Below, in pieces: positions 1-34,343 of a stretch of DNA of 34,343 bases. Numbering within the stretch: the stretch's first letter is position 1; each line of letters opens with the position of its first letter. Both the position numbers and the translations under genes were made by a program. The notes under the pieces were generated by a model. It did no database searches, was not told the origin of the DNA, and saw nothing but the letters and a program-made list of their open reading frames with translations. Source of the stretch: Candidatus Altarchaeota archaeon (GTDB lineage Archaea; Altiarchaeota; Altiarchaeia; IMC4; QMZM01); assembly GCA_016931955.1 (NCBI GenBank), contig JAFGDV010000040.1, forward strand, positions 1 to 34,343. Reading direction: 5' to 3'.

Positions 1-30
1 TACACGCAAGACAAGCGAACACTAACATAG

Positions 31-74
31 TTCGCAATTCCTCCGTGGACTAAAGTCCACGGTACCCTTGCGAA
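31..74. promoter_or_regulatory. Two-tier hairpin just upstream of the M42 peptidase gene
   Basis: Inner arms CCGTGGAC (43-50) and GTCCACGG (55-62) enclose a 4-base loop. Outer arms TTCGCAA (31-37) and TTGCGAA (68-74) enclose the inner stem. The structure ends 7 bases before the ATG at 82, where an SD would normally lie. It could be a translational control hairpin, the terminator of an upstream gene outside the window, or the edge of a repeat. Only the inverted repeats are seen directly. Confidence 0.6.
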
Positions 75-81
75 AATTGTA

Positions 82-1110
82 ATGGAACTACTCAAGCAGC
101 TCTGTGAAGCAGCCGGAATCTCTGGCTACGAGAAAAATGTCGCAGAGGTAATGAAGAGGGAATTAGCTAAGACTTGCGATAAAGTAGAAATAGACGGCTT
201 TGGTAACATAATAGCGACTAAAGGGAAGGGCAAAACGACGATAATGATTGCAGCACATATGGACGAAATAGGCTTGATGGTGAAGCACATAGATGAAAAG
301 GGCTTTCTAAACTTCATAAAGATTGGTGGAATAGACGACAGGGTGCTAATAGACCAACGGGTAAATATAAGGACAAAGAAGGGTGACATTTGTGGTATAG
401 TAGGCTCTAAGCCACCCCACCTGCAGAAAGAGGAGGAAAAAAAGAAGATCGTAAAACACGATGAATTGTTTATCGACATCGGCGCAAAAGACCAGAGGGA
501 AGCCCAGAAGATGGTCGAAGTAGGTGATCCAGTAATATTCGAGCCGAACTTCGGTCAACTGACGAAGGAAGTCTACTATGGAAAGGCTATAGACAACAGA
601 CTAGGTTGCTATATCCTGCTAAAGGTCATGGAGGGGATACCAAAGAATATCAAATCAAGGATATATGCAGTAGGAACGGTACAGGAGGAGGTTGGGTTGA
701 AGGGGGCAAGAGTATCCGCATTCAAGTTGAACCCAGATTACGCGTTTGCGGTAGATACAACCATAGCAGGGGATACCCCAAACATAAAGAAGACCGAATC
801 CAGTCTGAAGATCGGCCACGGCCCCGCTATAACAATCACCGAAGCCTCAGGTAGGGGGGTGATAACACACCCTAGATTACGGGAGTTCCTAACGAAAACA
901 GCCAAAAAATACAAGATACCCTACCAGGTTGACGTACTAGAGGGCGGGATGACGGATGGGGCTGTGATATACCTCACCCGCGAAGGCATACCAACAGGAG
1001 TGGTATCAATAGCAAGCAGATACATTCATGGAGCCACAGGAGTCTTCAATATGAAAGACGTAGAAAACGCGATAAGGCTTCTAACAAAGGCGCTGATTGA
1101 ATTAAGGTAA
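82..1110 (+). CDS. M42 family metallopeptidase (TET/deblocking aminopeptidase-like)
   Basis: Cytosolic co-catalytic metallo-aminopeptidase of the M42 family (FrvX/TET type), which trims peptides from the N-terminus and in archaea typically forms large tetrahedral complexes. The metal and catalytic motifs are all present: AAHMDE with H59 and D61, KAIDNR with D171, the EE pair E202/E203 in VQEEVG, AVDTT with D225, and H316 in SRYIHG. At 342 residues it has full family length. The ATG at 82 has no clear SD and directly follows a hairpin. It precedes the proteasome alpha gene, so peptide degradation and proteasome functions are adjacent. Exact substrate preference cannot be read from the sequence; annotation as endoglucanase, common for this family, is unlikely. 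Confidence 0.93.
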   Translation: MELLKQLCEAAGISGYEKNVAEVMKRELAKTCDKVEIDGFGNIIATKGKGKTTIMIAAHMDEIGLMVKHIDEKGFLNFIKIGGIDDRVLIDQRVNIRTKKGDICGIVGSKPPHLQKEEEKKKIVKHDELFIDIGAKDQREAQKMVEVGDPVIFEPNFGQLTKEVYYGKAIDNRLGCYILLKVMEGIPKNIKSRIYAVGTVQEEVGLKGARVSAFKLNPDYAFAVDTTIAGDTPNIKKTESSLKIGHGPAITITEASGRGVITHPRLREFLTKTAKKYKIPYQVDVLEGGMTDGAVIYLTREGIPTGVVSIASRYIHGATGVFNMKDVENAIRLLTKALIELR

Positions 1111-1119
1111 GGGGGGACC

Positions 1120-1154
1120 TTTTTAATTAAGGAAACCCATGTAATATAAAAGGA
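1120..1154 (+). promoter_or_regulatory. Likely promoter and SD of the proteasome/exosome operon
   Basis: A TATA-like tract CTTTTTAATTAAGG lies at 1120-1132. An AAAGGAG Shine-Dalgarno (1148-1154) precedes the ATG at 1165 by 10 bases. The 54-base gap after the peptidase gene and the TATA box suggest that a new transcript starts here. Confidence 0.5.
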
Positions 1155-1164
1155 GAATAAAAAA

Positions 1165-1914
1165 ATGTATCCAACAGGACCAGCAGCATACGACCGAGCA
1201 ATTACTGTGTTCAGCCCAGATGGGAGGCTTTTCCAGGTAGAATATGCGAGGGAGGCGGTTAAGCGGGGGACAACAGCATGTGGTGTGACATACAACGAAG
1301 GCGTTTTGTTGGCGGTAGATAAAAGCATAAGCTCTAAGCTAATCGTCCCAAGATCAATAGAAAAAATATTTCAGATAGATGAACACATAGGAATAGCAAC
1401 CTCGGGATTAGTTGCGGACGCAAGAAGGCTTATAGAGGACGCACGGATAAAGGCACAGAGAAACAAGGTAGCCTACGGCGAACCCATAAGCATCCAAGCC
1501 CTCACCAGAGAAATATGTGACATAAAACAAGCATATACACAGTATGGTGGAGCGCGGCCCTTCGGAACCGCCCTGCTCATAGCAGGGGTGAACGAACAAC
1601 CCTGCCTCTTTGAGACAGATCCCTCTGGGGCATTCACGGAGTACACCGCAACTGCTATAGGAACAGGGAAAACCGATGTAGAGAAGATCTTTGAGAAGGA
1701 TTATAAAACCAACATGACAAAAAAAGAGGCCGTAGAACTTGTACTTAGAGGGCTTGCAAGGGTTGCAGAGAAGAAGCTCAAGGAAGAATACTTGGAGATA
1801 ATAACCATAGACTCAAAGAGAAAGTATCAGGAGATGAAAAAGGAGGAAATAGCCAAATACCTCAAAGACATAGGGGATAAACCAGGCAAAGAAGAAAAAT
1901 CTCCTGAAGAATAA
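1165..1914 (+). CDS. psmA: Proteasome alpha subunit
   Basis: Structural alpha subunit of the archaeal 20S proteasome. Seven copies form the outer ring that gates the proteolytic chamber. The alpha-type N-terminal signature is clear: YDRAITVFSPDGRLFQVEYA spans about residues 9-28, followed by AVKRGTTACGV. RPFGTALLIAGV lies near residue 132. The N-terminus keeps the gating YDRA motif. The length of 249 residues is typical, and the C-terminal tail is charged. A strong AAAGGAG SD supports the ATG at 1165. It leads the run psmA-SBDS-rrp4-rrp41-rrp42, the archaeal exosome superoperon that couples protein and RNA turnover. The beta subunit gene is not in the window. Confidence 0.97.
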   Translation: MYPTGPAAYDRAITVFSPDGRLFQVEYAREAVKRGTTACGVTYNEGVLLAVDKSISSKLIVPRSIEKIFQIDEHIGIATSGLVADARRLIEDARIKAQRNKVAYGEPISIQALTREICDIKQAYTQYGGARPFGTALLIAGVNEQPCLFETDPSGAFTEYTATAIGTGKTDVEKIFEKDYKTNMTKKEAVELVLRGLARVAEKKLKEEYLEIITIDSKRKYQEMKKEEIAKYLKDIGDKPGKEEKSPEE

Positions 1915-1959
1915 CGCTCAAACTGATTTACTACCTGATTGGATACAAGAAATGAGAAG

Positions 1960-2655
1960 ATGGTCAGTTTAGATGGGGCAGTTATTGCAAGGCTGAAGAC
2001 GCATGGGGAAACCTTTGAGCTTTATGTCGACCCCGACTTAGCGCTCAAATACAGGGAAGGAGAAAACGTGGATTTAAACAATTTGCTGGCAGTCCAGACG
2101 GTATTCAAAAACGTAAGCACCGGAGAAAAGGCATCACAGCAGGCTATGGAGAAGATATTCGAGACAACAGACATCAAAACAATAACGGACAAGATACTGA
2201 AGAAGGGCGAAATCCACCTGACAACTGAACAGAGAAAGAAAAAAGCAGAGGAAAAAAGAAGGCAGATAGTGACAATAATCACAAGAAATGCCATAAATCC
2301 TCAGACAGGAAAACCACATCCTGCGGCGAGAATAGAGAAAGCGTTGGAAGAGGCTAAGGTAAACATAAACATGACGAAAAGCGTAGAAGAGCAGATCGAA
2401 TCAGTGCTGAAGGCGATAAAGCCGATAATCCCCATAAAGTTCACAACCGTAACCTATGCAGTGAGAATACCTGCACAATATGCTGGAAGCTGCTATGGAC
2501 AGTTTAGGGAGTACGGGGAAATAAAAAAGGAGGACTGGGATAAAAACGGGAACCTTTTGTTCCTCATAGAGATGCCTGCTGGATTGCAAGATGAATTTTA
2601 TAGCAGGCTTAATGGATTAACTCATGGAGAAGTCCAGACAAAGATCATAAGATAA
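1960..2655 (+). CDS. Ribosome maturation protein SBDS homolog (Sdo1)
   Basis: Archaeal SBDS family protein. In eukaryotes its orthologue works with an EF2-like GTPase to release eIF6 from the 60S subunit, and a role in large-subunit maturation is inferred here. The N-terminal FYSH domain (VSLDGAVIARLKTHGETFELYVDPDLA) is followed by the helical middle domain with the conserved stretch around NAINPQTGKPHP (about residues 109-120) and a ferredoxin-like C-terminal domain. I place the start at the ATG at 1960, which gives 231 residues beginning MVSLD as in relatives. An upstream in-frame TTG at 1939 would add seven non-conserved residues. It sits between psmA and rrp4, its usual place. Confidence 0.93.
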   Translation: MVSLDGAVIARLKTHGETFELYVDPDLALKYREGENVDLNNLLAVQTVFKNVSTGEKASQQAMEKIFETTDIKTITDKILKKGEIHLTTEQRKKKAEEKRRQIVTIITRNAINPQTGKPHPAARIEKALEEAKVNINMTKSVEEQIESVLKAIKPIIPIKFTTVTYAVRIPAQYAGSCYGQFREYGEIKKEDWDKNGNLLFLIEMPAGLQDEFYSRLNGLTHGEVQTKIIR

Positions 2656-2677
2656 AGATTCTTGAGAAGGTGAATAC

Positions 2678-3331
2678 ATGCTGCACATCAAAGACAGGGA
2701 AATAGTAATCCCCGGCCAGCTGATGGGGGATAACATAAGACACGACATAAACTGTTTCCATGAGAAAGACAAGGTCTACTCCTCTGTCCATGGTATGGTT
2801 AGAGTAGAGGACAACTACGTAAAGATCATTCCATCAACAGGGTGGTATATGCCAAAGGAGGGAGACCTGATAATAGGAGTGATAACAGAGGTCTTGACGG
2901 GCTGGTGGGCCGTGGACATAAGAGTGCCGAACATATGCAGCCTTCGTGGGGAAGAAATGACCCGGGATCCGTTGAACGTTGACTTGAGCCAATACTTTAA
3001 TGTGGGCGACGTCATCAGCGCAAAGATCTTGGAAGTGGACGAGGTAAACGCCTGCCATCTGACGAGACCGTGGAAGTTGGAAGGCGGCATCACCGTCAAC
3101 GTAAACCCTAAAAGGGTGCCCAGGGTCGTTGGCAAAAAAAGATCTATGCTGAACATAATAAAGGAAAAAACTGGGAGCAAAATAATCGTCGGACAAAACG
3201 GTTGGATATGGGTGAAGGAAGGAAAAACAGAACTCGCAATCAGGACGATAAGGAAGATAGAGAAGGAGGCTCAGACTCATGGCCTCACCGACAGAATCAC
3301 AGAAATGCTTGAAAGAGAGGTAGGTAAATAA
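2678..3331 (+). CDS. rrp4: Exosome complex RNA-binding protein Rrp4
   Basis: RNA-binding cap subunit of the archaeal exosome. It sits on the Rrp41/Rrp42 hexamer and feeds RNA, especially A-rich ends, into the phosphorolytic core. The domain order is visible: an N-terminal beta domain (ending near residue 60), an S1 domain with [11 protein letters not shown] and [11 protein letters not shown], then a KH domain containing the [21 protein letters not shown] region near residues 158-180. The length of 217 residues is typical. The SD GAAGGTG lies 8 bases upstream of the ATG. The stop is followed one base later by the rrp41 start, which implies tight co-translation. Confidence 0.96.
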
Positions 3332-3332
3332 A

Positions 3333-4061
3333 ATGGAAAAACCAGATATGGAACTCATCAAAGACGGGAAAAGACTGGACGGTAGAAGACCAGACGAACT
3401 CAGGGAGATAAAGATTGAAGTAGGTGTGCTGAAAAGGGCGACGGGCTCAGCATACGTTGAATGGGGTAAAAATAAGGTCTTAGCAGCCGTATATGGCCCG
3501 AGAGAGCTGCATCCAAAGTTCTTGAGGAACCCAACGAAGGCTGTCCTGAGATGCATATACAACCTTGCGCCATTCTCCGTAGAAGACAGGAAGAGGCCCG
3601 GACCCGACAGGAGGTCCGTTGAAATATCCAAGGTCAGCGCCGAAGCTTTAAGCTCCGTTGTCATGCTTGAGAGATACCCCAACGCAGGCATAGACGTCTA
3701 CATTGAGATACTGCAAGCGGATGCAGGAACAAGGTGCGTAGGTCTAACTGCAGCATCCGTCGCACTAGCAGACGCTGGAATCCCGATGAAAGACATAGTT
3801 GCGGCATGCGCCGCAGGAAAGATTAGCGGAGAAATCGTGCTCGACCTGATGAAAGAAGAAGACAACTACGGAGAAAGCGATCTACCCATTGCGGTGATGT
3901 CAAGGAAAAAAGATGTCGTCTTGTTGCAAATGGACGGAAAACTAACGCGAGAGGAATTCAAAAAAGCCTACGAGCTTGCGGTAAACGGCGCAACACAGGT
4001 CTATGAGATACAGAAGGCAGCTCTATTGAAGAGCGTAAACGATGTCAAGATTGAGGGATAG
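3333..4061 (+). CDS. rrp41: Exosome complex exonuclease subunit Rrp41
   Basis: Catalytic RNase PH-fold subunit of the archaeal exosome. It degrades RNA 3' to 5' by phosphorolysis and can add heteropolymeric tails in reverse. The RNase PH signature starts at [17 protein letters not shown]-like elements ([11 protein letters not shown]) and acidic D177 and D183 in DNYGESDLP lie where the family's catalytic acids are found. The length of 242 residues is normal. The ATG at 3333 starts one base after the rrp4 stop, and the gene ends three bases before rrp42. The retained acids and the position before rrp42 identify it as the active partner rather than the inactive one. Confidence 0.96.
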
Positions 4062-4064
4062 AAA

Positions 4065-4844
4065 ATGGACATAGAAGCATACCTAAGAAGGGATTACGTC
4101 ACCAACCTAATCAAGGAAGGTAAGAGACTGGACAACAGAAAATTTGATGAATACCGGAAATTGGAGATCAATAAGGGATACGTTGGCGAGAAAGCCGACG
4201 GATCGGCTTATGTCTCATTAGGCGACACCAAGGTCTTGGTTGGGATAAGCATGGATGTTGGAGAGCCATACCCTGATGCACCCACTTCTGGGGTGATGAC
4301 CGTGAATGCTGAACTGAGACCGATGGCGTCACCACACTTCGAGGCTGGTCCCCCTGGAGAGGAAGCCACCGAGCTTGCTAGAGTGGTGGATCGAGGTATC
4401 CGCGAGTCGGGAGCGATCGACACAGAAAAACTCTTTATAGAGGAAGACAAGGTCTGGGTCGTCTTCGTAGACATCCACGTGTTGGATCACTACGGGAACA
4501 TGATAGATGCTTCTGGGATAGGTGCGATAGCAGCATTACTCGATGCTAAGATCCCAAAATACGAGGACAATAAGATTATTCGGGGAGAACATACCGTAAA
4601 ATTGCCCGTAACCTGCACGCCAATCCCTTGCACCACCGCGAAGATAGCTGACTGCGTAATCGTCGATCCTGACATGGACGAGGAATATGCTATGGACTCC
4701 AGGCTTACTGTAGCGACAACAGACACTATAAACGCGATGCAAAAAGGGGGGCAAGGAACCCTGAGAGAAGAGGAGGTATTAGATGCTATTGACCTCTCAT
4801 TTAAATGCGCCAAGGACATAAGAAGGCTAGTAGAGGGGAACTAG
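4065..4844 (+). CDS. rrp42: Exosome complex component Rrp42
   Basis: Non-catalytic RNase PH-like subunit that alternates with Rrp41 in the hexameric exosome ring. It contributes to RNA binding and activates its partner. The sequence keeps the fold landmarks KRLDNRKFDEYR near residue 24, the GPPGEEATELARVVDRGIRES segment near residues 96-116 and the C-terminal TINAMQKGGQGTLREEEV. The catalytic acid pair seen in Rrp41 is not preserved as such. The length of 259 residues is typical. It closes the operon. Its TAG stop lies in CTAG (4841-4844), which also encodes the stop of the opposite-strand gene. Confidence 0.96.
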   Translation: MDIEAYLRRDYVTNLIKEGKRLDNRKFDEYRKLEINKGYVGEKADGSAYVSLGDTKVLVGISMDVGEPYPDAPTSGVMTVNAELRPMASPHFEAGPPGEEATELARVVDRGIRESGAIDTEKLFIEEDKVWVVFVDIHVLDHYGNMIDASGIGAIAALLDAKIPKYEDNKIIRGEHTVKLPVTCTPIPCTTAKIADCVIVDPDMDEEYAMDSRLTVATTDTINAMQKGGQGTLREEEVLDAIDLSFKCAKDIRRLVEGN

Positions 4845-6124
4845 GTTCTCCTCTCCCATTTCTCAAGCCTTAGAACCTTGGAAAGCGTGCTGCCTTCCCT
4901 TATCTCTTTTCTTATCCTGTTCTCTTTTTCAGATACATCCAATGCCCTGTTAGCGACCTCGACCGCCTTTTCTTGGGGTATTACGATGACTCCGTCCATG
5001 TCGCCGACAATAAAGTCACCGGGTTTTACAGATAAACCACCGCATGTTATTGGAACATTAATCTCACCAAAACCCTTAGGTTCACCCGCAGCAGGCTTCA
5101 CTTCGCGTGCAAATACTTGGAACCCAATTTGTCTTATATCCTCCAGGTCACGAACCGCTCCATCTATAACCACAGCAACAATGCCCTTTATCTTACAGCT
5201 CCACGATGCCAGCTCACCCCACACAGCCTTCCCCGTGCCCCCGGCGTCAATAACCAATATGTCGCCTTTCCCAGCAACATCTATTGCTTCAACAGGCTTC
5301 GCCCAGTCGCCTGGATAGGTTCTCACGGTAACGGCCTTCCCAACAACTCTCCGGGTGCAGGAAAAAGGCATTATACCCTCCATTACGCCCGAACGATGCA
5401 TGGCATCTGCTATGTTAGCAGTCGATACCTTACCAAGTGTCTTTAAAGGATCCATGTATTTCTTATACAACCTGGTCTTTATCGGCTTACCCTCCCTGAC
5501 GGCTTTTCTTATCAGTTCAGTAGCCTTCCGAGCATCCCCTGCCTTGGTTATTGCCCCACCAACTATTATAATGGATGCACCGGCGTTAACCGCTTTGGGA
5601 GCAGTCTCCGAGTTTATTCCGCCCGCGACCGCTAATGGAGTCTTCACTAAGTTAGAGATCTTCCTCAATTCAGAGATCGGATCAACACCCCTCATCTGCT
5701 GGTCAATGCCTACGTGGACACAGATATAATCCACCCCAAACCCTTCCAGTTCTTTAGCCCTTTTTTCCATGTCGTCAACATTCAACATATCCACCATCAG
5801 TTCGCAGCCGTAGTTTCTCGCCGCCTCAGCAGCCTCTTTTATCGTAGAATCGTCTGCAACACCCAGTAAGATGATTACGTCTGCGCCGGCTTTTGCTGCT
5901 GACTCGACCTCTACTCTGCCAACATCCATTGTCTTCATATCCGCTATAATCCTGTGCTTTGGGAACCTCTTCTTCATCTCTCGGACGGCTTTTAAGCCTT
6001 CAGATTTTATCAAGGAAGTACCCACCTCGATCCAGTCAGCTCCACCTTCAACAGACTCTTCGGCGAGCTTTACGGCCCTGTGGAGGTCCAGGAAATCCAA
6101 CGCAACCTGAAGCTTCGCTTTCAT
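4841..6124 (-). CDS. Bifunctional hexulose-6-phosphate synthase / RraA-like domain protein
   Basis: Fusion of a 3-hexulose-6-phosphate synthase TIM barrel (about residues 1-210; MKAKLQVALDFLDL, ADWIEVGT, IADMKTMD, VAGGINSET, GGAIT) with an RraA/4-hydroxy-4-methyl-2-oxoglutarate-aldolase-like domain (about residues 225-427; ISTANIADAM-type start, GDILVIDAGG, DGAVRDLE, GDFIVGDMDGVIVIP). HPS interconverts ribulose-5-phosphate plus formaldehyde with hexulose-6-phosphate. In archaea lacking the oxidative pentose phosphate pathway the reverse reaction supplies pentoses. The RraA half's role is uncertain. Such fusions are known in several euryarchaea. I chose the ATG at 6124 because the HPS fold begins there; the reading frame extends upstream without conserved sequence. 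It overlaps the convergent rrp42 by 4 bases. Confidence 0.9.
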   Translation of the reverse strand: MKAKLQVALDFLDLHRAVKLAEESVEGGADWIEVGTSLIKSEGLKAVREMKKRFPKHRIIADMKTMDVGRVEVESAAKAGADVIILLGVADDSTIKEAAEAARNYGCELMVDMLNVDDMEKRAKELEGFGVDYICVHVGIDQQMRGVDPISELRKISNLVKTPLAVAGGINSETAPKAVNAGASIIIVGGAITKAGDARKATELIRKAVREGKPIKTRLYKKYMDPLKTLGKVSTANIADAMHRSGVMEGIMPFSCTRRVVGKAVTVRTYPGDWAKPVEAIDVAGKGDILVIDAGGTGKAVWGELASWSCKIKGIVAVVIDGAVRDLEDIRQIGFQVFAREVKPAAGEPKGFGEINVPITCGGLSVKPGDFIVGDMDGVIVIPQEKAVEVANRALDVSEKENRIRKEIREGSTLSKVLRLEKWERRT

Positions 6125-6162
6125 CCTATTTGTATATATGTAACCTGAGACAAGAAAAAAGA

Positions 6163-6175
6163 CCATTTTTAAAAG
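6163..6175. promoter_or_regulatory. Symmetric TATA-like box between HPS/RraA and mscS
   Basis: The tract ATTTTTAAAAG is near-palindromic and lies between the divergent starts at 6124 (-) and 6195 (+). It is about 26 bases upstream of the mscS ATG, which would make that transcript leaderless, and about 40 bases upstream of the other start. It could serve either strand. This is inferred from spacing only. Confidence 0.4.
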
Positions 6176-6194
6176 AAAAATCTTATGGGTTAAC

Positions 6195-7289
6195 ATGAAT
6201 GAAACAATAACATTATTCGACACCATCCTAAACCAGGTAGGAATCGAGAAGTCCCAATACAGCGGATACGACTCAATCATAGTCTTCGCAGCCATCGTCG
6301 TCGCCTCACTGATTGCCGCAAAAATAGTATACTGGATCATAGAAAGATACGTGAAAATATTCGCCAAAAAAACAAAATCGGAAATAGACGATCTCATCCT
6401 GAGGATAATACAGAAGCCATTATATTACATAATAATACTCCTCGGCTTCGAGTTTGCAGTTAGGACAATAGAGCTCTCTGCAATCATCCAAGAAACCATC
6501 GCAACCCTCGTCTCAGCAGGTATAATAGCAATAGGTGCTTGGTTCATCGCAGACATAGTTGACGTGATCCTTGTTGGGGTAGTAGGGAAAAAGATTGCGG
6601 CAAAAACGCAGACCACTGCGGACGATGAAGCAATCCCATTCCTCTCAAAGGTTCTACGATTCACAATATACCTGCTGGCTTTCATAATCATCCTGGACCA
6701 GTTCAACATAGAGATAACCCCATTAGTTGCCAGTTTAGGCATAGCAGGATTCGCCATAGGCTTCGCAGCCAAAGACACCATAGGCAATCTACTGGCTGGA
6801 TTCTTCATACTCATGGACCGACCATTCGCCAAAGGGGATAGAATAGAGATCAAAGGCCACGTAGGGGAAGTAGTCGACATAGGGCTTAGAACGACCAGGA
6901 TAGAAACCCTAGACCACACATACGTGATAATCCCAAACGCAGACATCGTCTCCAACGAACTCATAAACTACGCACTACCCGACGTGCAGTTGAAGGTGAA
7001 GATCAACATAGGCGTAGCCTATGGAACAGACACCAAGAAGGTGAAGGAGATCCTACTCAAGATAGCCAAAAACGTAGATGACGTGATGAAAGAACCTACG
7101 CCAGCAGTATTTTTCACTGAATTCGGCGACTCCGCCCTCAACTTCCTGCTGATATTCTGGGTATCAGATTTCAGGAAAAAAATCTTTGCAATAGACGAAA
7201 TAAACACAAAAATGGACGAAGAATTCAAAAAACATGGGATAGAGATACCATACCCATGCAGAAACGTTTACATCCAGAAGGAATCTTAA
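6195..7289 (+). CDS. Mechanosensitive ion channel of the MscS family
   Basis: Small-conductance mechanosensitive channel that releases solutes on hypo-osmotic shock. Hydrophobic segments are visible near residues 26-48, 75-95, 100-127 and 152-172. They are followed by the Gly/Ala-rich pore-lining helix (ASLGIAGFAIGFAAKDTIGN, residues about 178-198), which leads into the MscS beta domain with DRPFAKGDRIEI and HVGEVVDIGLRTT. The C-terminal alpha/beta domain includes INIGVAYGTD and ends near residue 364, a usual length for a MscS with one or two extra N-terminal helices. It stands alone, divergent from the HPS fusion and followed by the hairpin-rich region at 7290-7536. Confidence 0.93.
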   Translation: MNETITLFDTILNQVGIEKSQYSGYDSIIVFAAIVVASLIAAKIVYWIIERYVKIFAKKTKSEIDDLILRIIQKPLYYIIILLGFEFAVRTIELSAIIQETIATLVSAGIIAIGAWFIADIVDVILVGVVGKKIAAKTQTTADDEAIPFLSKVLRFTIYLLAFIIILDQFNIEITPLVASLGIAGFAIGFAAKDTIGNLLAGFFILMDRPFAKGDRIEIKGHVGEVVDIGLRTTRIETLDHTYVIIPNADIVSNELINYALPDVQLKVKINIGVAYGTDTKKVKEILLKIAKNVDDVMKEPTPAVFFTEFGDSALNFLLIFWVSDFRKKIFAIDEINTKMDEEFKKHGIEIPYPCRNVYIQKES

Positions 7290-7302
7290 GCAACCTATGC
7301 TC

Positions 7303-7353
7303 TTCTTTTTTCTAAAAAGAAAGGCCGCATCACAGCCTTTTAGGAAAAGGCTG
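7303..7353. repeat. Two hairpins after mscS, including CAGCCTTTT/AAAAGGCTG
   Basis: TTCTTTTT (7303-7310) pairs with AAAAAGAA (7314-7321) and could end the mscS transcript. CAGCCTTTT (7333-7341) pairs with AAAAGGCTG (7345-7353). The second hairpin recurs almost exactly at 23196-23216, inside the disrupted gatE leader, with only the loop changed (AGG to AAG). This marks it as a dispersed palindromic repeat rather than a one-off terminator. Confidence 0.65.
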
Positions 7354-7356
7354 CCA

Positions 7357-7458
7357 GCAAGACCTATGGTCTTGTCTGAGTCGAAACCCGAAGGTCTCAC
7401 TCATTAGCAGGACGCAGCAGCATCCTGTCTGAGTCGATGCCGAAACCTCGCTCATCAA
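7357..7458. repeat. Imperfect tandem repeat, two units of about 50 bases
   Basis: Unit 1 (7357-7406) and unit 2 (7407-7458) both begin GCARGAC, carry TGTCTGAGTCGA in the middle, and end with CCGAA then CTC-CTCAT. Unit 1 also holds a 6-bp hairpin AAGACC/GGTCTT (7359-7373). The units lie between the 3' ends of two convergent genes and contain no plausible coding sequence. Function is unknown; a small structured RNA or part of a repeat element are both possible. Confidence 0.55.
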
Positions 7459-7461
7459 AGA

Positions 7462-7526
7462 GAATTTGCCGAAGGCAAATTCCTTTTCTTTTGGTGCAGC
7501 TTTTCTTTTAGAAAAAGAAAAGATGC
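7462..7526. repeat. Composite two-hairpin repeat element, copy A
   Basis: Hairpin 1 is GAATTTGCC (7462-7470) with GGCAAATTC (7474-7482). Then comes CTTTTCTTTTGGTGCAG, and hairpin 2 is CTTTTCTTTT (7500-7509) with AAAAGAAAAG (7513-7522), extended by GCA/TGC. The same order of a short hairpin, a CTTTCTTTTG spacer and an A/T-rich hairpin appears at 25129-25183 after gatE. It lies immediately downstream of the H-like gene on the minus strand and may also act as its terminator. Confidence 0.6.
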
Positions 7527-7536
7527 AAAGAAAGGG

Positions 7537-7971
7537 CTATTCGTAGATTCCAGCATATCTTTCTTTTTCTTTTAGGAAGATATTCTTGAAGTATTCTGCC
7601 GCAGACTTCACATCCATGAGATTATCTCTGCTGTCTTCAAGGATACTCGCTTCAAGAATCCATCCTTCGCCGTAGGGATCCTTGTTTATCAGTGAGGGAT
7701 CGTCCAGCAGTGTTTCGTTCACTTGGGAGACCATGCACTTGAATGGGGCGGATACCTCCGTCACAGATTTTATGGTCTCGAATGAAGCCATAGGCTCCAT
7801 GGCATTGAATTCTTCGCCGTTGTCTGGCAGATCCACGTGCACTATTTCTTTGGTGAGGGAGCTTCCTAATGAGGTTAAACCAATCCTGGCAGTCTTATCC
7901 TTTAACCCCACCCACACATGCCCTCTCATATATAAAAGATCATCCGGAAAATCAAAGCCCTCTACTCTCAT
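7537..7971 (-). CDS. Glycine cleavage H-like lipoyl acceptor protein
   Basis: Lipoyl-domain protein of the GcvH family (144 residues). The core reads YMRGHVWVGLKDKTARIGLTSL, then a segment ASFETIKSVTEVSAPF matching the H-protein lipoylation site ES(V/I)K-V--V-AP, with K68 as the expected lipoyl-lysine. The family shuttles aminomethyl groups between glycine cleavage subunits, but H-like proteins also carry lipoate in sulfur metabolism (LbpA). No P, T or L protein gene is in view. It is the last gene of the lipoate island and overlaps the preceding M23-like gene by 20 bases, so it is probably a substrate of the lipoylation enzymes encoded just upstream. Which pathway uses the lipoyl arm is unknown. 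Confidence 0.85.
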   Translation of the reverse strand: MRVEGFDFPDDLLYMRGHVWVGLKDKTARIGLTSLGSSLTKEIVHVDLPDNGEEFNAMEPMASFETIKSVTEVSAPFKCMVSQVNETLLDDPSLINKDPYGEGWILEASILEDSRDNLMDVKSAAEYFKNIFLKEKERYAGIYE

Positions 7972-8827
7972 CTTGATTACTTCCTAATGTTATCTTGACC
8001 CTCTCCCCCTCCTGCAGCTGCAGCTTCCCGTATTTCTCTGGGAGAAGTCTGACCAGATTTCGACCGAACATGAAGGAGATGCCTGCGAACCTTATGTTAT
8101 TAGCATACACTCCTGCACCATCTGTCTGGAAGACGCTCATGTAGCTTCCAACTCTGTTTATTTTACCTATTCTGATTTCATTAAAAAAAACCCCCTCCCC
8201 CGGATTGAATACTCCAAGAACACCGGCGTATCCTATGACTGTTGCACCGTCAACGAAGGTGTATATATCACCTACGCGAACGACGTTACCAAGATTCAAT
8301 GAAACCACGACGTTCCTCTCCGTTGTTCTCATGACAGTGCCCTCCAGCTCAGACACCTTCTTTTTCCCTGCTTCTTTCCTGAAGCAGGGCTCCAGCTCAA
8401 AGCCGCCTCTGGCGCGAACGTAATCCTGGAGGCTTCTGACTTCAAGGTGCAGGGCAGCATCAACCCAGAACGTGAAGTAGCCGTTCTTTATGAAACAACC
8501 TAATTCATCCCCTACATCAACTTTATCGCCTTCCCTGACTGATGGTTTTATGTGCATTATCTTGGCGACGTGGTTTCCTGCCCGGATCAACGTAAGGTAT
8601 TCTGGGAGGGATTCTCCACAGAGAGAGGGAGACTCGAATTCCATAGTCTCCAGGACAGTTCCATTGATGGGAGACAGCGCAGGGTCTCCGAAATCCCCTC
8701 CTTGGTATAAGTCCATCGCACGAAAATCGCTGTGAGCTGGAAAAGGGCTTCCCAGGAAGGTGTATTCCCAACCCCTCTCCGCATAGACTTCAACGTCTTT
8801 CGCTCTCGCTACCATATCCACTACCAT
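7952..8827 (-). CDS. Degenerate M23-like (duplicated hybrid motif) protein beside the H-like gene
   Basis: The first half resembles the lysostaphin/M23 peptidase fold: H32 and D39 in HSDFRAMDLY, DPALSPINGTVLE, then MHIKPSVREGDKVDVGDELG (residues 91-110) and ALHLEV (residues 125-130). H127 matches the second His of the family's HxH, but the first is Ala, and the H-D spacing is six residues rather than three, so peptidase activity is doubtful. No signal peptide is seen. The second half (about 155-291) is beta-rich and unrecognised. I start at the ATG at 8827 because an AAGGTG SD lies 6 bases upstream; the frame is open further up. It overlaps the genes on both sides, so its role is presumably tied to the lipoyl acceptor or the lipoate enzymes. 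Confidence 0.6.
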   Translation of the reverse strand: MVVDMVARAKDVEVYAERGWEYTFLGSPFPAHSDFRAMDLYQGGDFGDPALSPINGTVLETMEFESPSLCGESLPEYLTLIRAGNHVAKIMHIKPSVREGDKVDVGDELGCFIKNGYFTFWVDAALHLEVRSLQDYVRARGGFELEPCFRKEAGKKKVSELEGTVMRTTERNVVVSLNLGNVVRVGDIYTFVDGATVIGYAGVLGVFNPGEGVFFNEIRIGKINRVGSYMSVFQTDGAGVYANNIRFAGISFMFGRNLVRLLPEKYGKLQLQEGERVKITLGSNQDESRGL

Positions 8828-9753
8828 GAGCAACACCTTGACTCGTCTATTTCCTCTATTTCCAGACACAGTTCCTCAGCAGCCTCGTAAGCGCTCTTCG
8901 AAGGAACTGCTATCTTATTCACGCCGGACTTCACAGCCTCCCTATCCAATTCCAGACGATATCTGCCACCAGGACGCACACAGCTCAAGGAGATATTCTT
9001 TTCAGGATACATCAATCGGGCGATAGAGATTATCTTCGAAACATCTTCTATGGACGGGGGATCCACGTTCTCCATCTCTGTTCCCTCTGTTGGTATGAAT
9101 ACTACGATTACTATGTTGTCTGGGTCTATCTCCCTAAGCAGCTCTAATGCTTTAAGCTCTCCCCTGATCTTCCCATTATAAAGGCCCACGATTATGTGAG
9201 GGGATATGTTCTCTACCCCGAAATCCCTTAGATAATGCAGCGTTTTCTGATACTCTTCTGGGCCATAGTCTAGTCCCAATATCTCCTTTATGGTTTTCTT
9301 ATCTCCTATGACATCCGTAAGCGCGGCATCGATGAACCCCGAAACCTCATGAGCGTGTTTCTTATTCAATATGCCTGTGTGGGCGTTTATCTTTAACCCG
9401 GTTTCTCTTCTGATCTTCTTCAATGAGTCCTTGAATTCATATGTTGGAACCGAACCATCTCTCCGGCTGCCTCCGCTGACGACCAAACCCTTCACCTTAG
9501 ACCTCAACAACTCTAGGGCAAGTTTCTCCAATGATTCAGGAGAATCGACCTGGTGCATGTGCTCCAAGTAGTGAGTATTACAATGCTTGCATGAGAGTTC
9601 ACAACGTGTCTTAGTTATCGACACCGGATCGAATGGCCTCTTATAGAAGAGTATCTTGTTCCCCAGATTCTTGATTCTAGTATCAAAAGCAAGCTCCTGC
9701 AGTTTCTCCTTATCCTGTTTGAAGAAAACCTCTGCCTCCTGTAACGCAATCAT
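8821..9753 (-). CDS. Radical SAM protein, LipS1-like paralog 2
   Basis: Radical SAM enzyme (310 residues) with the [4Fe-4S] motif C51-x3-C55-x2-C58 (CELSCKHC), a GLVVSGG SAM-binding segment, and a C-terminal Cys pair C307-C308 (SRCCSW). It is clearly paralogous to the protein at 13962-14870: shared features include LNCKHC-type cluster spacing, AHTG, SPHI--GL--G, GTEMENV/GTQMEDV, and GVN-IAVP near the C-terminus. The family (COG1856-type, biotin synthase-like) includes LipS1, which with LipS2 inserts sulfur into octanoyl chains in Thermococcus. I use the ATG at 9753, seven bases after a GAGGTGG SD; a TTG six bases upstream sits too close to it. A TATA-like box at 9781-9791 suggests its own promoter. 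Confidence 0.82.
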   Translation of the reverse strand: MIALQEAEVFFKQDKEKLQELAFDTRIKNLGNKILFYKRPFDPVSITKTRCELSCKHCNTHYLEHMHQVDSPESLEKLALELLRSKVKGLVVSGGSRRDGSVPTYEFKDSLKKIRRETGLKINAHTGILNKKHAHEVSGFIDAALTDVIGDKKTIKEILGLDYGPEEYQKTLHYLRDFGVENISPHIIVGLYNGKIRGELKALELLREIDPDNIVIVVFIPTEGTEMENVDPPSIEDVSKIISIARLMYPEKNISLSCVRPGGRYRLELDREAVKSGVNKIAVPSKSAYEAAEELCLEIEEIDESRCCSW

Positions 9754-9780
9754 CTTCAATCCACCTCTACGGAATCAAAA

Positions 9781-9791
9781 CATTAATTAAG
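9781..9791 (-). promoter_or_regulatory. TATA-like box for the LipS1-like 2 / M23-like / H-like unit
   Basis: Read on the minus strand the tract is CTTAATTAATG, about 33 bases upstream of the ATG at 9753, which leaves a short leader holding the GAGGTGG SD. With a 65-base gap from the preceding gene, it suggests that the last three island genes can be transcribed separately. Confidence 0.4.
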
Positions 9792-9818
9792 ATTTTCTGC
9801 CCATGACTTAATAAACTT

Positions 9819-11060
9819 TTACTCCGATCTTGATTTATTCAAAGCAAGCCCTTTAATGGTTTCATAGTTCCCGAAATAGAGGCTATTATATGTCCCATAT
9901 CTGCCGTACGTGAGTTTTTTTGCCCCCGAACCCATGAAGCCACCATGCACAGGATAGACAAAGATCATCCCACTCTCCTCAAAGAATCCATCCATTTCCT
10001 CAAGAACTTCATTCTGCTCTGAGGTGCTCAGTCTCTGACTGAACACAGCTAAGGGCGTATCATCTTTACTACTCCAGTCAAGAAAAACGAAAACAGGAAA
10101 ATCTCCACCCATCTTTTCTCTCACCTTAACTATGAGATCGTCCCATTTTTCCCTGTCAAGTACTCTTCTTTCGATTTCTTTTCCTGAAGGAGTCGCAGTC
10201 GCAAAATCCAGATCAGGAGCGGCATGGGAAAACTCCGTAAATGTAACCCAGCTCCCCACATAGATGCGTTTCTGATACTTTGAGTAACCGTATTCGTGTA
10301 TTCTATCGACTAACCTGGATGCTGATTCCATCCATTCCCCCACAAAGGGGTGGTTGGGCTCTATTCTTCCGGCTCTCACCAGTATAGACGGCGGACCGAA
10401 GAATCCATCAATCCAAATAGCATCTGCTCCGCAGTCTATCTGTTTTTTCGCCCAATCCAAAAAAAGCTCCTGGACGTCTTCATTCGTCAGATCGGGATAG
10501 TATCCCTCAAACCTCTGTATCTCCATAAATTGCTCTATTTCTTCAGGGGAAACAGGCAGATCCCATTTAGAGGGATTAAATGCCATCGAATTAAGCTCCT
10601 CTCTGGTGAAGGGTCTGCCTGTTTTAGGATTCATCTCTCCTTCAGTGAGGCGTTGAGCAGGTATGGCGCCGCAAAAAATCACTTCAGGTTTTTCCTTCTT
10701 TATCTCAGTTATGGTTGTTTTAAGATCCTGGTAACTGTAACCATCCTTTGCGCCAGAATCTGGACAAGGCGCCCACTTCCAAAAACCCCTGAATATGAAA
10801 TCGGTGCGAGTCTCCCTAAGCTGAGCGGTAACCTCATCAACACTCCAACCAACAGCAACATAATCAGTCACCCTCTCATAGAGAGAGGCGACTTTGACCT
10901 GAGAAAGCTCTGTTTTTGGGGGTATCATTGTTGTAGTAGTCACTGCTGTAGTTGTTGTAGTCACCACCGTAGTTGTTGTCGACTTAGACCTGAACCTATG
11001 CAAACAACCAGTAAGCAAAACAATAACCAACACCCCTACAATCAAGATTTTCTTGTTCAT
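9819..11060 (-). CDS. Secreted lipoprotein with TIM-barrel glycosidase-like domain
   Basis: The N-terminus is a signal peptide with lipobox LTGC (C19), then a Thr-rich linker of about 25 residues (residues 27-46 are mostly Thr and Val), a pattern seen on archaeal cell-surface proteins. The remaining ~360 residues look like a (beta/alpha)8 glycoside-hydrolase-like barrel: FIFRGFWKWAP, KPEVIFCGAIPAQR, CGADAIWIDGFFG with a candidate acid D, KRIYVGSW, FPVFVFLDWSS. I cannot assign a family or substrate. Its start overlaps the LipS2-like stop by 4 bases (ATGA), so it is co-transcribed with lipoate genes despite being extracytoplasmic. That placement is odd and unexplained. Confidence 0.72.
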   Translation of the reverse strand: MNKKILIVGVLVIVLLTGCLHRFRSKSTTTTVVTTTTTAVTTTTMIPPKTELSQVKVASLYERVTDYVAVGWSVDEVTAQLRETRTDFIFRGFWKWAPCPDSGAKDGYSYQDLKTTITEIKKEKPEVIFCGAIPAQRLTEGEMNPKTGRPFTREELNSMAFNPSKWDLPVSPEEIEQFMEIQRFEGYYPDLTNEDVQELFLDWAKKQIDCGADAIWIDGFFGPPSILVRAGRIEPNHPFVGEWMESASRLVDRIHEYGYSKYQKRIYVGSWVTFTEFSHAAPDLDFATATPSGKEIERRVLDREKWDDLIVKVREKMGGDFPVFVFLDWSSKDDTPLAVFSQRLSTSEQNEVLEEMDGFFEESGMIFVYPVHGGFMGSGAKKLTYGRYGTYNSLYFGNYETIKGLALNKSRSE

Positions 11061-12037
11061 TTTTTCAGCTGCTCTTTCACTAGTTTGATTTCGTCTCTGG
11101 TGAGAGGTCTGGGAAAATTATAGATCACGCCACCAGGAGACTCAGTCGAATACGGACGATTACAGTCAGGGCAACCCCTCGTCAAAAAAGGCCTCCCAGA
11201 GGATATCGTCTCCTCTAAAACAGAATCCTCAACGCCGAAGTCAACTATCCTATCCTCACTGAACCGCATCCGGTCAAAGCGGGAGAGCCCAGACTCGATG
11301 AGATACGAAGCAAGCTGAATCCTCCTATAATGGCCGATCGACGGAACATCCCCTCGAAGCTGAGAAAAAGGAATAGGAGTGTAGGCGAATAATGCGGAGT
11401 ATATCCCTTTATCAGAAAGCGACTGGATAAGATGTACAGCATCCCTCTCCGTCTCCCCTAAGCCGAGAATAAGGTGGGTTCCAACATTACCTCTATTGAA
11501 GACCTCCAAGGCCTCATCCAAGGCCTTTATATGACCCCCCCAGGTGTAGGGACAGAAAGCTTGCATGCCCTTTATCCCATCGAAAATCGCTTCAGTTACG
11601 GCATCCAATGGGATCACAAGCCTATCTACACCCAAGGCCTTAAGCTCCTCAAAACTATTCTTAGGGAAGGGAAAAATAGAGACAGAGATCGGGATACTTG
11701 AACCCTCCCTTATTTCCTTAACCAGATACACTAGATCATCAAACATGCTCTGGTAGTTCATGGTCTGAATACACGCCCCCCTAAGAAGACCATGCTCGTA
11801 CGCCTTCATAAGCCGAGATACGATCTCCTGAGTATCTCTAGGAGGATACAGGCCGCGGGCTATATGCTCAGCATTCGCAGAAGAATCCCTGGCTTGAGCG
11901 CAGAATCTACAATTCGAAAGACACTTACCAGAGTGATAGGTCTGAAGATACGCCGTAGTTGGGTCTGCCTCAGTCGCTAATATCTCCAACCCCAGCACCC
12001 TCAAAGTGCCCATGGAAACCCTGACCTTCTCCCTCAT
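11057..12037 (-). CDS. Radical SAM protein, LipS2-like (biotin synthase-like)
   Basis: BioB-like radical SAM enzyme of 326 residues with cluster motif C39-x3-C43-x2-C46 (CLSNCRFCAQ) and a C-terminal CPDC motif (C289, C292) followed by RPYSTESPGG. The CRFCAQ core is biotin-synthase-like, but the context is lipoate rather than biotin. In Thermococcus kodakarensis two proteins once annotated as biotin synthases, LipS1 and LipS2, jointly form lipoyl groups; this gene matches the LipS2 type. It starts at an ATG overlapping the LplA stop (ATGA at 12034-12037) and ends in an ATGA overlap with the lipoprotein gene. Alternative: a radical SAM sulfurtransferase with another acyl substrate. Confidence 0.82.
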   Translation of the reverse strand: MREKVRVSMGTLRVLGLEILATEADPTTAYLQTYHSGKCLSNCRFCAQARDSSANAEHIARGLYPPRDTQEIVSRLMKAYEHGLLRGACIQTMNYQSMFDDLVYLVKEIREGSSIPISVSIFPFPKNSFEELKALGVDRLVIPLDAVTEAIFDGIKGMQAFCPYTWGGHIKALDEALEVFNRGNVGTHLILGLGETERDAVHLIQSLSDKGIYSALFAYTPIPFSQLRGDVPSIGHYRRIQLASYLIESGLSRFDRMRFSEDRIVDFGVEDSVLEETISSGRPFLTRGCPDCNRPYSTESPGGVIYNFPRPLTRDEIKLVKEQLKK

Positions 12038-12861
12038 CTTCCGCCCAAATCCTTAAGTTCAGGGCTCACCTCATATGAGCCGGTGGAGCGGGTTCTACCC
12101 CGAGTGTAACGGAAAATCCATTCCTCATCGTAGTACTTCGGCAGCAGCTTTTCTGCTAGCTTTTTCTCCTCCTTAGTCATATTGTCTTCCACCAAGCGGG
12201 TGTTGAAGGTCTTCTCGAAGCCGTATTTCAAAGACTCTTCCACATCGCTGAGTGGGACCTTTCGCCCAAGCTGCCTGTTAAGGTCCGTCAACCTCTCCTC
12301 AATCGACTTAATACCCTTATCAGAGATCTTCTCCAAGGGTATGTTACAGCAGAGAAGCATCTCCTTTATGTTGAAGTCCACCAGCAGGGTGCCATGCTGT
12401 AATAACACACGATTACCCCTGGTCTGAGCGGAACCTGAGATCTTCTTACCATTACATAAGACATCGTTTATGGGCTTGAATTCGCCCCGTAAACCATACT
12501 TCTCCAAGGCGTGGACAACTATGGAACACACCCTTTCATAGGATTCGGTAACATCTAGGGGGATCTCTCCGCTCTCCAAGCTGCCGATGAAGCCATACTG
12601 TACCTGAGAGCTCTCGGATGCGAACGCCATACCACCGCCAGAGATCCTCCTAGTGACATGATAATCCAATTCCCTGCAGCGTTCAAGATTCAACTCCCTC
12701 TCAATCAACTGAGAATAACCCATTATGATAGACTTCACCGGAGTCCAAAGAAATCCAATGCTATCCCCAGTACGGTCAGCTATCCGGAAAAGTGCCTCAT
12801 TCGCCGCCATAATCCTGTAGGGATCAATCAAACCAAAATTCATGAACCTTAATTCATCCAT
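12034..12861 (-). CDS. lplA: Lipoate--protein ligase A, N-terminal/catalytic domain (LplA1)
   Basis: Lipoyl/octanoyl-protein ligase catalytic subunit (275 residues). It activates the acid with ATP and transfers it to a lipoyl-domain lysine. RRISGGGMAF (residues 71-80) is the adenylate/lipoate loop, and NDVLCNGKKISGSAQ (132-146) contains the catalytic lysine K140. LLQHGTLLVDF follows, as in active ligases. A C-terminal helical region ends with LPKYYDEEWIFRY. The C-terminal accessory domain is encoded separately by the adjacent lplB, as in Thermoplasma. I use the ATG at 12861, six bases after an AGGTG SD; a GTG at 12870 is possible. It overlaps lplB by 8 bases and the LipS2-like gene by 4. Confidence 0.88.
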   Translation of the reverse strand: MDELRFMNFGLIDPYRIMAANEALFRIADRTGDSIGFLWTPVKSIIMGYSQLIERELNLERCRELDYHVTRRISGGGMAFASESSQVQYGFIGSLESGEIPLDVTESYERVCSIVVHALEKYGLRGEFKPINDVLCNGKKISGSAQTRGNRVLLQHGTLLVDFNIKEMLLCCNIPLEKISDKGIKSIEERLTDLNRQLGRKVPLSDVEESLKYGFEKTFNTRLVEDNMTKEEKKLAEKLLPKYYDEEWIFRYTRGRTRSTGSYEVSPELKDLGGR

Positions 12862-13156
12862 CTCGCTCACCTATCGCCTTCATTATCGCCTCGGTGAAGT
12901 CCTCAGGATAGGTCTTGGGGGACTGAAAGACGTTGTTATTGAAGAACGCCTTCAGCCGCTCAAGGACCTCCTCTCTCTTAGCCTTCACACCCATCAAGGC
13001 TTTTTCCATCTTATCTATGAAGTGCTCCGGCGTAAGGATGAAATCGCCCGAGATTATGATGTCCTCAATCCTACCGTCTTCAACCCTCACCAGTGCACGA
13101 ATCAAGCCGCTCCTCGCCTTATACAATCCCTCACGCATACCCTCCAGCGTATCCAT
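12854..13156 (-). CDS. lplB: Lipoate--protein ligase C-terminal domain protein LplB
   Basis: Small protein of about 100 residues matching the lipoate-protein ligase C-terminal domain: YKARSGLIRALVRVEDGRIEDIIISGDF, then a helical PEHFIDKMEKALMG segment. In archaea with split ligases, LplB is needed with LplA for lipoate activation. The start is uncertain. The ATG at 13156 begins just before the conserved domain and 14 bases after the upstream stop but has no SD. An in-frame GTG at 13201 overlapping the upstream gene would add 15 residues. It lies between two LplA-like genes, so it could serve either. Confidence 0.85.
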   Translation of the reverse strand: MDTLEGMREGLYKARSGLIRALVRVEDGRIEDIIISGDFILTPEHFIDKMEKALMGVKAKREEVLERLKAFFNNNVFQSPKTYPEDFTEAIMKAIGERDG

Positions 13157-13170
13157 AACTAAAATTACGT

Positions 13171-13965
13171 TTAGGTTCTTAAATTCCGTTTCCTCCTCCA
13201 CTCCCTCAGATCAGCACGGAAAATCCATTCATCAGTCAAGTATTTATTTCTAAGATTCTCTGCCAGCTCCAACTCATGGTCAGTCAATGCACCCTCATAA
13301 GCTTCACCCAGGATGTGTTCAAAGCCACCGAGTAAGGCCTTCTTGACCTCATCCATCGTGATACCCTCAACCTCCCTTCTCAGACAAGTCATGCCCTCCT
13401 CGGGTTTCCTTATCCCCTCCCTAAGATTCTTGACTGGGTTCTTGAGGAGAAAACACATGGTCTTGAAGTCGAAATCAACGAGTAAACTGCCCGAGGAGTT
13501 GACCACGCCCTTCGAAGTCAGCTGCCCGCTGCCTGAGATCTTTCTTCCGTTAGCGTAGACGCTGAACCTTTCATCATCAATAACGGCGTCGCCTACGCCA
13601 AGGGAATTCAAGGCGGCTATCACTCCGTTCAAGATAAACCTGTAGACCTCTCTGGGACCATAGGGCATTCCATCCCGATCCTCCCGGAAGATTACATTAT
13701 ATATAATCTGGTTTTCATCGCAGAAGCCTGTTCCCCCGCCGAGAACCCTCCTGACTATTGGAATCTCCATACGCTTACAGCGATCAACGTGGAGGTCTTC
13801 ATATGCTTTCTGGTGGTAGCCGATGTAGACTGCAGGCTTAATAGGACGCCAGAAGAGGAGGGTATCGTCCACGAGATCCTGTCTTATGGAATCCATCACA
13901 GCCTCAAAAATCGCTGGACCAAGAACACCATCCACCTTATCCAAGCCGATGAAACGCCACTTCAT
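13171..13965 (-). CDS. Divergent LplA-like acyltransferase/ligase (LplA2)
   Basis: Second LplA/LipB-fold protein (264 residues). It has the general architecture: PAVYIGYHQ, VRRVLGGGTGF (residues 71-81), and VYANGRKISGSGQ with lysine K142 where the ligase catalytic lysine lies. Two family positions differ from its neighbour: Ser of RR-SGGG is Leu, and His of the HGTLL segment is Ser (VNSSGSLLVDF). It may be an octanoyltransferase, a ligase of altered specificity, or a partner subunit. Both LplA-like proteins end with a D/E-EWIFR motif. The start at 13965 overlaps the LipS1-like stop by 4 bases (ATGA). Confidence 0.78.
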   Translation of the reverse strand: MKWRFIGLDKVDGVLGPAIFEAVMDSIRQDLVDDTLLFWRPIKPAVYIGYHQKAYEDLHVDRCKRMEIPIVRRVLGGGTGFCDENQIIYNVIFREDRDGMPYGPREVYRFILNGVIAALNSLGVGDAVIDDERFSVYANGRKISGSGQLTSKGVVNSSGSLLVDFDFKTMCFLLKNPVKNLREGIRKPEEGMTCLRREVEGITMDEVKKALLGGFEHILGEAYEGALTDHELELAENLRNKYLTDEWIFRADLREWRRKRNLRT

Positions 13966-14870
13966 TGTAATTGCTCTGGGAGTAACGCACAACATGCGTG
14001 GAACTCCCTGACCCCCAGACCAAATTTCTCCGCCTCCATGTACGCTGTAGGAGTTGGAACGGCGATGCTGTTGACGCCCGCCCGTACAGCAAGCCTGTCT
14101 ATTTCAGCCCTTACATCGCCTTTTCCACGAGCACAGCCCAAAGACACAAAGGATTCTGGGAATCTCAGCCTGGCCTTGCATAAGACTTCAACAACATCTA
14201 TGGCATTAATCCTCACATCCTCCATCTGAGTTCCAATTATGTTAGTCAAACCAATCACGACAATGTTTGAAGGTTTTATCGAAGAGATTATGTCAAGGGC
14301 AGAATACTCATGGAAGAGCCTGCCATGATGCAAGCCAACACAGATATGTGGGGCAATATTTTTTACCCCAGCCCTCTGAAGCGCCTTAAGAGTCCGCCTG
14401 TAGTCTTCAGGATAGAGCTCTATTCCATAGATCTCCTTCGTGGTTTCCTCCGAGCCGACGACGTCGACGCAGACACCATCCAAGCCAGAGTCCTTCAGAT
14501 CCCTAGCTTCCCTGCGGTTAATAACCCCCGTATGGGCGATAACCAGCATGCCAGTCTCATCCTTGATCCTGCGGACAGCATCCAAGAATGGGCTGAGAGG
14601 GACCTTGCCTTCCGGAGTGCATCCTCCAGTCAAGAGGACGCCGGTTGAGCCGTTTCTGTGGAATCTAACACACAGATTCACGAGCTCCTTAGGCGTCAAC
14701 GCAGGAGTGAGCCGCTCAATAAGCCTCCTCCCACAATGTTTACAATTCAGGGCACATGATGAGCTAGTGACGGAGACTGCTGGAAAAAAATCCGATGTAT
14801 AGTAGAAATTAATCCCCCTCCCAAAGTTTTTGTATGAGAGTTCCCTGGATTCCTCAATCAACGCATCCAT
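13962..14870 (-). CDS. Radical SAM protein, LipS1-like paralog 1
   Basis: Radical SAM protein (302 residues) with C39-x3-C43-x2-C46 (CALNCKHC), GVLLTGG, IAHTG, IAPHICVGLHHG and a C-terminal C293-C294 pair (HACCAL). In LipS1-type enzymes extra cysteines hold a second, auxiliary cluster that probably donates sulfur; the CC pair may contribute, which is inference. It is the first gene of the lipoate island and overlaps the LplA2 gene by 4 bases. I start at the ATG at 14870; a TTG at 14876 is also in frame. No SD is evident, and an A/T-rich tract upstream (about 14886-14899) suggests a near-leaderless transcript. Its paralog lies at 8821-9753. Confidence 0.83.
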   Translation of the reverse strand: MDALIEESRELSYKNFGRGINFYYTSDFFPAVSVTSSSCALNCKHCGRRLIERLTPALTPKELVNLCVRFHRNGSTGVLLTGGCTPEGKVPLSPFLDAVRRIKDETGMLVIAHTGVINRREARDLKDSGLDGVCVDVVGSEETTKEIYGIELYPEDYRRTLKALQRAGVKNIAPHICVGLHHGRLFHEYSALDIISSIKPSNIVVIGLTNIIGTQMEDVRINAIDVVEVLCKARLRFPESFVSLGCARGKGDVRAEIDRLAVRAGVNSIAVPTPTAYMEAEKFGLGVREFHACCALLPEQLQ

Positions 14871-14910
14871 CAGCAAATAATAAAGGGATTAAAAGAAAAA
14901 AGAGGGACTA

Positions 14911-15246
14911 TTAAGCCTTATCATCCAGTTCAAGCTCCACCCCACCAACAGCCTTAGCTATGATGTTATAGAAAAACGCATATATTGCGCCGAACACACC
15001 CGATAGTATCGCATACACGATGGATGCTACAATCACTACTACAATACCTATGACGATCAACATAATGCCGCCCATTGCAGCCTCTTCGCCCCCTTGCATA
15101 AACGCAAACATGGACAAACCCATAAGACCAAAGATTATCGCACATACCAGACCAATAATGAAACCAATAACCAACCCTACAACCGCAAATATCTTAAAAA
15201 CAGAAAGCACGCCAAACCTCTTAACGATTTTTTTCAAAAACACCAC
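14911..15246 (-). CDS. Small membrane protein, DUF3566-like
   Basis: A 111-residue protein with two strongly hydrophobic segments (about residues 17-50 and 58-95). It ends AIYAFFYNIIAKAVGGVELELDDKA, which resembles the YN--A---GG-E-E ending of DUF3566 transmembrane proteins. No function is known to me. It starts at tandem GTG codons (15246 or 15243) preceded by a run of G that may be the SD. A TATA-like CTAATATACT about 20 bases upstream suggests a leaderless transcript. It is upstream of the lipoate island on the same strand but separated by 40 bases. Confidence 0.7.
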   Translation of the reverse strand: MVFLKKIVKRFGVLSVFKIFAVVGLVIGFIIGLVCAIIFGLMGLSMFAFMQGGEEAAMGGIMLIVIGIVVVIVASIVYAILSGVFGAIYAFFYNIIAKAVGGVELELDDKA

Positions 15247-15258
15247 CCCCCTAGATTT

Positions 15259-15287
15259 TTAGTATATTAGAGAACAGGGTTTAAATG
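15259..15287. promoter_or_regulatory. Divergent promoter region between DUF3566-like gene and coaB
   Basis: AGTATATTAG (15261-15270; TATA-like on the minus strand) and GGTTTAAATG (15278-15287; TATA-like on the plus strand) lie back to back. The second is about 40 bases upstream of the coaB ATG at 15322. Inferred from sequence and spacing. Confidence 0.45.
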
Positions 15288-15321
15288 CCCTTTTCCCTTA
15301 GGGATTCCAATAACCAATACA

Positions 15322-15978
15322 ATGAGGGTTCTTATTACGCTGGGTCCGACTCAGGAGCCAATAGATGAGGTAAGGTACATAACCAATGCCAGCTCAGGAA
15401 AGATGGGCACAGCCTTGGCGAGGGAATCCATCAAAAGGGGATATGAGACAACCATTGTTTCAGGCCCGGTAGACATCAGACTGCCAGGGAAGGCGAAAAT
15501 CCTTAAGATTAGAACAGCCGAAGAGATGACGAAAGCAACATTAAAGGAACTTGATAGGGGGTATGATATTTTCATCTCAACAGCTGCAATAGCAGACTAC
15601 TCACCAGGATCCCATAAAGGAAAGATCAGATCAAGCACAGAGGAATTGACGATAACGCTGAAGGCAAACCCCAAACTCACAAGGAAGGTCAGGGAAAAAT
15701 TCCCGGGATTATTTATTGTAGCGTTCAAGGCAGAATACAATGTTTTGAAGGATTCACTGATTGAGAGTGCTTGGTCGAAGCTGAAAAAAGAGGGCTTAGA
15801 CCTTATAGTGGCAAACGATCTGCAGAAGGTAGGATTTGGCGGCGACAAAACAGAAGTCTATGTGGTAAACAAGAGAAAAAAGATAGATTATATACCACTA
15901 AAGACAAAGAATAATATAGCAAAGGATATATGGGCAGCAATAAATAAAGAGAAAAAAGGTGGCGAAAATAAAAGATAG
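15322..15978 (+). CDS. coaB: Phosphopantothenate--cysteine ligase, stand-alone CoaB
   Basis: Second enzyme after phosphopantothenate in CoA synthesis: it joins 4'-phosphopantothenate and cysteine in a nucleotide-dependent ligation. The diagnostic pieces are LITLGPTQEPID at the N-terminus, YITNASSGKMG (residues 19-29), STAAIADYSP (86-95), AFKAEYN and ANDLQKVGFGGDKTEVYVV. At 218 residues it corresponds only to the CoaB half. The CoaC decarboxylase domain normally fused in front is absent, and nothing upstream in the window encodes it. The GTP-dependent dephospho-CoA kinase for the last CoA step lies elsewhere in the window at 30195. It overlaps the next gene by 20 bases. Confidence 0.92.
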   Translation: MRVLITLGPTQEPIDEVRYITNASSGKMGTALARESIKRGYETTIVSGPVDIRLPGKAKILKIRTAEEMTKATLKELDRGYDIFISTAAIADYSPGSHKGKIRSSTEELTITLKANPKLTRKVREKFPGLFIVAFKAEYNVLKDSLIESAWSKLKKEGLDLIVANDLQKVGFGGDKTEVYVVNKRKKIDYIPLKTKNNIAKDIWAAINKEKKGGENKR

Positions 15979-16495
15979 CTTGGTCTTATTAACCTTGCTC
16001 GTTATGCTCACAGCAGGGTGTACATCCCGCGACGGACAGGATACCACAACTACAACCGTATTAGAGGTATCCAGTACCACTACCACCATAGAGACAACTA
16101 CGACCTCGACAACAACTACGACGACAACGACGACAACATCCACTCCAGTAATCATTACAACAACCACTACGACGACTACGACCATAACCTACATACCGAC
16201 CACAACCATCGCGGATGCGAAATGCTATATGAACTCAGACTGCGGAGAACAGAAGGTCAGTTACTACTGTAAGATAGAGTTGGAGGAAGGACCAGTACAA
16301 CCCACAGTAAGGGGTGAAACAGTCTACAAGGTAACAGAAACACCCATTTGCTTGGACCCGGGAACCATGTGGGCGAAATGCACGAAGGTGAGGAAAGAGA
16401 GAGAGTGGGACGCCTGCAAAGACTACGAATATTGCCTTGAAAACTGTCCCGAATGCGTTCTTAAGGGATCAAGTTGTTGCCCTGGTCTATGCTGA
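15959..16495 (+). CDS. Thr-rich, Cys-rich surface lipoprotein
   Basis: A 178-residue protein starting at GTG 15959. The signal peptide ends in lipobox LTAGC (C21). A long low-complexity linker (about residues 30-75) of Thr with Ser, Ile and Val follows, likely an extended, possibly O-glycosylated stalk. The C-terminal ~100 residues contain 12 cysteines (CYMNSDC ... CLENCPECVLKGSSCCPGLC), suggesting a disulfide-rich or metal-binding surface domain. No family is recognised. The start lies inside coaB, giving an unusual cytoplasmic/secreted gene overlap. The linker DNA is a run of ACN codons and so is prone to slippage. Confidence 0.78.
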   Translation: MAKIKDSLVLLTLLVMLTAGCTSRDGQDTTTTTVLEVSSTTTTIETTTTSTTTTTTTTTTSTPVIITTTTTTTTTITYIPTTTIADAKCYMNSDCGEQKVSYYCKIELEEGPVQPTVRGETVYKVTETPICLDPGTMWAKCTKVRKEREWDACKDYEYCLENCPECVLKGSSCCPGLC

Positions 16496-16512
16496 TCCAA
16501 GAGGTGTATACG

Positions 16513-17142
16513 TTGAGGATAACCGGTTTAGGTCATGCGTCTTTTCTGATCGAAGTATCCGGTAAAAAGATTTACATAGACCCATATGCTCTCAGAGAAG
16601 ATACTGAGTCTGCCGACATTATCTTAATAACCCATGACCACTACGACCACTGCGACAGAGAATCTATAAACAGGATAAAGAAACCTGGAACACACATCCT
16701 CGGACCTGAAAGCGTGGCCAAAAAAATCCCTGGCACAGGCATACTGAGAAAAAAGGACATAGTACACATAGATAACACCACTATCATGGCAGTTCCCTCT
16801 TATAACACAGAGAAAGGCTTCCACAAAGCAGACTCAGGGATGGGGTTCGTCATAGAGCACGAAGGTAAAAGAATCTATCATTCAGGAGACACAGACGTAA
16901 TACCCGAGATGAGCAAACTGGAAGACATCACAGTCGCCTTACTCCCAGTAGGTGGCATCTATACAATGAACGCCGACGACGCTGTAGACGCCGTAAAGCT
17001 GATAAAACCCGAAATAGCCATACCAATGCATTACGGAAAAGTCGTTGGTTCAAGGGCTGACGCGGAAAAATTCAGATCCAGGATCGAAAAAGAGACAAAA
17101 ACAAGGGTGGAGATCCTGGAGAACAGATCCCTTAGGATCTAA
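16513..17142 (+). CDS. MBL-fold metal-dependent hydrolase (UPF0173-like)
   Basis: Metallo-beta-lactamase fold hydrolase of the UPF0173 type: GHASFLIE, then THDHYDHCD (the HxHxDH metal motif), YHSGDTDVIPEM with the later ligand Asp, and IPMHYGK with the final His. The substrate is unknown; related proteins are often annotated as L-ascorbate lactonase-like. I start at the TTG at 16513 because a perfect GAGGTG SD lies 6 bases upstream and the conserved RITGLGHAS follows at once. The ATG at 16489 overlaps the previous stop and lacks an SD. The result is 209 residues, slightly shorter than many relatives. Confidence 0.85.
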   Translation: MRITGLGHASFLIEVSGKKIYIDPYALREDTESADIILITHDHYDHCDRESINRIKKPGTHILGPESVAKKIPGTGILRKKDIVHIDNTTIMAVPSYNTEKGFHKADSGMGFVIEHEGKRIYHSGDTDVIPEMSKLEDITVALLPVGGIYTMNADDAVDAVKLIKPEIAIPMHYGKVVGSRADAEKFRSRIEKETKTRVEILENRSLRI

Positions 17143-17166
17143 CCACTCCAAGATTCCATGAAAACA

Positions 17167-17391
17167 TTAATCCTCCCTCTGTATGGCTGCGCCCAACATC
17201 GAAGCTGCAGTTATAAGGCCCGCTGAAAACAGTATCCAGTTAGCTTCCGCCTGACCTGCACCAAGCACTATTTCAGCTGACACCTTAACAATCAACAGGG
17301 TTATGATAAAATAAATAATACCCAAGAAGATCAAAATCACTGACGTCACTATGGTAAGGGGCAACGCAGCAAGTCCTTTCAGTATTTCCAT
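17167..17391 (-). CDS. Small two-TM membrane protein
   Basis: A 74-residue protein with two hydrophobic helices (about residues 8-38 and 48-70) and almost no soluble part. I do not recognise a family. The ATG at 17391 follows a GGTG SD by five bases. It is convergent with the MBL hydrolase and 47 bases downstream of arfC on the same strand, so it may be the last gene of the taw3-rtcB-arfC unit. Confidence 0.6.
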   Translation of the reverse strand: MEILKGLAALPLTIVTSVILIFLGIIYFIITLLIVKVSAEIVLGAGQAEANWILFSAGLITAASMLGAAIQRED

Positions 17392-17438
17392 CAAGACACC
17401 TCAGATTTTATAATTGATTAAGATTAGGGGATATTCGT

Positions 17439-18134
17439 TTATATATACTTTCTCGAACCCCTGACCCCGTACTTGAGAACCAAAACATCTTGGAGATTCT
17501 CCACATCAAGTAATTCAAGCACTGGTGCGTTCTCTATATTAAAGCCAACCCCGTCCACCATCGTAGGTGCATCCCTCCCACCGAAGACCCTCGGACCCAC
17601 TGCAACGTAGATTTCATCAACCAGGTTCTCCCTAAGAAACTCAAAGTTCACTGTTCCGCCGCCTTCAACCATAAGTTTGTTAACACCCATACCAGCGAGA
17701 ATCCTCAGGATTTCTTTAGGATCAACCCAGCCATCGCCCAAAACATGGACCTCGGCCTTCTTTCTCAACTGTTTTATCTTCCGTTTATCCGATTTCATAG
17801 GAGTGAATATGATCTTTCTGCCCCCATAGTTCAGGAATTCAGAATCAAGGGAAAGACGGTCAACTCGACCCACTGCGACCTTCATCGGGTTCTCCGACAG
17901 CCCTCTTTTGATTCTCTCAGCCCTCAATTCCATGGATTTGACATCAAGCTTCGGATCATCCACGACAACAGTATTCATTCCAACAAGGACTGCATCAGAG
18001 TCAGCCCTCAGACGATCAACCCTCTCAAGGTCTCTTGAGTTAGAAATCCTCACCTGCCTCCTCTCATGAGTAGAGATCTTCCCGTCAAGGGTCATGGCGC
18101 AGTTGATGAAGACGAAGGGTTTCTTTATCTCCAT
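17439..18134 (-). CDS. arfC: 2,5-diamino-6-ribosylamino-pyrimidinone 5'-phosphate reductase
   Basis: RibD-C/dihydrofolate-reductase-fold enzyme of the archaeal/fungal riboflavin (and F420 precursor) pathway, which reduces the ribosylamino side chain with NAD(P)H before deamination. Motifs: NCAMTLDGKIST near the start, SDAVLVGMNTVVVDDPKL (about residues 46-63), and the nucleotide-binding VEGGGTVNFEFL region near residue 155. The length of 231 residues fits the stand-alone archaeal reductase; no deaminase domain is fused. It begins 6 bases after rtcB stops, indicating co-transcription, although its function is unrelated to RNA ligation. I am less sure of the symbol than of the family. Confidence 0.88.
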   Translation of the reverse strand: MEIKKPFVFINCAMTLDGKISTHERRQVRISNSRDLERVDRLRADSDAVLVGMNTVVVDDPKLDVKSMELRAERIKRGLSENPMKVAVGRVDRLSLDSEFLNYGGRKIIFTPMKSDKRKIKQLRKKAEVHVLGDGWVDPKEILRILAGMGVNKLMVEGGGTVNFEFLRENLVDEIYVAVGPRVFGGRDAPTMVDGVGFNIENAPVLELLDVENLQDVLVLKYGVRGSRKYI

Positions 18135-18140
18135 TTTCCA

Positions 18141-19562
18141 TCAACCCTTAGCGACTCCCAAAGGAACAACCCTGGCAACAGGCTCCGATATCCCGCTCAA
18201 AGAGACGCTCCTTACCACCTCGTCTATGTCTTTATATGCCTCTGAGGCCTCCTCCGCTAGAACCTTGGGATCTGTTGCGCGCACAACCTGCCCCCTCTCC
18301 TCCATCCTCCTCTGTATTTCAGCCCCCCTGAATTTTCTGATTGCACCATGGCGGGACATCAATCTGCCTGCGCCATGACAGGTGCTGCCCCAGGTCTCCT
18401 CAAGTGCCTTCTCCGTTCCAATCAACACATAGCTAGCAGTCCCCATGTCCCCTGGGATAATCACTGGCTGGCCGACTTCCCTGTAGGTCTCAGGTATCTC
18501 CTCCCTGCCTGCAGGGAACGCCCTAGTAGCACCCTTACGGTGGACGCACAACTCCTTTCTTTCCCCATCAACCCTATGTTGCTCGAACTTTGCGATGTTG
18601 TGGCAGACATCATAGACCAATCGGATGTCTAAATCATCACTAAACACCTCCCTAAAAGACTCCCTCACCCAGTAGGTTATTGTCTCACGATTACAGAATG
18701 CATAGTTCACCGCACAATACATCGCAGAAAGGTACCTTTCAGCTTCAGTAGACCTTATTGGAGCACAGGCCAGTTCTTTATCAGGCAGCCTTATCCCATA
18801 CTTCTGGGCTGCCGAAAGCATGACGTTAATGTATTCATCCGCTATCTGATGCCCGAAGCCTCTGCTGCCGGTGTGCACCATCACAGTCACCTGGTCTTCT
18901 GATGTGATCCCGAATCTTTCAGCAATCTTCTTATCATAGATCTTATCGACCTTCTGCACCTCCAAGAAGTGGTTACCAGCTCCGAGGGTTCCGAGCTGTG
19001 GCCTCCCCCTCGCCTTCGCCTTCTTACTCACATTGCTGGGATCAGCACCCTTTATGCAGCCGTTTTCTTCCATGTGCTTCAGATCCTCCTTATAGCCTAG
19101 ATCGTGTTCCACAGCCCATCTCGCGCCATTCAACGCTACTTCATCCAATTCTGATTCAGTGACCCTCAACCTGCTCTTGCTGCCAACACCCGAGGGGATG
19201 TTGGTGAACAGTTTATCGACCAATTGCTTTAATCCAGGCCTTAGATCCTTCTCCATCAGATTGGTCGCCAGAAGCCTGACTCCGCAGTTGATGTCATAGC
19301 CCACACCACCAGGACTGACAACCCCCCGCTCAAGGTCAAAGGCTGCTACCCCGCCGATGGGGAAACCATAGCCATAGTGGCCGTCCGGCATCACCAAGCT
19401 GGCCTTCTGTATTCCTGGAAGCTGGGCGACGTTCGCCGCCTGCTTGAAGACGCCCTCTTCAATCGCCTTAAACAGCCTCTCTGTGGCGTAAATCCTGGCA
19501 GGTACGTTCATTCCAGGATCCTTGAACTCCCAGACTCCCGCCCTGATCTGTTTGGCTTCCAT
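18141..19562 (-). CDS. rtcB: tRNA-splicing ligase RtcB
   Basis: GTP- and Mn-dependent RNA ligase that joins 2',3'-cyclic phosphate and 5'-OH ends, the tRNA exon ligase of archaea. The metal and guanylylation residues all align with the known Pyrococcus enzyme: D90-INC93, H198 in LGAGNHFLEVQ, H230 in HTGSRG, H321 in CHNIAK, and the GMP-accepting H396 in CHGAGR. The C-terminus ends VAKG, with the lysine near the end typical of the family. At 473 residues it is full length and has no intein, although inteins are common in archaeal RtcB. It sits between taw3 and arfC, grouped with another tRNA-processing gene. Confidence 0.97.
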   Translation of the reverse strand: MEAKQIRAGVWEFKDPGMNVPARIYATERLFKAIEEGVFKQAANVAQLPGIQKASLVMPDGHYGYGFPIGGVAAFDLERGVVSPGGVGYDINCGVRLLATNLMEKDLRPGLKQLVDKLFTNIPSGVGSKSRLRVTESELDEVALNGARWAVEHDLGYKEDLKHMEENGCIKGADPSNVSKKAKARGRPQLGTLGAGNHFLEVQKVDKIYDKKIAERFGITSEDQVTVMVHTGSRGFGHQIADEYINVMLSAAQKYGIRLPDKELACAPIRSTEAERYLSAMYCAVNYAFCNRETITYWVRESFREVFSDDLDIRLVYDVCHNIAKFEQHRVDGERKELCVHRKGATRAFPAGREEIPETYREVGQPVIIPGDMGTASYVLIGTEKALEETWGSTCHGAGRLMSRHGAIRKFRGAEIQRRMEERGQVVRATDPKVLAEEASEAYKDIDEVVRSVSLSGISEPVARVVPLGVAKG

Positions 19563-19588
19563 GGTTATAGTATAGGAGCGGATTCTAA

Positions 19589-20170
19589 TTAAGACAGACT
19601 CCCCCTGAACGCCTTCTCTAACCTACTTAACCTCTTCCTGCCCTTCTCGAACTGCTTGTTTGCCTGCTTCACCAGATATTTGATGTAATCGCTGCCAACC
19701 AGTAGACTGCCATCATGCGCTAATGGAGCGTCTATTCTCTCAGTACAGCAGACTTCGACCATATTCCTCCCATCCTTCACGGCCATTATCCCCGCCCTCT
19801 TGAATCCAGAGTTCCTCGCCGTCCTCAAAATCTTAGCAGCACCTTCAAGTTCCATTGCTACAACATGGAGGATCGCAGGCTCGTATTTAAACCACACAAT
19901 CCCCCTATCCGGTATTTTCTCCAATGCATGAATGACTTCATCGGATTCGACCAGACGATGCCATTTACCCAACCAGCCATTGTCTCTCTTAGAGCCGACA
20001 TCATGAAGCAGAGAAATCCTGCCGAAACAGCTCGACGTCGTATAATAGTCAGAAAGGGAATTCAGGTAATCCAATAGTGGGATAATATCCAAGTCAACCT
20101 CGCCCCTCTCTTTCGCAGACTCAAGCCTCCTCAAAGCATCACCCTTCTGCTGCAAGAACCTTCGCGTCAT
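19589..20170 (-). CDS. taw3: tRNA(Phe) wybutosine methyltransferase Taw3/TYW3
   Basis: SAM-dependent methyltransferase acting on 7-(aminocarboxypropyl)-4-demethylwyosine at position 37 of tRNA-Phe. Recognisable parts: FLQQKGDALRRL, the conserved YYTTSSCFGRISLL (about residues 42-55), IVWFKYEPAILHV (about 90-102), and SGFKRAGI. The usual SSCSGR is SSCFGR here, a one-residue departure. The length of 193 residues is normal. It is divergent from the membrane protein at 20203 with only 32 bases between starts, so both promoters overlap. RtcB follows 26 bases downstream on the same strand. Confidence 0.92.
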   Translation of the reverse strand: MTRRFLQQKGDALRRLESAKERGEVDLDIIPLLDYLNSLSDYYTTSSCFGRISLLHDVGSKRDNGWLGKWHRLVESDEVIHALEKIPDRGIVWFKYEPAILHVVAMELEGAAKILRTARNSGFKRAGIMAVKDGRNMVEVCCTERIDAPLAHDGSLLVGSDYIKYLVKQANKQFEKGRKRLSRLEKAFRGSLS

Positions 20171-20173
20171 CTA

Positions 20174-20187
20174 TTTTAAATCTATAG
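20174..20187. promoter_or_regulatory. A/T box shared by taw3 and the divergent membrane protein
   Basis: ATTTTAAATCTATAG lies in the 32-base gap between two divergent ATGs (20170 - and 20203 +). It is about 22 bases upstream of the plus-strand ATG, which suggests a leaderless transcript. A separate minus-strand promoter inside the neighbouring coding sequence cannot be excluded. Confidence 0.4.
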
Positions 20188-20202
20188 TCCCAATTACTAA
20201 GA

Positions 20203-21135
20203 ATGGCTGGAGAAGAGCCCACCGATGAGACTGAAGAAAAGAAAAAAGAAGGACCTTCAGAGGCTACTGAAGAAAAAAAGACCAGTAAGGCCGTTATCTC
20301 TGTCATATTCCTGCTGGTGGCTATGGCCGCTGTTAGCATATACTCTACGATGCAGCCGGTAGGCTATAAGTACACTTCAACGGTCGCCGGAGTCAGTGTG
20401 CATTCCCAGATCCCATTAGAGGAACTACAGTACAGAGAGAACGTCGCATTATACAATAACTCGGACCCGGCAGCCGTAACCTGCAACTTCGAGTTATCTG
20501 CGATCTCGATCCAGGACCGCCTAGGCTACAAGATCCTGATAGAGCAAGGAGAACAAGGCATATACATCCAAACAGATAAAGCATACATAAGGGGTATGAA
20601 CTACGAGGAAACACTCCAAACCTGTAATATATTCTCCTGCCTGAGGGAGGGCATAGAATGCCCATCCAATCTCTGGAGCATCAGAGACTCCATCCTAAAA
20701 GAGAAAAAGATAAACATAGCCATCGACAATGAACTGAGAGGTTCAGCGGTGCAGGGCTACGGCGACATAATGGGTGCCTTAGGATACATACAGGCAGAAA
20801 ACCAGATGGAAGACATCGACGGAAACGGTAGAATAGAAAACTGGGAGCTAGAAGAAAGCCTGATAAAGATATTCCCCTACATAATGGAGGGAGATGAATG
20901 CAAACTTCAGCCGATCACCACCGGCCTCCAGAAGCTTAACGCAACCAACGAAACATATAACTGTAGGACACTGAGTCCTGCGATAATACTCCAGAAAGCA
21001 GACGAAAACAAGATAGACGTCAACGGTGACCGGATGACCATCATGGGCGATGACGAACACGTAGGATCAGCGGCCATAATAGTAAGGGATGTCATCTCAC
21101 CTGAACTCATACGAAGCCTCTACGGTCTGGATTAA
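20203..21135 (+). CDS. Membrane-anchored protein with EF-hand-like loop, unknown function
   Basis: A 310-residue protein with an acidic/Lys-rich cytoplasmic N-terminus (residues 1-28), one transmembrane helix (about 29-47) and a large extracytoplasmic part with several Cys. Around residue 206 the sequence DIDGNGRIENWELEE matches an EF-hand-type calcium loop (D-x-D-x-N-x-R-I-x-x-x-E), and DVNGDRMTI near residue 275 is a weaker copy. No other domain is recognised. It is monocistronic between divergent taw3 and convergent priS, whose stop it overlaps by 4 bases. Confidence 0.75.
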   Translation: MAGEEPTDETEEKKKEGPSEATEEKKTSKAVISVIFLLVAMAAVSIYSTMQPVGYKYTSTVAGVSVHSQIPLEELQYRENVALYNNSDPAAVTCNFELSAISIQDRLGYKILIEQGEQGIYIQTDKAYIRGMNYEETLQTCNIFSCLREGIECPSNLWSIRDSILKEKKINIAIDNELRGSAVQGYGDIMGALGYIQAENQMEDIDGNGRIENWELEESLIKIFPYIMEGDECKLQPITTGLQKLNATNETYNCRTLSPAIILQKADENKIDVNGDRMTIMGDDEHVGSAAIIVRDVISPELIRSLYGLD

Positions 21136-22277
21136 TCACTCAATATCTCTGCCTTATCCTTCAACATCAAGTAGACTGCAACTTGCTCCGGCACCTTAGC
21201 AGTTCCTGGAGAGTACTTGAACCTCCGCCCCATTAAATCGAATGCTGGAATCTTTTCCTTGACTTCTAACTTAATTTCCTCATCACCGAATGCGACCGCA
21301 TCCGTCAGAGGACTAAACGAGTCAAGGTCTTTAATCCTCTTAGCTATCAACCCCGAACCCCCATGCAACGTATCAGGCAACCTTATCAGCCTGGAAGTGT
21401 CTATTGTAACCATCTTGTCTGTGTCACCCATAAGACCGACAGCATTCTTCTCGATCACCTTATGCTGCATTCCCACAACAAGCTCACTAAGGCCTTCCCA
21501 TCTCCCCCTCCTCAAAGACCTCACATTGCTCTCCCTTTTATTGGCTATTTCTTCCGCCTTCTTAGGGCCTATTCCCTCGATCTCCTGCAGCCCGGATACG
21601 TCGGAGGATACGAACTTCATCGCCACATCATATATGCGGCCAGCCCATCCAGGGTCTCCTTCCTGAGGGCCTCTAAGCATCTCCGCAGAGCGAGTGTATC
21701 TGCCACTCTTACCCGGGGTGAAGCCTTCAACAGATTCAACCTCCATAAAACACCCCAAGTCAAGTCCCGTGCCTGTAACATAATCAACGATCTCTCTTCG
21801 TTCGTCGCCTCCAAGGGTTCTTATGCACTCATCGAACACCTTAACATGATAGCCTTTACCGCCAGAGAAATTAACTTCCAAGTCCCCCCTCTGGAAGCCA
21901 AAATCTGAGACCAGGAAATCGATGAGGTTCATGGCTTCCTTCTTCACGCCCTCCAGTTTTCCTGAATCAAGGAAGTCCATGTCAAGGTCTAAGTCAAAGA
22001 CAAGATCAGCGCCCAACCAATTCTTCGCCGACATAGGCTGGTTCTCAGGAAACTCAAAATAAGCAGAGGAATAGGATATATAAAATGGTCCCTCCCTCCT
22101 CAAATAATTCTGCAAATCCTTTTCGGTTTGAAAACCCTTATGCCTGACCTTGATCTTCGACTCAAGTGTGCCTACGCCGAACTCCCGCTTCTCCACCTCC
22201 GAAGGCGCTGAAACCTCATTCCGGTAATAGTACTCCTTAAACCTCTTCCGGAGAAAAATCTTCGACTCAGTGTTCAC
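21132..22277 (-). CDS. priS: DNA primase small (catalytic) subunit PriS
   Basis: Archaeo-eukaryotic primase catalytic subunit, which makes RNA/DNA primers with PriL (not in the window). Motifs: the metal-binding acids in ADLVFDLDLDMDF (about residues 90-102), SGGKGYHV (about 138-145), and VTIDTSRLIRLPDTLHGGSG (about 291-310) with the catalytic Asp and RLP--LHG. An insert near residues 230-248, GLQEIEGIGPKKAEEI, is a helix-hairpin-helix motif that I do not recall as standard in PriS. No zinc-ligand cluster is evident. The start is GTG 22277 (or TTG 22280); a TTTAAA box about 20 bases upstream fits leaderless transcription. It is convergent with the EF-hand-like protein. Confidence 0.93.
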   Translation of the reverse strand: MNTESKIFLRKRFKEYYYRNEVSAPSEVEKREFGVGTLESKIKVRHKGFQTEKDLQNYLRREGPFYISYSSAYFEFPENQPMSAKNWLGADLVFDLDLDMDFLDSGKLEGVKKEAMNLIDFLVSDFGFQRGDLEVNFSGGKGYHVKVFDECIRTLGGDERREIVDYVTGTGLDLGCFMEVESVEGFTPGKSGRYTRSAEMLRGPQEGDPGWAGRIYDVAMKFVSSDVSGLQEIEGIGPKKAEEIANKRESNVRSLRRGRWEGLSELVVGMQHKVIEKNAVGLMGDTDKMVTIDTSRLIRLPDTLHGGSGLIAKRIKDLDSFSPLTDAVAFGDEEIKLEVKEKIPAFDLMGRRFKYSPGTAKVPEQVAVYLMLKDKAEILSD

Positions 22278-22387
22278 CAAAGAGATTAGGAATCAAGGAT
22301 TTTAAACAGACTTGAGGGATAAGAATTAGTCCTCAGGGATAATGGTGTGGATTCTATGGGATAACACATGACGAATGGATTACTTTT

Positions 22388-22681
22388 TTAAGAATCAAAA
22401 AACGCTGTGCAAATTTTTTTGGCTTTTTTCAGGTTTTCTGTTATTTCTTTTTCTGTTAGCCAGGGTTTCATTTCCCCTAGTCTGCTGATTAATTGGCGGT
22501 CGTCTTGGTATGTGTTTTCTTTTTTCAGGAAGGTTAGGGATGCAATGATCTCAATCTTTTTCGTGTCTTTTATGTCATCTACCAACTGGTCTCTGACTTC
22601 TTTTATGGTGGCTGCTTCTTTGGGGGTTGGTTCTGTTCCCTTTTGTTGTTTTTCACTTAGTGCGTAGCCATCTACTGCCAA
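22388..22681 (-). CDS. Hypothetical charged helical protein
   Basis: A 97-residue reading frame rich in Lys and Glu with predicted helical character (EAATIKEVRDQLVDDIKDTKKIEIIASLTFLKK). It ends ENLKKAKKICTAFFDS. I recognise no family. The only available start is TTG 22681, inside the end of the acylphosphatase-like gene (29-base overlap), with no clear SD. Translational coupling would be needed. Amino acid composition looks like a real protein, but start and expression are uncertain. Confidence 0.5.
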   Translation of the reverse strand: MAVDGYALSEKQQKGTEPTPKEAATIKEVRDQLVDDIKDTKKIEIIASLTFLKKENTYQDDRQLISRLGEMKPWLTEKEITENLKKAKKICTAFFDS

Positions 22682-23015
22682 GGCGCTTGATTAGGGCCCA
22701 TACCATCTCTTTTAGGTCGTCTTCTCTGATGATTTGGAATCCGTTGAATTCGGATATCTTGTTTGTTGGTGGTGTGCATTCTTCTCTTTTTATTTTTATT
22801 CGTTCTTTGTCGGCTTTGTTTTTTATTTTTTCGTAGAATTCGTCTGCTGTCTTTTTGTCTGTGTCGCATATGACTTCGACTTTGCCGTCTCTGCGGTTTT
22901 TTACTTGCCCGATGATGTTTGTTTTGTCGGCTATTTCTTTTATCATCTGCCTTAGGTAGACGCCTTGGACATCCATGTCCGTATTTCCTGCGAAAGTCAT
23001 CCTCCAAACACCCAT
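22653..23015 (-). CDS. Acylphosphatase-domain protein with C-terminal extension
   Basis: A 120-residue protein with an acylphosphatase-like first two thirds: MDVQGVYLRQMI with R22 and IIGQVKNRRDGKVEVIC with N40, the Arg and Asn that bind and orient the acyl phosphate in this family. A basic/acidic C-terminal extension of about 45 residues (from REECTPPTNK to SRWLRTK) is not part of a standard 90-residue acylphosphatase. The start at ATG 23015 has a textbook GGAG SD five bases upstream, and a TATA-like box lies at 23043-23056. The substrate could be an acyl phosphate or a carbamoyl phosphate-type compound; it is not determinable here. Confidence 0.78.
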   Translation of the reverse strand: MGVWRMTFAGNTDMDVQGVYLRQMIKEIADKTNIIGQVKNRRDGKVEVICDTDKKTADEFYEKIKNKADKERIKIKREECTPPTNKISEFNGFQIIREDDLKEMVWALIKRLGSRWLRTK

Positions 23016-23042
23016 CTTGTCTCCGCAAACCTGCTTTATAGT

Positions 23043-23056
23043 TCTTATAAGTATAT
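23043..23056 (-). promoter_or_regulatory. TATA-like box for the acylphosphatase-like gene
   Basis: Read on the minus strand the tract is CTATATACTTATAAG, centred about 35 bases upstream of the ATG at 23015. The expected transcript would start just before the GGAG SD. Confidence 0.5.
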
Positions 23057-23138
23057 AGACACAAGCATTAAATAACCGCCCACACCCCCCACAACAAAGA
23101 CAATAATAAACCCTCACACGTAAATATAATATCCAAAG

Positions 23139-23237
23139 ATGACTGAACTGGATTATCAAAAACTGGGCTTCAAGTGTGGTATAGGAATCCATGCACAGCC
23201 TTTTAAGAAAAGGCTGGCGAAAAAGGATGCTGTCTGA
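23139..23237 (+). pseudogene. 5' remnant of a second gatE copy, cut off by a hairpin element
   Basis: The ATG at 23139 opens MTELDYQKLGFKCGIGIHAQ, homologous to the true gatE start MTDINYKTLGFKCGIEIHQQ at 23257 (13 of 20 residues the same, clearly different DNA). Homology stops after about 20 codons where the CAGCCTTTT hairpin begins. The frame reads through the hairpin and ends at TGA 23235-23237 after 32 codons. It therefore looks like the beginning of a diverged resident gatE interrupted by an insertion. Confidence 0.75.
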
Positions 23238-23247
23238 CGACAGCATC
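23196..23247. repeat. Twin-hairpin insert between gatE remnant and intact gatE
   Basis: CAGCCTTTT (23196-23204) pairs with AAAAGGCTG (23208-23216). GATGCTGTC (23226-23234) pairs with GACAGCATC (23239-23247). The first hairpin is nearly identical to 7333-7353. Together they fill the space between the 5' gatE remnant and the intact gatE ATG at 23257. Confidence 0.7.
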
Positions 23248-23256
23248 AGACAAAAG

Positions 23257-25119
23257 ATGACAGACATCAACTATAAAACATTGGGTTTCAAGTGCGGTAT
23301 CGAGATCCATCAGCAGTTGGAGACGCATAAGTTGTTCTGCGAGTGCCCTTCCATCATAAGAGAGGACGAACCCGACATCGTCGTCAGGAGAAAGATGAGG
23401 GCTGTCGCCGGAGAGATCGGAAACGTTGATCCTGCGGCGTTGTATGAATACCTCAGAGACAAGGAGATGATCTATCAAGCATACAGGGATACGACCTGTC
23501 TCGTGGAATTAGACGAAGAACCACCTCATCCGCTGAACGAGGAAGCCTTAGACACGGTCCTAGAGGCCTCGCTGCTCTTGAACGCGAAACCAGTGGATGA
23601 ACTGCAGGTCATGAGGAAGACAGTAATAGACGGCTCAAACACCTCAGGCTTCCAGAGGACCATTCTCGTGGCAATGGACGGCCACCTAGAAACAGAAGAA
23701 GGCAGAGTGAGAATACCGACCATCTGCCTCGAAGAAGACGCCGCAAGAAAAATAGGCGAAGAAAAGGATACGACAGTGTATAGGCTGGACAGACTCAGCA
23801 TACCTTTGATAGAGATAGCCACGACGCCAGACATAAAAAATCCAGGACATGCGAGAGAGGTTGCGGAAAAACTGGGGATGATACTGAGGGCGACAGGTAA
23901 GGTGAGAAGGGGATTAGGGACGATAAGGCAGGACCTGAACGTCTCCATAAGAGAGGGGGAGAGAGTAGAGATCAAAGGCGTACAGGATCTGCGTTTAATA
24001 GAAGACGTCCTCAGAAAAGAAGTGGAGAGACAGCTTATGCTGGTCGAGGTCAAGAAGGAACTGAAAAAAAGAGGGGCTAAAGCAGAAGACTTAGACTATG
24101 GGTTCGTTGACGTGACCCCTCTGTTCAAGAACACGAAGTCGACGATTGTCGCGAAAATGCTGGAGAAAGGCGCCAAGGTTATGGCTGTGAGACTGACGGG
24201 CTTCAAGGGATTGCTTAAGGGCAGGCTTGGACCTGAGCTGGCGCAGTACGCTAAAGCAGGTTCAGGTGTTAAGGGTATATTCCACTCAGACGAGCTCCCA
24301 GACTACGGCATAACTGAGGAGGAGGTTAAGGCCGTCGAGGATCGGCTGAAGATTAAAGATTATAAAGCGTTCGCTTTAGTAGTCGAAGAAAAGGAAACAG
24401 CAGAGAAGGCATTAGCTGAAGTGGTCAACAGATGCAAGACGGCGATAGATGGTGTCCCAGAGGAGACCCGGAAGGCTAAACCGGATGCGACAACAGAGTT
24501 CATGCGCCCACTTCCAGGATCGGCGAGGATGTATCCGGAGACAGACGAAGCACTTCTGGTTATCACCGAGGGGAGAATTGAGAGGATAAAGAGGGATATC
24601 CCTGAACTGCCAGAGGAACGGCTTGAGAGATACTTGAAGAAGGGCCTCAACCAAGAATTAGCTAATCAACTAATCAAGAGTCGTTCATCTGAGACCTTCG
24701 ACGAATTATCAGAGAAGTTCCCAGAGATTAAGGCCTCTACAATAGCGAATACCATACTTTCAATGCCGAAGGAGGTCAGGAAGAGATACAACGTGGACAC
24801 CAGTTCCCTGAGGAAAGAACACTATGAAGGGATCTTCAAGGAGATCATGGGAGGACGAACTACTAAGGAGTTCATACCTGACATTATGGCAGCCCTAGCA
24901 GCTGATCCGGAGAAATCTGTGGAAAAGGTCATCGAAGAAAAAGGCCTGCAGTCTATGACGGAGGAAGGAGTAGAGGAACTAGTAGGTAGGCTGATTTCGG
25001 AGAACAAGGGCATGACCTTCGGCGCCTTGATGGGTAAGACTATGGCAGAACTGAAAGGAAGGGCTGACGCAGAAGCCGTGAAAGAAATCATACACAGAAA
25101 ACTGCAAGCTAAAGGATAA
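23257..25119 (+). CDS. gatE: Glutamyl-tRNA(Gln) amidotransferase subunit E
   Basis: Kinase/tRNA-binding subunit of the archaeal GatDE amidotransferase, which converts misacylated Glu-tRNA-Gln to Gln-tRNA-Gln; the GatD amidase is not in the window. The N-terminus GFKCGIEIHQQLETHKLFCEC starts the GatB/E catalytic domain. Further motifs are DGSNTSGFQRT, IEIATTPDI and IRQDLNVSI; then comes the GatE-specific inserted domain (about residues 280-410) and a helical/YqeY-like C-terminal domain. Length is 620 residues, complete for the family. I use the ATG at 23257 because family similarity begins there; the frame runs upstream through a hairpin. The gene is flanked by pieces of another gatE on both sides. 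Confidence 0.95.
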   Translation: MTDINYKTLGFKCGIEIHQQLETHKLFCECPSIIREDEPDIVVRRKMRAVAGEIGNVDPAALYEYLRDKEMIYQAYRDTTCLVELDEEPPHPLNEEALDTVLEASLLLNAKPVDELQVMRKTVIDGSNTSGFQRTILVAMDGHLETEEGRVRIPTICLEEDAARKIGEEKDTTVYRLDRLSIPLIEIATTPDIKNPGHAREVAEKLGMILRATGKVRRGLGTIRQDLNVSIREGERVEIKGVQDLRLIEDVLRKEVERQLMLVEVKKELKKRGAKAEDLDYGFVDVTPLFKNTKSTIVAKMLEKGAKVMAVRLTGFKGLLKGRLGPELAQYAKAGSGVKGIFHSDELPDYGITEEEVKAVEDRLKIKDYKAFALVVEEKETAEKALAEVVNRCKTAIDGVPEETRKAKPDATTEFMRPLPGSARMYPETDEALLVITEGRIERIKRDIPELPEERLERYLKKGLNQELANQLIKSRSSETFDELSEKFPEIKASTIANTILSMPKEVRKRYNVDTSSLRKEHYEGIFKEIMGGRTTKEFIPDIMAALAADPEKSVEKVIEEKGLQSMTEEGVEELVGRLISENKGMTFGALMGKTMAELKGRADAEAVKEIIHRKLQAKG

Positions 25120-25128
25120 CGTCAAACA

Positions 25129-25183
25129 GAAAACCCAAAGGTTTCCTTTCTTTTGATCAACCTTTTCTTTAAGAAAGAAAAGG
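25129..25183. repeat. Composite two-hairpin repeat element, copy B
   Basis: GAAAACC (25129-25135) pairs with GGTTTC (25140-25145). A CTTTCTTTTGATCAA spacer follows, then CCTTTTCTTT (25161-25170) with AAAGAAAAGG (25174-25183). The layout and much of the sequence match copy A at 7462-7526. It separates the gatE stop from the 3' gatE remnant. Confidence 0.65.
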
Positions 25184-25190
25184 CTGGACG

Positions 25191-25256
25191 GAACTGAAAG
25201 GAAGGGCTGACGCAGAAGCCGTGAAAGAAATCATACAACAGAAGCTGGGAAAGTGA
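25191..25256 (+). pseudogene. 3' remnant of a second gatE copy
   Basis: 25191-25237 repeats 25048-25094 of the intact gatE exactly (47 bases). Then the two diverge but stay in frame: the remnant ends IIQQKLGK-stop (TGA 25254-25256), where the intact gene ends IIHRKLQAKG-stop. No start codon or upstream gatE sequence precedes it; the hairpin element does. Together with the 5' remnant it outlines a former or alternative gatE whose middle is missing. Confidence 0.75.
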
Positions 25257-25284
25257 CTTTGACCGTTTTTATTTGTCTACTCCA

Positions 25285-25295
25285 ATATTTAAAAC
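25285..25295 (+). promoter_or_regulatory. TATA-like box of the S6e/aIF2-gamma operon
   Basis: The tract ATATTTAAAAC lies about 38 bases upstream of the S6e ATG. A start about 26 bases downstream of the box would give a leader of roughly a dozen bases. Confidence 0.5.
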
Positions 25296-25327
25296 TACAG
25301 TCTATGGTGTAGATTCTGGGGATTACA

Positions 25328-25729
25328 ATGGATTTTAAAGTAGTTATAGGGGACCCTGAAACAGGGAAAAGCTATCAGCAGGAGATGAAAGAAGACAAAA
25401 CCAAAAAGGTTAAGGGGAAAAAGATCGGCGACGAGATAGATGGGGCGGTTTTAGGCCTCACCGGCTACAAACTGGTTATTACCGGCGGAAGCGACAAAGG
25501 CGGATTTCCCATAAAGAAGGGAGTGCATGGACGCGGCGGCGTGAAAGTGCTTATGAAGGGAGGAGTAGGCTACAACAAGAGGTGTGAAATCCGTAAAAGG
25601 AAGAGGGTTAAAGGTGAGGTAATCAGCGAAGACATCGTTCAGGTGAACATGAAGATCACCACCAGAGGGAAGAAGACAGTAGAAGAACTCCTCGGCTTAG
25701 GCGAAAAAGAAGAAGAAAAGAATGAATAA
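25328..25729 (+). CDS. rps6e: 30S ribosomal protein S6e
   Basis: Small-subunit ribosomal protein of the archaeal/eukaryotic S6e family (133 residues). It has the diagnostic KKIGDEIDG, TGGSDKGGFPIKKGVHG (about residues 53-69), VGYNKRCEIRKRKRVKGEVIS and IVQVNMKI segments. The archaeal version lacks the long phosphorylated C-terminal tail of eukaryotes, as here. It is the first gene of the translation/transcription operon and is separated from aIF2-gamma by three bases. The ATG at 25328 has no strong SD, which fits a first gene with a short leader. Confidence 0.95.
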   Translation: MDFKVVIGDPETGKSYQQEMKEDKTKKVKGKKIGDEIDGAVLGLTGYKLVITGGSDKGGFPIKKGVHGRGGVKVLMKGGVGYNKRCEIRKRKRVKGEVISEDIVQVNMKITTRGKKTVEELLGLGEKEEEKNE

Positions 25730-25732
25730 AGA

Positions 25733-26950
25733 ATGCAAGAGCACGTTCAACCTGAAATCAACATAGGCCTCGTAGGACACGTAGACCATGGAAAAACAAC
25801 ACTGACTAAGGCTTTATCTGGCGTATGGACTGACAGACACTCTGAGGAGATAAAGAGGGGAATATCCATACGTCTAGGCTATGCTGACTGCTCATTCTAC
25901 AGGTGCAAGAAATGCGATGACCCTGGATGCTACTGCACACAGGAGAAGTGCCCTCGCTGCGGCTCTGAAACAGAGTTCTTGAGGAAGGTCTCGTTCGTGG
26001 ATTCACCAGGACACGAGACCTTGATGGCTACGATGCTTTCAGGCGCCGCCATAATGGATGGGGCGGTTTTAGTCATCGCCGCCAACGAGAAATGCCCGCA
26101 GCCACAGACTGCAGAACACCTTATGGCGTTAGACATACTAGGCGTTAAGAATATCATCATAGCCCAGAACAAGATAGACTTGGTTACGAAGGAGCGGGCT
26201 GAAGAGAACCACTTAGAGATTAAGGGGTTTGTAAAGGGTACCATGGCCGAGAATTCCCTGATAATACCAATTGCAGCTCACTATAATGCAAACATCGACG
26301 TTCTCATAAAGGCGATACATGAGAGAATCCCAACACCAAAAAGGAATCTGGAGAAGACACCCATAATGCGGGTGGCTAGATCCTTCGACGTCAACCGCCC
26401 AGGCACCAAGATAGAGGACATAAAAGGTGGGATCGTAGGTGGCTCAATAATGCAGGGCAGGTTCAAGGTTGGGGATAAAATAGAGTTCCTCCCAGGTGTC
26501 AAGAAGAAGAATACATATCATCCAATACAGACAGAGATAGTGAGTCTGTCGTTCAGTAATGTCAACCTAGAGGCCGCTCAGCCAGGTGGCTTGATTGCCA
26601 TCGGCACAAAACTCGACCCAGCACTCACGAAGTCGGACAACATGTCAGGTAATGTCGTAGGCTTACCCGGGAAATTATCAGCGTCTAGAGAAAAGTTGAG
26701 TTTGGATATTACGCTGTTGAAGAGGCTCTTCGGAGCCAAGGATGAGGTCATGATAAAGCCCATCGAAAAGAATGAAGCCTTGATGTTGTCTGCTGGCAGC
26801 GCCATAACCGTCGGCTTGGTAACCGACCCAAAGAGGGGCGACCTCAGGCTGAAGCTGCCAGTATGCGTAGAGGAAGGTGATTTGGTAGCCATAAGCAGAC
26901 GATTCGAAGCCCGCTGGCGCCTTATCGGCTACGGGATAGTCAAAGAATGA
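25733..26950 (+). CDS. Translation initiation factor aIF2 subunit gamma
   Basis: GTPase core subunit of aIF2, which delivers Met-tRNAi to the small subunit and can protect mRNA 5' ends in archaea. G1 is GHVDHGKT (residues 15-22) and G3 is DSPGHE (90-95). NKIDL is the G4 motif. A four-Cys zinc knuckle (C58, C61, C73, C76) sits in the insertion typical of gamma subunits. Two beta-barrel domains fill residues 205-405. The length of 405 residues is normal. It begins three bases after S6e and ends in an ATGA overlap with the PIN gene. The alpha and beta subunits are not in the window. Confidence 0.96.
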
Positions 26951-27342
26951 CGACCATTATCCTGGACACGAATTTCCTATTGCTGCCTTACACTGAGAAG
27001 GTTGATGTGTTCGGAGAGATAGAGCGTCTTGTCGTTGATGAATGCGAACTCTGCACTTTAGCCGGCGTCTTGGAAGAGCTGCTGGGAATACGAGACAACA
27101 GAGAAAGCAAGGGCCGCGACAAGATTGCGGCGAAAATAGCACTACAACTGATAGAGAAAAAAAAAGTCAAGGTTATTGAAAGCCGTGGACGAGTAGATGA
27201 GCAGATAATCGAATACGCAAAAAAAAACAAAGAGACAATGGTGTGTACCAACGACAAAGAACTTAAGAGGAGGTTAATAGGGTTGGGAATCCCAGTAATA
27301 CACATCATGAGTGGGCGCAGGCTTGGACTCTCCAGCCCCTAA
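26947..27342 (+). CDS. PIN-domain RNase, Fcf1/VapC9-like
   Basis: A 131-residue PIN domain with acidic residues D7 (ILDTNF), E43/E44 (VLEELLG), D84 and D103 ([11 protein letters not shown]), the set needed for metal-dependent RNA cleavage. Archaeal homologues sit next to aIF2-gamma and resemble the rRNA-processing Fcf1/Utp24 group, so a role in ribosome maturation is more likely than a toxin-antitoxin role. No antitoxin-like gene is adjacent. The 4-base ATGA overlap with aIF2-gamma indicates coupled translation. Confidence 0.88.
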
Positions 27343-27356
27343 TTTAAATTAATTAA
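27341..27356 (+). promoter_or_regulatory. TATA-like tract before hppA
   Basis: AATTTAAATTAATTAAAG follows the PIN gene stop and lies 40-55 bases upstream of the hppA ATG. A GAGGATAAAAAATG SD/start follows. This suggests an internal promoter for the pyrophosphatase and downstream genes. Confidence 0.45.
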
Positions 27357-27395
27357 AGGCTAATAGTTAATCTCAGTTCATAGAGAGGATAAAAA

Positions 27396-29411
27396 ATGGA
27401 TCTTGGTGTTTTACCGCCAATCTCGGGTATATGTGCACTGGTCTTTGTAGCATTTCTGATAAGGAAGGTGATGAAAGAAGGCTATGGAACAGAAAAGATG
27501 AAGGAGATCTCTGATGCAATACATGAAGGAGCGATGGCGTTCCTGAAGACAGAATATACAGCCATCTTGATATTCGCAATCTTTATGACGATAATACTGG
27601 CAGGATTAATAAATGTGCCGACGGCTGTCGCATATATTGGAGGAGCTATCTGTTCTTCGGCTGCTGGCTTCATAGGGATGAACATAGCAACCAAGGCTAA
27701 TGTTAGAACGGCCGAGGCTGCGAAAAAAGGCCTTGACAATGCATTAAAAGTGGCTTTCTCCGGCGGGGCGGTGATGGGCCTCTCTATAGTAGGCATTGGT
27801 TTACTTGGGATATACATCGCATACATAACCCTCGGAGGTCAGAGCATCCAAGATTATGATGTAATCAACATAATCACCGGCTTCGGTCTCGGCGCAAGCT
27901 CTATTGCATTGTTCGCCAGAGTCGGCGGCGGCATATTTACAAAGGGCGCGGATGTCGGTGCAGACCTCGTGGGGAAGGTCGAAGCAGGAATCCCTGAAGA
28001 CGATCCACGGAATCCTGCAGTAATAGCCGACAATGTCGGAGACAACGTTGGGGACGTTGCAGGGATGGGGGCAGATCTCTTTGAAAGCTACGTTAACGCT
28101 ATAATAGCTGCGATGGTCATAGGGTTGACAGTATATGGCATCACCGGTGTCATATTCCCGATGGCTCTCGCAGGGGCAGGTATCCTGGCATCCATAGTGG
28201 GAACATTCTTTGTTTCAACAAAGGAGGGTGCAAAGACATCAGAACTCCTATTCGCCCTCCGGAAGGGCGTCTACGTTACCGCTATCCTAATCATAATAGC
28301 GACCTATTTCCTGGTTCAGGGAACTGTAGAAGACATAAATGTCTTCTATTCCGCAGTTATTGGCTTGGTGGTTGGTGTCGCCATAGGACTGATAACTGAA
28401 TACTATACTTCAAGCGGCTACGGTCCGACAAAGAGGGTTGCTGAATCGGCCCAGACAGGTGCTGGAACAAACATAATAAGCGGTCTCTCAGTCGGGATGA
28501 AAAGCACAATGATGCCGATACTGCTTATTGCAATAGCGATTGTGGTAGCATACAGCCTCTGTAGTGGCATAAATCCCGAATCGAATTCAGGTATCTATGG
28601 CATTGCTGTGGCTGCCGTTGGAATGCTGTCAACCCTTGGAATGACCATGTCAACTGACGCCTATGGTCCGATAGCAGATAATGCTGGCGGGATAACAGAG
28701 ATGGCAGGCCTCGGGAAGGAGATAAGGAAGAGAACCGATGCCTTAGATGCCTTAGGGAATACGACGGCTGCAACAGGTAAAGGGTTTGCGATAGCCTCGG
28801 CGGCTCTCACCGCACTTGCTCTGCTGTCAGCATACACCACAGCAACAGGTGTTATCGTCATAGATCTCACAAAATCGGAGGTAATAGCAGGAGTCTTCAT
28901 CGGGGGAATGCTACCCTTCCTGTTCTCGTCTTTCACCATGGATGCTGTGGGTAAGGCTGCCTTTGGGATAGTTAACGAGGTTAGAAGACAGTTCAAGGAG
29001 ATCGCTGGTCTGATGGAAGGCAAAGCCAAGGCAGATTATGCTACCTGCGTTAACATAAGCACGAAGACAGCAATCAAGGAGATGATAGTTCCCGGCTTGC
29101 TGGCGGTTACGGCCCCCATCATAATGGGTCTGCTCTTAGGTGCGGAAGCCCTAGGCGGCCTCCTTGCCGGAGCAATAGTTTCAGGCTTCCTCCTGGCTGT
29201 GATGATGGCGAACACCGGAGCGGCATGGGATAACGCCAAAAAATACATTGAGGAAGGGAATCTGGGTGGAAAAGGCTCCAACGCACACAAGGCCGCTGTG
29301 ATAGGAGACACAGTAGGCGATCCCTTCAAAGACACCGCAGGCCCGTCACTAAACATACTTATAAAGTTGATGTCCGTAGTAGCTTTGGTATTTGCACCAC
29401 TATTCATCTAA
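27396..29411 (+). CDS. hppA: Membrane-bound ion-translocating pyrophosphatase
   Basis: Integral membrane pyrophosphatase that couples PPi hydrolysis to H+ or Na+ export. It has 671 residues with about 16 hydrophobic helices. The PPi/Mg site segment [19 protein letters not shown] lies near residues 200-225 and the C-terminal [15 protein letters not shown] near residue 640. In [10 protein letters not shown] (about residues 452-462) an Ala occupies the position that is Lys in K+-independent enzymes, so this is predicted to be the K+-dependent class. Whether it pumps H+ or Na+ cannot be settled by eye. It sits inside a translation/transcription operon between the PIN gene and rpo7, where it would remove PPi made by polymerisation. 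Confidence 0.96.
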
Positions 29412-29420
29412 AAAAAGAAA

Positions 29421-30020
29421 ATGTACAAAATACTGACTGTAGAGGATACAGTAAGGGTTCCACCGAGGAGATTCGATGAAAACCTGAAGACTGTGATCAC
29501 TTCAGAGTTCGAGAACACCATCACAGGCAGAATAGATAAAAACGTGGGCATCGTCCTCTCCGTGCTAAAGGTAGTGGACATGGGGGAGGGTAAGATCATA
29601 ATGGGGGACGGAGCAATATACTACAACGTAACCCTAGAGGTGCTGGTATACCAGCCTGTCCTGAATGAGGTCATCGAAGGCTCCGTTTCAGAGATAATAG
29701 AGTTCGGCGCCTTTGTGAACTTCGGTCCAATGGATGGCTTAGCCCATGTATCACAGATAACCGAAGACTACATGAGCTACGACCAGAAGAACTCGATGCT
29801 AGTCGGAAAAGAAACCAAAAAAACATTAAAACTAGGCGACACCATAAGGGCCAGGATCGTCTCAGTGAGCCTGAAACCAAAGTTCTCCAGCTCCAAGATA
29901 GGCTTAACAATGAGGCAACCCTATCTAGGTAAGCTGGATTGGCTAGAAGAGGAGAAGAAAGCCCAAAAGAAGAAAGAGACTAAAGTAGAGAAGAAAGAAA
30001 AACCAAGGGAGAAAAAATGA
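29421..30020 (+). CDS. rpo7: DNA-directed RNA polymerase subunit Rpo7 (RpoE')
   Basis: Stalk subunit of archaeal RNA polymerase (orthologue of eukaryotic Rpb7) that pairs with Rpo4 and binds nascent RNA. The N-terminal RNP-like domain (MYKILTVEDTVRVPPRRF) is followed by an S1 domain with VSEIIEFGAFVNFGPMDGLAHVSQI (about residues 87-111). The last 25 residues are an added Lys/Glu-rich tail (EEEKKAQKKKETKVEKKEK), similar in style to the S24e tail in the same operon. It starts nine bases after hppA and overlaps spt4 by 4 bases. Confidence 0.96.
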   Translation: MYKILTVEDTVRVPPRRFDENLKTVITSEFENTITGRIDKNVGIVLSVLKVVDMGEGKIIMGDGAIYYNVTLEVLVYQPVLNEVIEGSVSEIIEFGAFVNFGPMDGLAHVSQITEDYMSYDQKNSMLVGKETKKTLKLGDTIRARIVSVSLKPKFSSSKIGLTMRQPYLGKLDWLEEEKKAQKKKETKVEKKEKPREKK

Positions 30021-30193
30021 GGGCCTGCAAGAAATGCCATAAACTAACGGAAGAAGAAACATGTACAGTCTGCGGGACTTCAACGTCCCAGTACTGGAGC
30101 GGCTACCTCGGCATCATAGACCCGGAGAACTCCGAAATCGCAAAAAAGATGGGTATAAAGGTTCCTGGCGAATATGCATTAAAGGTCAGATAA
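30017..30193 (+). CDS. spt4: Transcription elongation factor Spt4 (RpoE'')
   Basis: A 58-residue zinc protein, partner of Spt5 in processive elongation. Zinc ligands are C4, C7, C16 and C19 (MRACKKCHKL, CTVCG), followed by SQYWSGYLGIIDPENSEIAKKMG, typical of archaeal Spt4. The frame is short but unambiguous. The start overlaps the rpo7 stop (ATGA at 30017-30020), and the next gene begins one base after its TAA, so all three are translationally coupled. Confidence 0.95.
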   Translation: MRACKKCHKLTEEETCTVCGTSTSQYWSGYLGIIDPENSEIAKKMGIKVPGEYALKVR

Positions 30194-30194
30194 C

Positions 30195-30698
30195 ATGGCA
30201 TTTTTGGGTCTGCCCGCACACCTCAGACGAAAGCTGAAGAAACCACTAGGCAATCTGCTGGCAGACGTCAGCGAAGTAGATATAAGATCTGACACCCTAA
30301 TAATATGTGTCGGCGACAAAACAACGGAAGAAATCCTTAAAAGAGGATTCAGACCAAAAATATGTGTCTACGACGGCAAAATAAAGAGAAAAGGAATACA
30401 GATACCAGAGATAATAGAGAAATACGACGCAGAAAAAATAAGACTCAACAATCCCCCTGGGAGTTTAAACATTGAAGTGTTCAATGCAATAGATAACGCA
30501 TTGAAAAGCAAAAAAGGCTTCAAGATAAGGATAGACGGCGAAGAAGACCTTATAACGCTGGCTGCCATCGACAGGGCTCCAATAGACTCATTGGTCTTCT
30601 ATGGACAACCCGGAGAAGGCGTCGTCGCTGTAAGAGTGGACGAGGAAAAGAAAAAAAAGGTAAAAGAGATACTAGAGGCGATGCAGAATGAAAATTGA
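30195..30698 (+). CDS. GTP-dependent dephospho-CoA kinase (DUF359)
   Basis: Archaeal DPCK of the DUF359 family, which phosphorylates dephospho-CoA with GTP in the last step of CoA synthesis and is unrelated to bacterial CoaE. Conserved pieces: CVGDKTTEEIL (residues 38-48), NPPGSLNIEV (86-95), DGEEDLITLAAI (114-125) and FYGQPGEGVVAVRV (135-148). The length of 167 residues fits. It overlaps the S24e start by 11 bases, a conserved archaeal pairing. The CoaB gene at 15322 provides another CoA step in this window. Confidence 0.94.
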   Translation: MAFLGLPAHLRRKLKKPLGNLLADVSEVDIRSDTLIICVGDKTTEEILKRGFRPKICVYDGKIKRKGIQIPEIIEKYDAEKIRLNNPPGSLNIEVFNAIDNALKSKKGFKIRIDGEEDLITLAAIDRAPIDSLVFYGQPGEGVVAVRVDEEKKKKVKEILEAMQNEN

Positions 30699-31251
30699 GG
30701 TAACAGATGACCGAACGAACCCCCTCCTCAATAGAAGGGAGATAAGGTTCAAGGTAGTGCATGATGGACCTACCCCAAAAATGCTAGACATCAGGAAGGC
30801 ATTGATAGAGGAATTGAATCTGAATAAGGAGCTGACTATAGTGAACAGCATAAAATTAGAATACGGCGGAAGCATTATAAAAGGCTACGCGAAAGTCTAC
30901 GAAGACAAGGAAAGTATGGAAGTGGAACAAGAGAACAAGATAAAAAAGAACCTCAAACCAAAAGAAGAAAAGATGGCTGAAGGAGAGGCCAAGAAAGCGG
31001 AGACAAAGGAGGAAAGGACCGAACCAGAGGCTGCAGAAGAGAAACCAGTGGAAAAAGTAGAAGACACAGAACCAGCAGAAGAAAAGACCGAACCCAAAAC
31101 TGCAGAAGAGAAAACAGGGAAGAAAGAAAAGAAACCATTGGAGAAGGTAGGAGACAAAGAAACAAAACCAGAGACAACAGAAGAGAAACCAGGGAAGAAA
31201 GAAAAGAAACCTAAAGCTGCGAAAGAGAAACCCAAGGAGGAAAAGAAATGA
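30688..31251 (+). CDS. rps24e: 30S ribosomal protein S24e with long charged tail
   Basis: The S24e domain (about residues 1-95: [21 protein letters not shown], a [12 protein letters not shown] end) is followed by about 90 residues built from repeats of Glu, Lys, Pro and Thr (EEKP, KKEKKP and TEPEAAEEK-type units). Typical archaeal S24e proteins are near 100 residues, so the tail almost doubles it. The DNA of the tail is repetitive and A/G-rich. It may be an intrinsically disordered RNA- or protein-binding extension. The gene overlaps DPCK upstream and S27ae downstream (ATGA), so it is in the usual operon slot. Confidence 0.92.
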
Positions 31252-31403
31252 GCAAGAGATGGGAGAGGTATGAAGTCAAGGATGACAAGGTTGTGAGAAA
31301 GAACAGGAGCTGCCCGAAGTGCGGCGAAGGCACCTTCTTAGCCGACCACGAAAACAGGCTATCATGCGGCAAATGCGGGTACACTGAATTCAAGAAAAAG
31401 TGA
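31248..31403 (+). CDS. rps27ae: 30S ribosomal protein S27ae
   Basis: A 51-residue zinc ribosomal protein with ligands C22, C25, C40 and C43 ([27 protein letters not shown]). It matches the archaeal S27ae family, which lacks the eukaryotic ubiquitin fusion. The start overlaps the S24e stop (ATGA, 31248-31251) and the stop overlaps the GTG start of the next gene (31400-31403). Confidence 0.95.
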
Positions 31404-31951
31404 AAGTCGTTGGATTAGACCTCGCCGGAAACCCAAAAAACGACACCGGCTTCTGTATCATGGAGGTCGCAGACGACAGAAAACACGTTTCTACGAGCAT
31501 AGTGCACTCTGATCCGGAAATCATTGAAAAACTCAAGGAGATAAAACCAGAGCTAGTAGCGATAGATGCACCCCTCACCTATAGCGGCACCAACAGGAGA
31601 TGCGACGACGAGCTTAGAGAATACGGTGCACTGCCAGTAACCCTCCGGGGCATGGAGACACTCGCGAAGAGGGGGAGTATGCTGGCAGAAAAACTCAGAG
31701 ACAATGGAATGGAATTCATTGAAGTCTTCTCCACTGCGACAGCAAAGATTCTGGGATTCTATGATAGAAGAGAGATGATGATGCAGAAGAATCTCATCGC
31801 TTCAGGAATCAAAGGCAGCGTGGATGAGAGAATCCTGAGCAAGGATGAACTAGATGCTATATTTGCTGCCATAACAGCCTGCCTGCACCTGAGTGAAAAA
31901 ACAGTGGCAGTCGGCGAAGGAGACAATAGGATAATCACCCCCCAGGTATGA
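31400..31951 (+). CDS. DUF429 protein (RNase H-like fold, unknown function)
   Basis: A 183-residue DUF429 protein starting at GTG 31400. [19 protein letters not shown] is the family's first strand-loop with D6 and resembles the RNase H/actin-type fold. [11 protein letters not shown] (about residues 53-63) and the C-terminal [16 protein letters not shown] segment hold further conserved acids. The biochemical role is unknown to me; nuclease-like activity is only an inference from fold. It is the last gene of the operon, overlapping S27ae by 4 bases and followed by a promoter at 31958. Confidence 0.82.
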
Positions 31952-31957
31952 AAGCGA

Positions 31958-31986
31958 TTTATATCCTCGTTACCTAAATATTTAGG
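31958..31986 (+). promoter_or_regulatory. TATA box plus 14-base palindrome before the FAD oxidoreductase
   Basis: TTTATAT (31958-31964) is a plausible TATA box. CCTAAATATTTAGG (31973-31986) is a perfect palindrome lying between the box and the ATG at 31995, about where transcription would start. A protein bound there would block initiation, so it is a candidate operator for a repressor. The binding protein is unknown. Confidence 0.5.
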
Positions 31987-31994
31987 CGGCAAAA

Positions 31995-33335
31995 ATGGAG
32001 AGAGAATACGACGTAGTAATAGTTGGCGCTGGTCCGGCAGGGATGTTTGCTGCAAACGAACTGATAGGTAAAGGCTTGAGTGTTCTGATCGTTGACAAGG
32101 GCAGGGACGTAGACAACAGGAACGGTGACATAATGTCTGGGGTTGGAGGCGCTGGAACATTCTCTGACGGCACACTAAACCTGAGACCCGACATAGGGGG
32201 AGACCTCTTCGAGCTGACAAAGAACCCCGATCTGGCATGGAAGCTCGTGGACGAAGTCGACAGAATATTCCTGAAATTCGGCGGACCGAAGAAGCTGTAC
32301 GGGGTGGACATGAAAAAGATAATGGAGCTTAAGAGGAAGGCTGCGACAGCGGACATAAGATTCATCGAAATCCCCCAAAGGCACATTGGAAGCGATAACA
32401 CACCCGCACTCATAAGGAAATTCAAGGACCACCTGGAAAAAAACGGTATAGAATTCCTCTTGGAAGTGAAGGTTGAGGACTTCATAATCGAGGACGGCGT
32501 ATGTAAAGGAGTTAAACTGAAGGATGGACGAGAGATTAAGGCGAAGTACACCATCACCGCTCCAGGCAGGGTTGGTGCCTACTGGATGAACGAAATCTCG
32601 GAAAAACACAACATAACGGCGAAGTTCGGGCCAATTGATGTGGGCGTAAGGGTTGAAGTCTCTTCCATAATAATGGACAAGGTAATAGAGATAAACAGGG
32701 ACCCTAAATTCCACATACAGACGAAGAGGTACGACGACTTCGTGAGGACGTTCTGTACAAACTATAGGGGCTTCGTGGTTGAGGAAAAATATGACGACAT
32801 CGTCGGCGTGAACGGCCACGCCCTCAGAGGAAAGAATTCAGAGAACACAAACTTTGCGTTCCTTGTGAGGATCAATCTGACAGAACCTGTAGAGAACACA
32901 ATCAAATACGGCAAATCGATAGCGAAGCTCGCCACCACCATAGGCGGGAAGAAGCCGATACTCCAGAGGCTTGGAGACCTGCGGAGGGGCAGGAGGTCGC
33001 ATCTGAAGAGCATACTGCAGAACCCAATTCACCCAACACTAAAAGACTACACTCCTGGAGATATCTCCATGGCCTTACCCCACAGGGTCATGATGGACAT
33101 CATTGAAGGCCTTGAGAAGCTGAATGAAGTCATCCCGGGGGTGGCATCGGATTCCACCCTACTATACGCTCCAGAGATAAAATTCTATGCTACACAGATT
33201 CAAGTGAACGAGAACATGGAGTCCAACGTGAAAAACCTGTTCGCTGCAGGAGACGGTGCAGGCCTATCGAGGGGGATAATCCCCGCCGCTGCGACAGGTA
33301 TCTTGGCGGCGAGGGGATTGATGAGGAAAGGATAA
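31995..33335 (+). CDS. FAD-dependent oxidoreductase, COG2509-type
   Basis: Rossmann-type flavoprotein (446 residues). The dinucleotide motif is VVIVGAGPAGMFAANEL (residues 7-23), then the COG2509-like SGVGGAGTFSDGTLNLRPDIGGD region (about 48-70). The C-terminal FAD-binding NLFAAGDGAGLSRGIIPAAATG lies near residues 415-437. It is not a geranylgeranyl reductase: the early SGVGGAGTFSDG signature marks the uncharacterised dehydrogenase family. The substrate is unknown. It has its own promoter with a palindrome, so it is probably regulated separately from the ribosomal operon upstream. Confidence 0.87.
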   Translation: MEREYDVVIVGAGPAGMFAANELIGKGLSVLIVDKGRDVDNRNGDIMSGVGGAGTFSDGTLNLRPDIGGDLFELTKNPDLAWKLVDEVDRIFLKFGGPKKLYGVDMKKIMELKRKAATADIRFIEIPQRHIGSDNTPALIRKFKDHLEKNGIEFLLEVKVEDFIIEDGVCKGVKLKDGREIKAKYTITAPGRVGAYWMNEISEKHNITAKFGPIDVGVRVEVSSIIMDKVIEINRDPKFHIQTKRYDDFVRTFCTNYRGFVVEEKYDDIVGVNGHALRGKNSENTNFAFLVRINLTEPVENTIKYGKSIAKLATTIGGKKPILQRLGDLRRGRRSHLKSILQNPIHPTLKDYTPGDISMALPHRVMMDIIEGLEKLNEVIPGVASDSTLLYAPEIKFYATQIQVNENMESNVKNLFAAGDGAGLSRGIIPAAATGILAARGLMRKG

Positions 33336-33374
33336 AAGCATTAGCAACCCAACCTTCTTCTCCAGGAAAGAAAG

Positions 33375-33389
33375 GGATCCTATGGATCC
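33375..33389. repeat. Short GGATCC hairpin after the FAD oxidoreductase gene
   Basis: GGATCC, TAT, GGATCC forms a 6-bp hairpin in the 71-base gap before trm56. The preceding bases (AGCAACC, then a pyrimidine tract, then AAAGAAAGG) resemble the start of the hairpin region after mscS at 7289-7322, so it may be a decayed relative of that repeat family. Confidence 0.4.
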
Positions 33390-33406
33390 AACAAGATAAG
33401 CTGAAA

Positions 33407-33922
33407 ATGCACATCACCATCCTCCGCCTAGGGCATAGGCATATGCGAGATAAGCGGATCAGCACCCACATCGGATTGGTGGCAAGGGCCTTCGGCGCCG
33501 ACAAACTTGTTTTGGATGTGAGAGACCCTGAAGTAAGGGACAGCATCAAGAAGGTCGACAATGAATGGGGTCCTAGCCTAGAGATTGAGGTTGCTGAAGA
33601 CTGCATGGAGTACATCAAAGACTTCAAAGGCGACCGAATCCATCTCACAATGTATGGAATAAACATCAACGACTGCATCAATGAAATACGAAAAACAGGA
33701 AGAGACAAACTGGTCATCATCGGAGGGAAAAAAGTCCCCTCAGAGGTCTACTCCTTAGTAGACCATAACGTTGCAATAGGGAATCAACCGCACTCCGAGG
33801 TCGCGGCCTTGGCAGTATTCCTCGACCGCCTATTCCAAGGAGCTGAATTGGAGAGAAAATTCGACGGCCGAAAGAAGATTATCCCACAAGAGCGCGGCAA
33901 AAAAGTCATCGAATTTTTTTAG
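33407..33922 (+). CDS. trm56: tRNA (cytidine(56)-2'-O)-methyltransferase Trm56
   Basis: Archaea-specific SPOUT methyltransferase that 2'-O-methylates C56 in the T-loop of tRNAs. Family motifs: [25 protein letters not shown] at the N-terminus, HLTMYG (about residues 79-84), the SAM-knot segment [12 protein letters not shown] (about 104-115) and [21 protein letters not shown] (about 121-141). The length of 171 residues fits. It starts at the ATG at 33407 without a strong SD, and carA follows after 20 bases. The substrate assignment relies on the very conserved family. Confidence 0.94.
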
Positions 33923-33942
33923 CAGAATACCATAACTTAAAG

Positions 33943-34343
33943 ATGAGCAGAGAAAATGCTGTGCTTGTTTTAGAGGATGGCACCATCATCAGGGGAAGAG
34001 GGTTTGGTGCAGAAGGTTTGAGTGAGGGAGAAGTGATCTTCAACACCTCCATGGGCGGCTACCAGGAAGCCCTAACAGATCCTTCCTATAAGGGCCAGAT
34101 CCTGATGATGACCTATCCATTGATGGGAAACTACGGAATCAATAGAAAAGACTTTGAATCAGATAGGATACAAGCAGAGGGCCTCATAATCAAGGAATTA
34201 TGTGATAAACCCGGCCACAACGAATCAGAGAAAACCTTGGACGAATTCCTCAAAGACTACAGCATCCCAGGTATGGAGGGAGTCGACACACGAGCCCTGA
34301 CAAGAAAAATCAGAGTCCATGGGACATTGAATGGCATCCTAAA
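33943..34343 (+). CDS. carA: Carbamoyl-phosphate synthase small subunit (3'-truncated by the window)
   Basis: Start of the glutaminase subunit of carbamoyl-phosphate synthase, which supplies ammonia for pyrimidine and arginine synthesis. The visible 133 residues contain [43 protein letters not shown] (about residues 30-54), [11 protein letters not shown] and [16 protein letters not shown], all diagnostic of the CarA N-terminal domain. The Cys-His-Glu amidase domain lies beyond the end of the window. The ATG at 33943 follows the trm56 stop by 20 bases. Confidence 0.95.

Follow-up and report, generated by a model that had tools for sequence, protein, structure and literature searches.

Hairpin elements beside displaced and restored gene ends at gatE, tRNA genes and other protein genes of an archaeal phylum

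The gatE locus of the window

The window analysed here, the whole stretch of 34,343 nt, is one entire contig of G000, an archaeal genome of 1.55 Mb assembled in 46 contigs. It carries a complete gatE, assigned to the archaeal GatE equivalog by the NCBIfam models NF003107 and TIGR00134 (both far above cut-off), and this gene is bracketed by copies of its own two ends, each separated from it by a short hairpin element (Table 1). The parts of gatE, the end copies and the hairpins had been described in an original prediction made from the letters of the DNA, and every one was recovered at the same position, base for base; palindromes had been proposed at both junctions, and both spacers do contain hairpins, with DNA folds much more stable than those of shuffled sequence (z = -7.7 for the 5' spacer, z = -3.5 for the 3' spacer). 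The full homology of the 5' copy covers 23135-23192 (58 nt, 76% identity to 23253-23310). Local alignment scores of the end copies are 46 (5') and 98 (3') against a maximum of 30 among 1500 random pairs of window flanks, so that a chance origin of the duplications is excluded.

A further hairpin cluster lies elsewhere in the window; a displaced gene end was looked for at this cluster and none was detected. Just beyond it (7537-14876, minus strand) is a group made up of two lipoate-ligase-like ORFs, one gcvH-like ORF and several radical-SAM-like ORFs, which, judged from their translations only, perhaps represents an archaeal lipoate assembly cluster.

Table 1. Features of the gatE locus, and a second hairpin cluster, in window positions
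Feature	Position	Strand	Remarks
Further hairpin cluster, same family	7303..7527	.	where mscS and gcvH-like genes converge
Displaced 5' end of gatE	23139..23192	+	18 codons, MTELDYQKLGFKCGIGIH; break after IEIH(QQ) codons; break point common to G006, G018 and G020
Upstream ORF, 32 codons	23139..23237	+	displaced gatE end running into the element; stop 19 nt before the gatE ATG (translation)
5' hairpin element	23193..23256	+	64 nt; hairpins 23196-23216 and 23226-23247, both perfect
Motif CAGCCTTTTNNNAAAAGGCTGGCGAAAA in 5' hairpin element	23196-23223	+	dispersed in the phylum; reversed-pattern control 0
Complete gatE	23257..25119	+	620 aa; resident body, first ~54 nt a diverged 5' end
47-nt block in restored gatE 3' end	25048..25094	+	identical in displaced 3' end; last 8 codons differ
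3' hairpin element	25120..25190	+	71 nt; main hairpin 25161-25183
Displaced native gatE 3' end	25191..25256	+	66 nt, ...EIIQQKLGK*; following spacer homologous to G001 gatE-rpS6e spacer

Recurrence at gatE, tRNA genes and other protein genes

The start of gatE was compared across the 19 genomes of the order with a testable gatE, and the succession of displaced 5' end, hairpin element and intact gatE was found in four of them (G000, G006, G018 and G020), which belong to two families. The break lies at identical codons (IEIHQQ) in all four and the element there measures 60-100 bp. The motif CAGCCTTTTNNNAAAAGGCTGGCGAAAA is present at the junction in G000, G006 and G018 (with a longer stem in G018) and G020 has a related, varied hairpin (CAACCTTTTAACAAAAGCTTG); past the first ~28 nt the elements of the different genomes diverge. 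The 3' event was found in G000 only, the other three genomes having the 5' event alone. A search of relatives for an uninterrupted gatE, which the original prediction had called for, found one in the same-genus genome G001, where the downstream gene is the same, so the element at gatE is present in some relatives and absent in others. From the displaced gatE start the reading frame continues into the element and reaches its stop 19 (G000), 18 (G006), 0 (G018) or 1 nt (G020) before the gatE ATG, and in G006 the start codon of the remnant is changed to ACG. From its position, and provided that the locus is still transcribed from the native promoter, the remnant could possibly act as an upstream ORF to which gatE is coupled.

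A search for other genes bracketed by the same hairpins had been suggested as a check, and such genes proved to be tRNA genes and several protein genes. Each of the 96 tRNA genes of five genomes was tested for a copy of its 5' or 3' end beyond an element; the wrong side of the gene served as control, cross-locus comparison being contaminated by orthologous tRNAs. Own-end copies were present at 13/20 genes in G000, 8/22 in G002, 2/20 in G006, 1/24 in G001 and 1/10 in G004, with 1/192 in the control. The 5' copies (12-33 nt) end in or just past the D arm and the 3' copies (mostly ~20 nt) start in the T loop, the inserts measuring 61-377 nt. Homology mostly ends at the mature tRNA end or within a few nucleotides of it; an exception is found in G024 (L200), where the duplication extends 6 nt beyond the tRNA end and in this resembles a target-site duplication. 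In G000, 16 of the 20 tRNA genes have a perfect 9-bp hairpin no more than 150 nt away, compared with 2.3% of random 150-nt pieces. In this genome six tRNA genes have a 5' event and eight a 3' event; one has both (~2.4 expected if the events are independent), and tRNA genes bracketed on both sides are few overall (G000:C30, G002:C82 and G004:C54). The split tRNA layout is assembled in six genomes, including the single-contig G015.

Several single tRNA loci have features of their own. At L057 (G000:C9:19072-19588) three elements are stacked behind one tRNA gene with copies of its 3' end between them, as if the intact end had been struck repeatedly. At L076 (G000:C31:19173-19317) a tRNA-Asn(GTT) gene has an intron-like insert after the anticodon that holds a CAGCCTTTT...GGCGAAAA hairpin, and a further hairpin cluster, upstream of it, includes 11 nt copied from the tRNA-Asn start. 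In G024 (L200, L194) a 3'-end fragment of tRNA-Gly together with a hairpin lies inside another tRNA locus, with a 21-nt duplication, and an intact tRNA-Gly with the same hairpin is found elsewhere in the genome; the joining of this fragment to a hairpin at a foreign locus suggests that gene-end fragments travel with the element.

Among protein genes other than gatE, split ends were found in G000 at the start of hisA and at the ends of prf1 (aRF-1), a TIGR00284 gene and a trpY-family gene, and elsewhere at the ends of moaB (G008) and purP (G021). At the displaced gene end it is the hairpin end of the element that adjoins the inner, cut side, and the element's opposite end is situated outside the restored gene; this polarity is constant across the protein-gene cases and the tRNA-Ile of G015. 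A 13-nt sequence from the stop region of the trpY-family gene in G000 (GTAGTGCCTAACT) recurs near hairpins in G002 (L202, L102) and G000 (L078).

The hairpins form a dispersed family. Of 29 genomes of the phylum, 9, from four families, contain the 28-nt sequence CAGCCTTTTNNNAAAAGGCTGGCGAAAA with up to three mismatches (control matches 0), and the pattern CARCCTTTTNNNAAAAGGYTG occurs 22 times in G000 (reversed control 0). The phenomenon is phylum-wide, and the window shows one instance of it. With two whole clusters as queries, BLAST detected ~30 multi-hairpin clusters in G000, many of them at contig ends, the points at which assemblies break on repeats. The element count for G000 is a lower bound, and covers the stretches around hairpins and tRNA genes that were read. 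Remnants were sought by self-comparison of loci, a plain test of left flank against right flank missing those that lie inside clusters. At L064 (G000:C17:37750-38060) repeated ATGATGACTGATGGGCGAGCTGACT-like stretches that resemble C/D box sRNA sequence adjoin a hairpin cluster and, on this likeness, are perhaps another RNA gene struck by elements. Viral contigs (IMG/VR) searched with two hairpin motifs gave no exact matches, and a viral source of the elements was rejected on this basis.

Movement without a transposase had been suggested for gatE, and none is visible there. No integrase gene lies inside the elements (at gatE the inserts measure 64 and 71 bp in the window and have a similar size at the other gatE loci), and no circular or excised form was seen. 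Among genomes whose assemblies are incomplete, PF00589 (tyrosine integrase) was found once in G000 and twice in G018 and was absent from G002, G006 and G020; PF01867 (Cas1) was absent from all five of these affected genomes; and PF01797 (Y1_Tnp), present in 5/24 genomes, was absent from G000, G002, G018 and G020. None of the three being consistently present in these assemblies, Cas1 and Y1 transposase were rejected as the common agent, and tyrosine integrase is probably not that agent either. The sole tyrosine integrase gene found in G000 (G000:C38:51049-52180) lies ~600 bp from a tRNA gene and, from this setting, may belong to an ordinary integrative element.

Origin of the ends and explanations of the arrangement

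Five protein-gene ends (91 codons) differ enough between displaced and restored copy for pN/pS to be estimated, although synonymous divergence is near saturation. Most differences between the copies are synonymous (pooled pN/pS 0.16, bootstrap 95% 0.09-0.26), whereas a functionless local duplicate in decay is expected to give ~0.5 or more; by the time they came together, the copies had therefore already diverged as functional genes of separate lineages, in keeping with the earlier suggestion that remnant and intact gene come from different lineages. In the young cases the block beside the hairpin is exact while the distal part differs: this block is 47 nt at the gatE 3' end of G000, 40 nt at gatE of G006, 49 nt at gatE of G018, ~38 nt at moaB and ~29 nt at purP, where identity falls to 65% over the distal 75 nt in spite of the exact junction block. 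Older, diverged cases are without such a block. At the gatE 5' end of G000 the remnant and restored copies (42 nt) are about equally distant from all orthologues; the diverged remnants of G000 and G020 resemble one another most (35/42), a likeness that may be due to chance. Comparison over 42-54 nt pointed to no donor lineage for the restored gatE end. Of the two copies of the 3' end the displaced one is native, because the spacer that follows it aligns with the gatE-rpS6e spacer of G001 (score 61, shuffled maximum 24) and the 3' element does not (score 12).

The body of gatE is resident. It clusters with G001 in the tree (support 100/99), its identity to G001 (68%) is that of rpS6e (68%) and falls within the range of the other neighbours (53-82%), and its GC and GC3 are typical of the contig. 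This contradicts the original prediction that a whole gatE allele had replaced the middle of a resident gatE. The idea of a joint replacement of both ends fared no better, three genomes having the 5' event alone and the 5' and 3' events at tRNA genes being unassociated; since the two kinds of event are independent, the bracketing of gatE in the window is best read as two insertions.

The most likely account, to which we give a probability of about one half, is an integrase-like movement of hairpin elements that brings a gene end along. Very small elements (~50-400 bp) built of hairpin modules would integrate just inside gene ends with a fixed polarity, their hairpin end becoming joined to the cut inner face of the resident gene end. 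At its opposite end the element would abut a copy of the gene end that stems from a diverged relative of the gene and completes the latter again, and the displaced resident end would remain on the element's far side; the exact block beside the junction would be the site of exchange, and gatE of G000 would have been struck twice, once per end. On this account the gene end would be carried by the element itself, the hairpin end would be acted on by an enzyme provided in trans, and the inserted DNA would be a neutral passenger. Against an integrase stand the pairing of a single hairpin motif with many unrelated gene cores, which would be unusual for one integrase, the lack of a consistently present recombinase and inserts of only tens to a few hundred bases. 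A broader proposal, which we hold tentatively and which may well be wrong, is that the elements represent an enzyme-poor class of mobile DNA in which the hairpin is the joining site: an unrecognised recombinase would target folded or conserved ends (tRNA D and T arms, termini), carry ends between species and so rewrite the termini of tRNA and essential genes phylum-wide.

Much of the same evidence would also fit a spread of insertion alleles by ordinary homologous recombination, a special enzyme being needed at the first event only. Crossovers within the duplicated gene end would leave an identical block beside the hairpin and a foreign far end, as in the young cases, and the diverged but functional copies, the gatE site shared by two families and the recurrence of an identical hairpin motif across several of the phylum's families would follow as well; however, the gatE-site elements of different genomes differ past their first ~28 nt, and for each of the many genes a mechanism of initial insertion would still be required, so that we consider this explanation somewhat improbable. 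A transposase that duplicates a long target site of 15-50 nt, with only those insertions surviving that leave a whole gene, would account for the exact duplications of 15-49 nt, for the same element types lying beside many tRNA genes each with its own duplicated end, for the stacked elements at a single tRNA and for the G024 duplication that runs past the tRNA end. A blind duplication would not, however, be expected to stop at or near the gene end, as the homology mostly does; the low pN/pS of the diverged pairs is far from the value for neutral decay, and the diverged far part of purP beside its exact junction block strains the idea further. We judge such transposition unlikely.

The order of the parts in the window, and the few tRNA genes bracketed on both sides, are what would be seen if a single mobile cassette (hairpin, gatE, hairpin) had replaced the middle of a resident gatE, but tree, identity and composition all show the gatE body to be resident, the 5' event stands alone at three other gatE loci, and in G000 tRNA genes with both ends affected are, if anything, fewer than independence predicts; a cassette of this kind is very improbable. 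An assembly chimera of two strain variants, the alternative that came with the original prediction, might be entertained for a genome in 46 contigs, but the same gatE codons are broken in G006, G018 and G020, which argues against it, and the layout recurs at the tRNA genes of six genomes, one of them in a single contig; recurrence in independent genomes excludes it for practical purposes.

Comparison with known systems

REP/BIME sequences and IS200/IS605-type transposition resemble the elements described here in being palindromic and dispersed with a hairpin at the element end, but the Y1 transposase of IS200/IS605 and REP/RAYT systems is absent from G000, G002, G018 and G020, and no REP/BIME or IS200/IS605-type insertion is known to restore a gene end. 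The double-hairpin elements of fungal mitochondrial DNA are likewise tiny, made only of hairpins and thought to be mobile, some being identical between species, but they are mostly intergenic or in rRNA genes, and in the parts of the account available to us a systematic split-and-restore of gene ends is not described (PMC10085805). The gatE 5' element has two hairpins and varies in presence between relatives, and might conceivably be of this kind. Casposons insert at tRNA 3' ends and at the translation gene aEF-2 with a target-site duplication (PMC4046053), and share the location at tRNA ends with our elements, but they are large, encode Cas1 and PolB and leave the sequence of the target gene unaltered, whereas the elements here break inside genes.

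The tRNA-gene islands (Islander type, and those of SSV-, pT26-2- and pTN3-type integrases) are alike in splitting the target, restoring its end and displacing a fragment, with cuts in the D and T arms (PMC8371274, PMC4383910). What an integrative island leaves behind is a target made whole and a fragment moved aside (PMC4383910); the 5' halves of tRNA genes serve as targets of pTN3-type archaeal integrases, and cutting at the D and T loops is known or proposed for archaeal integrases (PMC8371274). The hairpin elements have the same hallmarks: the target is regenerated, a fragment is displaced and, in five young protein-gene cases, the junctions share an identical core. They differ from the islands in consisting of ~50-400 bp of hairpins without an integrase gene, and in that they strike the majority of tRNA genes and several protein genes with one hairpin motif. 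Split-and-restore elements known so far are kilobases long and carry their own integrase, and island searches drop anything shorter than 2 kb (the Islander search rejected such candidates). If hairpin elements of 50-400 bp do likewise, a whole layer of gene-end exchange has been overlooked; this would explain the displaced tRNA fragments, the palindromes beside tRNA genes and the mosaic gene termini of this archaeal group, and would make essential genes such as gatE and prf1 targets of end swapping between lineages. The search design used here (a gene's own end beyond a hairpin, with the wrong side as control) is applicable to any genome. Among protein genes, SXT in prfC and e14 in icd, although large, autonomous and integrase-bearing, unlike the hairpin elements here, also integrate inside the end of a gene and supply it with a diverged replacement end.
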